Below are positions 1 to 64,000 of a stretch of 64,000 bases of DNA, piece by piece. The notes beneath the pieces are model-generated. The model was not told the DNA's origin. It saw only the letters and a program-made list of their open reading frames with translations, and searched no databases. How positions within the stretch are numbered: position 1 is the stretch's first letter; each line of letters opens with the position of its first letter. The position numbers were made by a program, and so were the translations under genes. Source of the stretch: Mesorhizobium sp. (GTDB lineage Bacteria > Pseudomonadota > Alphaproteobacteria > Rhizobiales > Rhizobiaceae); assembly GCA_019635735.1 (NCBI GenBank), contig JAHBYX010000007.1, forward strand, positions 1 through 64,000, read 5' to 3'.

Positions 1-387
1 GGGGCAAGGGGTTGGCGCGGGAGGGGGGGCGGGAATCGATCAACGGGGTGCAACTTGGCATGGCGTCGTGCATGGCACGTGCGCTCATACGGCGGTCCAG
101 CTTGGCACGCGCCCCCCCCCCACCCCCTTCGGCGGTTCCTTGCCGGGGCGAGCCACCTGTCTCGCCCGTCCTGCGGACCCCCCGTGAACGGGGGAGGATA
201 GGGCGCGACGGCGGTGCGCTATCCTCCCCTGCGAAGCGGGGGAGGGGGACCACGCGAAGCGTGGTGGAGGGGGTGTTGGGGAAGTGTGAGAGGCGTTCGC
301 GAGCCGAGCAGCGCACCGGCCCGGCAGGCTTACGCAACGTCATGCCCAACGCTATAGTCTTGCCGGCGGGGCGGGAGGAGGCGCCTG
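1..387. repeat. Intergenic region with REP-like palindromic repeats
   Basis: No gene is convincing here. The stretch holds a C-homopolymer tract near 109-125 and, at about 220-280, two adjacent inverted repeats: a CTCCCC/GGGGAG arm pair followed by CCACGCGAAGCGTGG, a perfect 6-bp stem around GAA. Elements of this look (CTCCCCT...GGGGGAGG then a CGCGAAGCG hairpin) are familiar as dispersed intergenic repeats in Mesorhizobium-type genomes; that comparison is from memory. The open frame across 12-473 has low-complexity Arg/Gly/Pro composition and is treated as noise. Confidence 0.55.
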
Positions 388-1209
388 ATGTGGCTCGGGA
401 TCGGATTTGGCGTGGCGCTGGCGCTGGGGCTCGCCGTGGCCTTGCTGGTGGCGCGGCGCGGCGAGGCGGTTGAGGAGCCGCTGCCCTGGTCGGTCGGCGA
501 CATGGCGCGCATGCAGGCCTCGATCATGGGGACGCTGGGCGCGGTGTCCATCACCGGCATCGTCATCCTGCTGGGCTTCCTGACGCGCGGCGGGACGGAC
601 GCGGTGGCGGTCGACCTCAACACGGTGACGGTGATGTTCGCCATTGCCTTCGGCTACCTGTTCAACACGGCCTATCTCTTGACCTACCTGCCGGATCGGG
701 CGGCGGTGGGCGAGCGGCTCTACCGCTTCTACTATGCGCTGTGCTCGACGCTGCAGTTCCGTACGGTCAACCTTTTGGTGCTGGCGCTGACCACGTTCAC
801 CGGGTTCTACGGGCTGACGCTGACGGTCGACATCCTGGCCTTCTTCGTGCCGCTCGGGGTGGCGGGCGTGTTTCTGGTGATCGCCGGCGTGTCGGATGCG
901 CTCGGCCTCGTGCGCTTCGGCGAATGCCATGTCCAGGCGGCGGCCGGCGTCGCGCTGGCGCTTGGGTTCTGGGCGGCGATGCGCTTCCTCGCCGTCGACG
1001 CGGCCTATGCGCAGCTGTGGATGGCGCTGGTCTTCGCCGGGGTCAACGGGCTCTCCTATGTCGTGGCCGGCCTGGTGCCGCTGGCGCCGCGCCGGCCGCG
1101 GCTCGCCGCCTTCCTCGAACGCCACGCGCGAAAGCTCGCGGCCATCGACATGCAGGTGACGATCGTGTCGCTGGCGCTGCTGTGGATGGCGGTGGCGGGG
1201 CTGGTCTAG
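388..1209 (+). CDS. Multi-pass inner-membrane protein of unknown function
   Basis: A 273-residue protein made largely of hydrophobic segments: an N-terminal helix (about residues 2-21), helices near 48-65 and 75-95, then four or more between about 120 and 215, and a last one at 253-271. Loops are short and Arg-rich, as expected for an inner-membrane protein. I see no catalytic motif and do not recognise a family, so no function is assigned. The ATG at 388 follows GGGAGGAGG at a short distance, which supports the start. It stands alone, with a lipoprotein gene convergent downstream. Confidence 0.7.
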   Translation: MWLGIGFGVALALGLAVALLVARRGEAVEEPLPWSVGDMARMQASIMGTLGAVSITGIVILLGFLTRGGTDAVAVDLNTVTVMFAIAFGYLFNTAYLLTYLPDRAAVGERLYRFYYALCSTLQFRTVNLLVLALTTFTGFYGLTLTVDILAFFVPLGVAGVFLVIAGVSDALGLVRFGECHVQAAAGVALALGFWAAMRFLAVDAAYAQLWMALVFAGVNGLSYVVAGLVPLAPRRPRLAAFLERHARKLAAIDMQVTIVSLALLWMAVAGLV

Positions 1210-1267
1210 GGGAGGGGGCAGTAGGGGAGTAGGCAGTTGGGTCTCACTCAGCGCTCCGCGCCGAACC

Positions 1268-1606
1268 TCACGAGTTGCCGCTCGGGGTGATCCGCAGGTT
1301 CGCCGGCAGGGGCGCGCTGGAGCAGGCGAGGTGGACGTCGCGGGCATGGAGCTTGCGCTGCTTGGCCTGGTGGTCGCGCGAGGCGGCGGCGAGCGCCAGC
1401 CCGTAGGGACCCATCAATACGCCGACGGCGAGGTTCATCGGCGGCTTCCTGTTCGCCTCCCAGTCCGCCGCGGCCGCGCGCGCCTGCCGGCATTCGGGCG
1501 AGCCGGCCTTCGGGTCGGAGGGTGCGAATGCGGTGGGCGCCGGCGCGGAGGCGCAGGCGGCGAGCGCCAGCAGGCAGGCGAGGCTGAGGAATCGGGCGAG
1601 GGGCAT
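1268..1606 (-). CDS. Small putative lipoprotein
   Basis: About 112 residues. The chosen start gives MPLARFLSLACLLALAACAS, a signal peptide ending in a lipobox-like LALAAC, so the cysteine is probably lipidated after signal peptidase II cleavage; an in-frame start 7 codons upstream would spoil this. The mature part contains a hydrophobic glycine-rich stretch (NLAVGVLMGPYGLALAAA) that could be membrane-associated. No named family is recognised. It is convergent with the membrane protein at 388-1209. Confidence 0.6.
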   Translation of the reverse strand: MPLARFLSLACLLALAACASAPAPTAFAPSDPKAGSPECRQARAAAADWEANRKPPMNLAVGVLMGPYGLALAAASRDHQAKQRKLHARDVHLACSSAPLPANLRITPSGNS

Positions 1607-1805
1607 CGATGCTCCATGTTCTCCCACCCGGACCGGGGATTAGCCGAGGCGGGGGCGGGGGGCAAGGGGGGTGAGCGACGCCGTTCAGGGGAGCGGGTGC
1701 CTCCGCGCGATCGTCATTCGCGGTCAACAACCTTGTTCGGTTCTTCCAGCCTCCTTGCCGCACCGGTAGAGGTGACGTCTTCATCGCCTCTAGGCGAAGG
1801 CGAGA

Positions 1806-2687
1806 TTAGGCTGGCCCAATCCGGGCCGTCGCGTAGTCTCTAATATAGTCGAGGCTATAATGATTCCAGGGAAGTTCGGCAAGCCAGTGCTTAGGCGAGT
1901 TAAATTCACCTTGCATCGCATTTCCTAATCGGCGAATACTGAGATGAACAAATCTCCTCAATATTGAGAAAAGAAACTTTCCTTGGCTTGTAGCAAAAAG
2001 GCTCGTGTTAGAATAGTATTGAATTCTCTCGAAAATTTCCGCTTTCTTAGCCCCGTGACCGATAGCTAGCCCGACCGCCGAAGAAAACCAACTGTCGGGG
2101 TCGTCATCTGCAGGAGCTAGAACTATCCCCGATAGGGTAGCGTTCCTCGCGCCCACAACCTCCGACACGCCCAGCGATCTATTTAATAAGAACGCTGTTC
2201 TACACAAAGCTGTATGCGCCGCTAAGACATCATGAAATGCGGCAACCGTCCCGTTCCAGCCTGTTACAATTTCCTCACGTTCCTGTGACGTCAGGTTAGG
2301 ATTAGTCCTCCTCTGGAGGAACCAGCCAACAAAGTCGGGTTGACAGACATAGGATTCCCACGAGTAAAGAGACGTTCGCAATACTTCTTGTTGGAAGTCA
2401 AACGGCTCGAGCTCGGTGTCGCGATCAATAAAAAACAATGCCCTTTGAGACTTACCTTCTTCTTCGAGCTTTTTGTATATAGATAATACAGCATTCCTGC
2501 CACCGCATCCTAAATAGCGAATATCTTCGTATTTAGTCAAAGCGAGCTGGTAGAAGACTTTGTCGTCTTCGTCTTCCACGAATGCATAGGCGCGGTATTG
2601 CTCACGGAGATAACCGGTTTCAAAAGCAATGTATGCCGCCGACCATGTATTAGTTGAGGCTCGAAGCCTCTCCGCATAGCCCGTCAT
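1806..2687 (-). CDS. DUF4435/TOPRIM-like protein, candidate PARIS effector AriB
   Basis: 293 residues with the hallmarks of DUF4435: FVEDEDDKVFY (acidic E38) followed by a glycine patch and FFIDRDTE, where D88 and D90 form the D-x-D of a TOPRIM-type metal site. It overlaps the preceding ATPase gene by 4 bp (ATGA), so the two are translationally coupled. In known PARIS systems the AAA ATPase AriA holds the DUF4435 nuclease AriB inactive until a phage trigger is sensed; AriB then cleaves tRNA and arrests the cell. The role here is inferred from gene pair and motifs. Base composition is far more AT-rich than the neighbours, which points to horizontal acquisition. Confidence 0.8.
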   Translation of the reverse strand: MTGYAERLRASTNTWSAAYIAFETGYLREQYRAYAFVEDEDDKVFYQLALTKYEDIRYLGCGGRNAVLSIYKKLEEEGKSQRALFFIDRDTELEPFDFQQEVLRTSLYSWESYVCQPDFVGWFLQRRTNPNLTSQEREEIVTGWNGTVAAFHDVLAAHTALCRTAFLLNRSLGVSEVVGARNATLSGIVLAPADDDPDSWFSSAVGLAIGHGAKKAEIFERIQYYSNTSLFATSQGKFLFSILRRFVHLSIRRLGNAMQGEFNSPKHWLAELPWNHYSLDYIRDYATARIGPA

Positions 2688-4030
2688 AGCTCACCGAGCG
2701 ATTCGACATTATCGAGTGAGAAATTTTCAAATATAAAGGGGGAATGAGTCGCTGCGACTAGGAAGGTGGACGGGCTTACCGCCATAATATCCTGTATAAG
2801 CGTTTTTTGCCAGCTTACGCTAAGGGAAAGCTCGGGTTCATCGACAATGACAAACCGAGGATTTATGCTTGCCTTAAGGAGTAAGAATGCAAAGAAAGCA
2901 ACTATCTGCTTCTCAGCAGAAGAAAGTTGATCAAGTTCTATTTCGTTCTCGCTCCTGTCTGTGATTATGACCTTATTGTCACTGTCTCTGAGATTTACCC
3001 TTTTGACCGGCTTCATATACTTATCTATTATCTCAGCGAATCTAATAAGAGGACTTGATAAAACATCTATCCTGTCGATGAGATTGATCATCTCGCTTAC
3101 ATAAAAAAGTAACATATCCTGCTGCTGTGTCAGGCGGCCAGGATTTGCTTTTGAGAGCTTAGAACGAAGTGTATCTATGCTCGCTCGAATAGCAGCCAAG
3201 TCTAAGCTTGAAGGGCTGAAATTCGATAGCCTCTGTAGAAGACGCTCAGTGCGGTCTCCGGATCTAATTAGAGCTCTCGCTTTTTTTGTTTCTTCAGTCT
3301 TTCTTGTTGCCAATGCCTCGAGGAATCTAACCGAGTGTTCGTTTAGCGCTTGCCGCGCCTTGACCTCAATACTGGCCGCGGTTTGCAGAAGCAGTTGGCG
3401 GATATCCTGCCCGCCAAACCCGATTACTTCTCCTGCGCTCTGGAATCTATCGGCCACAGCAGGCGCTATCGATGGCTCCTCGTCGAATGGAATTGAATCG
3501 TCATGGTCTAACAACTCGCCGAGATCTCTTTCAACTCTCCTATAAGTGGGAAAATACAGAACCCGTCCTAAGCTTTCAGTGTCTACCGCATTGCTTACAT
3601 TCGCCAGAATCTCATAATCCTCCTCCAATTTCTCGATCTCAGAAGAGGGGAGCTGCCTTATATTGCGGCTAGGGCCAGAGCGATTGTCGAGAATCCGACG
3701 GGCTGAGGCCCAATCTCGAGGGAGTAATGGACTTCCCCGTTTAGGAACGCGCCGCACCGTCCTCGTCAAAAGGGTTCTTAATCGTGCGATTCTCGAAAAA
3801 TCGGTTCGCTCGATAAAATAAGTCTCAGCTTCGATTGTAATTTCGACAGCGCTAAATGGCATATCAGACAGACGATTCCACTGCCCGGTAAGGATAAAAT
3901 GGAGTATCTTTAACGCCGTGCTTTTCCCTGTGCCGTTTGGGCCTACAAGAAACAGAGGAGAGCGGGAGAAATTAAAGCGTATGTCTTGGCGGTCGAATAT
4001 ACCAATAACATTGATTGAATTAATACTCAT
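2684..4030 (-). CDS. ABC/SMC-type AAA ATPase, candidate PARIS sensor AriA
   Basis: 448 residues from the ATG at 4030, which is preceded by GGCGGAGG at good spacing; a GTG 13 codons upstream lacks such a site. The protein has a Walker A GPNGTGKST (residues 30-38), a degenerate signature LSSAEKQ, a Walker B FVIVDEPELSLS and a switch histidine in AATHSPF, the set seen in AAA_15/AAA_21 (OLD-like) ATPases. The middle is helical and charged, as for a coiled-coil insertion. It is the first gene of a two-gene unit with the DUF4435 gene. The pair matches PARIS architecture; a different AAA plus DUF4435 defence pair is the main alternative. Low GC marks it as foreign. Confidence 0.82.
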   Translation of the reverse strand: MSINSINVIGIFDRQDIRFNFSRSPLFLVGPNGTGKSTALKILHFILTGQWNRLSDMPFSAVEITIEAETYFIERTDFSRIARLRTLLTRTVRRVPKRGSPLLPRDWASARRILDNRSGPSRNIRQLPSSEIEKLEEDYEILANVSNAVDTESLGRVLYFPTYRRVERDLGELLDHDDSIPFDEEPSIAPAVADRFQSAGEVIGFGGQDIRQLLLQTAASIEVKARQALNEHSVRFLEALATRKTEETKKARALIRSGDRTERLLQRLSNFSPSSLDLAAIRASIDTLRSKLSKANPGRLTQQQDMLLFYVSEMINLIDRIDVLSSPLIRFAEIIDKYMKPVKRVNLRDSDNKVIITDRSENEIELDQLSSAEKQIVAFFAFLLLKASINPRFVIVDEPELSLSVSWQKTLIQDIMAVSPSTFLVAATHSPFIFENFSLDNVESLGEL

Positions 4031-4622
4031 TTCGGCCTCCGCCGTCAGGTGTGGTCTGTAAGCCGTCACTACGCATTAGCTAAAGACGTGTCGCCTGTGG
4101 TGCAACAGCTTGCAAGGGGCCCACGAGCACACTCAGCAGAAGTCAGGGAGCAACTGCACGCTAGGGTAGAGGGGGTGTTGAACGGAGTGGGGCGCCGGAA
4201 GCTGCGGTGCTGACAGCGTCTTGCTTGAAGCGTCGCGTTTCTTCCCGCACCCCTCATCCGTCTCGGCCTTCGGCCGATCCACCTTCTCCCACAAGGGGAG
4301 AAGGACGAGCGGGCGCTCCATGCACGGCGACCCCACCCGGCGCGCTGCGCGCGCCATCTGGCCGGGGCCCGCTGCCTGCGGCACCTCGTTCAGTCCTTTG
4401 AAAGGTCCACTGGACCTTCCAATCGCCTCCGGCGACCGGACCTCACCGTTCGAGCCCTTTCATCGTGCCGCCGGAACGATGAATTCGCCTGCGGCGAACC
4501 GGGCTCTCACCCCACAAGGACATGAAGAACAAGCCGGCGCTCCATGCGCGGCGACCCCACCCGGCCGGCCTTTGGCCGGCCACCCTCCCCTCAAGGGGGA
4601 GGGGCGGGGCGCGCGCGGTCGC
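4031..4622. repeat. Gene-free repeat region between PARIS-like island and carB
   Basis: No gene is supported. At 4245-4310 there is a palindromic block (CGGCCTTCGGCCG, then CTTCTCCCACAAGGGGAGAAG) of the sort widely dispersed in rhizobial intergenic DNA. A 29-bp direct repeat containing GCTCCATGC and CGGCGACCCCACCCGG occurs at 4312-4340 and 4536-4564 with one mismatch, about 224 bp apart. A further hairpin, CCTCCCCTCAAGGGGGAGG, lies near 4584-4604 just past the carB stop and may help end carB transcription. Confidence 0.6.
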
Positions 4623-8117
<3,495 letters not shown>

Positions 8118-8352
8118 CTTGTTCCCGGCGTGTGCGCAAGCCGCCGAAGCGGGCGGTCCCGCCGGCGGCATTCGATTCCGATGTAAGGCTAGGCGGGCTC
8201 TATAGGGGAGAAGCGGGAGCGATGTAACCCCCTATCGGAAAGGGAGAGGTGGATTGCGGGCGGGGGCCTCCCGCTCCGGCGGGCGTGAATTGACTTCGCT
8301 ACCTCCATTTGCGATCTGCGACGGCGACAGCGACTCCGGGCGGCGGGTTTAG

Positions 8353-9765
8353 ATGGTATTTTCGGACCAGGCCTTTCTCTACCTCTACCTGCCGGTGACG
8401 CTGCTTTTGGGAGTGATCCTGAACGGCACGCGGTTGTTCCCGCCGTTCATTCTCCTGTCGAGCCTGATCTTCTTCTACTGGTCGTCGGGCCTCTACGTCT
8501 TGCTGCTGCTGGTCAGCATCGCGCTGAACTACACGGGCGCGCTGGCGGTCGAACGGTTGCATCGGAAGAGCGTGGTCGCGGCGGTCATAGGGCTCAACGT
8601 CCTCATTCTCTGCTACTACAAATACACCGCCTTCCTGCTCGGCTCGGTCGGCTTCTTCGGTTCGGAGCCGCTGAAGGCCTTCGCCAGCTCCATCATCCTG
8701 CCGATCGGCATCTCGTTCTTCACCTTCCAGGGCATTTCCTACGTCATCGACGTGTGGCGCGGAGAGGTGAAGGCCGAGCGCAGCCTGGTCCTGTTCGCCG
8801 CCTACAAGGCCTTCTTCCCGCAACTGATCGCCGGGCCGATCGTGCGCTACAAGGATGTCGAGAAGGATTTCCATCATCCGCAGCTGGACACCGACATCTT
8901 CGCCGCAGGCGCGGCGCGGTTCATGGTCGGCTTGTGCAAGAAGGTGCTGATCGCCGACAGCGTCGCGGGGGTGGCGGATGCGTCGTTCGCGCTTTCGCGC
9001 GCCGACCAGACCTTCGCGTCGGCCTGGCTCGGCGCAATCGCCTACTCGATCCAGATCTACTTCGACTTCTCCGGCTATTCCGACATGGCGATCGGGCTGG
9101 CCATGATGTTCGGCATCCGCTTCAGGGAGAACTTCAATCACCCCTATGCGGCGGCGACGATCACCGAGTTCTGGCGGCGCTGGCACATGTCGCTGTCGAC
9201 CTGGTTCCGCGACTATCTCTATATTCCGCTCGGCGGCAACCGCGCCGGGCCGGTGCGCACCTATGTCAATCTGATGATCGTCTTCCTCGCCACCGGCGTC
9301 TGGCACGGGGCGGCGTGGACCTTCGTGCTGTGGGGCATCTACCACGGTGCGTTCCTGATCGCGGAGCGCCTGCTGCTGGGAGGCAAGGCAGTCTTTTCGC
9401 AGGCTCTCAGGCTCGTCTACTTCTTCCCCGTCGTGATCGTCGGCTGGGTGCTGTTCAGGGCGAACGACATGTCCGCCTTTGCCGCCCATGTGCGGGCGAT
9501 GGTTTCGCCTCTCGCCGACGGAGCATGGACCTTGCCGGGCACGGTGACGCTCGCGCTTTCGCCCCAGGCGACGACCGCGATGCTCTTCGCCAGCCTGCTG
9601 ATCCTCATGCAGGGGCAGTTCCGACCGGCGGGCGTGGTCGCCGCCGGCGTGAGCGGCGAGATCGGCCGGTATGCCCGGCTGGCTTTCGTCGCCGCCGCGG
9701 TGACCGTGTGCACGATCTACGTCGTTCCGCAGTCCTTCTCGCCCTTCCTCTATTTCAGGTTCTGA
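8353..9765 (+). CDS. MBOAT family O-acyltransferase (AlgI-like)
   Basis: 470 residues, about ten or more membrane helices, with the MBOAT core: IGISFFTFQGISYVIDVWRGE, the FWRRWHMSLSTWFRDYLYIPLGG block and the catalytic-His region TGVWHGAAWTFVLWGIYHG. Proteins of this type pass acetyl groups across the inner membrane to a periplasmic partner that acetylates an exopolysaccharide such as alginate. The next gene starts 2 bp after this stop (TGAGGATG) and encodes the AlgX/AlgJ-type partner, so the pair is an O-acetylation module. No alginate polymerase genes are visible, so the polysaccharide substrate is unknown. Confidence 0.92.
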   Translation: MVFSDQAFLYLYLPVTLLLGVILNGTRLFPPFILLSSLIFFYWSSGLYVLLLLVSIALNYTGALAVERLHRKSVVAAVIGLNVLILCYYKYTAFLLGSVGFFGSEPLKAFASSIILPIGISFFTFQGISYVIDVWRGEVKAERSLVLFAAYKAFFPQLIAGPIVRYKDVEKDFHHPQLDTDIFAAGAARFMVGLCKKVLIADSVAGVADASFALSRADQTFASAWLGAIAYSIQIYFDFSGYSDMAIGLAMMFGIRFRENFNHPYAAATITEFWRRWHMSLSTWFRDYLYIPLGGNRAGPVRTYVNLMIVFLATGVWHGAAWTFVLWGIYHGAFLIAERLLLGGKAVFSQALRLVYFFPVVIVGWVLFRANDMSAFAAHVRAMVSPLADGAWTLPGTVTLALSPQATTAMLFASLLILMQGQFRPAGVVAAGVSGEIGRYARLAFVAAAVTVCTIYVVPQSFSPFLYFRF

Positions 9766-9767
9766 GG

Positions 9768-11250
9768 ATGAAGCTCGCCAATCTCGCCACCGCCGCCGTG
9801 TTCGCCGCGTTCCTCGCGGCGCCGATCGGCAGCCTTGCGCTGTTCGGGCCGCACGAGATGGCCGAAAAGGTCGTGACCAAGAAGGAACTCACCTCGGCAG
9901 GCCTCTTCGTGGCGGATGATGAGTTCAGGAACGATGTCGCGCGGCGTCTGGTCAGCAATTCTCCGGTTGGCATGGACGCCATCAGCGCCAAGAACAGCCT
10001 CGATTTCAAGGTTCGGGTTCATCAACACGCCCCAGGTGATTTCCGGCGAGCGCGGGTGGCTGTTCTACAAGCCCGGTTTCCAGGACGGCCGATGCATGAC
10101 GGATCGTGAAGCGGGGGTGATACTTGGGCGGATCGAGGCACTACGGGTCATTGCGCTGGGCGCCGGTATCGATTTCCGAATGTCGGTCGCGCCCGACAAG
10201 GAGGTCGTTTATCCGGAAAGGCTAGGCCCGGCCGCGGAAGCCGCCGCGGGCTGCAAGATCGTGTCCTCCCGCAAGTGGCGCAAGCTCGCTGACGTCAGCG
10301 GATCGAGCGTGATCGACCATATGGAAGTAATGGGCCACGACTTCACGGATGATCTCTTATACTTCAGAACCGATACTCACTGGAACGAGCTTGGGAAGAT
10401 CAGAGCTTTCCGGCAACTCGTCCGTGAACTGACCGGGCGGGAAATTTCCGGAACGATACGCCCGAACAGAACCGTTGCTCATCGCACCGATATGCCGAAA
10501 GGCATACTGCGCATTCCCTATGCGGAATCTACTTATTTATATGATGAATATATAGATAAGGAATTGCCAGTATCGTATCCAAAAAAGATACCGAATACAT
10601 TAATCGTCCACGACTCTTTCTATGGCGTAAGCTTGGACATAATTAAAAGAATGTTTGTAGATCCGGATCTGATAAATTTCGGCAATCCGGATCTGGATCG
10701 AAAAGTGGAAGAATTTTTTCAAAAGAGACCCAAGCGCATCGTTGCCAATACAGTAGAGCGGTATCTGCCCCAGCGCATCGGGGGGGATTTGTCCTGGTCG
10801 GGCGCGGTAGGCAAGGCGATCGTCCATGCCAACGAGGAAGCCGCTCTCGAGTGTGTCTTGACCGATACTGCTAGAGACAGACTGACCTTCACCAATCTGG
10901 ACGAGGTGGCCGCCGGCGATTTCGCAGCGAGGGCGGATCCGCAGATCTATATCAAGCTGGCTGAGCGAGGCAGGCCGTGTGTCCGGATCTCGTTCGATAC
11001 ATCGGTGACACAAGGCACATTCGTCCACCTTCCCATCCGTGACCAAATCAATCGGAACGGGCCATATTTCGAAGGCTTCTCGCTGGCAGTCACCAACGCA
11101 GCCGGTCCCCGTGAGATCCGGCTCCTGCTCCCCGAGGAATTCGCGGGAACAACCTTGCGGATCGATCCGATCGCCGCCAATGGGCCGGTGTCCAAGTTGA
11201 AGATCGAGAGCGGATTTCTTCCGCCGATCGAGACCAGCTTGGCCAACTGA
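9768..11250 (+). pseudogene. Frameshifted AlgX/AlgJ-like O-acetyltransferase
   Basis: Reading starts at the ATG at 9768 with a signal-anchor (MKLANLATAAVFAAFLAAPI) and runs in frame to about 10010 (..SLDFK). The rest, beginning FGFINTPQVISGERGWLFYK, is in the +1 frame and continues to 11250. Removing one G at 10010-10011 restores a single protein of about 493 residues. The C-terminal part has the SGNH-like marks of AlgX/AlgJ proteins: ERGWLFY, FRTDTHWNELG (Asp-x-His) and LIVHDSFYG (Ser). It is coupled to the MBOAT gene. The extra base could be real inactivation, phase variation or a sequencing error. GC drops sharply around 10530-10740. Confidence 0.8.
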
Positions 11251-11262
11251 ACCGCGGCATCG

Positions 11263-13989
11263 CTACTCGGCGATCTTCTCCAGCGCCAGCTTCGCCGCGT
11301 CGATCCGTTTGCGGTAGTAATCGTCATACCCCGTCTCGCCTGTCTCCTTGTCGTAGGCCCAGGCGGCTTCGATGTCGGCGATGCCGGTGCGGAGGGTGTT
11401 GGCGTCGGCGGTAAGGATGCCGAGGCCGACGCGGGCGCCGCCGCGGTTGTTGGTGGCGACGGCCCAGTCGTAGGGGACGCGGTCGCGGGTCCATTCGGAC
11501 AAAGCGAGGTCGAAGGCGTCGATGGCGGCGCTCAGCAGCGCGGGATCCTTGCGCTTCGTGCCGAGGATCGCGAGCGCGTCGCCCATGTTGTTCTGGGCGG
11601 AAGCCCAGGAGAGCGGCTCGTCCGGGCGTGTCCACACCTCGATGCAGGCGCGATAGGCGGCGATGGCTTCCTCCAGCTTCGCCTCGTCGCCGGTCGAGGC
11701 GCCGAGCTTCTTCAGGACATTGGCGAGGTTGTTGGTAGCCTTGGCCCAATCGTCGGGCACGCGGTCGCGACGCCATTCCTCCAGCGCGTCGCGGTATTCG
11801 TATTCGGCGGCGCGGTAGAAGGTGTCATCCATCATGCCGAAGCCGAGCGCCTGGTAGGCGTTGCCGATATTGTTGTGCACGGACGCCCAGTAGAGCGGGA
11901 AGGCGTCGCGGGTCCAGATCTTCAGCACCTCTTCACCGGCCTTGCTGGAGTCTGCCAGCATCTTTGGATTGCCCTCGCGCTCGCCGACGAAGAGCATCGT
12001 GCCGGCGAGGTTGAACTGCGCCAGCGCCCACGGGATCGGGTCGGCGTCGGGGCCGACGCGCGTCACGATCTCGGAGAGGATGGCTAGCGCCTCGCGCGTC
12101 GTGGCGGTGGAGCCGGAACGCTCGCCGAGCCGCGATAGCGCCGAGGCCAGGTTGAGGCGGGCGGTCATCCATTCGAGCGTGCCGGCCTCGAAGGGGGCGT
12201 CGGCCACAAGCTGGCGGTGGATGGCGACGGCCTCGTCGAGGCGCGCTGTTCCGGCGTCGTTGGCGCCGAGCGAGACGAGCGCACTGGCGAGATTGTTGCG
12301 GACGCGGGCGAGGCCGGTGCGGTCGCCGGCCGCTTCGAAGACCGGAATCGCCTGTCGGTAGGCGGTGACGGCCTCAAGTAGGGTCGCTGCATCCGAGCGT
12401 TGCTTGCCCAGCACATTGAGCGCGTTGCCGACCTGGAGCAGGGCTTCGGCGCGCGGCAGGTCCGAGGGCAGGCGGGCGGCGAGGCGCATGATCTCGTCGC
12501 GCTGCGCGACGATGCGCTCGAGCGAGGCCGCGTCGCCCTTGTATTCGCCGTGGCGGTAGCCGGCGACGATGGCGCGGCGGCGGTAGTCGAAGGCGAGCTG
12601 GTCGTCCCAGCGCTCGACCTCGGCGAAGGCGCGGTCGTAATCGGCGGCGGCGGCGGCGAAGTCGAAGGCGAGCTCGTAAGCCGCGCCGCTTTCGGCGTAG
12701 ACGCGGGCGAACTCGATGCGGCGGTCGCGCAGGTCGGACTCGACCGCGTCGAGATCGCGCGACAGCTTGGCGACGCGGGCCTTGGCGCGCTCGTAGATCG
12801 AGGTGGCGGCCGTCAGCGCGCCTTCGCCGATCGCCTCGTCGGCGAGCGAGGCGAGGCGAACGATCTCGGGATCGCGCTGGGTGAGACGGGAGCGCTCGGC
12901 CATGATCTCGGACAGGCGTCGGCTCTGCTCGCGCAACAGCGTGTCGAGGCGGGACGGGTCGGCCGGAGCGTCCGCGCCCAGCACGCGCAGCATGCCGTAG
13001 AGTGCGTCCATCGGCACGCCGGCATCGGCGGCGACATGTTCGACCTGGCGGCGGCCGATGGCGGGCAGGTCGGCGATGGCGAGGAGGAGCTGGCGGCGTT
13101 CGCTGAGGATCGCGCCTTCTTCGCCTTCGACCGGCGGGGGTGCGGCCCCGAGATAGAGCAGGCGGCGCAGGCTCTCGTTGACCCAGGGCCGCTGGCGGCC
13201 GCCGGTCTTCAAATAGACCTCCTCGGCGACCATGCGCATGACGGTGCCGAATTCCTCGCCGGCCATGGCCGCGATATGGCGCAGGAGTGCCGCGGCATAG
13301 GGGCTGTGGGCGCCCGGCTCGCCGTCGAGCGCGACCTTGCCGGGCTCGGCGGCGAAGGCGAGCACGATGCCGTAGCCGCCGGGGCTGGCCGCGCTCGCCG
13401 GGGCGAAGCGCTGGACGCTGCGGGCGGCGGCGCCCGAGACGGCGACCGGTTCGGGCGCGGCGGCATCGGGCAGGCGCACGGCCGTGCCGGGCGGAAAGGG
13501 ATTGTCGCGGCAGGCGTCGAGCAGGACGACGACGATCTTCGCGGAGGCCTGCAGGCGGGCGATGAAGCCGGAGACCGGCACGAGGCTGTCGGCCAGCCTG
13601 GCGGGATCTGTCTCCGCGTCGGTGGGGACGAGGTAGTTCTCGCCGGCGATCTCGACCGCGTGGCCGGCATAGTAGACCACGGCGAGGTCGGCGCCTTGTG
13701 CGTCTTCGACGAAGAGGTCGAGGTCGCGCTTCAGGCGGCGGGCGTCGCGGTCGGCGGAGGCGGTGGTCTCGAAGCCCATGCGGTCGAGCAGTCCGTCGAT
13801 CGCGTCGGCATCGTTGGCGGTGTTGGGAAGCTTCGCCAGATGCTCGTAGTCCGACTGGCCGATGACGAGGGAAACGCCGCGGAGCGGCGGCTGCTGCTGC
13901 GCGAGGGAGGGGACAGCAAGGAACAGGGCGAGGACGGCGGCAAGGAGAGCGCGAAGCGGCAGACCCCGCACTGCGCCCGCCGCGCGCAC
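11263..13989 (-). CDS. Periplasmic caspase-like (C14) peptidase with TPR-like repeats
   Basis: 908 residues. A signal peptide (residues 1-30, ending SLAQ) leads into a caspase p20-like domain: RGVSLVIGQSDYEHL, then the dyad His110 in VVYYAGHAVE and Cys160 in VVLLDACRDNPF. A conserved middle segment (EEFGTVMRMVAEEVYLK, RRQVEHVAADAGVPMDA) precedes a long C-terminal run of TPR-like units (for example ATNNLANVLKKLG and SAQNNMGDALAILG) to the end. Both catalytic residues are intact, so it may be an active Arg/Lys-type orthocaspase with a TPR receptor region, secreted to the periplasm. It is a tandem paralogue of the larger gene at 14071-18378 on the same strand. Substrate and trigger are unknown. 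Confidence 0.88.
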   Translation of the reverse strand: MRAAGAVRGLPLRALLAAVLALFLAVPSLAQQQPPLRGVSLVIGQSDYEHLAKLPNTANDADAIDGLLDRMGFETTASADRDARRLKRDLDLFVEDAQGADLAVVYYAGHAVEIAGENYLVPTDAETDPARLADSLVPVSGFIARLQASAKIVVVLLDACRDNPFPPGTAVRLPDAAAPEPVAVSGAAARSVQRFAPASAASPGGYGIVLAFAAEPGKVALDGEPGAHSPYAAALLRHIAAMAGEEFGTVMRMVAEEVYLKTGGRQRPWVNESLRRLLYLGAAPPPVEGEEGAILSERRQLLLAIADLPAIGRRQVEHVAADAGVPMDALYGMLRVLGADAPADPSRLDTLLREQSRRLSEIMAERSRLTQRDPEIVRLASLADEAIGEGALTAATSIYERAKARVAKLSRDLDAVESDLRDRRIEFARVYAESGAAYELAFDFAAAAADYDRAFAEVERWDDQLAFDYRRRAIVAGYRHGEYKGDAASLERIVAQRDEIMRLAARLPSDLPRAEALLQVGNALNVLGKQRSDAATLLEAVTAYRQAIPVFEAAGDRTGLARVRNNLASALVSLGANDAGTARLDEAVAIHRQLVADAPFEAGTLEWMTARLNLASALSRLGERSGSTATTREALAILSEIVTRVGPDADPIPWALAQFNLAGTMLFVGEREGNPKMLADSSKAGEEVLKIWTRDAFPLYWASVHNNIGNAYQALGFGMMDDTFYRAAEYEYRDALEEWRRDRVPDDWAKATNNLANVLKKLGASTGDEAKLEEAIAAYRACIEVWTRPDEPLSWASAQNNMGDALAILGTKRKDPALLSAAIDAFDLALSEWTRDRVPYDWAVATNNRGGARVGLGILTADANTLRTGIADIEAAWAYDKETGETGYDDYYRKRIDAAKLALEKIAE

Positions 13990-14070
13990 TAGTTGACCCC
14001 GGCGATGAAGCGATCGAGGTCTTGCGATCGGACGATGACGTAGGTAGCCGAGCGCCTCACGATGCCTCTC

Positions 14071-17000
14071 CTACTGCGCCAGCTCGGCGCGAAGCGCAGC
14101 GGCGCGGGCGCGGCTTTCCTCGCCGTAGCGGACAAGGACCGCGAGCTCGCGCTCGCGGAACACGGCGAGCGCGGCGTCGCAGGCGGCAAGCGCCTCCTCG
14201 ACCAGCGCGGAGTCTCGACGTTTGCGGGCGAGTTCGGTCATTGCGCCGCAGAGCGTGTCCTGCGCCTGGGCGGCCTCGAGCGGGGAGCTCTCGGCGCGAA
14301 ACGCCTCGAGCGCGTCGCGCGCGTAGGCCGTGGCCTCGGCCGGATCGGCCGCGCCGTCGCCGAGGCGCGCCAGCTGGGTGACGCCCCAGGCGAGGCCGTT
14401 GGCGAAGCCCGCCCATGCCGCCGCCTCGCCCTCGCGCGCGGTCGCGGCAAGCAGGGAGCGGTAGATGCCGGCGGCCTCGGAGAGGGCCGCGGCGTCGGCG
14501 GCCTTGGTGCCGAGGGTGAGCAGCGCGTTGGCGAGCGCGCCGCGGGACTGGCGCCAATGGTCCGGGAAGGCCTCGGGCGTATAGAAGGCGTCGCCCTCGC
14601 GGTAGGCTGCGACCGCGCGGCGGAGCTTGTCGGTGTCGCCGGTGAGGTCGCCCAGCGCCAGCAGCGTGTCGCCCTCGTTGAAGCGCACGAAGGCGCGGTT
14701 CTGCGCCTCGAGCGCGTCCGGCGGCAACTGCGCCACTACCGCAAGAACAGAGGCCGATTCCTGGAGGGGTGCCGCCTCCGCGGTCGTCTGGCCGAGCGAG
14801 CGGAGGGCCTGCGCGAAGGTGACGGCCGAACGCCAGTCCTGACTGAGGGACGCGGCGGGATCCGGGCCGTAGACACCGCGATAGATCGCGATCGACTCCT
14901 TCAGCAGGGGCATATCGCCGGAAATGGCGGCGCGGGCCGAGAGCGCCGAGGCGAGGTTGACGCGAATGCGTTGCGCCTCCGGTGTCTCTCCCCGCTCGGC
15001 CGGGCCGGCAAGCGCGCGATAGAGGTCGGCGGCCTCCGCGAGCGCTTCCGTATCGTTGCGCGCCATGCCGACATTCAGCCGCAGGTCGGCGAGATTGCCC
15101 GCGACCCGCCGCCAGTCCTCGCGGCTCTTGGCCCGGTCGTAGCCGGAGAGTGCAGAGCGGTAAGCGTCCATGGCGGCGCCGAGGGCGGCCTCGTCGCCGC
15201 CGGGCGCATAGTAGGCCGCGTTCTGCAGCGCGATGCCGCGGCTCTCGACGGCCGCTGCGCGGCCCGTCGCGTCGGTCTCCGGCAGCCGCTCCGCCAGCGC
15301 GCCCCAGGCGTCGGCCGCCTCGCGCAGGCGGGCGACGTCGCCGGACGCGCCGAGCTCGTCGAGCAGGGTGGCGAGGTTGCGCTGGTTGCCGATCCAGAGC
15401 GCGTCGCCGGTCTCCTCCGCCTGCGCCGCGCGCCAGGCGTCTACGGCCTCGGCGCGCAAATGCTCGCGGCCGGGCAGGCGGGCGAGTTCGCGCAGGGCCA
15501 GCGCCAGGTTGGATTGCGTGTTGGCCCATGTGCGGTGAGGCTCGTCGCGGGCTTCGGGGACGAGAGCCTTGCGATAGGCCTCGATGCTCTTCTCGAACAG
15601 GGCGGGATCGGAGGCGGAAACGGCCTGCGCATAGAGGACGCGGCCGATGGCGGTGTCGACGGAGGCAAGGGCGCCGCGCGATGCGTCGTCTGAAAGAAGC
15701 GAGGCGGCTTTCTCGAGTGCGCTCATGCGAGCGTGGCCGTCCGCACCCTCCATGCGCTCGATCGAGAGCGCTGCATCGACGATCCCGGTCCGGGCGCTTT
15801 CGGCCCGGGAGGTCTCCCCGGAGGCGACAGCCGCCGAGAGGGCGTCGGCCTGTATCTCCATGGATTCGGCGAGGCGGGGAAGCGAGGCCTCGATCTCGCC
15901 GATGACACGGATGCCGTCGCCGATGAAGGACTGGATGCGCGACCACTCGCCGGGAACGGACTGGCGCGTCATGATTTCGGCTGCTTCGCGGTGGGCGGCG
16001 ATGCCCTCCTCGAGGAGGCGCACGTCCTTGCGCATCCGGCCGAGATCGCAGAGCGCGCCGCCGAGCGAGGTCCTCGTGTCGGCCCAGAGGTCGGGAAGCG
16101 CGTCGCGGGTGCGCACCTCCAGCGCCTGCCGGAATAATCCGACCGCGCGTTCGATCTCCTTCCCCTCGCCGGCCGTCACCCCGAGGGAATGGGCGTTGAG
16201 GCCGGCATTCTGCAGCGCGTCGGACCAGTTGACGGGGCTGCGGCCGCGGTCGATCGCCGGGATCACCGACATGAAGACCGCATCGGCCTCGCGCATGAGG
16301 CCGACGTCCTTGCGGAAGAGGCCGAGGTCGGACAGCGCGACCGCCAGGCGGTGCGTGGTTTCCGCCCACTCGTCCGGCGAGACCTCCTGCCGGCGCACCT
16401 CCAGCGCCTGGCGGTACAGCGAGACCGCGTTCTCCAGCAGCTTTTCGTCGCGCCGCATGCGGGCGAGGTCGGTCATTGCGGAGGCCTGAACCGAGATGGT
16501 GCGCGCCCAGACCTCGGCGTCCTGCGCGCGGGGCACCATTTTCGCGAGGTCGCCGAAGCGGTCGATTGCGCTCTGCAGCACCGCCTGATCGTTCTGCTTG
16601 GCGCCGACCTGGAACAGGGCGCCGGCCAGATTGTGCAGCACGTCGATGCGCATGGCGTCATGGCCGGCGTTCTCGGCGTAGACCGTCAGAGCGGCCTCGT
16701 AGGCGGCGGCGGCTTCCCTCAGCATGGCGACGTCGTTCTCGCGCTGGCCGAGCGTGACGAGCGTATTGCCGAGGAATGTCTGGCTGGTGGCCCAATCCGC
16801 CCGTTCGAGCTTTTCGGCCCGCTGGACGATCTCGCGCGCGAGTACGGCGGCCTGGCGCAGGTGCTCGGTCCTGCCGCCGCGCCAGCCGGAAGCCTGCAGC
16901 GCGACGGCCTGATTGCCGCGATGCGACCAGGCCGCCCAGTCGTCCCAGCGCTCGACCTGCTCGAAGGCCTTTTCGTAGTCCTTCGCCGACTGTTCGTAAT

Positions 17001-18378
17001 CGAAGGTCATGAAACTGGTCTCGCCGCTGCGGGCATAGACGTCGGCGAACTCCATACGGCGGGCCTTGATGCCGGCCTCCACCGTCTCGACGGTCTTCTC
17101 GACCTCGACGACGCGGGCCTTGGCCTGTTCGTGAAGGCCGATGGCGGTCTCCAGCGCACCTTCGGAGATGGCCTTCGCAGCGAGTTCGGAGAGCCGGAGA
17201 ATCTCCGGGTCACTGCTCGTGATCGCGGCGCGCTCCGTGCGCATCTCGGCGATCTTGGCCGTCTGCTCGCGCAGCAGGCGATCGAGCTCCGCCGGGTCCT
17301 TCGGCGCTTCCTTGCCGAGCGCGCGCAGCATGCCGTAGACCGCATCCATCGGCACGCCGCCGTCGCGGGCAACGGCTTCGACCTGCCTGCGCTCGGCATC
17401 GGGCAGGGCGGCGATCGTCAGCAGAAGCTGCCGGCGTTCGGACAGGATGTCGCCTTCCTCGCCTTCGACCGGGTCCGGGGCCGAGCCGAAATAGAGCAGT
17501 CGGCGCAGGCTCTCGTTGACCCAAGGCCGCTGGCGGCCGCCGGTCTTCAGATAGACCTCCTCGGCGACCATGCGCATGACCGTGCCGAATTCCTCGCCGG
17601 TCATCGCCGAGACATGGCGCAGGACGGCGGAGGCGTAGGGGCTGTTGGCGCCGGCATCGCCGTCGAGCGCGACCTTGCCGGGCTCCGCGGCAAAGCCGAT
17701 CAGCGAGCCGACACCCTCCCGGGACGGGACTTCGCCCGAAGCCTTCGCACCGAAACGGGCGACGGACCGCGTCTCGCCGAGGCCGGCGGCGGCGACGGCC
17801 AGCGGTTCGGCGTCGGGCGCCGTGCGGATCATCGTGCCGGGCGGGAAGGGATTGTCGCGGCAGGCGTCGAGCAGGACGATGGTGAGCGGCGCGACCTTGC
17901 CGAGATCCTGCATGAGCTTGGACAGCGGCACCATCGTCTCACCGGCGTCGTCCAGGGAGGCGAGGTCGGCGTCGACGGGGATCAGCCAGTTCTCGCCGCC
18001 CGCCTCGATGCCGTGGCCGGCATAGTAGACGACGGCGGCGTCGGCGCCCTCGGCATCCTCGACGAAGCGCTCGACGGCACGTCTCAGTTTCCTGGCATCG
18101 GCGTCGCGGACGGAAGACGTCTCGAAGCCGAGATCATCGAAAAGATCCTCGACCGCGCGGGCATCGTCGGGCGGATTGGCGAGCGGTGCGAGATGCTCGT
18201 AGGCGCCGTTGCCGATGATCAGGGCAACCCCGCGCAGGGGCTTGTCGTCCGCGGCGTGGGAGATCGCAGCGTACACAAGCACGATCGCGCCGACGAGGCA
18301 CGCGTAAACGCCAGCGATGAAACCCCTTCGAACGCCCACCTGCATTACCCTGACCCGCGCGGGAGTGTGGACAGACAT
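14071..18378 (-). CDS. Large periplasmic caspase-like (C14) peptidase with TPR-like repeats
   Basis: 1435 residues. An N-terminal membrane/signal segment (about residues 19-42) precedes a caspase-like domain with RGVALIIGNGAYEHL, His122 in VVYYAGHGIE and Cys173 in IVLLDACRDNPF. The segment after the peptidase domain is nearly identical to the neighbouring paralogue, and more than 1000 residues of helical TPR-like repeats follow, many beginning with a W-A/S-x-T/S pattern (WATSQTFLGNTLVTLG, WADTRTSLGGALCDLG). It lies upstream of the smaller paralogue with an 81-bp gap, so the two may be cotranscribed. An alternative start at codon 12 (MQVGVRRG) would keep the signal segment. Confidence 0.88.
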   Translation of the reverse strand: MSVHTPARVRVMQVGVRRGFIAGVYACLVGAIVLVYAAISHAADDKPLRGVALIIGNGAYEHLAPLANPPDDARAVEDLFDDLGFETSSVRDADARKLRRAVERFVEDAEGADAAVVYYAGHGIEAGGENWLIPVDADLASLDDAGETMVPLSKLMQDLGKVAPLTIVLLDACRDNPFPPGTMIRTAPDAEPLAVAAAGLGETRSVARFGAKASGEVPSREGVGSLIGFAAEPGKVALDGDAGANSPYASAVLRHVSAMTGEEFGTVMRMVAEEVYLKTGGRQRPWVNESLRRLLYFGSAPDPVEGEEGDILSERRQLLLTIAALPDAERRQVEAVARDGGVPMDAVYGMLRALGKEAPKDPAELDRLLREQTAKIAEMRTERAAITSSDPEILRLSELAAKAISEGALETAIGLHEQAKARVVEVEKTVETVEAGIKARRMEFADVYARSGETSFMTFDYEQSAKDYEKAFEQVERWDDWAAWSHRGNQAVALQASGWRGGRTEHLRQAAVLAREIVQRAEKLERADWATSQTFLGNTLVTLGQRENDVAMLREAAAAYEAALTVYAENAGHDAMRIDVLHNLAGALFQVGAKQNDQAVLQSAIDRFGDLAKMVPRAQDAEVWARTISVQASAMTDLARMRRDEKLLENAVSLYRQALEVRRQEVSPDEWAETTHRLAVALSDLGLFRKDVGLMREADAVFMSVIPAIDRGRSPVNWSDALQNAGLNAHSLGVTAGEGKEIERAVGLFRQALEVRTRDALPDLWADTRTSLGGALCDLGRMRKDVRLLEEGIAAHREAAEIMTRQSVPGEWSRIQSFIGDGIRVIGEIEASLPRLAESMEIQADALSAAVASGETSRAESARTGIVDAALSIERMEGADGHARMSALEKAASLLSDDASRGALASVDTAIGRVLYAQAVSASDPALFEKSIEAYRKALVPEARDEPHRTWANTQSNLALALRELARLPGREHLRAEAVDAWRAAQAEETGDALWIGNQRNLATLLDELGASGDVARLREAADAWGALAERLPETDATGRAAAVESRGIALQNAAYYAPGGDEAALGAAMDAYRSALSGYDRAKSREDWRRVAGNLADLRLNVGMARNDTEALAEAADLYRALAGPAERGETPEAQRIRVNLASALSARAAISGDMPLLKESIAIYRGVYGPDPAASLSQDWRSAVTFAQALRSLGQTTAEAAPLQESASVLAVVAQLPPDALEAQNRAFVRFNEGDTLLALGDLTGDTDKLRRAVAAYREGDAFYTPEAFPDHWRQSRGALANALLTLGTKAADAAALSEAAGIYRSLLAATAREGEAAAWAGFANGLAWGVTQLARLGDGAADPAEATAYARDALEAFRAESSPLEAAQAQDTLCGAMTELARKRRDSALVEEALAACDAALAVFRERELAVLVRYGEESRARAAALRAELAQ

Positions 18379-18496
18379 ATGGCGTCAAGATGGCGCGAAA
18401 TGACAAGGCCGAACGTGAGGCGGGAAGCCGCGGAACTCCCGCAGGCCCGGCGCGTTTCGATCACGGCCGGACAGGGCCCCGAAGGGAGAAACGACC

Positions 18497-18682
18497 ATGG
18501 CAATCGAGAATGCACCTACCGCCAAGGGCAAGCAGGCTGCGAGCGGCCTCAAGCAGGCGGCCAAGCAGGAGGAGCGGAAAACCGAGGCCAAGACCGGGCG
18601 CGACCTGAAGAAGGGCGAGGAGCGGTTCGAGGAGCGATCGAAAAGTTCGGACGGCAAGAGCGCGGGCTCGAAACAAAAGTAA
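18497..18682 (+). CDS. Small Lys/Glu-rich basic protein
   Basis: 61 residues, almost entirely Lys, Glu, Gln, Ala, Arg and Ser (for example KQAAKQEERKTEAKTGRDLKKG), probably unstructured or helical and cytoplasmic. The start is supported by GAAGGGAGAAA a few bases upstream of the ATG. No family is recognised; rhizobia carry many short charged stress-related proteins of this style, but that is only a resemblance. It lies between the divergent caspase gene and the c-di-GMP gene. Confidence 0.5.
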   Translation: MAIENAPTAKGKQAASGLKQAAKQEERKTEAKTGRDLKKGEERFEERSKSSDGKSAGSKQK

Positions 18683-18776
18683 AAAAGCATTAATACTTCG
18701 ACCAACAGGTTCGTGGTCGCTTTCGGCAATTATCACTTTTGCGCGAGGCGAAAGCTTGCCTTAAGCTCTTCAGCCT

Positions 18777-21500
18777 ATGACTGGCCGATCTGGTCTAACC
18801 CAGGAAAGGTCCGGACGCTTGGCCGCAACAGGTTCGATGGTCGTCCGTATGCTGCGCAGAGCCTTCGCCGTGGCGTACGTCCCGGCAGGCCTCGCGTTCA
18901 TCGTCATCGTTTGCGCCGGCGTCTACGCCGGCTACCTGAACCGCACCCTGCATGCGCAGTCGATGCGGGCCGAGGTGCAGACCAAGATCAACCTGATCCG
19001 CGCGAAGCTCGAAGGCCATATCAGCGCCAACATACAGCTCGTGCGCGGACTGGCGGCAACCATCGAGACCGAGCCGGACATGAGCCAAGAGCGCTTCGCC
19101 GCGCTGGCAGGAAACCTGTTCCGCGAAGAGACGCAGCTTCGCAACATCGCCGGTGCGCCCGATCTCGTCGTTTCCCTGATGTATCCGATGGCGGGAAACG
19201 AGAGGGCGATAGGCCTCGACTACCGGACCAACCCGGACCAGCGCGAAGCCGCCCTGCGCGCACGCGACAGCCGACGCCTCGTTCTGGCCGGGCCGGTCGA
19301 ACTCAGACAGGGCGGCGTGGGTATCATCGGCCGCTTCCCGATCTTCATCCGAAATGGCGACGGATCAGAACGATTCTGGGGCATCCTTTCCGCTGTCATC
19401 GACGTGAACGAGGTGTACCGGGACAGCGGTCTGCTCGATCCTGATCTCGGTCTGGAGATCACACTGACCGGGAAGGACGCCAAAGGCGTGACGGGCGCCC
19501 GCTTCCTGGGGGAAAGGGATCTTACGGCGGACCACCCGGTCACGGCCGACGTGACGTTGCCGTCGGGCTCGTGGCAGATCGCGGCGATCCCGGCCGGCGG
19601 GTGGGTCTATACGCCGGACAATGCGCTTCTGCTGCGCAGCATCCTGGGACTAGCGATCCTGGCGGTGGTCGGCCCGATCTTCTATGCCGGGCGGCTCTAC
19701 GGCGAGCGCGCGAACAGCTACGCGAAACTGGCACAGCGCGAGCAGGAACTCGCCCGGCTGTCGCAGCGCCTGAGCCTCGCGCTCGATGCGTCGAAGATCG
19801 GCGTCTGGGAGCACAAGGTCGACACCAATGAAATGGTCTGGGACGACCGCGTCAACGAACTGTACGGGCTTCCGCAGGACGGAAAGATGCGGGTCTACGA
19901 AGACTGGGTGGGGGCGATTCACCCCGACGACCTCGACCGTGCCCAGCGGGATTTCGAGATCGCGGTCGTGAGCCGCAGCGACTACGGTTCGGAATACCGC
20001 CTGCTGACCGCCGACGGCACCGTGCGCCACGTGCGGACGAAGGGCAAATTCGTCGAGGCCAACGGCGACGAGGCGCGGCTGATCGGTGCCGAATGGGACG
20101 TCACCGAGGACGTGCGGCTGCGCGAGGATCTCGAGCGGGCCCGCTTCCTGGCGGAAATGCGCAATGCCGAGCTCGAGGCGGCGAAGGTCCGTATCGAGCA
20201 CAATTCGCTGCACGACCCGCTGACCGGCCTGCCCAACCGGCGCTACCTCGACCAGCTGCTGGAGAACATCTCCACGGCGGGCGCGGTGGAGGACACGGCA
20301 CTGCTGCATATCGACCTCGACCGCTTCAAGCAGATCAACGATACGCTCGGCCATGCCGCGGGTGACGCGATGCTGATCCACGCGGCCAAGGTGCTGAAAG
20401 AAAACGTTCGCAGGACCGATTTCGTCGCCCGCATCGGCGGCGACGAATTCGTCGTGCTGTGCCTCTCCCCCGGCATCGAGTCCGGCCTGTCGGACCTGGC
20501 GGACAGGATCATCGAGGAGATGCGCAAGCCCGTTCCGTACCACGGGCACCAGTGCCGTTTCGGCGTGAGCATCGGCATCGCGGTCGAGAGCGGCAAGGAT
20601 GCCGATCCGAAGCGGCTGCTCGTCAATGCGGACATCGCGCTCTACCGCGCCAAGAGCCGCGGCCGCAGCCGGCACGAGTTCTTCACTCCGGCGCTGCAGG
20701 CGGAGATCGTCGGGACGAAGCGTATGGCCGACGAGATCCTGAGCGGCCTCGAACGGCAGGAATTCATCACCTACTACCAGCCCCAGGTGGACGGCAGCAC
20801 CTTCGACATCGCCGGGGTGGAGGCGCTGGTGCGCTGGAACCACCCGCGCCGCGGCCTGCTCGCGCCGGGCTACTTCCTCAAGACGGCCGAGGAGCTCAAT
20901 GTCGTCGCGAACATCGACCGGATGATTCTCGAGCAGTCGCTGGCGGACTTCCGCGGCTGGGAGGCCAAAGACCTCAATGTGCCCCGGCTCTCGGTCAATG
21001 TGTCGGCGCGGCGGCTTCAGGACGGAGAACTGATCGCCTCGCTGCAGGATCTCGACATCCCGCGCAACCGGCTGGCGTTCGAACTGGTGGAATCGATCTT
21101 CCTCGACGACAACGACGACCTGATGATCTGGAACGTCAACCAGGTCAAGGAACTGGGGATCGACGTCGAGATCGACGATTTCGGGACGGGCTATGCCTCG
21201 ATCGTCAGCCTGCAGAAGCTCAAGCCGCGCCGGCTGAAGATCGACCGTCAACTCATCATGCCGATCGTGGCCTCGGTGAAGCAGAGACGGCTGGTCGAAT
21301 CGATCATCGAGATCGGCAAGTCGCTCGACATCGAGATCGTCGCCGAAGGCGTGGAGACCATGCGGCATGCAGAGCTTCTCAGGGAGATCGGGTGCGACTA
21401 CCTGCAGGGGTTCGCCTTCGCCAAGCCGATGAGCGCGCAGGATATCGAGCGCTTCGTCCTGTCCCACAGGCCCCGCAAGCCTAAGGCAGCTCGCGGCTGA
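18777..21500 (+). CDS. CHASE-PAS-GGDEF-EAL cyclic-di-GMP enzyme
   Basis: 907 residues. One membrane helix (about residues 30-52), then a periplasmic CHASE-like sensor (about 60-280), a second membrane helix (about 283-303), a PAS domain (LSLALDASKIGVWEHKVDTNEMVW), a GGDEF domain with intact RIGGDEFVVL, and an EAL domain with EALVRW, DDFGTGYAS, KIDRQLI and AEGVET. Both catalytic modules keep their key residues, so it could make and degrade c-di-GMP in response to a periplasmic ligand. The first ATG (18777) is used; ATGs at codons 21 and 25 are also possible. The gene stands alone. Confidence 0.93.
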   Translation: MTGRSGLTQERSGRLAATGSMVVRMLRRAFAVAYVPAGLAFIVIVCAGVYAGYLNRTLHAQSMRAEVQTKINLIRAKLEGHISANIQLVRGLAATIETEPDMSQERFAALAGNLFREETQLRNIAGAPDLVVSLMYPMAGNERAIGLDYRTNPDQREAALRARDSRRLVLAGPVELRQGGVGIIGRFPIFIRNGDGSERFWGILSAVIDVNEVYRDSGLLDPDLGLEITLTGKDAKGVTGARFLGERDLTADHPVTADVTLPSGSWQIAAIPAGGWVYTPDNALLLRSILGLAILAVVGPIFYAGRLYGERANSYAKLAQREQELARLSQRLSLALDASKIGVWEHKVDTNEMVWDDRVNELYGLPQDGKMRVYEDWVGAIHPDDLDRAQRDFEIAVVSRSDYGSEYRLLTADGTVRHVRTKGKFVEANGDEARLIGAEWDVTEDVRLREDLERARFLAEMRNAELEAAKVRIEHNSLHDPLTGLPNRRYLDQLLENISTAGAVEDTALLHIDLDRFKQINDTLGHAAGDAMLIHAAKVLKENVRRTDFVARIGGDEFVVLCLSPGIESGLSDLADRIIEEMRKPVPYHGHQCRFGVSIGIAVESGKDADPKRLLVNADIALYRAKSRGRSRHEFFTPALQAEIVGTKRMADEILSGLERQEFITYYQPQVDGSTFDIAGVEALVRWNHPRRGLLAPGYFLKTAEELNVVANIDRMILEQSLADFRGWEAKDLNVPRLSVNVSARRLQDGELIASLQDLDIPRNRLAFELVESIFLDDNDDLMIWNVNQVKELGIDVEIDDFGTGYASIVSLQKLKPRRLKIDRQLIMPIVASVKQRRLVESIIEIGKSLDIEIVAEGVETMRHAELLREIGCDYLQGFAFAKPMSAQDIERFVLSHRPRKPKAARG

Positions 21501-21599
21501 AAAAATCCCCAATGACGCGCTGCAACCCTTAGGCTAATTGTGGGTTGTCTGGCACCTGACGCGCATCGCGTCGGGTGGAATCAACATCCGGGGAGCCAC

Positions 21600-22514
21600 A
21601 TGCGCTGGAGAGGCCGTCGTCAGAGCAGCAATATCGAGGACCAGCGCGGGGCCGGAGGCGGCCTTGGCGGAGGTCTGGGTCGCGGCGGATTCCGCATCCC
21701 CGTCGGCGGAACGCGCAGCGGCGGGTTCAGCCTGTCGACGATCGTCATCCTCGTCGTGCTGTTCTTTGCGCTGCGCGCCTGCGGCATCGACCCGCTGGCG
21801 ATGCTGGAGGAGGGCGGGGTTCCCGGCCAAACCCAGGTGCAGCCGTCGCAGCCCGGCGGCCAGACGGTGCAGCCGAGCGACGAGATGGGGCAGTTCGTGG
21901 CGACCGTTCTGGCCGAAACGGAGGATGTCTGGAAGGGTATCTTCCAGGCCGAGGGCCAGACCTACCAGGAGCCGACGCTGGTGATGTTCTCCGACCAGGT
22001 GCGCTCCGCCTGCGGCTTTGCGTCTGCGGCATCGGGTCCGTTCTACTGCCCGGGCGACCGCAAGGTCTATATCGACCTCGCATTCTACGACCAGCTCGCC
22101 CGCCAGTTCGGCGCAGCCGGCGACTTCGCCCAGGCTTACGTGCTGGCCCACGAGGTCGGCCATCACGTCCAGAACCTGATCGGCGTGCTGCCGCGCTTCA
22201 ACCAGATGCGGCAGTCGATGAGCCAGGCGGAGGCGAACGAGATGTCGATGCGCGTCGAGCTGCAGGCGGACTGCTTCGCCGGCGTCTGGGGCCACTTCAC
22301 GGCGCAGAAAGGCCTGCTCGAAGAGGGCGACATCGAAGAGGCTCTCAACGCGGCCCAGCAGATCGGCGACGATACGCTGCAGCGCAAGACGCAGGGATAT
22401 GTCGTGCCGGAGAGCTTCAACCACGGCACGTCGCAGCAGCGGCAGACCTGGTTCGCGCGCGGCTTCAAGTCGGGCAAGCTGTCGGATTGCGACACGTTCA
22501 ACAGCCAGATCTGA
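21600..22514 (+). CDS. Neutral zinc metallopeptidase, YpfJ family
   Basis: 304 residues from the ATG at 21600 (MRWRGRRQSSNIEDQRG), the typical family N-terminus; the in-frame codon at 21540 has no support. A glycine-rich cytoplasmic stretch is followed by one membrane helix (STIVILVVLFFAL), and the rest is extracytoplasmic. The zinc site is the HEVGHH motif in VLAHEVGHHVQNLIG, with a downstream Glu in VELQADCFAGVWGH. Family members are membrane-anchored putative proteases of poorly known substrate. The gene is independent of its neighbours. Confidence 0.92.
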   Translation: MRWRGRRQSSNIEDQRGAGGGLGGGLGRGGFRIPVGGTRSGGFSLSTIVILVVLFFALRACGIDPLAMLEEGGVPGQTQVQPSQPGGQTVQPSDEMGQFVATVLAETEDVWKGIFQAEGQTYQEPTLVMFSDQVRSACGFASAASGPFYCPGDRKVYIDLAFYDQLARQFGAAGDFAQAYVLAHEVGHHVQNLIGVLPRFNQMRQSMSQAEANEMSMRVELQADCFAGVWGHFTAQKGLLEEGDIEEALNAAQQIGDDTLQRKTQGYVVPESFNHGTSQQRQTWFARGFKSGKLSDCDTFNSQI

Positions 22515-22541
22515 GGAACCAGGCCGGTTAACGCCAAGTTA

Positions 22542-22566
22542 GCCCGCGCGTGCAAACTGCGCGGGC
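22542..22566 (+). terminator. Stem-loop after the metallopeptidase gene
   Basis: GCCCGCGC (22542-22549) pairs perfectly with GCGCGGGC (22559-22566) around a 9-nt loop, 28 bp past the stop codon. There is no T-run, so a classic intrinsic terminator is not certain. Confidence 0.4.
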
Positions 22567-22631
22567 CGACTTAAACGCGGATTCAATTGCTTGCGGTATG
22601 AATATCCCCTCACTTGTCCGAGGGGCAATCC

Positions 22632-24230
22632 ATGCATCCGCACAAGACTTCGTTTGGGAAAGACAGATCAGGCAATTTCGCGATGTTCGCCGCGATCGGC
22701 ATGCTGCCATTGTTGATGGCGGGCGGTGTCGCCGTCGACTTCACCGCGCTGTCCAAGACCAAATCGCAGCTTCAGCAGGCCCTGGATACGGCGTCGCTGG
22801 CAGTCGCGCGTGAAGGAACCGAGATCAGCGACGCGCGTGCGACGCAGATCGCCATCGATCTGCTGTCCGGGAATTTCGGGCTCAGCCATTCCGACCTCAA
22901 GATCAAGCGCGATGGAACACGCGTTACGGTGGATGCCGTTTCGATGACGCCGCTCGCATTCGGGAGCCTGTTCGGCTACGAGACCTGGCCGATCGTGGCG
23001 CAGTCGAGCGCGGACATCGCCACGGTGAAATACGAACTCGCGCTCGTGCTCGATACGACGGGCTCGATGAAGGGCGGCAAGCTCGCCGCGATGAAGGACG
23101 CGGTCAACGGCATGGTCGAATCCATGTCGTCGCAGGTGAGCGATCCCGCCTATCTGAAATTCGCGGTCGTTCCGTTCGCCAACTTCGTCAATGTCGGGCC
23201 GCAATACGCGCCGAAGTTCAACGAGAAGGGCAAGCGGATCAAGGGGACGGGCGCCGAGTGGCTCGATCTCGACGGCAAGAGCCCGATCCCGCAGCACGAA
23301 CTGCAGGCAGGCCTCAGCCGTTTCCAGCTGTTCGAGCATCTTGGCCAGGAGTGGGCCGGATGCGTCGAGACGCGGATGCCGAGCAAGAAGGGGACCCACG
23401 ACGTCGCCGACACGCCGGCGGTGAAATCCGACAAGTCCAGCTTTTTCGTGCCGGCGTTCAGCATCGACGAGCCCGACAGCTGGGGATATGCGAATAATTA
23501 CATCACTTCTCCGGCCGACCCGCTCGACATGAGCGCGGCCGGCAAGACGAAGAAGCTTCTCAAATATGGCCTGCCGCTTACGTTGGCGGGCGAACTGGTA
23601 TCCGGCCTATTGCCGGTGGACGGCGGCACGGGCGAGTGGACCGATCCGGCCGTGAACGCTTCGGGAGGACGCGGCCCCAACAATGCCTGCGTCACCCAGC
23701 CGCTGATGCCGCTCAACTCGGACTACAAGGCGATCCTCGACAAGGTGAACAGCCTGGAGGCCAACGGGACGACCAACATCATGGAAGGCGTCGCCTGGGG
23801 CCAGCGCGTGCTGTCGCCTGCCGCGCCGTTCAGCGAGGGGGACGACAAGGCCAAGACCGGCACGGAAAAGATCATGATCGTGCTCACCGACGGCGCGAAC
23901 GTGTTCGGCAATCGCCCCGTGTCTCTCGGCTCGTCCTATGCGAGCCACGGCTACCTGGTCGACGGCCGCCTCGGCATCTCGGCCGGCACGGCGAGCGCGA
24001 CCAACAACCTGATGAACAAGAAGACGCTCGCCGCCTGCGAGGAAGCGAAGGCCGACGGGACGACGATCTACACGATCCGGCTCGAGGAGCCGGACGTCGC
24101 GACGGGAACGATGCTGCAGGAATGCGCGACGAGCCCCGCGCACTATTTCGATGCCCCGTCGCGCTCGCAGCTCGACGAGGTGTTCCGCGCGATCAACAGC
24201 CGGGTGGTGAAGGTGCGGATCTCGTCCTGA
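22632..24230 (+). CDS. TadG-like pilus-assembly protein with vWA domain
   Basis: 532 residues from the ATG at 22632, which follows CGAGGGGCAA; an in-frame start 6 codons upstream is less well placed. The N-terminus (FGKDRSGNFAMFAAIGMLPLLMAGGVAVDFTALSKTKSQLQQALDTASLA) is the TadE/TadG-type Flp pilin-like segment, with one membrane helix. Next comes a von Willebrand A domain with a MIDAS-like DTTGSMKGGK, later TNIMEGVAWGQRVLSP and IMIVLTDGAN. Such proteins help Tad/Flp pilus assembly or act as surface adhesion factors. No other tad gene is nearby, so it is an orphan. Confidence 0.88.
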   Translation: MHPHKTSFGKDRSGNFAMFAAIGMLPLLMAGGVAVDFTALSKTKSQLQQALDTASLAVAREGTEISDARATQIAIDLLSGNFGLSHSDLKIKRDGTRVTVDAVSMTPLAFGSLFGYETWPIVAQSSADIATVKYELALVLDTTGSMKGGKLAAMKDAVNGMVESMSSQVSDPAYLKFAVVPFANFVNVGPQYAPKFNEKGKRIKGTGAEWLDLDGKSPIPQHELQAGLSRFQLFEHLGQEWAGCVETRMPSKKGTHDVADTPAVKSDKSSFFVPAFSIDEPDSWGYANNYITSPADPLDMSAAGKTKKLLKYGLPLTLAGELVSGLLPVDGGTGEWTDPAVNASGGRGPNNACVTQPLMPLNSDYKAILDKVNSLEANGTTNIMEGVAWGQRVLSPAAPFSEGDDKAKTGTEKIMIVLTDGANVFGNRPVSLGSSYASHGYLVDGRLGISAGTASATNNLMNKKTLAACEEAKADGTTIYTIRLEEPDVATGTMLQECATSPAHYFDAPSRSQLDEVFRAINSRVVKVRISS

Positions 24231-24249
24231 CCGGCGCCCGGAGCGCCGG
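24231..24249. terminator. Stem-loop between convergent vWA and carA genes
   Basis: CCGGCGC (24231-24237) pairs perfectly with GCGCCGG (24243-24249) around CCGGA, directly after the vWA stop and before the carA stop. There is no clear T-tract; it may serve both convergent genes. Confidence 0.35.
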
Positions 24250-24251
24250 CG

Positions 24252-25454
24252 TCAGCGCTCCGCCAGCGCCGGCTCGCCCTGCCGTTCGCGAATGAGATTG
24301 ACGAAGCGGCGGAAGAGGTAGTGCGAGTCCTGCGGGCCAGGCGAGGCCTCGGGGTGATGCTGGACCGAGAAGACCGGCCTGCCGACCAGAGAGATGCCGC
24401 AGTTCGAGCCATCGAAAAGGGAAACGTGAGTCTCCTCAACGCCTTCCGGCAGGGACTTCGAATCCACCGCGAAGCCGTGGTTCATCGAGACGATCTCGAC
24501 CTTGCCGGTGGTGTGGTCCTTGACCGGATGGTTCGCCCCGTGATGGCCCTGGTGCATCTTCACGGTCCTGCCGCCGAGCGCCAGCGCCAGCATCTGGTGA
24601 CCGAGGCAGATGCCGAAGACCGGGATGCCGGTCTTCAGCAGGTCCTTGATGACCGGGACCGCATATTCGCCGGTCGCGGCCGGATCGCCCGGGCCGTTCG
24701 ACAGGAAGATGCCGTCGGGCTTCATCGCCAGGATCTCGTCGGCGCCGGTCCTGGCCGGCACGACGGTAACCTTGGCACCGAGGCCGGCGAGCAGGCGCAG
24801 GATGTTGCGCTTCACGCCGTAGTCGATCGCGACGACGTGCATCGTCGGGGAACCCTGCGCGGAGTAGCCCTCGTTCCAGACCCAAGGGGTCTCGGTCCAG
24901 ACCGAGGACTGGCCGGAGGTGACTTCCTTTGCGAGATCGAGGCCGACGAGGCCCGACCACTCGCGGGCCTGCCGCTTCAGATCCTCGATGTCGAATTTTC
25001 CGTCCGGTGCGTGGGCGATGACGGCATTGGGCGCGCCCTTCTCGCGGATCAGGGCAGTCAGCGCGCGGGTGTCGATTCCGCTCATGGCGATCACGCCGCG
25101 CCGCTTCAGCCATTGGTCGAGGTGCTCGACGGAGCGATAGCTCGACGGGTTGGTGACGTCGGCCTTGAAGATCGCACCGACGGCGCCGGCGCGCATGGCC
25201 GGCGTCAGGTCCTCGATGTCCTCGGCATTGGTGCCGATGTTGCCGATGTGCGGGAAGGTGAAGGTGACGATCTGGCCGGCATAGGAGGGGTCGGTGAGGA
25301 TCTCCTCATAGCCGGTGAGGGCGGTGTTGAAGACCACTTCGGCAACCGCGGACCTCGTCGCGCCGAGGCCTCGGCCGCGGATCACCGTGCCGTCTGCAAG
25401 CACGAGGCAGGCGGTCGGAACCTCTCTGCTCCAGGGGGCGGTCTTCTCGGCCAT
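24252..25454 (-). CDS. carA: Carbamoyl-phosphate synthase small (glutaminase) subunit
   Basis: 400 residues from the ATG at 25454 (MAEKTAPWSREVPTACLVLADG); the frame extends 36 codons upstream without a conserved sequence. The N-terminal half has the CarA-specific fold (GTVIRGRGLGATRSAVAEVVFNTALTGYEEILTDPSY). The C-terminal half is a class I amidotransferase with the nucleophile Cys in FGICLGHQMLA and the His/Glu pair in VQHHPEASPGP. It frees ammonia from glutamine and passes it to CarB for arginine and pyrimidine synthesis. It is divergent from the yqeY-like gene. Confidence 0.98.
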   Translation of the reverse strand: MAEKTAPWSREVPTACLVLADGTVIRGRGLGATRSAVAEVVFNTALTGYEEILTDPSYAGQIVTFTFPHIGNIGTNAEDIEDLTPAMRAGAVGAIFKADVTNPSSYRSVEHLDQWLKRRGVIAMSGIDTRALTALIREKGAPNAVIAHAPDGKFDIEDLKRQAREWSGLVGLDLAKEVTSGQSSVWTETPWVWNEGYSAQGSPTMHVVAIDYGVKRNILRLLAGLGAKVTVVPARTGADEILAMKPDGIFLSNGPGDPAATGEYAVPVIKDLLKTGIPVFGICLGHQMLALALGGRTVKMHQGHHGANHPVKDHTTGKVEIVSMNHGFAVDSKSLPEGVEETHVSLFDGSNCGISLVGRPVFSVQHHPEASPGPQDSHYLFRRFVNLIRERQGEPALAER

Positions 25455-25736
25455 GGGGTCTCCTTCGCCGGCGGCACCGGCCTTGCACACGACCCGGATA
25501 AGGGCCATATGGCGCATGACAAAACACAAGGGCGGCGAAAGCCATCCTTGTGGGCAACACAACGTCCGTGTCTTGAGGCGCGGACAATATGCGAACGGCG
25601 AGGAGCGGTCAACAACCGCCCGAGTTTCGCACCGCGATATGCTTCCCTCGACAAATCAAGGGCTTATGCGGTCGGAAACGAATTGCGCGGCCTTGCGGCT
25701 GCCGCTATCCTCGCGCGTCGCCACAGGAGTGACATC

Positions 25737-26186
25737 ATGCGCGAGATTTTCTCGGCACAGTTGAAAGACGCGATGAGGGGCGGCGACAAGCGCCGCATTT
25801 CCACGATCCGGCTGATCCAGGCCGCGATCAAGGATCGCGACATTGCCGCCCGCACCGCCGGCAAGGGCGCGGTGAACGACGAGGAGATCATGCAGATCCT
25901 CGCAAAGATGGTGAAGCAGCGCGACGAATCAGCCCGCATCTACGAGGAGGCGAACCGCCTTGAACTCGCAGCGCAGGAGCGCGAGGAGATCGAGGTGATC
26001 AAGTCTTTCCTGCCCAAGCAGCTGGGCGAGGACGAGGTCAGGCAGCTCTGCGCCAAGGTGATCACCGACGTCGGCGCGGACGGTCTGCGCGACATGGGCA
26101 AATGCATGGCTGCGCTCAAGGAGCGCTATCCCGGCCAGATGGACTTCGGCAAGGCAAGCGGCGTGGTGAAGACGCTGCTGCAGTAG
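25737..26186 (+). CDS. GatB/YqeY domain protein
   Basis: 149 residues from the ATG at 25737 (MREIFSAQLKDAMRGGDKRR), preceded by ACAGGAG. The whole protein is the YqeY domain: LIQAAIKDRDIAAR, QRDESARIYEEANRLELAAQEREEIEVIKSFLP and the helical C-terminus MGKCMAALKERYPGQMDFGKASGVVKTLL. The domain resembles the tail of the GatB amidotransferase subunit and may bind tRNA, but its role is not settled. In many rhizobia, as I remember, this gene sits just before dnaG and rpoD; here about 5 kb of accessory genes lies between. Confidence 0.93.
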   Translation: MREIFSAQLKDAMRGGDKRRISTIRLIQAAIKDRDIAARTAGKGAVNDEEIMQILAKMVKQRDESARIYEEANRLELAAQEREEIEVIKSFLPKQLGEDEVRQLCAKVITDVGADGLRDMGKCMAALKERYPGQMDFGKASGVVKTLLQ

Positions 26187-26216
26187 GGGTCCCGGCGCCG
26201 CGGACGCTTTCGAGGC

Positions 26217-27032
26217 TCAGCGCCCGGAAGTCCAGGTCTGAGGCGCGTCGGGAAGAGAGGGGATTGCTTCCGGTTCCGGAGTTGCCCTCCGGAACAGCAC
26301 TGTCCCCGCCTCGGTCGAGCGTGCTTCGACCGGGGTGCCGTATGCGTCGCACGCCAGCACCCCGACCAGTTCGACAGGCGCCGTCATGACGTAAGATTCC
26401 CCCTGGTCCAGAGCAGCGATGAGTTTTTCCCGGACCGCAGCGGCATCGAGACCTGGCGGCAGCCCTTTGACCGCCTCGTATTCCGCAGTAGGGACGGAGA
26501 GTCCGCGGCGCCTGATCTCTTCGATCATCCGCGACGGCGAAAAGTGCGGCGGCTTGCCAGCCGCCGCCAGCAGCAGCGGTCCGAGTGGGCACATGTTTTC
26601 GGAGATTGCGACCAGGTCGACAAAATCCCTCGCCTTGGTCCGGCTGGAAGCGGCGATGACCTTGTTGACGGCGAGATCGGTCTGATGAAGACGAGCGCCC
26701 CACGCATCGTCCTTCACGAGAGGGAAGAACCTCGTCCGGGATTCGCTCATCCACTGCACTATCGTCGATTGGGCACCTTGCGAGACCACCGCCTCGACGA
26801 TTCCGTAAATCTCCAGTTCGATACGGACCAAAAAACCCGCCTGTCGCAGTGTCTCGATGTCCGCCGAGGCAGCGGCGCCGATTTCCTCGTCAGTGTCGTG
26901 AAACACGTCGATGTCGTCCGAGACTCTCGGCCAGTCGCGATTGAGCGCAACGCCGCCGGCGATATAGCTGGTGTCGGACCTGTTGGCCGCGATGCAGCGC
27001 AATACGTTCCGTTGCAGCGCCGAGAGGGCCAT
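26217..27032 (-). CDS. AbiEii/AbiGii-like nucleotidyltransferase, candidate toxin
   Basis: 271 residues. The nucleotidyltransferase core is visible at the N-terminus: YIAGGVALNRDWPRVSDDIDVFHD, with Gly26-Gly27 and the metal-binding D40-x-D42, followed by KARDFVDLVAI, a motif of the AbiEii-like group. Known AbiEii toxins transfer nucleotides to tRNA or other targets and cause abortive infection or growth arrest. It starts 2 bp after the stop of a small upstream gene, forming a likely antitoxin-toxin operon. The activity is inferred; a housekeeping NTase of similar fold is the alternative. Confidence 0.72.
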   Translation of the reverse strand: MALSALQRNVLRCIAANRSDTSYIAGGVALNRDWPRVSDDIDVFHDTDEEIGAAASADIETLRQAGFLVRIELEIYGIVEAVVSQGAQSTIVQWMSESRTRFFPLVKDDAWGARLHQTDLAVNKVIAASSRTKARDFVDLVAISENMCPLGPLLLAAAGKPPHFSPSRMIEEIRRRGLSVPTAEYEAVKGLPPGLDAAAVREKLIAALDQGESYVMTAPVELVGVLACDAYGTPVEARSTEAGTVLFRRATPEPEAIPSLPDAPQTWTSGR

Positions 27033-27034
27033 TC

Positions 27035-27370
27035 CTAACCCTCTGCCTCGGAAAGGATTTTCCGGGCGAGAACGAAGGCGCCCGCATCGCCACGCTCCAT
27101 CAGCGCGCCGGCGATGACGCGGGCCTGCTCCTGAGAGTCGGGCACGCGGGCAAGGTCTACGTTGTCGAAGACCCTGACAGCATACCGTTCTGCGGCCTTG
27201 TCACAGAGGTCCTTGAGACGCTTTTTGCGGCTGCGGTGTTCGGTCCGCATACGCGCAGCCTCGGAGACGATCGCGTTTCTGCTGGATGCGGGAACGAGGA
27301 CTTCGACCCGGACCAGATCGGAAGCGCCGCCGTTTTCCCTGTATCTACGGACCCGGTCGCGGGCGGACAT
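27035..27370 (-). CDS. Small basic protein, candidate antitoxin to the NTase
   Basis: 111 residues from the ATG at 27370 (MSARDRVRRYRENGGASDLVRVEVLVPASSRNAIVSEAARMR); the frame extends 15 codons further upstream. The first part looks like a ribbon-helix-helix or similar short DNA-binding element (a beta-like VRVEVLVP then helices), and the rest is charged and helical. It is 2 bp upstream of the AbiEii-like gene. The family is not recognised; it does not resemble the winged-helix AbiEi antitoxin, which makes the pair unusual. Confidence 0.6.
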   Translation of the reverse strand: MSARDRVRRYRENGGASDLVRVEVLVPASSRNAIVSEAARMRTEHRSRKKRLKDLCDKAAERYAVRVFDNVDLARVPDSQEQARVIAGALMERGDAGAFVLARKILSEAEG

Positions 27371-27464
27371 AACCAGTTCCTCTTCGAGCCATGATCTCAA
27401 CATAGCTCCTCGCACTAGATATGCGTATCCCGGTTACGGATGTCAAACGGGACGACCCAGGTGA

Positions 27465-29129
27465 CTACGACGCCCTGAGACGCGAGCCGCGGAGGAGACC
27501 CTGTTCCTCCAGCACCGGATAGGCGATCGAGGCGAGGAGCGAGTTGATCTGCTTCAGGTCTCGGATCGTGTCGAGATGGATCGAGCTGGTCTCGACGCTT
27601 TTCGCCGTGCCGTCGCGCAGGCGTTCGAAATGGCCCTGGGTCGAGAGTTTCTCGCGGTCGCGCAGCCGGTCCTTCTCCTGGACGAGCTGCAGCGCGGTCT
27701 CGCGGTCGCGGCTGATCAGCACGTTGAAGGCGAGGCGGGCGTTGCCGAGCACCGAGGCGTGGAAGGCGGTGAGCTCGCGCCAGCCGTCGTCGGTGAATTC
27801 CAGCTTGCGGTCCATCTTCTTCTGCACGTGGACCAGCATGTTGCGCACGATGATGTCGCCGACCTGCTCGAGCTTGATGCAGGCGCCGATCAGTTCCTGG
27901 CAGCGCAGCGCTTCCGCTTCGGACAAGGTGCGGGCGGTGACGCGGGCGAGGTAGAGCTTGATAGCCGCGTGCCAGCGGTCGACGCGGTCGTCTAGCGCCG
28001 ACAGCCGGTCGATGCGCGCCTGGGACGGGTGGCGGTAGAGTTCGATCACCTCGGACAACATGATCTCGACCGTCTCGCAGATGCGGACCACTTCGCGGGT
28101 GGCGTTGGCGAGCGCTTGCCCCGGCGTGTCGAGCGCAGCCTCGTCGAGGGCGCTGAGCTCGACGGGCGCGCTTTCGGGGCTCTGGGCAGGAGGAGCGGAC
28201 AGGTTGGCGAGCCGCTCGGCGGCGCGGGCGGCGAGCGGGGCAAGGGCGAAGCCCGACAGGGCAAGCAGGGCATTGAAGGCGATGTGGGCATGGACGACCT
28301 GGGTTGCCGGCGAGGTGCCGAACCAGGTCAGGTCCGGAGCGCCAAGCTGCAAGGCGGTGAGTGCAAGGACCGCGCCGATGCCGCGCATCAGAAGATTGCC
28401 GATCGGAACCACGCGGGCGGCGGGAACCGCGCCGCGCGACAGGAGCACGGCGATCGCGCCGGCACCGAGATTGGCGCCGAGAACCAGCACGATGCCGAGT
28501 TCGGCCGGGACGAGATTGCGGGCTGCCAGTGTTGCGATGAGCAGGATGGCGGCGACGCTCGAATGGAAGAGCCAGGTCATGATGGCGGCGAGAAGGAAGG
28601 CGGTGGCCGGATCGCCTGAGAGATAGTTGACGACGACCGGCAGAAGGCGGCTCTCGCGCAGCGGCTCGGACGCCTCGCCGATCAGCCTGAGCGACATGAT
28701 CAGCAGGCCGACGCCGACGAGGATGCGTCCGAACTGGCGCCAGGCGCGCCGCTCGGTCGACAGGAACATCGTGGTGCCCGCGAGGATGGTCAGCGGCACG
28801 AGGATGGAGAGGTCGAAGGACAAGAGCTTGACGACCAGGGCCGATCCGAGATCGGCGCCTAGGACGGCGAGCAGGCCAGCGGTCCCGCCCACCACGCCAG
28901 CGCCGGAGAAGGAGGCGACGAGCAGGCTGACGGCCGTGGCGCTTTGCAGGGCGATGGCGAGAAGCGCGCCGCCGAGGACGGCCAGGAGCGGGTTTTTCAG
29001 CGCCGGCGCCAGCCGGTTGCGCAGCACGTCGCCATAGGCGCGCTCGACGCCGGTGCGCACCATGCGGGTCGCCCACAAGAGCAGGGCGACGGCGCCGGCC
29101 AGGTTGAGGAGGACGACGATCCCGCTCAT
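27465..29129 (-). CDS. Na/Pi cotransporter family protein with PhoU-like tail
   Basis: 554 residues. The N-terminal about 320 residues carry two inverted repeats of hydrophobic helices typical of Na/Pi-cotransporter (NptA/YjbB) proteins, with QSATAVSLLVASFSGAGVV in the first half and HSSVAAILLIATLAARNLV in the second, the paired Q/H-S-S/A motifs of substrate and sodium binding. Residues about 340-540 form a helical PhoU-like domain (NATREVVRICETVEIMLSEVIELY). It probably imports or exports phosphate with sodium across the inner membrane. The gene is monocistronic. Confidence 0.9.
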   Translation of the reverse strand: MSGIVVLLNLAGAVALLLWATRMVRTGVERAYGDVLRNRLAPALKNPLLAVLGGALLAIALQSATAVSLLVASFSGAGVVGGTAGLLAVLGADLGSALVVKLLSFDLSILVPLTILAGTTMFLSTERRAWRQFGRILVGVGLLIMSLRLIGEASEPLRESRLLPVVVNYLSGDPATAFLLAAIMTWLFHSSVAAILLIATLAARNLVPAELGIVLVLGANLGAGAIAVLLSRGAVPAARVVPIGNLLMRGIGAVLALTALQLGAPDLTWFGTSPATQVVHAHIAFNALLALSGFALAPLAARAAERLANLSAPPAQSPESAPVELSALDEAALDTPGQALANATREVVRICETVEIMLSEVIELYRHPSQARIDRLSALDDRVDRWHAAIKLYLARVTARTLSEAEALRCQELIGACIKLEQVGDIIVRNMLVHVQKKMDRKLEFTDDGWRELTAFHASVLGNARLAFNVLISRDRETALQLVQEKDRLRDREKLSTQGHFERLRDGTAKSVETSSIHLDTIRDLKQINSLLASIAYPVLEEQGLLRGSRLRAS

Positions 29130-29403
29130 GACGACGCCCTATAGTCTGACCACCAGCGCATGCAGCACGTCTCGTCGGAAATGGGGTTGTGACAGCGATT
29201 CGGCAGCATAATTGAAGTCCGGCAGATTAGCCGGATAATATTTTTACACCCTCTGAAGCGTTCCTCCGGCAGCGACCCGCGATGTCGGGTACGGACCGGT
29301 CGGGCCGGCGGAGACGGCCCGCCGCGCGGGCGTCGCTCCCGGCAAACGCCCGGACACGGGATTCGTTCATCCGGTCGAGCGAAAGAACTGACGATATTCG
29401 ACT

Positions 29404-30600
29404 TCAGGCGATTTCGGGCGTGGCGGAAACGGGCACGGGAGGCCGCATTCCACTGCGCCGTTCCGCCCACCAGGACAGGATCGCGACGGCCGTGGCGATG
29501 GTCAACGCGGCGACGCCGAACAGCGGCAGCGCGCGGTAGGGCACGCCGGCGTTGAGGACGATCGCGCCGAAGGAAGCGGCGATCGCGATGCCGAGATTGA
29601 AGCCGGAGGGGATGAGCGCCGAGGCAAGGTTGGGCGCATCGGCCGTCCAGCCGAGGATGCGCGACTGGATAGGCGTGCCGATGGCGAAGTTCAGGCCGCC
29701 CCAGACGAAGAGCGCGATCACCATCGGAACCGGGTAGGGGCCGACGAAATAGATCACGAGGAGGAGGACGGCCTGGATGGCGAGCAGGGAGATCAGGCTC
29801 GGCATCAGCCGCCAGTCGGCGAGGCGGCCGCCCGCCAGCACGCCCACCGTCGAGCCGATGCCGATGGCAAGCAGCACCCAAGGGATCGTGCGTTCGTCCA
29901 GCCCGGTGACGCTCTGGAGGAGCGGCGAGATGTAGGTGAAGGGCAGCATCTGGCCGATCATCAGCATCAGCATGATGATCAGGCAGGTCCAGACCTGCTG
30001 TCGGCCGAGTGCGCGCACTTCCCGGGCCAGGTTGCCGGGCCTGTGGGCAGGGCCGACGCGACGGGGCAGCGCCAGAGCGAGCGCGGCGAGGCTCAGGATG
30101 CCGAGCGCGAACATCGACCAGAAGGTGGCGCGCCAGCCAAGCCAGCCGCCGATGGCCGCGCCGAGCGGCACACCGACGATGTTGGAGACGGTCAAGCCGG
30201 CAAGGATGATGGCGATGGCCTGGCCACGCTTTCCCTCCGGCACCAGGTTGACCGCCACAACCATCGCCACGCCGAAGAACGTGCCGTGGGTGACGGCAAT
30301 CGCCGCTCGAAACGCGAGCATGGTCGGGAAATCGGGCGCCACGGCGCAGGCCATCTGGCCGAGCGTGAAGACGAAGAGAAGCCCGAGAAGCAGCGTCTTG
30401 CGGGACACTCTGGCCGTCGCGACGGTCAGGAAAGGACCGCCCAGTGCGACGCCGAGCGCGTAACCGGAGACGAGATAGCCGGCGCTCGGCACTGACACGT
30501 CGAGGCCGGCGGCCACCTGCGGCAGGACGCCGGCGATGACGAACTCGGTCGTGCCGAAGGCGAAAGCGGCGAGGAAGAGGGCAATCAAGGGGAGGGGCAT
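29404..30600 (-). CDS. MFS transporter of the DHA1 (AraJ/YdhP-like) type
   Basis: 398 residues from the ATG at 30600 (MPLPLIALFLAAFAFGTTEFVIAGVLPQVAAGLDVSV). The FGTTEFVIAG block at helix 1 and the GYLVSGYALGVALGGPFLT block at helix 2 mark the AraJ/YdhP-like branch of the DHA1 family, and about 12 helices are visible. These proton-driven exporters expel sugars, arabinose-like compounds or drugs; the substrate here is unknown. The 274-bp gap between this gene and the Na/Pi gene holds no recognisable gene and a locally AT-richer stretch at 29200-29260. Confidence 0.9.
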   Translation of the reverse strand: MPLPLIALFLAAFAFGTTEFVIAGVLPQVAAGLDVSVPSAGYLVSGYALGVALGGPFLTVATARVSRKTLLLGLLFVFTLGQMACAVAPDFPTMLAFRAAIAVTHGTFFGVAMVVAVNLVPEGKRGQAIAIILAGLTVSNIVGVPLGAAIGGWLGWRATFWSMFALGILSLAALALALPRRVGPAHRPGNLAREVRALGRQQVWTCLIIMLMLMIGQMLPFTYISPLLQSVTGLDERTIPWVLLAIGIGSTVGVLAGGRLADWRLMPSLISLLAIQAVLLLVIYFVGPYPVPMVIALFVWGGLNFAIGTPIQSRILGWTADAPNLASALIPSGFNLGIAIAASFGAIVLNAGVPYRALPLFGVAALTIATAVAILSWWAERRSGMRPPVPVSATPEIA

Positions 30601-30783
30601 CGAAACGACCGGGCTGAATTGGCAAAGAATGGGAAGGGCAAAAGCGCTCGCGGAACGGTTGCTAGCACCACGAATCCGGGTGCGCGGCAATGCAGATCTG
30701 CGGGAGCGGGGTGTAGTTTTTCTGGACTGCCCAAACGCGGGGCAGCAGCGACGAGAAGGACAGAGCGGAACGGGCGCGCGGCG

Positions 30784-31119
30784 TTAGCCTGCCTTGTCGG
30801 TCTTCCGCTTCTCCTGCATGTAGTGGCGCAGGACGGCATTGATGCGCGTCTGGTAGCCCTTGCCGGTCGCCTTGAAGAAGTCGAGCACGTCCTTGTCGAG
30901 ACGAATCGAGATCGGATCCTTCGGCACCGGAATGACGAGGGTGGCCTTCGACCAGTCGATGTCCATGAAGTCAGCCCAGTCGGGATCGTCACGCATCTGC
31001 GCTTCGATTTCCTCGTCGGTCATGGCGTCGACGCGTGCCCAGTCGGTGCGACTGCCGTGGAGCCGGACGCGCTCGAGCGCTTCATCCAGGGTAGTGGAGA
31101 CGATATTCTCTTTTTTCAT
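30784..31119 (-). CDS. brnA: BrnA family antitoxin
   Basis: 111 residues from the ATG at 31119 (MKKENIVSTTLDEALERVR). The C-terminal part has the BrnA ribbon-helix-helix: PKDPISIRLDKDVLDFFKATGKGYQTRINAVLRHYM. The acidic middle (DDPDWADFMDIDWSKA) is the usual BrnA linker. BrnA neutralises BrnT and represses the operon promoter. The gene overlaps the end of brnT by 38 bp, so the two are cotranscribed with toxin first, as is usual for BrnTA. Confidence 0.9.
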   Translation of the reverse strand: MKKENIVSTTLDEALERVRLHGSRTDWARVDAMTDEEIEAQMRDDPDWADFMDIDWSKATLVIPVPKDPISIRLDKDVLDFFKATGKGYQTRINAVLRHYMQEKRKTDKAG

Positions 31120-31378
31120 TTTTCCGTGCCGGCCTCGCCGATATAATCCAACATGTGTCACCGCGAGGCGCATAGACAACCGCGATTACACGATCCGAGT
31201 GAGGACATATCGCTAGAATCCGGACTTCTCCGTTTCTGTCGGACCGGGCTTCGAGATGGGGCCGGGATAGTGCAATAAGGGCCTCGTCGAAGTCTATCCC
31301 ATGCTTTGCGAGGTTGGTCTGTTCTTTAGGCCCATGCCAGTCGAACCGGGTGAACCGAACCTTTTCGACAATGCGCAT
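31082..31378 (-). CDS. brnT: BrnT family ribonuclease toxin
   Basis: 98 residues with the BrnT layout: FDWHGPKEQTNLAKHGIDFDEALIAL near the start, then a beta-rich core (RILAICPHSDRVIAVVYAPRG) and a C-terminal ISARPARKNEKREY, the conserved basic motif of the RelE-like fold. BrnT is a ribosome-independent RNase kept in check by BrnA. It is the first gene of the brnTA operon and starts about 50 bp downstream of a good promoter. Confidence 0.9.
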   Translation of the reverse strand: MRIVEKVRFTRFDWHGPKEQTNLAKHGIDFDEALIALSRPHLEARSDRNGEVRILAICPHSDRVIAVVYAPRGDTCWIISARPARKNEKREYRLHYPG

Positions 31379-31425
31379 GCCGGCCTCCTGTCAATTGAGA
31401 CTAACAGCACGTCATGCGCTTGTTT

Positions 31426-31456
31426 TGTATATACACGCGTATTTGCTGTCTTGCAA
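31426..31456 (-). promoter_or_regulatory. Likely brnTA promoter with palindromic operator
   Basis: On the minus strand TTGCAA (31451-31456) and TATATA (31428-31433) are separated by 17 bp, a good sigma-70-like pair. The -10 is embedded in the perfect 10-bp palindrome TGTATATACA (31426-31435), a natural place for BrnA autorepression. It lies 48 bp upstream of the brnT start. Confidence 0.55.
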
Positions 31457-31525
31457 GCCTGTGGATGGCGGTGAAACGCGACCAAGGCTCTCGCGCGCCG
31501 GGGCGGAGCGGCCTACATACGGACC

Positions 31526-33436
31526 ATGCGCTTTCCGCCAAGCTTCCTCGACGAGATCCGCGACCGGGTGCCGATTTCCTCGGTGATCGGCAGCCGCGTC
31601 TCGTGGGACCGCAAGAAGACCAATGCTTCGCGCGGCGACTACTGGGCCTGCTGCCCGTTCCATGGCGAGAAGTCGCCGTCGTTCCACTGCGAGGACAAGA
31701 AGGGGCGCTACCACTGCTTCGGCTGCGGCGTGTCGGGCGACCATTTCCGCTTCCTGACCGACCTCGAGGGCCTGTCGTTCCCCGAAGCCGTCGAGCGGAT
31801 CGCCGGCATGGCGGGCGTGGCGATGCCCGCGCGCGACGAAGCGCAGGAACGCAGGGAACAGCAGCGGGCCAGCCTGACCGACGTGATGGAAATGGCGGCG
31901 CGCTGGTTCCAGGATCGCCTGCAGGGGCCGGAAGGGGCGAAGGCCCGCGCCTATCTGCGCGACCGGGGGCTCACCTCGGTGACGCAGCAGACGTTCCGGC
32001 TGGGCTATGCGCCCGAAAGCCGAAACGCGCTGAAGGAATACCTCGCGTCGAAGGGGATCACCAAGGACCAGATCGAGGCCTGCGGGCTGGTGCGGCACGG
32101 CGACGACATCGCCGTTTCCTACGACTATTTCCGCGACCGGATCATGTTCCCGATCGAGGACCGCCAGGGCAAGGTGATCGCCTTCGGCGGGCGGGCGCTG
32201 AGTTCGGATGCGCTGGCCAAATACATGAACTCGCCGGATACCGAGCTCTTCCACAAGGGCAACGTGCTCTACAATTTCGCCCGCGCCCGCAAAGCGCAGG
32301 GCAAGGACGGGACGATCATCGCGGTCGAGGGCTACATGGACGCGATCGCGCTGTCTCAGGCGGGCTTCGGCAATGTCGTGGCGCCGCTCGGCACGGCGCT
32401 GACGGAAAACCAGCTCGAACTGCTGTGGCGGATGACCGGCGAGCCAGTGCTCTGCTTCGACGGCGACAAGGCGGGACTGAAGGCGGCGTGGCGCGCGGCG
32501 GATCTTGCCCTGCCGCTGGTGCAGCCGGGCAAGACGGTGCGCTTCGCGCTGCTGGCCGAGGGCAAGGATCCGGACGATCTGGTGCGGACGGAAGGGCCGG
32601 ACGCGTTTGCGAAAGTGCTGGGAGAGGCGCGGCCGCTCGTCGACCTGATCTGGATGCGCGAAACGTCGGGCGGGGTGTTCGACACCCCGGAGAAACGGGC
32701 GGAGCTGGAAAAGACGCTGCGGGAGATAACCTCGCGTATCCGGGACGAAACCGTGCGTTTCCACTACAGCCAGGAAATGCGCGAGCGCGTGCAGGTGTTC
32801 TTCGGCTCGAGGCGCCCGCCGCGCAACCAGGGCGGCAATTTCCGCAAGGACGACTGGCAGCGGAAAGGGCCGATCGCCGAGGGACGCATGCCGGTGAGCG
32901 AAAGCCTGACGCGGTCGGCGCTGGTCAAGGGCGGGGCGATGCCGCTGCGCGAGGCGACGATCATGGTGGCGCTGATCAGCCATCCGGCGCTGATCGAGGA
33001 GAACTACGAACAGATCGAGATGCTCGACCTGTCGCATCCGGGACTGGCGCAACTGCACGCGGCGATGCTCGACGCGCTGGCGCATGACGCCGCCGGCGAC
33101 CGGGGATCGCTGCTGGAGGTGGTGCGCGCGGCCGGACTGGAGCCGGTGTGGGACCAGGCGACCACGATGGTGCGCCGGGTGCGGGAATGGTCGGCGCTGG
33201 AGGATGCGGCACTGGACGACGCCCGCGACGCCTTCGCGCAGGCGCTCCACTTGCACCGCAGCCAGCGCACTCTACATAAGGAACTGAAGGCGGCGGAGAT
33301 TGCGCTCGCGTCGGAATCGACGGAAGAGAACTTCCTCCGCCTTCTCGACATACAGTCACAGTTCCGCGACATCCAGGCAACCGAAGCGCTGATCGAGGGC
33401 TTCGGCGTGCAGTCGGGGCGCGCGGGACGAAACTGA
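31526..33436 (+). CDS. dnaG: DNA primase
   Basis: 636 residues. The N-terminal CHC2 zinc ribbon is complete (CCPFHGEKSPSFHC then HCFGCG), followed by the primase catalytic core and a TOPRIM domain with IIAVEGYMDAIAL and LCFDGDKAGLKAA. The C-terminal about 170 residues are the helicase-binding domain. DnaG makes the RNA primers for replication. It is followed 375 bp later by rpoD, as in the macromolecular-synthesis operon, but an rpsU gene is absent here. Confidence 0.98.
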   Translation: MRFPPSFLDEIRDRVPISSVIGSRVSWDRKKTNASRGDYWACCPFHGEKSPSFHCEDKKGRYHCFGCGVSGDHFRFLTDLEGLSFPEAVERIAGMAGVAMPARDEAQERREQQRASLTDVMEMAARWFQDRLQGPEGAKARAYLRDRGLTSVTQQTFRLGYAPESRNALKEYLASKGITKDQIEACGLVRHGDDIAVSYDYFRDRIMFPIEDRQGKVIAFGGRALSSDALAKYMNSPDTELFHKGNVLYNFARARKAQGKDGTIIAVEGYMDAIALSQAGFGNVVAPLGTALTENQLELLWRMTGEPVLCFDGDKAGLKAAWRAADLALPLVQPGKTVRFALLAEGKDPDDLVRTEGPDAFAKVLGEARPLVDLIWMRETSGGVFDTPEKRAELEKTLREITSRIRDETVRFHYSQEMRERVQVFFGSRRPPRNQGGNFRKDDWQRKGPIAEGRMPVSESLTRSALVKGGAMPLREATIMVALISHPALIEENYEQIEMLDLSHPGLAQLHAAMLDALAHDAAGDRGSLLEVVRAAGLEPVWDQATTMVRRVREWSALEDAALDDARDAFAQALHLHRSQRTLHKELKAAEIALASESTEENFLRLLDIQSQFRDIQATEALIEGFGVQSGRAGRN

Positions 33437-33811
33437 ATGTCGTGCAAAGCGTCCGAAAACCGGGCGAAACACCCCAATTGATTCGCTTTTTTGCCGCGAA
33501 TCAGGTTTGAGCCGCTTGACGTTCGGTACAATTGTCGGAATCACGACGGTTCGAGACAGGCAAATCTGCGGAAAACCGCGAGATCATGAACTGGCCGAAA
33601 GGCCGAGGAACAGGACGGAGCGCTGGCCGCTGCAGGGAAACGGATCCCGCAACCGGTAACAGGGTTAATCGGACATTAAGCGGATCGCCGGATAGCTGCT
33701 CCCGCAGGGGCGGAAATCGAATCGTATCCGCACCTTATCCTCGGCAGACGAATCCTGTGCCCTATCTATAGGGACGGACTCAGACGGCCCACGCGTTTGG
33801 AGATGCATAGA
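33437..33811 (+). promoter_or_regulatory. dnaG-rpoD intergenic region, probable rpoD control region
   Basis: A 375-bp stretch with no supported gene. It holds TTGACG at 33516-33521 without a convincing -10, and the inverted repeat CCCTAT-CT-ATAGGG at 33760-33773, centred about 45 bp upstream of the rpoD ATG. These are candidate regulatory sites only; no transcription start can be fixed from sequence alone. Confidence 0.35.
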
Positions 33812-35833
<2,022 letters not shown>

Positions 35834-35843
35834 GAGCGCAGGC

Positions 35844-36110
35844 ATGCCGACCATTTCCATCTTCTTTGGAGTGGTCGTGCAGATGTACTGGAACGATCAC
35901 AATCCGCCCCACTTCCATGCGTTCTATCAGGGAAGCAGGGCGCTGATTGCTATCGGGACCGGCGAGATCATCGCCGGTTCTCTTCCTCCCGGCGTGAGGA
36001 GAATCTTGCGGGACTGGACGCTGCTTCACCACGCCGAATTGATGGCGAACTGGGAACGCGGTATGCTGCAAGAGCCGTTCCAATCCGTCCCGGGAGCTGA
36101 CGAAGCATGA
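35844..36110 (+). CDS. DUF4160 domain protein
   Basis: 88 residues, essentially one DUF4160 domain: MPTISIFFGVVVQMYW, then NDHNPPHFHAFYQGSRALI. It overlaps the next gene by 4 bp (ATGA), and the DUF4160 plus DUF2442 pairing recurs in bacteria and has been considered a toxin-antitoxin-like module. That role is unproven, and which partner would be toxic is unknown. It begins 10 bp after rpoD stops, so it may be read from the rpoD transcript. Confidence 0.85.
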   Translation: MPTISIFFGVVVQMYWNDHNPPHFHAFYQGSRALIAIGTGEIIAGSLPPGVRRILRDWTLLHHAELMANWERGMLQEPFQSVPGADEA

Positions 36111-36379
36111 TCGAGATGGTCGAAACCACCGAGGCGAAAGCACTACCGGGCCATCGGCTTTGGCTCCGATTTTCCGATGGAAGCGAAGGGGTATATGACC
36201 TTGCGCCGATCCTGGCGAAGGGCGGCTCTATGGTATCCGCGCTCAATGATCCGGCGATGTTCGAGAGGGTGTACATCTCGTTCGGCGTGCCGACATGGCC
36301 GAATGGTTTCGACCTCGATGCGATCAATCTCCATCGCCAGTTGCGCGAGCAGGGGCTGCTGAAGCGGCCGGCCGCGTAG
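36107..36379 (+). CDS. DUF2442 domain protein
   Basis: 90 residues matching DUF2442: ALPGHRLWLRFSDGSEGVYDLAPIL in the first half and VYISFGVPTWPNGFDLDAINLHRQL in the second. It is translationally coupled to the DUF4160 gene. DUF2442 has a small beta-rich fold; it is often the partner of DUF4160. A rho-independent terminator lies 57 bp downstream and ends this unit. Confidence 0.87.
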   Translation: MIEMVETTEAKALPGHRLWLRFSDGSEGVYDLAPILAKGGSMVSALNDPAMFERVYISFGVPTWPNGFDLDAINLHRQLREQGLLKRPAA

Positions 36380-36436
36380 ATTCTTCGACCTCCGCACTTC
36401 GCTGCGGATAGACCTGGATCGGATATTATCCTGAAG

Positions 36437-36463
36437 AAGCCGCGGCATCGTCCGCGGCTTTTT
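36437..36463 (+). terminator. Rho-independent terminator after the DUF4160/DUF2442 pair
   Basis: AAGCCGCGG (36437-36445) pairs perfectly with CCGCGGCTT (36452-36460) around CATCGT, followed directly by TTT. It should stop transcription of the rpoD-DUF4160-DUF2442 stretch. Confidence 0.85.
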
Positions 36464-36503
36464 GTTGTGGTAAGCACAGGGCCATTCAAGGGGGGACTGG
36501 ACG

Positions 36504-36878
36504 ATGAGACCTGTTGCACGAGTATTGCTGAGCGGCGCGTTTGCGGTCGGCCTGAGCCTGGCCGGCGCCGGCGTGGCGCTGGCGGATTTCGGGGCGATCG
36601 CGTTTTCCCCGCAATCCGGCGCCTACGGATATTCCTACGGCGCCGGAACGCGGGCGCAGGCCGAGCGGATCGCGATGAGCAATTGCCGGGCCAACGGTGC
36701 CGGCTGCCGCCTGCTGGTCTATTTCCGCAACGCCTGCGGCGCGCTCGCGGTGGGCAACGGCAACGGATACGGATATGCCTGGGCCGGGACCCGCGGCCAG
36801 GCCGAGGGGCGGGCGATGCAGGAATGCCGCAACCAGACGTCATCCTGCCGGCTCGTGGCGTGGAGCTGCAGCGGCTGA
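36504..36878 (+). CDS. DUF4189 domain secreted protein
   Basis: 124 residues. A Sec signal peptide (residues 1-28, ending VALA) is followed by the DUF4189 domain: FGAIAFSPQSGAYGYSYGAGTRAQAERIAMSNC with a second half-repeat WAGTRGQAEGRAMQECRNQ. The mature part has six cysteines that could form disulfides. DUF4189 proteins are exported and of unknown function. GGGGGGA upstream of the ATG fits a ribosome site. Its position before the anaerobic ubiquinone genes seems incidental. Confidence 0.88.
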   Translation: MRPVARVLLSGAFAVGLSLAGAGVALADFGAIAFSPQSGAYGYSYGAGTRAQAERIAMSNCRANGAGCRLLVYFRNACGALAVGNGNGYGYAWAGTRGQAEGRAMQECRNQTSSCRLVAWSCSG

Positions 36879-36960
36879 CCTGCCAGCGTCTGCACGATCG
36901 CGGCTTTCGCCCCGGCGACGCGGAGCGGACGGCCGCGAGCACGGATCGCGGCCTCGCACC

Positions 36961-36974
36961 TTGACCCTGATCAA
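36961..36974 (+). promoter_or_regulatory. FNR/FixK-type box upstream of ubiT
   Basis: TTGACCCTGATCAA matches the FNR consensus TTGAT-N4-ATCAA except for one base. It lies 34 bp before the ubiT ATG. The place and match suggest activation by FnrN or a FixK-type regulator under low oxygen, fitting an oxygen-independent pathway. If it acts as a class II site, the start of transcription would be very near the ATG, so the exact arrangement needs mapping. Confidence 0.65.
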
Positions 36975-37007
36975 AACGCGCGTGCGGGCGCCGGGCTAAC
37001 TGGAGCC

Positions 37008-37529
37008 ATGCAAGATCTCGCCCGCCGCCGGAGCGTCTCCTCGCCGCCGGATCTCTCCCGTTTCCTGCCGCCGCCGCTGTTCGTGCTGCAGCCGCTGCTC
37101 GGCTTCGTGGTCAGGCGGGTCGCGCAGAAGCATCCGGCGCTGTTCGACCGGCTGGGCCCGCATCGCAGGACCCGGTTCGTGATCGATCCGCGCGGACTGC
37201 CCTTCGCGCTGCTGCTGGTGCCGGATCCGGAGGCGCTGGAGTTCCGGGCGGTGGCGCGCGGCCGCGAGCCGGCGAGCGACGCGCGCATCGCCGGGCGTTT
37301 CCTCGACCTGCTCAGTCTGGTGGACGGGGCGGCCGACGGCGACGCGCTGTTCTTTTCGCGCGATCTCGAGATCAGCGGCGACACGGAAGCGGTGGTCTGC
37401 CTGAGGAATGCTCTGGACGATGTCGAGCACTCGATTGCCGAGGACGTGGCGGGTCTTTTCGGAGCGCCGGGGCGGCTCGCTCTCGACATGCTGCGCCGCG
37501 CCAGGCGGGATAACGGAGACAGGTCATGA
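37008..37529 (+). CDS. ubiT: SCP2-domain accessory factor of anaerobic ubiquinone synthesis
   Basis: 173 residues. After a short Arg-rich leader and a hydrophobic segment (PPPLFVLQPLLGFVVRRVA) comes an SCP2 lipid-binding fold, with RTRFVIDPRGLPFALLLVPDP and FFSRDLEISGDTEAVVCLRNALDDVE, the motif seen in YhbT/UbiT. UbiT carries ubiquinone intermediates in the oxygen-independent pathway. It overlaps ubiU by 4 bp and heads a ubiTUV operon behind an FNR-type box. GGAG lies close before the ATG. Confidence 0.88.
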   Translation: MQDLARRRSVSSPPDLSRFLPPPLFVLQPLLGFVVRRVAQKHPALFDRLGPHRRTRFVIDPRGLPFALLLVPDPEALEFRAVARGREPASDARIAGRFLDLLSLVDGAADGDALFFSRDLEISGDTEAVVCLRNALDDVEHSIAEDVAGLFGAPGRLALDMLRRARRDNGDRS

Positions 37530-38524
37530 AGCGACCGGAACTCGTCTGCCCGGCGGGCACGCCGGCGTCGCTGCGCACCGCGGTCGACGCCGGGGCCGAC
37601 GCCGTCTATTGCGGCTTCCAGAACGCCACGAATGCACGCAACTTTCCCGGCCTCAACTTCACGCAGCGCGAACTCTCCGTCGCGGTCGAATATGCGCACA
37701 ATGCCGGCGCCAAGGTGCTGCTTGCCGTCAACACATTTCCGACGGCCGGCCGGTTCGACCTCTGGCGGGAGGCGATCGACCTGGGAGCCGCGCTGGAGGT
37801 CGACGCTTTCATCGTCGCCGACATCGGCGTCGCGGCCTACGCCGCCGAGAAGTGGCCTGAACGGCGGCTGCATCTGTCGGTGCAGGCGGCGGCGTCGAGC
37901 CCGGAGGCGATCGGCTATTACGCGCGCGAGTTTGGCGTGAAGCGCGTCGTGCTGCCGCGCATCCTGACGGTGCCGGAGATCAGGGCCCTGGCAGACGCCA
38001 TTCCCTGCGAGATCGAGACCTTCGTGTTCGGCAATCACGGGCTGATGGTGGAGGGCCGGTGCAGCCTGACCAATTATGCCACGGGCATTTCCACCAATAT
38101 GGACGGCGTGTGCTCGCCGGCAGCGGATGTGCATTACGATCGCGCCGACGACGGCTCAATCACGACGCGGCTCGGAACCCACACGATCGACCGCTTCGCT
38201 GCCGGCGAACTGGCGGGATATCCCACCATCTGCAAGGGGCGCTATCTGACGCCCGCGAGGGGCGAGCCCTACTACGCGTTCGAGGAGCCGGTGAGCCTGA
38301 ACCTCGCGGCGCTTTTGCCGGACCTGATCGCAGTGGGCGTTGACGCCTTCAAGATCGAGGGACGCCAGCGCTCCCGCGCCTATGTGAAGAGCGTCGTGGA
38401 GGCTTTCCGCACGGCCATCGACAGCGTGCTCGCAGGCGAGCCGCCGCAGCTTGCGGATCTGGTCTCGCTGACGGAAGGCCAGAAGCAGACCGAAGGCGCG
38501 TTCAAGACCAAGAAGTGGCGGTAG
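37526..38524 (+). CDS. ubiU: U32-family ubiquinone hydroxylation protein UbiU
   Basis: 332 residues, U32 peptidase fold: ELVCPAGTPASLRTAVDAGADAVYCGF, then RVVLPRILTVPEI and VKIEGRQRS-like FKIEGRQRSRAYVK. With UbiV it forms the oxygen-independent hydroxylase of ubiquinone synthesis, each subunit holding a [4Fe-4S] cluster. The later three cluster cysteines are here at C179 (EGRC), C196 (GVC) and C236 (TICKGRY), but the first position, seven residues before C179, is Gly172 (GNHGLMVEGRC) where the E. coli protein, as I remember it, has Cys. A nearby Cys161 might stand in. It is coupled to ubiT. Confidence 0.92.
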   Translation: MKRPELVCPAGTPASLRTAVDAGADAVYCGFQNATNARNFPGLNFTQRELSVAVEYAHNAGAKVLLAVNTFPTAGRFDLWREAIDLGAALEVDAFIVADIGVAAYAAEKWPERRLHLSVQAAASSPEAIGYYAREFGVKRVVLPRILTVPEIRALADAIPCEIETFVFGNHGLMVEGRCSLTNYATGISTNMDGVCSPAADVHYDRADDGSITTRLGTHTIDRFAAGELAGYPTICKGRYLTPARGEPYYAFEEPVSLNLAALLPDLIAVGVDAFKIEGRQRSRAYVKSVVEAFRTAIDSVLAGEPPQLADLVSLTEGQKQTEGAFKTKKWR

Positions 38525-38533
38525 GGGCGGGAC

Positions 38534-39445
38534 ATGAGACAGGAATTGACGCTGGGACCGGTGCTCTATCACTGGAGCCCCGAGGAGCTTCTCGACTTCT
38601 ACGCCCGCATCGCCGACGAGGCGCCGGTCGGGACTGTCTATCTCGGCGAGGTCATCTGCTCGAAGCGGAGCCCCTTCTTCGACCGGCATGTTCCGGCGGT
38701 GATCGAGCGGCTGCAGCGTGCGGGCAAGACGGTGGTTCTGTCGTCGCTCGCTGAAGTCGTGCTCAAGCGCGAGCGCGAGATGATGCGGGACTTGTGCGCG
38801 ATGACCGAGCCCGAGATCGAGATCAACAACGCGGCGGGCCTGTTCAGCATCGGCGGACGGGCGCACCGCGTCGGGCCGATGATGAACGTCTACAACGAGC
38901 AGACGATGGCCAGGCTCGCGGCCGGCGGCGCCACGCATTTTTCCCTGCCGGTGGAAATGCCGGGGCCGGTGGTCGGCAGGATGGCCGAGGCGGCCGACAG
39001 GCTCGGCAAGGCGGTGGAGGTGCAGGTGTTCGGCCGCGCCTCGCTGGCTGTGTCGGCGCGCTGCTACCATGCGCGTGCGCACCGCCGCACCAAGGACAGC
39101 TGCCAGTTCGTCTGCGCCGACGACCCCGACGGCATGCCGCTGACCACTGTGACGGGCCAGCCCTTCCTGACGGTGAACGGAATCCAGACCCAGTCGCACA
39201 GCTACGTCAATCTCGCCGACGAGATGGACGAGATGCGGGGGATGAAGGTGACGCATTTCCGCCTGTCGCCGCAGCGGGTCGACATGGTCGCGGTCGCGGA
39301 TATCTTCGCCGAGCGCCTCGCGGGGCGGATCACTGGAGACGAGGCCGCCGCCCAACTCGACGCCCTGAAGCTGCCGGCGCCGTTCTCCAACGGCTTCTGG
39401 CACGGGCGCGAGGGTGGGCGCCAGTTCGGCCCGCGGGCAGCGTAG
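38534..39445 (+). CDS. ubiV: U32-family ubiquinone hydroxylation protein UbiV
   Basis: 303 residues, U32 fold with LTLGPVLYHWSPEELLDFYARIADE at the start. All four expected cluster cysteines are visible: C42 in GEVICSKR and the C-X12-C-X3-C group in ARCYHARAHRRTKDSCQFVC. The spacing equals that of E. coli UbiV. It partners UbiU in oxygen-independent ubiquinone hydroxylation in the cytoplasm. It starts 9 bp after ubiU stops and ends the operon; the next gene is convergent. Confidence 0.93.
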   Translation: MRQELTLGPVLYHWSPEELLDFYARIADEAPVGTVYLGEVICSKRSPFFDRHVPAVIERLQRAGKTVVLSSLAEVVLKREREMMRDLCAMTEPEIEINNAAGLFSIGGRAHRVGPMMNVYNEQTMARLAAGGATHFSLPVEMPGPVVGRMAEAADRLGKAVEVQVFGRASLAVSARCYHARAHRRTKDSCQFVCADDPDGMPLTTVTGQPFLTVNGIQTQSHSYVNLADEMDEMRGMKVTHFRLSPQRVDMVAVADIFAERLAGRITGDEAAAQLDALKLPAPFSNGFWHGREGGRQFGPRAA

Positions 39446-39465
39446 CCTCTTGCTGCCCGGCCCGA

Positions 39466-40674
39466 TCAGCCCGCCGCGCGCCCAGCCTCCGGCCCGACAT
39501 AGCGGGCGCGGGGGCGGATGAGGATGCCGGACTGGAGCTGCTCGATCGCGTGCGCGATCCAGCCGGAGGTGCGGGCGATGGCGAAGAGCGCCATTTCGTG
39601 GCCGACGGGCAGGCCCAGCGTACGCATGAGCACGGCCAGCGCGTAGTCGATGTTCGGATAGAGGCCCGTCGCTTCGGTGACGAGGCGCGGGACGTGGACG
39701 ACCAGGCGCGGGTGGGCACCGGCGGCGGAGAGGGCGCGCAAGAGAACGTCGGCACGGGGATCCCCATCGACGTAGACGGTGTGGCCGAAGCCGGGAATCT
39801 GCTCGCCCAGCGCCACGCGATCGGCGATTGACGCTGCCACGTCGCCATCGCCGAGTTCGGCAACCATGCGGGCGGCGAGCGGCCCGGCGCCGCCATGGCG
39901 CGGACCTTTGAGCGCCGCAAGGCCGGCGATGACGGCGTCGTAGAGGCTGACGCCGGTGGAGGCGGCGCAGCGCGCCGTCCAGGTCGAGGCGTTGAGCTCG
40001 TGATCGGCGAGGAGAACCAGCGCGCGGCGCAACAGATCCTCCGCCGCAGGGTGATCCTTCGCCCAGGCGGATGCGACCTGCCGATGGATCGGCAGGGGCG
40101 AGGGGGCCGTGCCAAGGATCGCGGCGGTGACGAGGCGCATGACGCGGGCGCCGGTTGCGGCGCGGCCTTCGGCCGAGCGGTTGTGGGCGCGCGGATCGGC
40201 GTCGGTGGCGAGCGCGAGGACGGCGATGGCGCGGGGCAGGGGCTTGGCCTCGTTGGCCGCGGCGAAGATCGCCCGCATCGCGTCGTCGAGCACCGGCATG
40301 TTGGTGGCGTCGAAGGGATCGGCGCGGCGAGCGTCCCAGAGGAGGGTGGCGGCCTGTTCGACGGTCGCGGCCTCGGCCAGCGCAACGACGGGCACGCCGC
40401 GATAGATCGGGCCAGCCTCGGTGATGGTGGCGACCGTCGTGTCGAGGACGGGGATGGCCGCTTCCGCCGAGGGCTGAACGGCGCCGGACGACCGGCGGCG
40501 GGCGCGCAGCGCGCGGATGTCGTCGGCGCGGTAGCGCCGGGCACGGCCGTCGCCCACCGGCTCGGAGCGGACGAGGCCACGGCTGACATAGGCATAGAGG
40601 GTGGCCGGCGAGACGGAGAGCTCGGCAGCGGCTTCGCGCGCGGTGAGGAAGGCGGGGGACGAGACGGTTTTCAT
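39466..40674 (-). CDS. Citrate-synthase-like protein with N-terminal HTH
   Basis: 402 residues from the ATG at 40674 (MKTVSSPAFLTAREAAAELSVS). Residues about 8-55 form a MerR/excisionase-type helix-turn-helix (FLTAREAAAELSVSPATLYAYVSRGLVRSE then RRYRADDIRALRARR). The rest is a citrate-synthase fold with NASTWTAR, His in GPRHGGAG, His in GFGHTVYVDGDPRAD and the catalytic Asp in PNIDYALAVL. An enzyme fused to a DNA-binding domain suggests a metabolite-sensing regulator, possibly of the divergent gene and of itself. It may keep citrate or 2-methylcitrate synthase activity. A repeat array lies in the shared promoter region. Confidence 0.9.
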   Translation of the reverse strand: MKTVSSPAFLTAREAAAELSVSPATLYAYVSRGLVRSEPVGDGRARRYRADDIRALRARRRSSGAVQPSAEAAIPVLDTTVATITEAGPIYRGVPVVALAEAATVEQAATLLWDARRADPFDATNMPVLDDAMRAIFAAANEAKPLPRAIAVLALATDADPRAHNRSAEGRAATGARVMRLVTAAILGTAPSPLPIHRQVASAWAKDHPAAEDLLRRALVLLADHELNASTWTARCAASTGVSLYDAVIAGLAALKGPRHGGAGPLAARMVAELGDGDVAASIADRVALGEQIPGFGHTVYVDGDPRADVLLRALSAAGAHPRLVVHVPRLVTEATGLYPNIDYALAVLMRTLGLPVGHEMALFAIARTSGWIAHAIEQLQSGILIRPRARYVGPEAGRAAG

Positions 40675-40675
40675 A

Positions 40676-40706
40676 TTGATCAAGATAATCAAGATTGATC
40701 AATGAT
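40676..40706. promoter_or_regulatory. Repeat array in the divergent citrate-synthase promoter region
   Basis: Two copies of the palindrome TTGATCAA lie at 40676-40683 and 40695-40702, 19 bp apart centre to centre. Read as direct repeats, ATCAAGAT occurs at 40679 and 40688, and a related ATCAATGAT at 40698. The array begins 2 bp from the start of the HTH-citrate synthase gene and is the obvious candidate operator for that protein. It does not fit the FNR spacing. Confidence 0.6.
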
Positions 40707-40749
40707 GGAAGAGGCCTCATCTTGCTGCAGTGCAGCAGGAGATTTGACC

Positions 40750-41838
40750 ATGACGATCCATTCCAATCCGGCCGCCGGCCTGGACGGCGTCGCCGCAGCG
40801 GTGACGGCGCTGTCGCATGTCGACGGAGAAAAGGGCGAACTGATCGTCGCCGGATCGAGGATCGGCGAGCTTGCCGATCGCACCGATTTCGAGGGGCTGG
40901 TGGCGCGGCTGTGGGCTGCCGCGACGGGGCGGGAGGTCGACGCGGCGGAGGCGAGGCGACGGCTGGCGCGGGGGCGTTTGGCGGCCTTCGAGCGGCTGCC
41001 GGCCATCCTGCCCGCCACGGCAGGGATGCCGATGGTCGACGCCTTCCGGGTCGCGGTAGCGGCGGTCGCGCCGGTGGAAGGACTGGAGGCGGAGGCGGCA
41101 ATCGTCGGAGCGATGCCGGTGCTGGCGGCGGCTTTGGTGCGCCAGGCGGAAGGTCGGGCGCCGGTCGCTCCCGATCCGGACCGCGGGCACGCGGCCGACC
41201 TGCTGAGGATGATGCGCGGGGATGTCGCGAACGCGGAGGAGGCGAAGGCGCTCGACGCCTATCTCGTCACCGTCGCCGACCACGGCATGAACGCCTCGAC
41301 CTTCGCCGCGCGCGTGGTCGCCTCGACGCAGGCGAACCTGTTCATGGCGGTAACGGCGGGCTACTGCGCCCTGACCGGGCCGCTGCATGGCGGAGCGCCG
41401 GAGCCGGTGCTCGACATGCTCGACTCGATCGCCAGCAAGGACCGCATCGCCGGCTGGATCGACGAGGCGCTGAAGCGCGGCGAGCGGCTGATGGGCTTCG
41501 GCCACCGCATCTACAAGGTGCGCGACCCGCGCGCCGACGTCCTGAAGCGCGCCGTCGAACGGCTGGGCGGGCGTGGCACCGACCTCGGCTTCGCGGCGGA
41601 GGTGGAGGCCTATGCGCGGCGCGCGCTGGAAGCGGCAAAGCCCGACCGCCGGCTCGACACCAATGTCGAGTTCTACACGGCGATCCTGCTCGACGCGCTG
41701 AAGATCCCGCGCCGCGCCTTCACGCCCGTGTTCGCAGCCGGGCGGAGCGCCGGATGGACGGCGCACGCGCTGGAACAGCAGCGGACGGGGCGGCTCTTGA
41801 GGCCGAGTTCGATCTACGCTGGCGCCAAGCCGGAGTGA
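40750..41838 (+). CDS. Citrate synthase family protein
   Basis: 362 residues from the ATG at 40750 (MTIHSNPAAGLDGVAAAVTALSHVDGEKGELIVAG); codons further upstream are in the repeat region. The short form of citrate synthase is seen, with HGMNASTFAAR, His in GPLHGGAPE, His in GFGHRIYKVRDPRAD and the C-terminal FAAGRSAGWTAHALEQ. The usual catalytic Asp (NVDFY in common citrate synthases) is Glu307 here (TNVEFYTA). It may condense acetyl-CoA or another acyl-CoA with oxaloacetate. It is divergent from the HTH-fused homologue, which probably regulates it. Confidence 0.9.
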   Translation: MTIHSNPAAGLDGVAAAVTALSHVDGEKGELIVAGSRIGELADRTDFEGLVARLWAAATGREVDAAEARRRLARGRLAAFERLPAILPATAGMPMVDAFRVAVAAVAPVEGLEAEAAIVGAMPVLAAALVRQAEGRAPVAPDPDRGHAADLLRMMRGDVANAEEAKALDAYLVTVADHGMNASTFAARVVASTQANLFMAVTAGYCALTGPLHGGAPEPVLDMLDSIASKDRIAGWIDEALKRGERLMGFGHRIYKVRDPRADVLKRAVERLGGRGTDLGFAAEVEAYARRALEAAKPDRRLDTNVEFYTAILLDALKIPRRAFTPVFAAGRSAGWTAHALEQQRTGRLLRPSSIYAGAKPE

Positions 41839-41919
41839 GGCCGGAGAGCCCGGCGGGACCGGAACGCCCGTGGACCGCCCGACCACGGACGGACGCCCGG
41901 CGGGAGCCGCTGGCCCCCG

Positions 41920-42645
41920 TCAAATGTTCCCGCCCAAGGCTATCGTCAGCGAATTGTCGATGTGGCGGGTCAGGCCGGCGGCCATCGCCTGTGCGTCGCG
42001 CCGCGCGAGCGGTTCGAGGATCGCCAGGTGCTCGTCGATCACGCGCAGCGCATTGTAGGACGTGACCTGGATGCGCGACTGGACCGCCATGCGGATCTTG
42101 ATCGCCGTCACCCTGAAGATGTTGCTCATGAGGCGGTTGCCGGTCATCGCGACGAAGCCTTCGTGCATGGACCAGTCCCGCTTCTGAAGGGCCTCTGCCG
42201 CCAAGGCGGCTTCGGCGCTACCGCCCTTCTCGATCCGGGCGCGCAGGCCGCGGTGCCATTCGATCAGTTCCTCGATGGCGGCATCGGGCATCCGCTGAAC
42301 GGCGGCCGGGATCGCGGACATTTCGAGAACCCGGCGCAACTCGTAGGCATCGCGGACGAAGGCGATGTCGAGACTGGGCACCATCAGCCCGCGCTGGGGC
42401 ACGGTCTGCAGCAGCCCTTCGGCCTCGAGCCGAGGCACGGCCTCGCGCACCGCGCCGAGCGTCAGCCCGGTGCGCTTCACCAGTTCGCGCTGCGAGACGA
42501 TCTGGCCGGGCCGCAGTTCGCCGCTCTTCAACAGGTTTTCGATGCTCTCGTAGGCCGCCTGCCGCAGCGGGATATCGACCCGTCGAGCATCGCCTGCATC
42601 ATCCAACATCGGGGCCGGTTCCGTCATCCGCCGAGGCGTCTCCAT
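41920..42645 (-). CDS. GntR family regulator with FCD ligand domain
   Basis: 241 residues. Residues about 25-90 are the GntR winged helix (YESIENLLKSGELRPGQIVSQRELVKRTGLTLGAVREAVPRLEAEGLLQ) and residues about 100-235 the all-helical FCD domain (AYELRRVLEMSAIPAAVQRM), which binds an organic acid and often a metal. An alternative start is the ATG 7 codons in (MTEPAPMLDD). It is divergent from the dctPQM operon and is the likely regulator of it, sensing the transported acid or a product. Confidence 0.93.
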   Translation of the reverse strand: METPRRMTEPAPMLDDAGDARRVDIPLRQAAYESIENLLKSGELRPGQIVSQRELVKRTGLTLGAVREAVPRLEAEGLLQTVPQRGLMVPSLDIAFVRDAYELRRVLEMSAIPAAVQRMPDAAIEELIEWHRGLRARIEKGGSAEAALAAEALQKRDWSMHEGFVAMTGNRLMSNIFRVTAIKIRMAVQSRIQVTSYNALRVIDEHLAILEPLARRDAQAMAAGLTRHIDNSLTIALGGNI

Positions 42646-42668
42646 CTGATCTCAAGCTAACATCAAAT

Positions 42669-42678
42669 TGACATGTCA
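42669..42678. promoter_or_regulatory. Palindrome between gntR and dctP, candidate GntR operator
   Basis: TGACATGTCA is a perfect 10-bp palindrome, 23 bp from the gntR start, in the shared control region of the divergent regulator and TRAP operon. GntR/FCD proteins bind short palindromes of this size; assignment is by position only. Confidence 0.4.
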
Positions 42679-42816
42679 GCAACGAAAGGGTAATCGGAAA
42701 CGGCACCCCTCGTGGAAAAAAACCGCATCCGGGGTCGGTCGCAGCCGGGAGGACTCACGTCGGATGCGGCCAGGGGCATGCCCAACGAACGATTCCGTCA
42801 CCAGGGAGGAAACAAC

Positions 42817-43812
42817 ATGACGATCACCACCACCCGCCGCGGCCTGCTGGCCGGCACAGCCGCCCTTGTCGCCTTGGGGCTTTCGTTCGGCGCGTCCAAC
42901 GCTGCTGACAAGGTCACCATCCGCATGTCCACGCCGGCGACCGAGACCGACCAGCGCGCCGTCGCGCTCGCCACCGTCTTCGGGCCGGCCATCGCCGACT
43001 TCGCCACCTACGAGCCGCACTACAATGCCGCGCTGTTCAAGCAGGGCACCGAGCTCGAAGCGATCGCCCGCGGCAACCTCGAAATGTCGATCGCCTCGGC
43101 GCAGGAACTGGCGACGATCTTCCCGGAATTCTCGATCTTCACCGCGGGCTACCTGCATCGCGACGCCGAGCACCAGAAGAAGGTCTTCGCCGCCGATTTC
43201 ATGGATCCGATGAAGAAGAAGGTCGAGGACGAGCTCGGCGTGAAGCTGCTCGCGGTCATGTATCTCGGCCGCCGCCAACTCAACCTGCGCACCGACAAGG
43301 AGATCAAGACCCCGGCCGACCTCGCCGGCGTCAAGCTGCGCATGCCCGGATCCGATGCCTGGCAATTCCTCGGCAAGGCGCTGGGCGCGAGCCCGGTGCC
43401 GGTCGCGTTCACCGAGATCTACACCGCGCTGCAGACCGGCGCGATCGACGGCCAGGACAATCCGCTGCCGACCAACCGCGATTCCAAGTTCTACGAGGTG
43501 ACGAAGCAGATCGTTCTGACCAGCCATCTCGTCGACCTCAACTACATCGCCTTCTCGAAGAAGGTGTGGGACGGGCTGACCCCGGAACAGCAGGCGACGG
43601 TGCAGAAGGCGGCCGACGACGCGGCCGAGGCCGGCCGGCAGAAGCAGCTGGCGCTGGAGGTCGAACTCGAGCAGTTCTTCAAGGACAAGGGCCTGAAGGT
43701 CTATACGCCGGACATCGAGGCGTTCCGCACGCAGGTGCAGAAGGCCTATCTCGAATCCGACTTCGCCAAGACCTGGCCGGAAGGCATGGTCGACAAGATC
43801 AACGCCCTCTAG
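42817..43812 (+). CDS. dctP: TRAP transporter solute-binding protein (DctP family)
   Basis: 331 residues from the ATG at 42817, with AGGGAGGA upstream. The N-terminus MTITTTRRGLLAGTAALVAL has a twin-arginine signal, so it may be exported folded. The DctP fold is clear (LFKQGTELEAIARGNLEMSIAS, KTPADLAGVKLRMPGSDAW, ALQTGAIDGQDNPLPTNRDSKFYEV) and it ends in WPEGMVDKINAL. It captures an organic acid in the periplasm for the DctQM permease just downstream. The ligand is not evident from sequence. Confidence 0.95.
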   Translation: MTITTTRRGLLAGTAALVALGLSFGASNAADKVTIRMSTPATETDQRAVALATVFGPAIADFATYEPHYNAALFKQGTELEAIARGNLEMSIASAQELATIFPEFSIFTAGYLHRDAEHQKKVFAADFMDPMKKKVEDELGVKLLAVMYLGRRQLNLRTDKEIKTPADLAGVKLRMPGSDAWQFLGKALGASPVPVAFTEIYTALQTGAIDGQDNPLPTNRDSKFYEVTKQIVLTSHLVDLNYIAFSKKVWDGLTPEQQATVQKAADDAAEAGRQKQLALEVELEQFFKDKGLKVYTPDIEAFRTQVQKAYLESDFAKTWPEGMVDKINAL

Positions 43813-43821
43813 GCCGGATCG

Positions 43822-44325
43822 ATGACGGCGCGCGGCACGATGGGCTGGCTGCGGGCGCGGGCGGATGACGTGGCGGCGGCACTGCTCGCCGCCATGTTCG
43901 TCGCGTTCCTGCTGCAGATCGTGACGCGCTACGTCTTCAACAATCCACTCGGCTGGACCCAGGAAGTGTGCGTCACGACCTGGCTCTGGCTGGTCTTCTG
44001 GGGCTCCGCTTTCGTCGTGCGGCCGAGCGACGAAGTGCGCCTCGACCTGCTCTATCATGCGGTCTCGGCGAGCATGCAGCGGAAGTTCGCGCTGGTGTCG
44101 GCGGCGGCGCTCGCCGCCGGCTTCGCCGCGTCCTTCCCCGCCTCGATCGACTACATCACCTTCTACAAGATCAAGAAGAGCGCGGTGCTCGGCATCCGGC
44201 TCGACATCGTGTTCAGCGTCTACGCGATCTTCGCGCTGACCGTCATCCTGCGCGGGGTCTGGCAGGTCGTCCACATCCTGCGCGGCGGACCTATCGAAGA
44301 AGCGGCAGAGGCGAGCGACGCATGA
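43822..44325 (+). CDS. dctQ: TRAP transporter small permease (DctQ)
   Basis: 167 residues, four membrane helices, with the DctQ pattern LQIVTRYVFNNPLGWTQEVCVTTWLWLVFWGSAFVVR. It forms the small membrane subunit that pairs with DctM. It starts 9 bp after dctP and overlaps dctM by 4 bp. Confidence 0.93.
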   Translation: MTARGTMGWLRARADDVAAALLAAMFVAFLLQIVTRYVFNNPLGWTQEVCVTTWLWLVFWGSAFVVRPSDEVRLDLLYHAVSASMQRKFALVSAAALAAGFAASFPASIDYITFYKIKKSAVLGIRLDIVFSVYAIFALTVILRGVWQVVHILRGGPIEEAAEASDA

Positions 44326-45617
44326 GCCTCGCCTTTTCCGCCTGCCTCATGGTGCTGTTCCTGCTGGCCGCCATCGGCACGCCGATTGCGCACTCGATGA
44401 TCGTTTCAGCCGTCGTTTACCTGGCGATCGCCGGACAGGACCTGGGGCTTGCCGCCGAACAGATCATCCAGGGCATCTACGACAGCTTCATCATCCTCGC
44501 GGTGCCGCTGTTCATCGTCGCGGCCAACATCATGAACGAGGGCTCGATCAGCGACAGGCTGCTCGACTTCTGCAAAGCGGTGGTCGGTCGCTTCCGGGGC
44601 GGGCTGGCGCAGGTCGACATTCTCGTGAGCCTGATCTTCTCGGGCATGTCGGGTTCGGCCGTCGCGGATGCCGCGGGCGTCGGCAAGGTGACGATCAACA
44701 TGATGCTGAAGAGCGGGCACTACACGCCCGGTTTCGCCGGTGCGGTGGTGGCGGCCTCGGCCACCATCGGCCCGATCATCCCGCCGTCGATCCCGATGGT
44801 GATGTATGCGCTCGTCTCCGACGCCTCGATCGGCTACCTGTTCCTCGGCGGCGTCGTGCCGGGCCTGATCATGACGGCAGGGCTGATGGTGATGACGAGC
44901 TGGATCGCGAACAAGCGGCATATCCCGCCGGAGGACGTGCCGCCGCTGAGAGAACTGCCGCGGATCACCTACCGCGCATTGCCGGCGCTGCTGATGCCGG
45001 TGATCCTGCTCGCCGGCATCTATGGCGGCGCGACGACCCCCACCGAAGCGGCCGCCGTCGCGGCGGCCTATGCGCTGCTGATCGCGGCGCTGCTCTATCG
45101 TTCCGTGTCGCTGTCGTCGCTGCGGTCGATCTTTTCGGAGAGCGCTCGCTCGTCCGCCTCGGTCGGCCTCGTCATCGGCAGCGCGCTGATCTTCAACTAC
45201 ATCGTCGCCTCGGAGAACGTGCCGAACAAGATGGCGGCGCTGATGGCCAGCTTCGACCTGTCGCCGCTCGGTTTCCTGATGCTGGCGAACATCATCTTCC
45301 TGCTGCTCGGTTGCGTGCTGGACGCCACGACCATCATCCTGGTCATCGTGCCGCTGTTCGTGCCGGTGTGCCGGGCGCTCGGCGTCGACCTGGTGCATTT
45401 CGGGGTGGTCACGGTCGTCAATTGCATGATCGGGCTGATCACGCCGCCCTACGGCATGCTGCTCTTCGTCATCAGCGGCGCCACGGGCATCCGCATCAGC
45501 GCGATGGTGCGGGAAGGCATGCCGTTCTTCCTCGCGCTGCTTGCGTCGCTGATTGCGCTGATCCTGTTCCCGGAACTCGTGCTCTGGCTGCCGCGGCAGT
45601 TTGGCTACCAGGGCTGA
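44322..45617 (+). CDS. dctM: TRAP transporter large permease (DctM)
   Basis: 431 residues from the ATG at 44322, coupled to dctQ. About 12 helices with the DctM landmarks: LAVPLFIVAANIMNEGSISDRLLDF, FSGMSGSAVADAAGVGKV, AATIGPIIPPSIPMVMY and TPPYGMLLFVISG. It is the sodium-driven translocation channel. The DapA-family gene follows 31 bp later and belongs to the same operon. Confidence 0.95.
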   Translation: MSLAFSACLMVLFLLAAIGTPIAHSMIVSAVVYLAIAGQDLGLAAEQIIQGIYDSFIILAVPLFIVAANIMNEGSISDRLLDFCKAVVGRFRGGLAQVDILVSLIFSGMSGSAVADAAGVGKVTINMMLKSGHYTPGFAGAVVAASATIGPIIPPSIPMVMYALVSDASIGYLFLGGVVPGLIMTAGLMVMTSWIANKRHIPPEDVPPLRELPRITYRALPALLMPVILLAGIYGGATTPTEAAAVAAAYALLIAALLYRSVSLSSLRSIFSESARSSASVGLVIGSALIFNYIVASENVPNKMAALMASFDLSPLGFLMLANIIFLLLGCVLDATTIILVIVPLFVPVCRALGVDLVHFGVVTVVNCMIGLITPPYGMLLFVISGATGIRISAMVREGMPFFLALLASLIALILFPELVLWLPRQFGYQG

Positions 45618-45648
45618 CCCCAAACACGACTGGACTGGACCACGGACC

Positions 45649-46617
45649 ATGAAAAAGAAGATCGACGGCATCGTCCCGGTGATGATCACGCCCTTCACGC
45701 GGGACAACGTGATCGACTGGGACGGCTACGAGCGGCTGATCGAATGGTATCTCGACAATGGCGCCGAGGCGCTGTTCGCCGTCTGCCAGTCGTCCGAGAT
45801 GCAACACCTGTCGCTCGACGAAAGACGGGACCTGGCGCGATTCACCGTCGAGCGGGTCAAGGGACGGGTGCCGGTGGTGGCGTCAGGACATATCTCCGAC
45901 ACGCCGGCCGCCCAGCGCGAGGAACTCGCGGCGGTTGCGGCCACCGGCATCGACGGGATCGTGCTGGTGACGAACCGGCTCGCCGCTCTCGACGACGGCG
46001 CGGATGTGTTTCGCGCACGGGTGGAAGACCTGCTCTCCGTCCTGCCATCCGACATGCCGATAGGCCTCTATGAGTGCCCGGCGCCGTTCCGCCGCCTGCT
46101 GAGCGACGAGGAGGTGTCCTACTGCGCCCAGTCGGGCCGCTTCACCTTCCTGAAAGACGTCTCCTGCGATCTCGCCGTCGTCAAGCGGCGCCTGGAGCTG
46201 ACGCGCGGCACGCCGCTCGGGATCAACAACGCCAATGCCGCGATCGCCTGGCCGGCGATCCAGGCCGGCGCCAGCGGCTTCTGCGGCGTGATGCTCAACT
46301 TCCACCCGGATCTCTACCGCTGGATCGAGGACCACGGCGCCGAGCATCCGGACCTTGCCGAGGAACTCGCCGTGTTCCTGGTGCTTGCGGCCATGTCCGA
46401 AGCCTTCGGCTATCCCAAGCTCGCGAAGCACTACCACGTGCGGCGCGGCACCTTCGGCTGCGATCACAGCCGAACGGTTTCGTTTGACATCCATGAGCGG
46501 TTCTGGGCGCTGGACGTCATTCTCGACCGCATGGAGCAAGGCGCCGCGCGGTTCCGCGCCCGCATTGCGCAGGCGGAGCTTGCGGCCGCTTCGAAGCAAA
46601 GGCGGCACAGCGCCTGA
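45649..46617 (+). CDS. Dihydrodipicolinate synthase/N-acetylneuraminate lyase family enzyme
   Basis: 322 residues from the ATG at 45649 (MKKKIDGIVPVMITPFTRDNVIDWDGYERLIEWYLDNGAEALFAVCQSSE). The class I aldolase barrel is clear: the Tyr of GLYECPAPF and the Schiff-base Lys of FTFLKDVSCD are the expected catalytic pair. Members cleave or form keto acids. Its place in a GntR-TRAP operon suggests it breaks down the imported acid rather than making lysine, but the substrate is unknown. Confidence 0.9.
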   Translation: MKKKIDGIVPVMITPFTRDNVIDWDGYERLIEWYLDNGAEALFAVCQSSEMQHLSLDERRDLARFTVERVKGRVPVVASGHISDTPAAQREELAAVAATGIDGIVLVTNRLAALDDGADVFRARVEDLLSVLPSDMPIGLYECPAPFRRLLSDEEVSYCAQSGRFTFLKDVSCDLAVVKRRLELTRGTPLGINNANAAIAWPAIQAGASGFCGVMLNFHPDLYRWIEDHGAEHPDLAEELAVFLVLAAMSEAFGYPKLAKHYHVRRGTFGCDHSRTVSFDIHERFWALDVILDRMEQGAARFRARIAQAELAAASKQRRHSA

Positions 46618-46677
46618 GGCTTGCCGTCCGCGGGGCGCCGCAGTACCTTTGCCTTGACTCGGCGAGCGGTGAGCAGG

Positions 46678-47298
46678 ATGGCCGACAAGGTCGACTTCAA
46701 GAAGAGCATGAAAGCGCTCTATGCGCCGCCGGTTGGCCGCTTCGTCGAGGTGGAGGTGCCGCCGCTCACCTATCTGATGATCGACGGCGCAGGCGATCCC
46801 AACACCGCCGCATCCTACAGATCCGCGCTCGAATGGCTCTATTCGGTCAGCTATCCGCTCAAGTTCATGTCCAAGAAGGAACTCGGCCGCGATTACGCGG
46901 TCATGCCGCTCGAAGGGCTGTGGTGGGCCGACGACATGTCGACCTTCCTGTCGCGCAAGAAAGACGAATGGTCCTGGACGATGATGATCCTGCAGCCGGA
47001 CTGGATCACGCAGACCATGATCGATGCGGCCATTGCCAAGGCGCGCGGCAAGCTGAGCGAGCCGCCGGGAAGCCTGAGGCTGGAACGGCTGGAGGAGGGG
47101 CTGTGCGTGCAGACCATGCATATCGGCTCCTACGATGAGGAGGGGCCGGTGCTGGCGAAGCTGCACGACGAATACCTGCCGCAGCATGGGCTGAAGGAGA
47201 CCGGACGCCACCACGAGATCTATCTTGGCGACCCGCGCAAGACCGCGCCGGAGAAGCTGAGGACCATTCTGCGCCAGCCGGTCCAGCGCCGGCGATGA
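46678..47298 (+). CDS. GyrI-like small-molecule-binding domain protein
   Basis: 206 residues from the ATG at 46678 (MADKVDFKKSMKALYAPPVGRFVEVEVPPLTYLMIDGAGDPN). It is a stand-alone GyrI-like (AraC effector-binding type) domain with SALEWLYSVSYPLKFMSKK and MHIGSYDEEGPVLAKLHDEYLPQHGL. Such proteins bind hydrophobic or cationic small molecules; no DNA-binding part is present. It overlaps the YjbQ gene by 4 bp. Confidence 0.9.
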   Translation: MADKVDFKKSMKALYAPPVGRFVEVEVPPLTYLMIDGAGDPNTAASYRSALEWLYSVSYPLKFMSKKELGRDYAVMPLEGLWWADDMSTFLSRKKDEWSWTMMILQPDWITQTMIDAAIAKARGKLSEPPGSLRLERLEEGLCVQTMHIGSYDEEGPVLAKLHDEYLPQHGLKETGRHHEIYLGDPRKTAPEKLRTILRQPVQRRR

Positions 47299-47717
47299 GG
47301 CAGCGGACGATCACCGTCGCGACGCGCGGGCAGGGGCTTTACGAATTCACGGGGGAGGTGGCGGCGTTCGTCCGGGAGGCGGGTGTCGCCGTCGGACTGC
47401 TGACGCTCTTCGTGCGGCACACGTCGTGCTCGCTGCTGATCCAGGAGAATGCAGATCCGGACGTGCGGCACGACCTCGACGCGTTCTTCCGGCGCCTGAT
47501 GCCGCCGTCGGACGATCCGTCGATGCGCTGGATCGTCCACACGACGGAGGGGCCGGACGACATGCCCGCGCATATCAAGGCGGCGCTGACGGCGGTGTCG
47601 ATCTCGATCCCTGTGACGGACGGACGGCTGGCGCTCGGCACCTGGCAGGGCATCTACCTGTTCGAGCACAGGGATCATCCGCACCGGCGCGAGATCGTGC
47701 TGCATCTGTCCGCGTGA
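47295..47717 (+). CDS. YjbQ family protein (UPF0047)
   Basis: 140 residues covering the whole family: VGLLTLFVRHTSCSLLIQENADPDVRHDLDAFFRRLMP, then HTTEGPDDMPAHIKAALTAVSISIPV and LGTWQGIYLFEHRDHPHRREIVLHL. The conserved His and Asp residues form a probable metal site. Some members show weak thiamine-phosphate synthase activity; the true role is unclear. It is translationally coupled to the GyrI-like gene. Confidence 0.93.
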   Translation: MRQRTITVATRGQGLYEFTGEVAAFVREAGVAVGLLTLFVRHTSCSLLIQENADPDVRHDLDAFFRRLMPPSDDPSMRWIVHTTEGPDDMPAHIKAALTAVSISIPVTDGRLALGTWQGIYLFEHRDHPHRREIVLHLSA

Positions 47718-47785
47718 GGCGCGGCGGCGGGGCCTTTCCAAGCCGCGCCGGCTATGGCTCACTGCGCACGGAAAAGGAGACGAAG

Positions 47786-48085
47786 ATGCTCACCGGACCT
47801 CTGTCGCGCGCGGCGCGCGCGCTCGTGGAACTGACACGCGAGCAGTTGGCGGGCCAATGCCGGCTCGATGCGGATGCAATCCGCGCCTTCGAGCGCGGTC
47901 TGGGCGATCTCGACGCGTCCCAGAAGACCGCGCTGAAGGCGGCGCTGGAGGCGGCGGGCGCGGTGTTCATACCGGAGAACGGCGGCGGCGCGGGCGTGCG
48001 GCTGAAGTTCACGCGCTCCGAAGCCCGGCGGATCGCGACACTCGAAAGCGAAGGCGGAATCGCGGCGGACGACGACGTGCCCTAG
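47786..48085 (+). CDS. Small XRE/HTH-like regulator
   Basis: 99 residues from the ATG at 47786 with AAAAGGAGA upstream. Residues about 8-60 resemble an HTH_3/XRE domain of the rhizobial type (SRAARALVELTREQLAGQCRLDADAIRAFERGLGDLDASQKTALKAALEAAGAVFIPENGGGAGVRL), a form often annotated as a transcriptional regulator. The sequence divides into ARALVELTREQLA and AIRAFERGLG helices. It probably binds DNA and its target is unknown. It is followed by convergent tetR. Confidence 0.8.
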   Translation: MLTGPLSRAARALVELTREQLAGQCRLDADAIRAFERGLGDLDASQKTALKAALEAAGAVFIPENGGGAGVRLKFTRSEARRIATLESEGGIAADDDVP

Positions 48086-48097
48086 GCGCGCGGCGCA

Positions 48098-48688
48098 TCA
48101 GGTGCCGAGGCCGGCGAACAGCGCCTCGACGACCAGTCTCGCTTCCGCTTCTCCACCGCCGGTCTCGCAGTCGAGCGCCGCGCGGTCGAGCATGGCTCCC
48201 AGCATCGAGGTGAGGGGGCCAAGCGGCAACCTGCGGATCGCCCCGGCACGCATGGCGGCCGCAAGGCCCTCGCGCAGCGTGCGGTTGCCGTGGCGCGCGT
48301 CGATTTCGTCCATCGCGCTGCGTCCCAGCACCGCCGGCCCATCGAGCAGGAGAAGGCGGGTGCGGCCGGGCGCGGCCATCGCCCTGAGATAGGCCATCGA
48401 GCCCTCCACCAGAGCCGCGACCGGTTCGAGCGAGGCGGGGGCCGCAATTTCTATCTCGGCGGCTACGGCGGCGCTCTCGCTCTCAACGACCGCGGCGAAC
48501 AAGGCCTGCTTGTCGGCGAAGTGATGGTAGAGCGCACCGCGGGTGACGCCGGCAGCCTCGACCAGTTCTGGCGTGCCGGTGGCCGCGTAGCCCTTTTCCG
48601 TGAAGAGTCTGCGGGCGGCAGCGATCAGCGTCGCCCGCATCGCCTCGCTGCGCTCGACATTCGAGCGACGTCGGCTTTCCTGTTGCAT
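48098..48688 (-). CDS. TetR/AcrR family regulator
   Basis: 196 residues. The N-terminal HTH is typical: RATLIAAARRLFTEKGYAATGTPELVEAAGVTRGALYHHFADKQALFAAVV. The C-terminal helical part should bind a ligand. It is divergent from a VOC-family gene, and two near-identical palindromes fill the shared region, so it most likely represses both itself and that gene. Confidence 0.93.
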   Translation of the reverse strand: MQQESRRRSNVERSEAMRATLIAAARRLFTEKGYAATGTPELVEAAGVTRGALYHHFADKQALFAAVVESESAAVAAEIEIAAPASLEPVAALVEGSMAYLRAMAAPGRTRLLLLDGPAVLGRSAMDEIDARHGNRTLREGLAAAMRAGAIRRLPLGPLTSMLGAMLDRAALDCETGGGEAEARLVVEALFAGLGT

Positions 48689-48689
48689 A

Positions 48690-48733
48690 CATGCAGCCTG
48701 TATGTTAATTGACTGTTACATGCAGACTGTATG
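48690..48733. promoter_or_regulatory. Twin TetR operators between tetR and the VOC gene
   Basis: CATGCAGCCTGTATG (48690-48704) and CATGCAGACTGTATG (48719-48733) are two copies of CATGCAG-N-CTGTATG, an almost perfect palindrome, with centres 29 bp apart. Flanking A and T bases are also shared. They are the expected binding sites of the adjacent TetR protein. Confidence 0.75.
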
Positions 48734-48759
48734 TTTGTTCAAACGGAAAGGGAAGCGCG

Positions 48760-49185
48760 ATGAAAACGACGAGCTATTATCCAGTGCTGATGACCGAAGA
48801 CGTGGCGGGAACGGCCGCGTTCTATGTCGAGCATTTCGAGTTCCGGCCGCTGTTCGAGAGCGACTGGTACGTGCACCTGCAATCGGCGCGCGACAAGCGG
48901 GTGAATCTCGGCATCGTTGCCGGCGACCATGAAACCGTGCCGCCGGAGGGCAGGGGCAAGGCGTCGGGCCTGCTGATCAATTTCGAGGTCAAAGACCCGG
49001 ATGCAGTCTATGAGCGCGTGGTCGCGGCCGGCCTGCCGATCCTGCGCTCGCTGCGCGACGAGCCGTTCGGCCAGCGCCATTTCATCACAAGCGATCCGAA
49101 CGGTGTGCTGATCGACGTGATCAAGCCGATCCCGCCCAGCGCGGAATTCGCGGCGCAGTATGCGGGCGAGGCGCTGCCCGGCTGA
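48760..49185 (+). CDS. VOC/glyoxalase-like protein
   Basis: 141 residues from the ATG at 48760 ([52 protein letters not shown]), preceded by GGAAAGGGAAG. It has the paired beta-alpha-beta-beta-beta units of the vicinal oxygen chelate fold, ending [18 protein letters not shown]. Members are dioxygenases, isomerases or drug-binding proteins; the set of metal ligands is not clear enough to choose. It is under the divergent TetR. Confidence 0.85.
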
Positions 49186-49220
49186 TGGCGCGGAGCCGGC
49201 TCCTCTGCTAGGCTGACACC

Positions 49221-49853
49221 ATGAACGAGCGCTTCAAGCTTGATCCGCCTTGGCCCGCCACGACGCAGGCGGCCGAAGGCATGCGCCGCCGGCCGTGGAC
49301 CGTCGCCGAAATCGAGGCGATGGTGCGCGCGGGCATCATCGACGAGGAAGAGCGCTTCGAACTGATCGGCGGGGAGGTGGTGCCGATGTCGCCCAAGGGC
49401 GCCCGTCACGAGATGGTGAAGATCGATCTCAACGAACATCTCCAGCGTATCAAGCCCGACGACCTGCGGATCGCGCCGGAGACGACGCTGCGGCTGGACG
49501 AGAACAGCTTCGTCGAGCCGGACTTCTGCGTCTTCCCGAAGACGATCTCGCCCGGCGACATGCGCGGCTACGACGTGCTCCTGGCGATAGAGGTGGCCGA
49601 CACCAGCCTGCGCTACGATCTCGGCCGCAAGATCTCGACTTATGCCGCCTATGGCATTCCGGAGGTGTGGGTGATCAACGCCAACACGCTGGTGACGCGC
49701 GTGCATCGCGCCTTGGGTGTCGCGGGCTATCGGGACATCGCTGAATTCGGACCGGAGATCGAGCTCGAAGCGGTTCGCGTGCCGTCGATCCGCGTCTCGC
49801 TTTCAGCGCTTGGGCTGACGCCGGTCAAGGACGAAGAAGGTTCGACCGAATGA
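49221..49853 (+). CDS. Uma2 family endonuclease (DUF820)
   Basis: 210 residues. The Uma2 nuclease fold is evident: EEERFELIGGEVVPMSPKGARHEMVKIDLNEHL, VEPDFCVFPK, LLAIEVADTSLRYDLGRKISTYAAYGIPEVWVIN. The Asp of EPD, the Glu of IEV and the Lys of GRK form the PD-(D/E)xK-type site. The biological role of the family is uncertain; it is abundant in cyanobacteria and found in many proteobacteria. It overlaps the LysE gene by 4 bp. Confidence 0.9.
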   Translation: MNERFKLDPPWPATTQAAEGMRRRPWTVAEIEAMVRAGIIDEEERFELIGGEVVPMSPKGARHEMVKIDLNEHLQRIKPDDLRIAPETTLRLDENSFVEPDFCVFPKTISPGDMRGYDVLLAIEVADTSLRYDLGRKISTYAAYGIPEVWVINANTLVTRVHRALGVAGYRDIAEFGPEIELEAVRVPSIRVSLSALGLTPVKDEEGSTE

Positions 49854-50461
49854 GCATCGAATTCCTGCTGACCACGCTGATCATCGTCGCCTCGCCGGGC
49901 ACCGGCGCGGTCTATACGATCGCCGCGGGGCTGACGCGGGGGGCGCGGACGAGCGTGTGGGCGGCGTTCGCCTGTACGTTGGGCATCGTGCCGCACCTTG
50001 TCGCGGCGCTGTCGGGCGTCGCGGCGCTGCTGCACACCTCGGCGCTGTTGTTCGAACTCGTGAAATATGCGGGCGTCGCCTACCTGCTCTACATGGCATG
50101 GGCGACGCTGAAGGAGCGGGGCGCGATGCGCATCGATCCGAAGGCGGATGTCCGCAGCGCCTGGCAGATCATCGTCGACGGCATCCTGCTCAACCTGCTC
50201 AATCCGAAGCTGTCGATCTTCTTCGTTGCCTTCCTGCCGCAGTTCATCGCGGCGGACGAGCCGTATGTGCTGGCGCGGATGCTGGAGCTGTCGGGCGTGT
50301 TCATGGCGGCGACCTTCGTCATCTTCGCGATCTACGGGCTGTTCGCGGCGGCGATGCGCGACAGGGTTCTGGGAAGTGCTTCGGCCATGGCCTGGATGCG
50401 GCGGACCTTCGCGGCGGCCTTCGTCGCGCTCGGTGCACGGCTGGCACTGACGGAGCGCTGA
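49850..50461 (+). CDS. LysE family amino-acid exporter
   Basis: 203 residues with about six membrane helices. The family marks are present: FLLTTLIIVASPGTGAVYTIAAGLTRGARTS near the start, YAGVAYLLYMAWATLKERG and NLLNPKLSIFFVAFLPQFI. It probably exports an amino acid or homoserine-lactone-like compound. It is coupled to the Uma2 gene. Confidence 0.92.
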   Translation: MSIEFLLTTLIIVASPGTGAVYTIAAGLTRGARTSVWAAFACTLGIVPHLVAALSGVAALLHTSALLFELVKYAGVAYLLYMAWATLKERGAMRIDPKADVRSAWQIIVDGILLNLLNPKLSIFFVAFLPQFIAADEPYVLARMLELSGVFMAATFVIFAIYGLFAAAMRDRVLGSASAMAWMRRTFAAAFVALGARLALTER

Positions 50462-50484
50462 ACTCCTAAGGTCCTGAAACGTCA

Positions 50485-50515
50485 AAGCCCCCGGGCGCAT
50501 GCGCCTCGGGGGCTT
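50485..50515. terminator. Strong stem-loop between convergent lysE and secreted-protein genes
   Basis: AAGCCCCC (50485-50492) pairs with GGGGGCTT (50508-50515), extended inside by GGCGC/GCGCC. The outer AAG/CTT ends give short A and T runs on either strand, so it may terminate both convergent genes. Confidence 0.6.
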
Positions 50516-50550
50516 GGCGGCAGTCCTGCCCGACGACTACCGCCGGGGCA

Positions 50551-50889
50551 TTACTGCCAGTACTTGATCGGGCAGTTGGGCGCGCTGCCGAAGGCGATGA
50601 CCTTCTTCTGGCCGAACTTCTTGCCTTTCACCGTCACGCCCTTCCAGTTGGCCTTGGAAACGTAGGCCTTCTTCAGGCCCATCGACTTGGCCTTGTAGAG
50701 CGCCTTGCCGGGCGTGCAGTGCTTGTAGCCGTAGCCGTAGCCCGGACCCCAGCCGAACCCGGGGCCGAAGCCGCCGCCGAAATGAACGTCGATCTTGATG
50801 TCGCCCGCGTTGGCCGCGGACGGAGCGGCCGCGATGGCCGAGAAGGCGATGAGAGCGGAGAAGACGAGGGTCTTGGTCTTGGTGAGCAT
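50551..50889 (-). CDS. Small secreted Cys-paired protein, copy 1
   Basis: 112 residues. A Sec signal peptide (residues 1-28, SAANA) is followed by a Gly/Tyr-rich stretch (GGGFGPGFGWGPGYGYGY) and a C-terminal domain with two cysteines about 44 residues apart: CTPGKALYKAKSMGLKKAYV ... GKKFGQKKVIAFGSAPNCP. The same domain ends the protein at 58786-59172, so these are paralogues. A disulfide between the two cysteines is likely. Function is unknown. GGAGGAC lies upstream of the ATG. Confidence 0.78.
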   Translation of the reverse strand: MLTKTKTLVFSALIAFSAIAAAPSAANAGDIKIDVHFGGGFGPGFGWGPGYGYGYKHCTPGKALYKAKSMGLKKAYVSKANWKGVTVKGKKFGQKKVIAFGSAPNCPIKYWQ

Positions 50890-51064
50890 GGTAGTCCTCC
50901 TTTGGTTGGCTGCTTCGCCGAACCATTCGTCGAGCAGTGATGACGGTATGGAGGATCGAGCCTGAACCGGTTTCGAACCGCGCGTTCATCGGAAGTTCAC
51001 GTAACGGCAGCCGGAACCTGCGGCTCGTCAGGCCGTTTCCGCTACCGACAAGGAGGCCCCGGAC

Positions 51065-51289
51065 ATGACGACCGCCGAGATGAAGAAGACCGATACGTCG
51101 CCCGCCGTGAAATCGCTGCGGAAGGAACAGGAAGCGCAGCGCCGCGACGACAAGCTGAGCGCGGAAGAAAAGCTCGAGCGCGGCCTGAAGGACAGTTTTC
51201 CGGCCAGCGACCCGATCGCGGTCGCTAGCCCGACGATCAAGAGCGGCGAACCTGACAAGGTGAAGAAGAAGCCCGTCGCCTCACGGTAG
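51065..51289 (+). CDS. Small hydrophilic protein with ASDP motif
   Basis: 74 residues, charged, with KLERGLKDSFPASDPIAVASPT in the middle. The L-x-x-x-L-x-D-S-FPASDP motif recurs in short rhizobial proteins of unknown function, as I recall. The start is preceded by AAGGAGGCCCC. It is probably cytoplasmic and stress-related, which is only a guess from similar genes. Confidence 0.7.
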   Translation: MTTAEMKKTDTSPAVKSLRKEQEAQRRDDKLSAEEKLERGLKDSFPASDPIAVASPTIKSGEPDKVKKKPVASR

Positions 51290-51366
51290 GGTGTCACGTC
51301 GGCACTCGCGCAGGCGGCCGTTCGGTCCTATGGTGCGGCGAGATCGAGCCGCGCGAGGAGCTTTGC

Positions 51367-51651
51367 ATGTCGTTTCTGAGGAGACTGTTCGGCGGGGGTG
51401 CGGCCTCAGACGCGCCGGCGAAACCGGCGCGGGTGGCCGAACACGAGGGCTATGTCATCCGCGCGACGCCGTTCCAGGAGAACGGGCAGTGGCAGACCTG
51501 CGGACTGATCTCGAAGGATGTCGGCGGTGAACTCAGGGAGCACCGGTTCATCCGCGCCGACCGGTTTCCCTCGCAGGAGATGGCCGCCGACCATGCGATC
51601 GTGAAGGCCAAGCAGATCATTGACCAGCAGGGCGACCGGTTGTTCGACTGA
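51367..51651 (+). CDS. HlyU family protein
   Basis: 94 residues matching the HlyU domain: EGYVIRATPFQENGQWQTCGLISKDVGGELREHRFIRADRFPSQEMAADHAIVKAKQIID. HlyU of Vibrio regulates haemolysin genes, but most proteins of this family in rhizobia are small and of unknown role. A GAGGAG precedes the ATG at good spacing. Confidence 0.88.
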   Translation: MSFLRRLFGGGAASDAPAKPARVAEHEGYVIRATPFQENGQWQTCGLISKDVGGELREHRFIRADRFPSQEMAADHAIVKAKQIIDQQGDRLFD

Positions 51652-51668
51652 GCCGGAGGGAACATCTC

Positions 51669-52064
51669 ATGAAGATCACGCCATGTGGCGCCTCGGCTTC
51701 GAAAAAGCCGCCTGCCGACTATTTCACCGGGACCGTCTGGCAGGAGCCGATCGTCGAGGCGCCGGAGCCGGCGCGCGTGCGCGCCGCGATGGTGACCTTC
51801 GAGCCCGGCGCGCGGACCAACTGGCACACGCATCCGCTCGGCCAGACGTTGCATATTCTCTCGGGCGCGGGTCTGGCGCAGGTGTGGGGCGAGCCGGTGC
51901 AGGCGATCAAGGCCGGTGACACGGTGTGGATCCCGCCGGGCGAGAAGCACTGGCACGGCGCCGCGCCGACGACGCGCATGGCGCACATCGCGATCCACGA
52001 GGCATTGGACGGCGTGCATGTGGACTGGCTGGAGCCGGTGAGCGACGCGCAGTATTCGGGCTGA
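51669..52064 (+). CDS. Cupin domain protein
   Basis: 131 residues with one cupin barrel: FEPGARTNWHTHPLGQTLHILSGAG (first motif, with HxH and Gln/His ligands) and IPPGEKHWHGAAPTTRMAHIAI (second motif). The metal ligands are present. The closest type is the carboxymuconolactone-decarboxylase-associated or mandelonitrile-lyase-like cupin. The cupin and the SDR gene lie on the same strand and may be cotranscribed. Confidence 0.88.
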   Translation: MKITPCGASASKKPPADYFTGTVWQEPIVEAPEPARVRAAMVTFEPGARTNWHTHPLGQTLHILSGAGLAQVWGEPVQAIKAGDTVWIPPGEKHWHGAAPTTRMAHIAIHEALDGVHVDWLEPVSDAQYSG

Positions 52065-52120
52065 CGCCTGCCTCAGAGAATGATTCAAGGCGTTCACGGA
52101 CAGATTCCAGGGAGTGCACC

Positions 52121-52990
52121 ATGTCGCTGAAAGGCAAGACGATCTTCATTTCGGGCGGGTCGCGCGGGATCGGGCTGGCGATCGCGATGCGGGCGGCGCG
52201 GGACGGCGCCAATGTGACGATCGCGGCGAAGACGGCCGAGCCGCACCCGAAGCTGCCCGGCACGATCTACACGGCGGCCGAGGAGATCGAGGCGGCGGGC
52301 GGCAAGGCGCTGGCGGTGCTGTGCGACATCCGCGAGGAGGCGCAGGTGGCCGAGGCGGTCGACAAGACGGTCGAGCGATTCGGCGGCATCGACATCTGCA
52401 TCAACAATGCGAGCGCGATCCAGCTCACCGGCACGCTCGCCACCGACATGAAGCGCTACGACCTGATGAACGGGATCAACGCGCGCGGCACGTTCCTCGT
52501 CTCCAAAACCTGTATTCCGCACCTGAAGAAGGCGGAAAACCCGCATATCCTCAACCTGTCGCCGCCGCTCGACATGGCGGCGAAATGGTTCAAGAACCAC
52601 GTTGCCTACACGATGGCGAAGTTCGGCATGTCGATGTGCACGCTGGGCATGAGCGCGGAGTTCGCGAAGGACGGGATCGCGGTGAATTCGCTCTGGCCGC
52701 TGACGGCGATCGACACCGCGGCCGTGCGCAACCTCTTGGGCGGTGAGGCGGTGGCCTCGATGAGCCGGCTGCCGACGATCATGGCGGATGCCGCGCATGC
52801 GATCCTGACCCGGCCCTCGCGCGAGTGCACCGGCAACTTCTTCATCGACGAGTTGTTGCTGAGGGAAGAAGGCGTGACCGACTTCTCGGTCTATGCGCCC
52901 GGCGCCAAGGGGCCTCTGGCGGGGGATTTCTTCGTGCCGGACGAGGCGTTTGCGAAAAGCCCGACCAAGGTGATGATGGGATTGGGGTAG
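52121..52990 (+). CDS. Short-chain dehydrogenase/reductase (HSDL2-like)
   Basis: 289 residues from the ATG at 52121 (MSLKGKTIFISGGSRGIGLAIAMRAARDGANVTIAAKTAEPHPKLPGTI). The Rossmann motif GGSRGIG, NNAS and YTMAKFGM (the Tyr-x-x-x-Lys pair) are intact; the usual catalytic Ser is replaced by the PPLD stretch (LNLSPPLDMAAKW) of the HSDL2-like subgroup. An insert in the first domain (HPKLPGTIYTAAEEIEAAGG) is typical of that group. It probably reduces or oxidises a fatty or isoprenoid substrate with NAD(P). Confidence 0.9.
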   Translation: MSLKGKTIFISGGSRGIGLAIAMRAARDGANVTIAAKTAEPHPKLPGTIYTAAEEIEAAGGKALAVLCDIREEAQVAEAVDKTVERFGGIDICINNASAIQLTGTLATDMKRYDLMNGINARGTFLVSKTCIPHLKKAENPHILNLSPPLDMAAKWFKNHVAYTMAKFGMSMCTLGMSAEFAKDGIAVNSLWPLTAIDTAAVRNLLGGEAVASMSRLPTIMADAAHAILTRPSRECTGNFFIDELLLREEGVTDFSVYAPGAKGPLAGDFFVPDEAFAKSPTKVMMGLG

Positions 52991-52991
52991 G

Positions 52992-53285
52992 TCAGAGGTG
53001 GCGCCCGGCGTCCATGCGGCCGTGAAGAACGCGAACCAGCCGCAGGAACCTGTCGCCCAGGCGCACGTACAGCACGTGCGAACCCACGGTGAACTTTCGA
53101 AGCCCGGGCCGGACATCTTCGGCGGGCCGGGCAAGTCCGGGATTGGTCCGTAGCAGTTCGAGGGCGGCGCGCACCTGGGCGACGTATTGAACGGCCTGGT
53201 CCTCGCCCCAATTCTCGACGGAATAGGCCCAGATCTCCTCCAGATCGCGCTGTGCCTGCGCCGAGATCCGGAGTGTGAGCGTCAT
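52992..53285 (-). CDS. ParE/RelE family toxin
   Basis: 97 residues with the ParE-type fold: LRISAQAQRDLEEIWAYSVENWGEDQAVQYVAQVRAALELLRTNPGLARPAEDVRPGLRKFTVGSHVLYVRLGDRFLRLVRVLHGRMD. The final RVLHGRMD is the usual family end. ParE toxins block gyrase; some RelE kin cleave mRNA. It overlaps the parD-like gene by 4 bp. Confidence 0.92.
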   Translation of the reverse strand: MTLTLRISAQAQRDLEEIWAYSVENWGEDQAVQYVAQVRAALELLRTNPGLARPAEDVRPGLRKFTVGSHVLYVRLGDRFLRLVRVLHGRMDAGRHL

Positions 53286-53518
53286 TTGCCCTTCATCCGT
53301 TTCACAAAGGCATCGAAGTCGAAGTCGGGAACGTCAGGCGAGGCATCGCCTTCGTCGATCGCGGCGCGGAGTTTCTCCAGCGCGATCTCCTGCTCTTCGA
53401 GAAGTCTCAGGCCGGCGCGTACGGCTTCGCTGGCGGTGGCGAAGCGGCCCTTGGCGATTTGCCGGTCGATGAAATCGGTATAGGGCGCGCCGAGGGAGAT
53501 GGAGGTGTTCTTGGTCAT
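53282..53518 (-). CDS. ParD family antitoxin
   Basis: 78 residues from the ATG at 53518 (MTKNTSISLGAPYTDFIDRQIAKGRFATASEAVRAGLRLLEEQEIALEKLR). The N-terminal ribbon-helix-helix and the acidic C-terminus (SPDVPDFDFDAFVKRMKGK) are typical of ParD. It neutralises ParE and represses the operon. It comes first in the operon, behind an inverted repeat. Confidence 0.92.
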   Translation of the reverse strand: MTKNTSISLGAPYTDFIDRQIAKGRFATASEAVRAGLRLLEEQEIALEKLRAAIDEGDASPDVPDFDFDAFVKRMKGK

Positions 53519-53532
53519 GGCTGACTCCGCAT

Positions 53533-53547
53533 TACCAATAGATGGTA
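53533..53547 (-). promoter_or_regulatory. Inverted repeat, candidate ParD operator
   Basis: TACCA-ATAGA-TGGTA is a perfect 5-bp inverted repeat around 5 bp, 14 bp upstream of the parD start and close to the divergent limit of the next gene. RHH antitoxins bind short repeats of this kind to autorepress. Confidence 0.5.
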
Positions 53548-53565
53548 TCCGGACGTCGGCCGAAG

Positions 53566-55683
53566 TCAAGAATGGCGGTCGCTGAACATCAGATCGCGGA
53601 CCATCGCCGGGACGGACTGGATACGCTTCAGGGCCGCCTTGAGAGCGGTGGACTCCTCGCGCGACAGGCGGGCGAGTTCCACCCGGTTGGAGACGGGGAT
53701 GCCGGAATGGAGATCGCGACTCTGCTGGGCGAGCATCAGCCGCAGCAGCAGGCCATGGGCGTCTATCAGTGCGCGCAGATCCGCTTCCGCGCCGACGCCG
53801 CGGGCGATCAGGCCCTCCAGGCGTTCGCGCGTGCTGCGGCCGCGGACGTCGTGGCGGATCGCGAGCGTCCGGGCGCCCGAGACGATCGGGAACAGGCCGA
53901 ACTTCTTGAGATCGATACGGCCCTCCTCCGACTGCAGGTTGCCGAGAAACGTGAACGGCGAGCCGAGCGCGTCGAGCTGTTCGCCGAGCAGCTTCGCGAA
54001 GGCCGTCGCCCGGTGGCCCTCGGTGTAGGCGAAGTCGACCATCTCGTTGGCGAGGGCGACATCGCCCGCGACGGCCTTCAGATCGTAGAAAATGTCGACG
54101 TTGAGGAGGTCTTCCGGGCGCGAGCGGGACACCCAATCGCCGACGCGCTCGCGCCAGGTAGAGAGCGATCCGCGCCACTGTTGGTTCCTGGCCATCACGC
54201 CGCCCTTGCAGAGCGGTATTCCGGCCTGGTCGAGCAGCGCGGCCATGCGCGCGCCGAGCTCGGCGAACCAGCGGTCCTCGGGCCCGTCCGGCTCGCCTTC
54301 GGCGAAGATGATCGCATTGTCCTGGTCGGCGGCGAGAAGACTTTCGCTGCGGCCGCCGGAACCGAGGACGAGGACGGTGTGCGGGCAGGGCGGCGGGCCT
54401 AGCCCATCCGCGGTCATCGAGGCCTCGGCGATGACCGCCGCGCGCCGTGTCATGCCGCGCAGTTCCTCGCTCACGACGCCGGCGATCTGGCGGGCATCGA
54501 TGTCCTCGCCGATGAGCGCTTCGGCGACCGCCGGCAGCATCGCCCAGGCGGCCGCCAACTGCTTCGAGGTCTTCGCGTCCTCGATCGCGTCGTCCAGATT
54601 GACGGCGGCGCTGGCCCGCAGCTTGAGCAGGTCTCGCGCCGAGACGATGCCGGCGAGGTGCCCCTCTTCGGTGCGGACGGCGAGATGGCGGATCTTGAGC
54701 CGCGACATGCGACCGATGGCGCGATAGACGAACGCGCCTTCGCGAATGGAGACCAGCGGCCGCGTGGCGATGTCTCCGGCCTTGTGATCGAGCGCGGCGG
54801 CGCCGTCGCGGGCGATGCGGCGCATCACGTCGCGCTCGGTTACGATGCCGTAGTCCCCGATCGCCGCGTCGCTGCGGAGATGCTCCGCCACGAAGATCGA
54901 GCTGATGCGCCGCTCCGACATGATCGCGATGGCGTCGCGCACCGTAGCGACGGACGCCATGACGATCGGCGGCGAGGACATGATGTCGGCCATGCGGTGA
55001 CGGTAGGCGTAGGGGTCCACGGCGCGCAGAGAAGTCGATGCCTCCCCGGGGCGGGTGACGGGCTCGGCCCAGCCGGCGCGGTGATGCGTCTCGAGTTCCG
55101 CCGTCAGCGACAGGCAGGCGCGCTCGGCTTCGGCGAGGGTGCGGATGCCGCGATCTGCGAGCCTGGGGAGAAGAGCTGCGAAGACCGCCGCCGCGGCCTT
55201 CGCGTCGCCCAGCGCACGATGTCGGCCCTCGATGGCCACGCCGAGCCATGTCGCGATCATATCCAGCGAGTAATCGGGAAGTGACGGGTTTGCGAGGGCG
55301 GATAAAAGCCGCACGCACAGTGACCGCGGCTTCTTCCAGGACAGGCCGGCGCGGGCAGCTTCGCGTTCGAGTATCGCGAGATCGTAGCCGATCGAATAGC
55401 CGATCATGACGCGGTGGCGCGCGAAGGCGCTGAAAGCCGCGTAGGCCTCGGCGAAGGAGGGTGCATCGGCAACCGTCTCGGCGGTGATGCCGTGCACGGC
55501 GCTCGCCGTCGCCGGAATGGGCGCGCGCGGGTTGACGAGCGTGGCGAACTCCTGCTCGCCATGCAGCGATACTCCTGCGATCTCGATGATGCGGGCGGCG
55601 GAGGTGTCGAGGCTGGTCGTCTCGGTGTCGACGGCGACAGCGTCGAGCACGGCTAGCGGCGTTGCCCCCGATGTCGGCTTCAT
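53566..55683 (-). CDS. DnaQ-like exonuclease fused to CBS pair and DUF294 nucleotidyltransferase
   Basis: 705 residues with three parts. Residues about 10-180 form a DEDDh exonuclease: Asp19/Glu21 in VDTETTSLD, GYSIGYDLAI and the closing HRALGDAKAA. Residues about 240-360 hold two CBS motifs (VRDAIAIMSERRISSIFV and IGRMSRLKIRHLAV). Residues about 380-700 form the DUF294 nucleotidyltransferase with GSGGRSESLLAADQDNAII and its C-terminal helical partner. CBS pairs bind adenine nucleotides, so the exonuclease or transferase may be controlled by energy or nucleotide state. Substrate and partners are unknown. It reads away from an OmpA-family gene and toward parDE. Confidence 0.9.
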   Translation of the reverse strand: MKPTSGATPLAVLDAVAVDTETTSLDTSAARIIEIAGVSLHGEQEFATLVNPRAPIPATASAVHGITAETVADAPSFAEAYAAFSAFARHRVMIGYSIGYDLAILEREAARAGLSWKKPRSLCVRLLSALANPSLPDYSLDMIATWLGVAIEGRHRALGDAKAAAAVFAALLPRLADRGIRTLAEAERACLSLTAELETHHRAGWAEPVTRPGEASTSLRAVDPYAYRHRMADIMSSPPIVMASVATVRDAIAIMSERRISSIFVAEHLRSDAAIGDYGIVTERDVMRRIARDGAAALDHKAGDIATRPLVSIREGAFVYRAIGRMSRLKIRHLAVRTEEGHLAGIVSARDLLKLRASAAVNLDDAIEDAKTSKQLAAAWAMLPAVAEALIGEDIDARQIAGVVSEELRGMTRRAAVIAEASMTADGLGPPPCPHTVLVLGSGGRSESLLAADQDNAIIFAEGEPDGPEDRWFAELGARMAALLDQAGIPLCKGGVMARNQQWRGSLSTWRERVGDWVSRSRPEDLLNVDIFYDLKAVAGDVALANEMVDFAYTEGHRATAFAKLLGEQLDALGSPFTFLGNLQSEEGRIDLKKFGLFPIVSGARTLAIRHDVRGRSTRERLEGLIARGVGAEADLRALIDAHGLLLRLMLAQQSRDLHSGIPVSNRVELARLSREESTALKAALKRIQSVPAMVRDLMFSDRHS

Positions 55684-55780
55684 GTGCCTTTCCTCCCCGC
55701 GCCACAGGCTAGCCGATGCCGGGGGCGGAAAGAAGAGAGCGGAGACAAGACCTTCGTCGGCCCTGACACTGCCAGCTCCA

Positions 55781-55818
55781 AAGAAAAACCCGGCCGGTGG
55801 AGGGCGCCGGCCGGGCTT
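55781..55818 (-). terminator. Rho-independent terminator of the OmpA-family gene
   Basis: On the minus strand a CCCGGCCGG/CCGGCCGGG stem (arms 55807-55815 and 55789-55797) with a 9-nt loop is followed by TTTTTCTT. It lies about 40 bp past the OmpA-family stop and also before the DnaQ fusion gene. Confidence 0.85.
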
Positions 55819-55854
55819 TCGTCCAGTCCTCCGTGGAGGACGGGGCAGGGAAGG

Positions 55855-57999
55855 TTACTCTGCGCTCGCCACCGGGGCAACCAGCGGCGTGATGCGGCGG
55901 ATCGCAACGCGACGGTTCTCGCGCTCCGGGCCATCCGTGTCGATCTTCAGATACTGCTCGCCGTAACCCTGCGTCGTCAGGTTCTCGGCGGGGATCTCGA
56001 AGACCTGGGTGAGCGCGGATGCCACGGCTTCCGCCCGCTCGTCCGAGAGCGCGAGGTTCGACAGATCGGAGCCGACCGCGTCGGTGTGACCTTCGATCAG
56101 GAAGGTCTCCGCGGGGTTCTTCTCCAGGATCCGCAGCATGGCGTTGGCGAGGCCGTCGAGCTTCTCGACCTGCGCCTCGTCGATCATCGCCGAGCCGGTC
56201 TCGAACGTGATCGTGTCGAGATCGATACGGCGGACGCTGTCGCGAACACGCGCCGACCGCTTGACCTCGTCGACCGAATAGAGGCGCTCGACCTTCTCGA
56301 CGGGAGGCTGCTCGAGGAACTCGTAATAGGCCTCGTCGTCATTGTAGTCGACACGCTCGGCGTCGAAGACATATTCCTCGTACGGCATCGAGATGACGAG
56401 CGGCGGCAGGTCTTCGCCCGGATCGCGCCATTCGCCGCGTCCGCGACGCTCGAGCCGGTCCTCGTCGACATAGACGAGAATGTATTCACGGCCGTCGGGC
56501 ATGATGCGCGAGCGGCGGATGATCTCGCCGTAGCGGTCGCGGATGGTGATGATGGTGACGCCGTTCGGACGCACGATCGTCTCGCGGGTGCGGCCGCGCG
56601 GCAGTTCCTCGTAATAGACCTCGCGGGCGTTGCGGGTCAGGCGCGAGCGGTCGGTGTTTTCGATGAGGACCTGATTGCCGAGCTCGAGAATGACGCGGCT
56701 GCCGATCTCGCGCAGCACGTCGGCGCCTTCCGGCCTTTCGTAACGGCGCGGACGGTTCTCGACGCGGCGACCCTCTTCCTCGCGGGCCGACGGAAGCTCG
56801 TTGGCGCGCGGCGTGTTGGCCTGCGCATCCTCGTCAGACTCCGGCGGGGGGGTGGGAGAACGGGCGATCGGCGGGGCGACGGTGCCGTTGCCTTCGCCGA
56901 TCTCGCGCTTGCCGTCCTTGCCGCGGCGCGGCTTCTGGCTGTCGAGGACCGGAGCGGCGTTTTCGGGCGCACCCTCTATGGTGCCCGGCTGGCCCGCCTG
57001 CTGCGGCGGGGGCTCGGTGGCGCCGGGCTGGGCAACGGGGCCGCCATCGACGGCTGCGCCGCCTTCGGTCGTCTCGCCCTGCTGCAGCTTGCGCAGCGCC
57101 TCGCGGCGCTCCCGCAGGCGCTTCTCGCGAGCCGTTTCGTTGGGCTGCGCCTGCTCGGTCCCGTCGACGCCCGGCTGAGCCGGCTGAGCCGGTTCGGCGG
57201 GCTGCGCCTGACGCGGCGGTTGTGCCGGCTGAGCGGGCTGTGCGGGCTGGGCCGGTTGGGCCTGCTTGGGTTCGGCCGGAACGGCGGGCGTTGCGGGTTG
57301 AGCCGGCTGCGCCTGCTTCGGCGCTTCGGGCTCGGCGGTCGACTCGCCTTCGGCGGCATCGCCTTCCTGCTGCTGGAGCTTGCGCAGCGCTTCCCGGCGC
57401 TGGCGCAGACGCTCCTCGCGCGAGGCCTGCCCGTTGCCTTCCTTGACGGCCGGTTCGGCCGGCTGGGCCCGCTTGACGGCGGGCTCTTCAGGCTGCTGCG
57501 CCTTGCGATTGGTGGGCGCCGCGTCCTCGGCCGGTTGAGCACGCTTGACCGCCGGCTTCTCGGCCGGCTGTTCGGGCTGCGCCTTGCGGATCGCCGGCTC
57601 TTCCGGCTGTTCAGCGGGCTGCTCTGCCTTGCGATTGGTGGGCGGAGCCTGGTCGGCCGGTTGGGCGCGCTTCACGGGGGGCTTTTCGGCCGGCTCCTCG
57701 GCCGCTCCGCCCGGAGCCGCCTGCTCTGCGGCCTGGTTCTTCTTTTCCTGCTGCTGGGCCTTGCGCTTCTCCTGGCGTTCGCGACGCAGGCGCTGCTGTT
57801 CGGTCTCCTCCGCGCCGCCGGCAGCGGCGCCGTCGGCCTGGGCGAGACGAATGACCCCATGGGGCACGGGCCCGGTCACGATCCTGTCGATGGCGGTGTG
57901 ATCGCCGGCAGCCTGGGCCGCATAGGCCAGGGGTGCCGCTTCGGCCATCACAAGGCCAAGCGCGGTCGCCGCGGCGATTCGGGTTTTCAGCTTATTCAA
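55855..57999 (-). CDS. OmpA-family protein with long Pro/Gln/Ala-rich repeat region
   Basis: 714 residues. Signal peptide at residues 1-27, then about 350 residues of low-complexity repeats built from QPAEKPAVKRAQPAE, RREALRKLQQ and QPAQPAQPAQPA units, a folded middle domain (VILELGNQVLIENTDRSRLTRNAREVYYEE), and a C-terminal OmpA/MotB peptidoglycan-binding domain (about 580-705: ITFETGSAMIDEAQVEKL, IEGHTDAVGSDLSNLALSDERAEAV). The repeats suggest a flexible periplasmic or envelope-spanning linker, with the C-terminus tied to peptidoglycan. Repeat number may vary between strains. No partner gene is evident. Confidence 0.9.
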   Translation of the reverse strand: MNKLKTRIAAATALGLVMAEAAPLAYAAQAAGDHTAIDRIVTGPVPHGVIRLAQADGAAAGGAEETEQQRLRRERQEKRKAQQQEKKNQAAEQAAPGGAAEEPAEKPPVKRAQPADQAPPTNRKAEQPAEQPEEPAIRKAQPEQPAEKPAVKRAQPAEDAAPTNRKAQQPEEPAVKRAQPAEPAVKEGNGQASREERLRQRREALRKLQQQEGDAAEGESTAEPEAPKQAQPAQPATPAVPAEPKQAQPAQPAQPAQPAQPPRQAQPAEPAQPAQPGVDGTEQAQPNETAREKRLRERREALRKLQQGETTEGGAAVDGGPVAQPGATEPPPQQAGQPGTIEGAPENAAPVLDSQKPRRGKDGKREIGEGNGTVAPPIARSPTPPPESDEDAQANTPRANELPSAREEEGRRVENRPRRYERPEGADVLREIGSRVILELGNQVLIENTDRSRLTRNAREVYYEELPRGRTRETIVRPNGVTIITIRDRYGEIIRRSRIMPDGREYILVYVDEDRLERRGRGEWRDPGEDLPPLVISMPYEEYVFDAERVDYNDDEAYYEFLEQPPVEKVERLYSVDEVKRSARVRDSVRRIDLDTITFETGSAMIDEAQVEKLDGLANAMLRILEKNPAETFLIEGHTDAVGSDLSNLALSDERAEAVASALTQVFEIPAENLTTQGYGEQYLKIDTDGPERENRRVAIRRITPLVAPVASAE

Positions 58000-58172
58000 G
58001 ACAGACTCCTATTTCCGTATTCGACGGACCCTTCGGCACCCAAACCCGTGTCCCCGGATTTGGTTCCTTGGATCATTCAACCCGGGCGAATTGTGGGTGA
58101 GAGCAAGGCGCCGGACGGCGCAAATGCGGCAGGCATCTTGACCCTGACCGGGGCCGGGCGCACATGCGGGCC

Positions 58173-58619
58173 ATGGCCGAACCGTTCTGGAAGACCGTTC
58201 CTCTGGAGGAAATGACCGCCGCGCAGTGGGAATCGCTGTGCGACGGCTGCGGCAAATGCTGCCTGGCCAAGCTCGAGGACGAGGATACGGGGGATATCTA
58301 CTTCACCTCGGTCGGCTGCCGCCTGTTCGACGCCGGCACGTGCCGCTGCACCGACTACGCGCACCGGCTGGAGAAGGTGGAAGACTGCGTGCGATTAACG
58401 CCCCAGAACGTGCGCACGATCCCGTGGCTGCCGTCGACCTGCGCCTATCGTCTCGTGGCCGAGGGGCAGGATCTCGCCTGGTGGCATCCGCTCGTTTCCG
58501 GCAGGACCGAGAGCGTCCACGAGGCCGGAATTTCGATGCGCGGCCGGGTGACGGCGAACGAGCGCGATCTTGCCGAGGCTGAGGACTATTTCGACCATCT
58601 GGTCGCCGACGAGCCCTGA
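58173..58619 (+). CDS. YcgN family cysteine-cluster protein (UPF0260)
   Basis: 148 residues from the ATG at 58173 ([30 protein letters not shown]); another ATG lies 3 codons upstream. The family cysteines are present: [19 protein letters not shown], then [16 protein letters not shown]. They may bind an iron-sulfur or zinc cluster, but the role of the family is unknown. It is divergent from the OmpA-family gene. Confidence 0.92.
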
Positions 58620-58785
58620 CCTCCTGCCGCCAGTTACAAGAAAATACTCTTTCCTATCAATCGGTTGTTTCATGAACGGCGGATGAACGGGAGGTTCCGC
58701 TCCCGTTCAGCCCGGCTGGCGCATCTTCGCCCCATCGCTTCGGCGACCGAGTTTGAGACGAAGCCCACAGCAACGGAGAGCCCCC

Positions 58786-59172
58786 ATGGCAAACTTCCTC
58801 AAGACCGCAGCCCTTTCCGCCCTCATCGGCCTCGGCGTCCTGAGCGCCGCGCCGGCCTCTGCCCAGTCGGGCGTCTATCTTGGCCTGGGCGGCGGCCATC
58901 ACGGCCCGAATGTCGGCGTCTGGTTCGGCGACAGCGGCCATTCCTACCGCCGCCACGACCGCCGCTGGGACGACCGCCGCTACGACCGCCGCTGGGAACA
59001 CCGCCGCGGCTGCTCGGCCGAGCGGGCCCTGAACAAGGCCGAACGTATGGGCATCCGCCGCGCCCGCATCGTCGACATCGACCGCCATTCGATCGACATC
59101 CGCGGCCGCAAGTATGGCGAGCGCGTGCGCGTGTCCTTCGCCCGGGCGCCCGGCTGCCCGCTGATCTACTGA
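58786..59172 (+). CDS. Small secreted Cys-paired protein, copy 2
   Basis: 128 residues from the ATG at 58786 (MANFLKTAALSALIGLGVLSAAPASAQ, a Sec signal peptide). A His/Gly and Arg/Asp-rich stretch (RRHDRRWDDRRYDRRWEHRR) leads into the same C-terminal domain as copy 1 at 50551: CSAERALNKAERMGIRRARI ... GRKYGERVRVSFARAPGCP. The two cysteines are conserved. Function is unknown; the repeated Arg/Asp/His part may bind metal or polyanions. It ends before a strong terminator. Confidence 0.8.
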   Translation: MANFLKTAALSALIGLGVLSAAPASAQSGVYLGLGGGHHGPNVGVWFGDSGHSYRRHDRRWDDRRYDRRWEHRRGCSAERALNKAERMGIRRARIVDIDRHSIDIRGRKYGERVRVSFARAPGCPLIY

Positions 59173-59196
59173 CCGGCGGACGATCGAAAAGAAAGT

Positions 59197-59227
59197 GGCC
59201 GGAGGGGCGACCCTCCGGCCTTTCTCG
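59197..59227 (+). terminator. Rho-independent terminator with GNRA-type loop
   Basis: GGCCGGAGGG (59197-59206) pairs perfectly with CCCTCCGGCC (59211-59220) around GCGA, followed by TTTCTCG. It terminates the secreted-protein gene and perhaps, with GAAAAGAAA on the other side, the convergent SIMPL gene. Confidence 0.85.
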
Positions 59228-59246
59228 TTCTGCTTGTCGCGAAGGC

Positions 59247-59969
59247 CTACTGCTTCAGCTCGAAGGTGACGTTGACGTCGACGCGGTAGGTGTTCTCGCC
59301 GGCTTCGACCGGAACGCTGGCGGCGGCGGCATCACGAGCCTTCATCGCGTAGGGCATGGGCTGCGGCATGTAGCTCTGTTCCGAAATCTCGATCACCGCG
59401 CCGAGGCCGACGCCGGCCGCTTCGGCAAGCGTCTTCGCCTTCGCGGTCGCATCCTTGACCGCCTTGATGCGCGCCTCGGTCAACGCGGCCGACGGGTCGT
59501 CATTGGTGAAGGAGATGCCGCCGCCCTGGTTGACGCCGAGCGTGACGGCCTTGTCGAGGACCGCGCCGACCTTGGCGATGTCGCGCAGGCGCACGGTCAG
59601 CGTGTTGTTGACCTCGTAGCCGGTGATCTTCGGCGGCTGGCCGGGACTGTCCGAGGAGGGATAGGCATAGACCGGCGAGATCGAGAAATTGGAGGTCTGC
59701 AGGTCGCGCTCGGCCACGCCTTCCGCCTTCATCGCCGCGGTCACCTCGGCCATCGCGGCATTCGCCGCATCAAGGGCGGCGCGCGCCGTGTCGGCCTGGC
59801 GCATGACGCCGAGCGTCAGCACCGCCATATCGGGCCGCATGGCCGATTCGCCCTGGCCGGTGACGACGATGCGGGGCGTGCGCGGCGCCTCCTGCGCCAG
59901 CGCCGCCGTGTGGGCGAAGGCCGGCAGGGCAAGTGCCGCAAGCGCGGCCTTGAGGGTGGATTTCTTCAT
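59247..59969 (-). CDS. SIMPL domain periplasmic protein (DUF541)
   Basis: 240 residues from the ATG at 59969 (MKKSTLKAALAALALPAFAHTAALAQ, a Sec signal peptide). The SIMPL domain fills the rest: PRIVVTGQGESAMRPDMAVLTLGV, GYEVNNTLTVRLRDIAKVGAVLDKAVTLG and NTYRVDVNVTFEL. Relatives reduce oxidative damage (E. coli YggE) or form ring-like periplasmic assemblies. The gene is monocistronic. Confidence 0.93.
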   Translation of the reverse strand: MKKSTLKAALAALALPAFAHTAALAQEAPRTPRIVVTGQGESAMRPDMAVLTLGVMRQADTARAALDAANAAMAEVTAAMKAEGVAERDLQTSNFSISPVYAYPSSDSPGQPPKITGYEVNNTLTVRLRDIAKVGAVLDKAVTLGVNQGGGISFTNDDPSAALTEARIKAVKDATAKAKTLAEAAGVGLGAVIEISEQSYMPQPMPYAMKARDAAAASVPVEAGENTYRVDVNVTFELKQ

Positions 59970-60095
59970 CGATGGCTCCGTGATCGTTTCTGCCCCTTCG
60001 GCAATCCGCTCTTCGCGCTGCTCTGAGGCGAATATGCGGCGCCTCATTGCCCGCGCTTGTGCGAAGCGGCAAAAGCCACTAATCCAGCCGCCGTG

Positions 60096-60171
60096 GGGCC
60101 TGTAGCTCAATGGTTAGAGCCGGCGGCTCATAACCGCTTGGTTGGGGGTTCGAGTCCCTCCGGGCCCACCA
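60096..60171 (+). tRNA. tRNA-Ile2 (anticodon CAU, lysidine type)
   Basis: 76 nt including the encoded CCA. The 7-bp acceptor stem (GGGCCTG with CGGGCCC, one G-U), D arm (GCTC/GAGC), anticodon stem GGCGG/CCGCT with loop CTCATAA, and T arm GGGGG/CCCTC with TTCGAGT are all present. The body, especially AGAGCCGGCGGCTCATAACC, resembles E. coli ileX, not elongator or initiator tRNA-Met, so TilS should convert C34 to lysidine and the tRNA reads AUA. Assignment by likeness to remembered sequences. Confidence 0.88.
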
Positions 60172-60298
60172 TCCCGTCTCCGTACGCACGCCTGTTCTCG
60201 GCGGCTTCTATCCTTCGCCCGTTAGCTGAATCCCGCACAAGCGGGTCGGAAGGTGACGTTCCAAATGCCTGGCGCTCACCGCGTGGGTCGTGGAGCCG

Positions 60299-60976
60299 TC
60301 AGCCCTGCGCGGAGACGAATCTCAGGACCATCTCGACCGTATTCTTCCGCAACCTGCTCTGTTGCTCGGCGCTGCCCATGTCGCGGCTGAAGATTTTCGA
60401 GAAGGTGGCGCGATTGGAGACGTTGAAGAAGCAGAGCGCGCTGATTTGCCAGTGAAGCTCGAGCGGGTCGAGGCCTGCCCGGAAATCGCCGGATTCGACG
60501 CCGCGGCTGTAGATCGACGCGATGTTGTCGATGGCGGTCACGTTGAGGCGACGGATCACGTCGGAGCCTTCGAGGTATTGTCCATGGTGGATGTTCTCGA
60601 TCATCACCATGCGGATGAAGTCCTCGTGCTCGTGGTGGTGGTCGAACGTGAACTCGACCAGCTTGCGCAGCGCCTGCGGCGGGGACAGCCCGTCGGTCTC
60701 CAGCTTCGCCTCGCCGTCGCGCACGGTGCGATAGGCGTTCTCCAGCGCCGCCAGGTAGAGGCCCTCCTTGTCGCCGAAATAATAGTAGATCATGCGCTTG
60801 GACGATTTCGTCCGGGCGGCGATCTCGTCGATCCGCGCCCCTGACAGCCCGTTCATCGCGAACTCGCGCGACGCCGTCTCGAGAATGTCCCGGCGGGTCC
60901 CGTCGGGATCCTGCGGCCGCTTCGGCGCCGGCCTGTCCTTTCGCATCAGCTTCGCACCAGACATCGAAATTCCCAT
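60299..60976 (-). CDS. TetR/AcrR family regulator
   Basis: 225 residues. The HTH is RRDILETASREFAMNGLSGARIDEIAARTKSSKRMIYYYFGDKEGLYLAALE, and the C-terminal part (HHEHEDFIRMVMIENIHHGQYL) belongs to a TetR subgroup common in alphaproteobacteria. The start could also be the second (codon 5) or third (codon 11) Met. It is divergent from the shikimate-dehydrogenase-like gene and the second TRAP operon, which it probably controls. Confidence 0.92.
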   Translation of the reverse strand: MGISMSGAKLMRKDRPAPKRPQDPDGTRRDILETASREFAMNGLSGARIDEIAARTKSSKRMIYYYFGDKEGLYLAALENAYRTVRDGEAKLETDGLSPPQALRKLVEFTFDHHHEHEDFIRMVMIENIHHGQYLEGSDVIRRLNVTAIDNIASIYSRGVESGDFRAGLDPLELHWQISALCFFNVSNRATFSKIFSRDMGSAEQQSRLRKNTVEMVLRFVSAQG

Positions 60977-60992
60977 CGGCCGCGGCGCGGCG

Positions 60993-61020
60993 TTGACAAA
61001 CTAACTATTTCGTACATAGT
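60993..61020 (+). promoter_or_regulatory. Likely promoter and TetR operator ahead of the aroE-like gene
   Basis: TTGACA (60993-60998) is a good -35 with CATAGT as a weak -10 at 16 bp. The inverted repeat ACTAT-N7-ATAGT (61004-61020) lies in the spacer and -10, a classic repressor site for the adjacent TetR. No other protein-binding site is obvious. Confidence 0.55.
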
Positions 61021-61100
61021 GCCATACGTGGCTGCGGACCATTTACCGGTTCGGGCCGAACGAAGACAAGCCGTCGCTCACGTACGGCTCGGGAGGATGG

Positions 61101-62009
61101 ATGCCGAAGACCGCCGCGACGATCGCGCACGCGATCGACGGACTGGTGCAGCGCCGCACGCAAGTGCCTGGACGGCGTCTGGACGTGAAGGTCGGTCTGC
61201 TTGGCCGCGGCATCCAGATGTCGCGAACTCCTGCCATGCACGAGCGCGAGGCGGCGCGGATGGGCCTCACCTGCTCCTACGTGCTGATCGATTTCGACGC
61301 GCTCGGCCTTTCCGATTCCGACCTGCCCGCCGCCATCGAGGCAGCGGTCTCGCTCGGATTTCACGGCGTCAACGTGACCTACCCGTTCAAGCAGAGCGTG
61401 ATGCCGCTGCTCGACGAGATATCGGTCGACGCGACCGCGATCGGGGCGGTCAACACGGTCGTGTTCGGGTCGCGCAGCACGGGACACAACACGGATTGCT
61501 GGGGCTATGCCGAGAGCTTCCGGACCGCGATGCCCGGTGCGCCGCTCGGACATGTCGTGCTGTTCGGCGCCGGCGGCGCCGGATCGGCCGTCGCCTATGC
61601 GCTGATCGGGCTTGGCGCGCGCCGGCTGTCGATCGTCGACGCCGACCTGTCCCGGGCCCGGTCGCTCGCCGCCCGCCTCGTCGGCATCGACACGAGCGTC
61701 GTGTCCCCGCAGGACATCGCGGCGGCGCTCGGCGACGCGGACGGCGTGGTCAACACCACGCCCGTGGGCATGGCGAAGCATCCCGGAACGCCGTTCGACA
61801 CCCGCCTGCTGCGGCCGTCGCAGTGGGTCTCGGACGTGATCTATTTCCCGCAGGAGACCGAACTGCTGCGCGCCGCGCGGGCGATCGGCTGCCGCACGCT
61901 GCCCGGCATCGGCATGGCGATCGGCCAGGCCGCGGGGGCGTTCGAGCTGTTCACCGGCCGTACCGCCGACATGACGGCGATGGCCGGCCATTTCGAGGCG
62001 GCGGCATGA
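61101..62009 (+). CDS. Shikimate dehydrogenase family protein (AroE-like)
   Basis: 302 residues. N-terminal substrate domain with GRGIQMSRTPAMHEREAARMGL and GFHGVNVTYPFKQSVMPLLDEIS (the catalytic Lys of the NVTxPFK motif), then GAVNTVVF and a Rossmann domain with FGAGGAGSAVAYAL. The C-terminal GIGMAIGQAAGAFELFTG is usual. Placement with a TRAP operon and TetR suggests use of quinate, shikimate or a related imported acid, not the core aromatic pathway. A dctP remnant follows directly. Confidence 0.9.
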   Translation: MPKTAATIAHAIDGLVQRRTQVPGRRLDVKVGLLGRGIQMSRTPAMHEREAARMGLTCSYVLIDFDALGLSDSDLPAAIEAAVSLGFHGVNVTYPFKQSVMPLLDEISVDATAIGAVNTVVFGSRSTGHNTDCWGYAESFRTAMPGAPLGHVVLFGAGGAGSAVAYALIGLGARRLSIVDADLSRARSLAARLVGIDTSVVSPQDIAAALGDADGVVNTTPVGMAKHPGTPFDTRLLRPSQWVSDVIYFPQETELLRAARAIGCRTLPGIGMAIGQAAGAFELFTGRTADMTAMAGHFEAAA

Positions 62010-62063
62010 CCGCGCACATGGCCGCCCTGTCCATCGACGCCGTCGTGCAGGGCGCGGGGCCCG

Positions 62064-62179
62064 ACGTCTACGAGCCCGACGTTGCGGCGTTCCGCGCGTA
62101 TTCCGACAAGACGTATCTCGAATCTCCGCTGTCGCAGGACTGGCCGGAGGGAATGCTCGACAAGATCAACAAGCTCTGA
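62064..62179 (+). pseudogene. 3' remnant of a dctP gene
   Basis: Translated in frame it reads YEPDVAAFRAYSDKTYLESPLSQDWPEGMLDKINKL to the stop at 62179 (shown here in pieces: YEPDVAAFRA, SDKTYLES, WPEGMLDKINKL). This matches the C-terminus of both intact DctP proteins in the window (for example YEPDVAAFRKH and WPAGMVEKINAL). No DctP sequence precedes it; the preceding codons overlap the end of the aroE-like gene. It looks like the tail of a deleted binding-protein gene, lying just before a complete dctP. A short ORF from 62006 (MTAHMAAL) could still translate it. Confidence 0.82.
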
Positions 62180-62201
62180 CGCATATCCAAGGGAGGAAGA
62201 C

Positions 62202-63188
62202 ATGACGATGATTTCGACGCGCAGACAGTTCCTGGCCGGCGCCGCCGCGCTCGGTGCGGCCTCGGCCGTTCCGGCTTTCGCGCAGGACAAGCCGAAGCTC
62301 CGCTTTTCGGCGGTGTTCTCGGAGCAGGATATCCGCGCCGAGATGATGAAGATGTTCGCCGACGCGATCGCGAACGACTTCGCCTTCGAGGGCTATTACG
62401 GCGGCAACCTGTTCAAGCAGGGCACCGAACTCGTCGCTCTGCAGCGGGGCAATCTCGAGATGGGCAACATCGCCCCGCAGGACATCTCCAAGCAGATCCC
62501 GGCCTGGTCGATCCTGACGGCCGGCTACCTGTTCCGCGACGCGGCCCACCTCAAGGCCTTCTTCGCTTCGGACGCAGGCGCCGAGATGAAGAAGATGACC
62601 GAGGACCAGCTCGGCGTGAAGGTGCTCGGACCTACCTATTTCGGCGTCCGCCAGGTCGGTCTCAAGATCGACAAGGAGATCAAGACGCCCGCCGATATGG
62701 CCGGCATCAAGCTGCGCATGCCGGGTGGCGACGCGTGGCAGTTCCTGGGCTCGGCGCTCGGCGCCAACCCGACCCCGATGGCCTATGCCGAGGTCTATAC
62801 CGGTCTCCAGACCGGCGCGATAGACGGCCAGGACAATCCGCTGCCGAACGTCGAGAACATGAAGTTCTACGAGGTGATGAGCCAGATCGTGCTGACCTCG
62901 CACCTGGTCGGCTACGACCTTCTGACCGTCTCCAAGAAGGTCTGGGACGAGATGGGCGCGGAGAAGCAGACAAGTTTCCAGGCAGCGGCCGACAAGGCGA
63001 TCGACTTCTCGACCGAAAAGCACCTCGCCCGCGAGAAGGAATTGGCCGAGAGCTTCAAGGCAAAGGGCCTGAAGATCTACGAGCCCGACGTCGCCGCCTT
63101 CCGCAAGCATGTGCAGGACCAGTATCTCGCCTCGGAACAGGCGAAGGCATGGCCGGCGGGCATGGTCGAGAAGATCAACGCGCTGTAA
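62202..63188 (+). CDS. dctP: TRAP transporter solute-binding protein (DctP family), second operon
   Basis: 328 residues from the ATG at 62202 with GGGAGGAAGA upstream. The twin-arginine signal MTMISTRRQFLAGAAALGAA is followed by the DctP fold (LFKQGTELVALQRGNLEMGNIA, KTPADMAGIKLRMPGGDAW, GLQTGAIDGQDNPLPNVENMKFYEV) and the end WPAGMVEKINAL. It is closely related to the first DctP (42817), suggesting duplicated TRAP systems with different ligands. The ligand is unknown. Confidence 0.95.
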   Translation: MTMISTRRQFLAGAAALGAASAVPAFAQDKPKLRFSAVFSEQDIRAEMMKMFADAIANDFAFEGYYGGNLFKQGTELVALQRGNLEMGNIAPQDISKQIPAWSILTAGYLFRDAAHLKAFFASDAGAEMKKMTEDQLGVKVLGPTYFGVRQVGLKIDKEIKTPADMAGIKLRMPGGDAWQFLGSALGANPTPMAYAEVYTGLQTGAIDGQDNPLPNVENMKFYEVMSQIVLTSHLVGYDLLTVSKKVWDEMGAEKQTSFQAAADKAIDFSTEKHLAREKELAESFKAKGLKIYEPDVAAFRKHVQDQYLASEQAKAWPAGMVEKINAL

Positions 63189-63323
63189 TGGCCGCGGCCG
63201 CCGGGCGGGCAACCGCCCGGCGTTCGCGTCTACACCCGGCGGGCGGACGCCGTGTGCCTGCGGGTTGTGCTGCGCCTGGACGTGCCAATCTGGAAATCTG
63301 CAAGTCCGTGCCGGGAGGGAACC

Positions 63324-63842
63324 GTGGATCCGAGACTGAAACAGGCGGCTGGCTGGCTCTACCGACGCGGTGAAAATCTCATCGCACTGATGATCGGCGT
63401 GATGTTCGTCGGCTTTCTGCTGCAGGTCGTGTTCAGGTATCTGCTCAACTGGCCGACCGGATGGAGCAGCGAACTCACCGTCGTGCTCTGGATCTGGGTC
63501 GTCCTGTTCGGCGCGGCCTTCGTCGTGCGCGAGGAGGAGGAGATCAGGTTCGATCTGATCTACGGCGCGGTGGGTCCCCGGGCGCGGCGGATCATGACGC
63601 TCGTCTCCGCCGCCGTACTGATCGCCGCTTACGGATATTCGTTTCCGGCCGTCGCCGACTACGTCACGTTCATGAAGGTCGAGAGCACTGCCTATCTCAA
63701 GATCCGCTTCGACTGGCTGTTTTCGATCTACCTCGTCTTCGTCCCGGCCGTGATCGCGCGCTATCTCTGGCTCGGCTTCCACGCGCTGAGGGGCGATGCG
63801 CCCGACGAGTTCGATCCCACCAAGGCGAGCTCCGGCGTATGA
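63324..63842 (+). CDS. dctQ: TRAP transporter small permease (DctQ), second operon
   Basis: 172 residues from the GTG at 63324, which has a clear GGGAGGG upstream; a longer frame from 63252 has a poor leader. The four-helix DctQ pattern is present (LQVVFRYLLNWPTGWSSELTVVLWIWVVLFGAAFVVREEEE). It overlaps the dctM start by 4 bp. Confidence 0.9.
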   Translation: MDPRLKQAAGWLYRRGENLIALMIGVMFVGFLLQVVFRYLLNWPTGWSSELTVVLWIWVVLFGAAFVVREEEEIRFDLIYGAVGPRARRIMTLVSAAVLIAAYGYSFPAVADYVTFMKVESTAYLKIRFDWLFSIYLVFVPAVIARYLWLGFHALRGDAPDEFDPTKASSGV

Positions 63843-64000
63843 ATCTTACCAGTCCCTTTTCGCTGTCGCTCGTGGCGATCACCGCGCTCGCCTTTCTCGG
63901 CCTGCCGATCGGCCACGCGATGATCGCCGGCTCGATCTTCTACCTGTGGCTGGCCGGCCTCGACATGGGCACGGCGGCCGAACAGCTGCTCAACGGCCTA
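63839..64000 (+). CDS. dctM: TRAP transporter large permease (DctM), partial at window end
   Basis: The ATG at 63839 starts a frame open to the last base (54 codons), with MNLTSPFSLSLVAITALAFL and then GLPIGHAMIAGSIFYLWLAGLDMGTAAEQLLNGL, matching the N-terminus of the first DctM (GTPIAHSMIVSAVVYLAIAG and LAAEQIIQGI). The rest lies beyond the window. It completes a second dctPQM operon. Confidence 0.92.
   Translation, partial: MNLTSPFSLSLVAITALAFLGLPIGHAMIAGSIFYLWLAGLDMGTAAEQLLNGL

Follow-up and report, generated by a model that had tools for sequence, protein, structure and literature searches.

A citrate synthase-fold protein with a MerR-type helix-turn-helix and a conserved predicted operator beside its own gene

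The window analyzed here, the whole stretch of 64,000 nucleotides from a Mesorhizobium sp. contig, contains two divergent genes of the citrate synthase family that share a 75-bp intergenic region. Four genes with a Citrate_synt domain were found in the genome: a full-length one on contig C1, the two genes of this locus, and a short one on contig C19. The features of the locus are as follows.

39466..40674, minus strand: helix-turn-helix–citrate synthase fusion (HTH-CS; P0001), 402 aa
40495..40650, minus strand: winged helix-turn-helix domain, residues 9–60
39508..40455, minus strand: citrate-synthase-fold domain, residues 74–389, with H225, H260, H298, R307, D343, R368, and R387
40676..40697, minus strand: predicted conserved compound operator CAATCTTGATTATCTTGATCAA, based on conservation and a single copy in the genome
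40676–40692, minus strand: dyad TTGATT-N5-GATCAA within CAATCTTGATTATCTTGATCAA
40676..40683, plus strand: first TTGATCAA palindrome of the initial annotation
40695..40702, plus strand: second TTGATCAA palindrome of the initial annotation, overlapping the −35-like box of the divergent gene
40695..40700, plus strand: −35-like box TTGATC of the divergent citrate synthase gene at the operator edge, followed by a 17-bp spacer and based on a positional peak over 77 loci
40718..40723, plus strand: weak −10-like box CATCTT of the divergent gene
40723..40737, plus strand: a further palindrome, TGCTGCAGTGCAGCA, fitting the published PhaR (AniA) core YGCRNYGCR
40737..40741, plus strand: Shine–Dalgarno sequence AGGAG of the divergent gene, from the sequence
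40750..41838, plus strand: CitA-type citrate synthase encoded divergently (PRK12350 family; P0002), with Glu at the position of the catalytic Asp (NVEF)

The likely start codon of HTH-CS is the ATG at 40672–40674, which is separated from the predicted operator by 1 bp. It was preferred to the TTG start of a mechanical open reading frame list, which falls inside the predicted operator. At the N-terminus of the protein, Pfam HTH_17 (residues 9–60) and MerR_1 (residues 11–58) both scored above their cut-offs, with PF13411 reaching 27.6 bits against a cut-off of 21.6, as for a MerR-type winged helix-turn-helix (HTH). The remainder matched Citrate_synt (PF00285; residues 74–389) with 220 bits, and the catalytic His/His/Asp residues are present as H260, H298, and D343. 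The fusion of a MerR-type HTH with an intact citrate synthase fold, proposed in the initial annotation, was thus confirmed. The recognition helix TLYAYVSRG is nearly invariant across phyla and ranks among the best conserved parts of the protein.

An AlphaFold2 model of HTH-CS (37-member alignment) had a mean pLDDT of 86.9. In this model, residues 12–62 form a helix-turn-helix, a beta wing, and a short helix (50–62), followed by a low-confidence linker (63–76) and the citrate synthase fold. Structures of 2-methylcitrate synthase and of citrate synthase aligned with the modeled citrate synthase part over approximately 320 residues, with Z scores of approximately 33. The nearest structures were 2-methylcitrate synthases (3o8j and 6s6f), and PrpC, the closest solved protein in both fold (Z 33.5) and sequence (identity approximately 26–28%), has no HTH, unlike HTH-CS. 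None of the NCBIfam enzyme cut-offs was reached by HTH-CS, the best being TIGR01800 with 178 bits against a cut-off of 421. Relatives on plasmids, where annotated, are named “citrate synthase family protein” or “citrate/2-methylcitrate synthase.” The divergent gene product matched PRK12350 above the cut-off. Its Glu at the catalytic Asp position is shared by 47 of 51 CitA-type partners of HTH-CS relatives and occurs natively in Bacillus subtilis CitA (2c6x).

The repeats described previously in the intergenic region, two TTGATCAA palindromes 19 bp apart and additional ATCAAGAT copies, are indeed present. The starts of the palindromes, at 40676 and 40695, are 19 bp from each other, and the ATCAAGAT copies are at 40679 and 40688. 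TTGATCAA occurs three times in the window, where shuffles give an expectation of 0.30, and the individual words are just modestly unusual. When the locus was compared with 80 relatives, GTCAATnTTGATT-N4/5-AATCAA, read on the HTH-CS strand, was kept immediately upstream of the HTH-CS gene. What is conserved is a single minus-strand compound dyad, TCAATnTTGATT-N4/5-AATCAA, and not the TTGATCAA pair, so that the “own repeat array” of the initial annotation gives way to the single compound operator CAATCTTGATTATCTTGATCAA. Matches to this operator were absent from 100 shuffles of the window, even when one mismatch was allowed, and the 4.96-Mb genome contains one exact copy.

The motif with up to four core mismatches was found directly upstream of HTH-CS in 77 of the 81 loci, which came from Pseudomonadota, Chloroflexota, Acidobacteriota, Gemmatimonadota, Myxococcota, and one Latescibacterota bin (six phyla); no good match was found at L035, L039, L066, and L084. 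In 651 kb of remaining DNA from the same loci, there were no matches with zero or one mismatch and one with two. Five plasmid loci left out of the motif definition all carried the motif (four exactly and one with one mismatch); one of them is on pAt of Agrobacterium fabrum C58, where HTH-CS is ATU_RS25370, and another on a plasmid from Deinococcus. The same motif precedes HTH-CS in at least seven bacterial phyla. The expectation that the repeats are kept near orthologues held for the compound dyad, which is a different element from the TTGATCAA pair.

The association between motif and gene was determined in 190 evenly drawn alphaproteobacterial genomes with the exact 22-mer alone. The 22-mer was present in 16 genomes and HTH-CS in 22, with both in 14 (Fisher p = 6e-14, with related genomes counted as independent), and all 14 exact sites in the genomes with both lie directly upstream of HTH-CS. 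A reversed-pattern control gave zero throughout. All 22 HTH-CS genes have the motif if up to three core mismatches or a shifted spacer are allowed, as in the eight genomes without an exact site, which show one to three core mismatches or another spacer (G066, G182, G040, G091, G126, G178, G186, and G148). The HTH-CS gene of G148 is broken by contig ends, and the operator adjoins its HTH half. The relaxed pattern also gives scattered chance matches in genomes without HTH-CS. Conservation at orthologues and rarity elsewhere, as expected of a dedicated operator, were thus both observed. Most Reyranella-type operators have the right arm altered to AATCCA or AATACA. No clear change in the recognition helix accounting for these arms was found, and Reyranella-type proteins differ at many flanking and wing positions (e.g., S12 and Q43).

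The position of the motif relative to the divergent promoter was analyzed at 77 loci. ATTGAC is the reverse complement of the left edge of the motif, and −10-like hexamers were scored at every offset from TTGAC at the operator edge. The score peaked sharply at a spacing of 17 (mean −0.57 compared to about −4.3 elsewhere), followed by 16, indicating that the left edge of the motif is the −35 of the divergent gene. Near-consensus promoters occur at some loci, such as TTGACA-N16-TATAAT at L042, and the boxes in the window (TTGATC, N17, CATCTT) are weaker than these. By arithmetic, the dyad centre lies near −46 of the predicted target promoter, a position compatible with both repression and activation; we consider repression of the divergent target somewhat the more probable effect, with activation a serious contender. 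A −35/−10 pair for the own promoter of the HTH-CS gene was sought, and none could be defined. In the window, 1 bp separates the end of the dyad from the ATG of HTH-CS, so autorepression is likely.

The commonest partner of HTH-CS relatives, found at most loci, is a divergent CitA-type citrate synthase. The divergent gene encodes a class III CoA-transferase in Paraburkholderia, a Rhizobium, and Azospirillum. In Chloroflexota, its product is an HMGL-like protein most similar to homocitrate synthase, in Deinococcus it is annotated as pyruvate carboxyltransferase, and at other loci it encodes GltA or a cupin. On an HTH-CS gene tree (a quick tree with some long branches), partner identity requires at least eight changes and the N4/N5 spacer three. 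The partner changes while HTH-CS and the motif persist, and the motif thus follows HTH-CS and not the neighboring gene.

Individual partners showed further features. The Chloroflexota proteins at L049:2564–3868 and L041:2279–3691 are homocitrate-synthase-like DRE-TIM enzymes, and it is conceivable that such a partner acts as a Re-type citrate synthase. At L046:2979–3857, in the Latescibacterota bin, a transposase-like gene replaces the divergent citrate synthase, and the operator and divergent promoter are identical to those of the Gemmatimonadetes locus L042; this partner is possibly the result of an insertion or of mis-binning.

The residues listed above for the citrate-synthase-fold domain (H225, H260, H298, R307, D343, R368, and R387), which we take to be substrate-pocket residues by correspondence to pig citrate synthase, are nearly invariant among HTH-CS relatives, and the catalytic residues are intact in 74 of 80 members. 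Most members could thus be catalytic, and HTH-CS may also, or even mainly, be an enzyme. H298 or more was lost in L016, L035, L073, L080, and L066. The substitution is H298Q in L016, L073, and L080, all of which retain the HTH and the operator, and L073 and L080 adjoin a cupin gene, not a citrate synthase gene. Because the H298Q members keep both DNA-related elements, regulation by HTH-CS seems to be independent of catalysis. The preserved substrate pocket and the kinds of gene in the regulated position point to metabolite sensing. The Dictyobacter member L066:4001–5230 carries H225N, H260S, and D343E, has a degenerate operator, and neighbors a gene of the carboxymuconolactone-decarboxylase family.

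Overall, HTH-CS is very likely a local autoregulatory one-component regulator with the citrate synthase fold as its sensor, and comparative genomics strongly supports the earlier proposal that it binds DNA and regulates its own locus. Sequence comparison supports the domain fusion, the operator, the one-to-one association of operator and gene, the −35 position, and the exchange of targets. From these, we infer that the MerR-like winged HTH binds the compound dyad beside its own start codon and that the citrate synthase domain serves as a dimerization platform and ligand sensor, for which the most likely ligand would be oxaloacetate, citrate, or a short acyl-CoA. The targets of HTH-CS in the window would be its own gene and that of the divergent CitA-type citrate synthase, whereas the module would control a different carbon-entry or acyl-CoA enzyme in other lineages.

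Among the alternatives, a trigger enzyme of the PutA kind is possible, though not likely: HTH-CS would then be an active (methyl)citrate synthase with DNA binding as a second role, and turnover or substrate occupancy would switch it between the two. Most members conserve the catalytic triad and the substrate arginines, which fits this possibility, as do the 2-methylcitrate synthases as closest structures; the members that lost H298 or more, three of which retain the operator (L016, L073, and L080), and scores well short of the cut-off in all enzyme equivalog models argue against it. It is very improbable that the conserved element is instead a structure in an RNA leader or a site bound by a different regulator. 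In the HTH-CS transcript, its arms could pair as a short hairpin rich in AU, and the window dyad stops 1 bp short of the ATG, but the distance from motif to start codon ranges from approximately 2 to more than 80 bp across loci, the motif edge coincides with the −35 on the divergent side, and nearly all genomes with the exact site also have HTH-CS.

The CitA-type partner at most loci and its Glu in 47 of 51 cases would also suit a hetero-oligomeric citrate synthase, in which HTH-CS is a subunit alongside the divergent protein and the HTH is a structural relic. We regard this as very improbable, considering that other lineages have a CoA-transferase, an HMGL-like protein, a cupin, or GltA as partner instead, that the recognition helix is so well conserved, and that the Glu is native to B. 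subtilis CitA.

In B. subtilis, too, a CitA-type citrate synthase gene is paired divergently with the gene of a regulator, CitR, which is a LysR-type protein without a citrate synthase domain. The CitR–CitA pair thus shares with the HTH-CS locus the divergent arrangement and the natural Glu of the enzyme (2c6x), whereas the regulators differ in the citrate synthase domain. The N-terminal winged HTH of HTH-CS belongs to the same family as that of MerR regulators, but the effector domain differs, being a citrate synthase, and the long antiparallel coiled-coil helix is absent from the model, where the short helix 50–62 leads into the linker. The operators of MerR regulators lie inside a −35/−10 spacer of 19–20 bp, whereas the HTH-CS dyad lies upstream of the target −35 and the spacer peaks at 17 (or 16) bp. 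MocR/GabR regulators, in which an HTH is fused to an aminotransferase fold, likewise place a metabolic-enzyme fold as sensor behind an HTH (PMC6917764), but the HTH family, the enzyme fold, and the ligands are different. The Streptomyces coelicolor genes SCO5831/SCO5832 (citA3/citA4) are two citrate-synthase-like genes that share an intergenic region investigated for its MtrA sites; in passages of that report, SCO5831 is treated as a citrate synthase and not as a regulator, and the intergenic arrangement is shared with the HTH-CS pair (PMC12323332).

In the literature searched, which includes few subscription journals and is weak evidence in this respect, no description of HTH-CS or of a citrate-synthase-domain protein as a regulator was found. 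Enzyme-fold sensors are known from other folds, and the citrate synthase version was not among the systems found there. Few bacterial regulators are known that directly sense the point of entry into the TCA cycle. The proteins annotated as “citrate synthase family protein” probably include a cross-phylum regulator family, in which a central-carbon enzyme fold, possibly still a catalyst, is used as a ligand sensor and reads oxaloacetate or acyl-CoA at carbon-entry promoters via an operator whose conservation extends from Proteobacteria to Chloroflexota and Deinococcota. If so, the family would be a sensor built from the very enzyme of TCA entry, for which an operator sequence is already available and the test system is simple; the annotation of many such proteins would be corrected, and a natural biosensor for oxaloacetate, citrate, or acyl-CoA might be available.

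The first base of the palindrome TGCTGCAGTGCAGCA, which the initial annotation missed, is also the final base of the −10-like box preceding the divergent citrate synthase gene; the palindrome lies between this box and the Shine–Dalgarno sequence. Within it, TGCAGTGCA matches the PhaR core YGCRNYGCR, which was defined in Sinorhizobium meliloti, where a PhaR site was predicted at gltA too and citrate synthase was reported to be repressed (PMC12542648). The genome contains four exact copies of TGCTGCAGTGCAGCA, with zero for the reversed control; the others are near a phbB-like gene (L092), a PaaI-type thioesterase gene (L093), and a solute-binding-protein-like gene (L091). The genome also encodes PhaR (PHB_acc; C12:331607), a few kb from a phbB-like gene and one other such palindrome. 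The palindrome in the promoter and the presence of PhaR in the genome suggest control of the divergent citrate synthase by PHB storage via PhaR, and the 75-bp intergenic region may combine two inputs, a citrate synthase-type signal and PHB storage. The palindrome is recognizable in the close relatives L005–L008 and L011.
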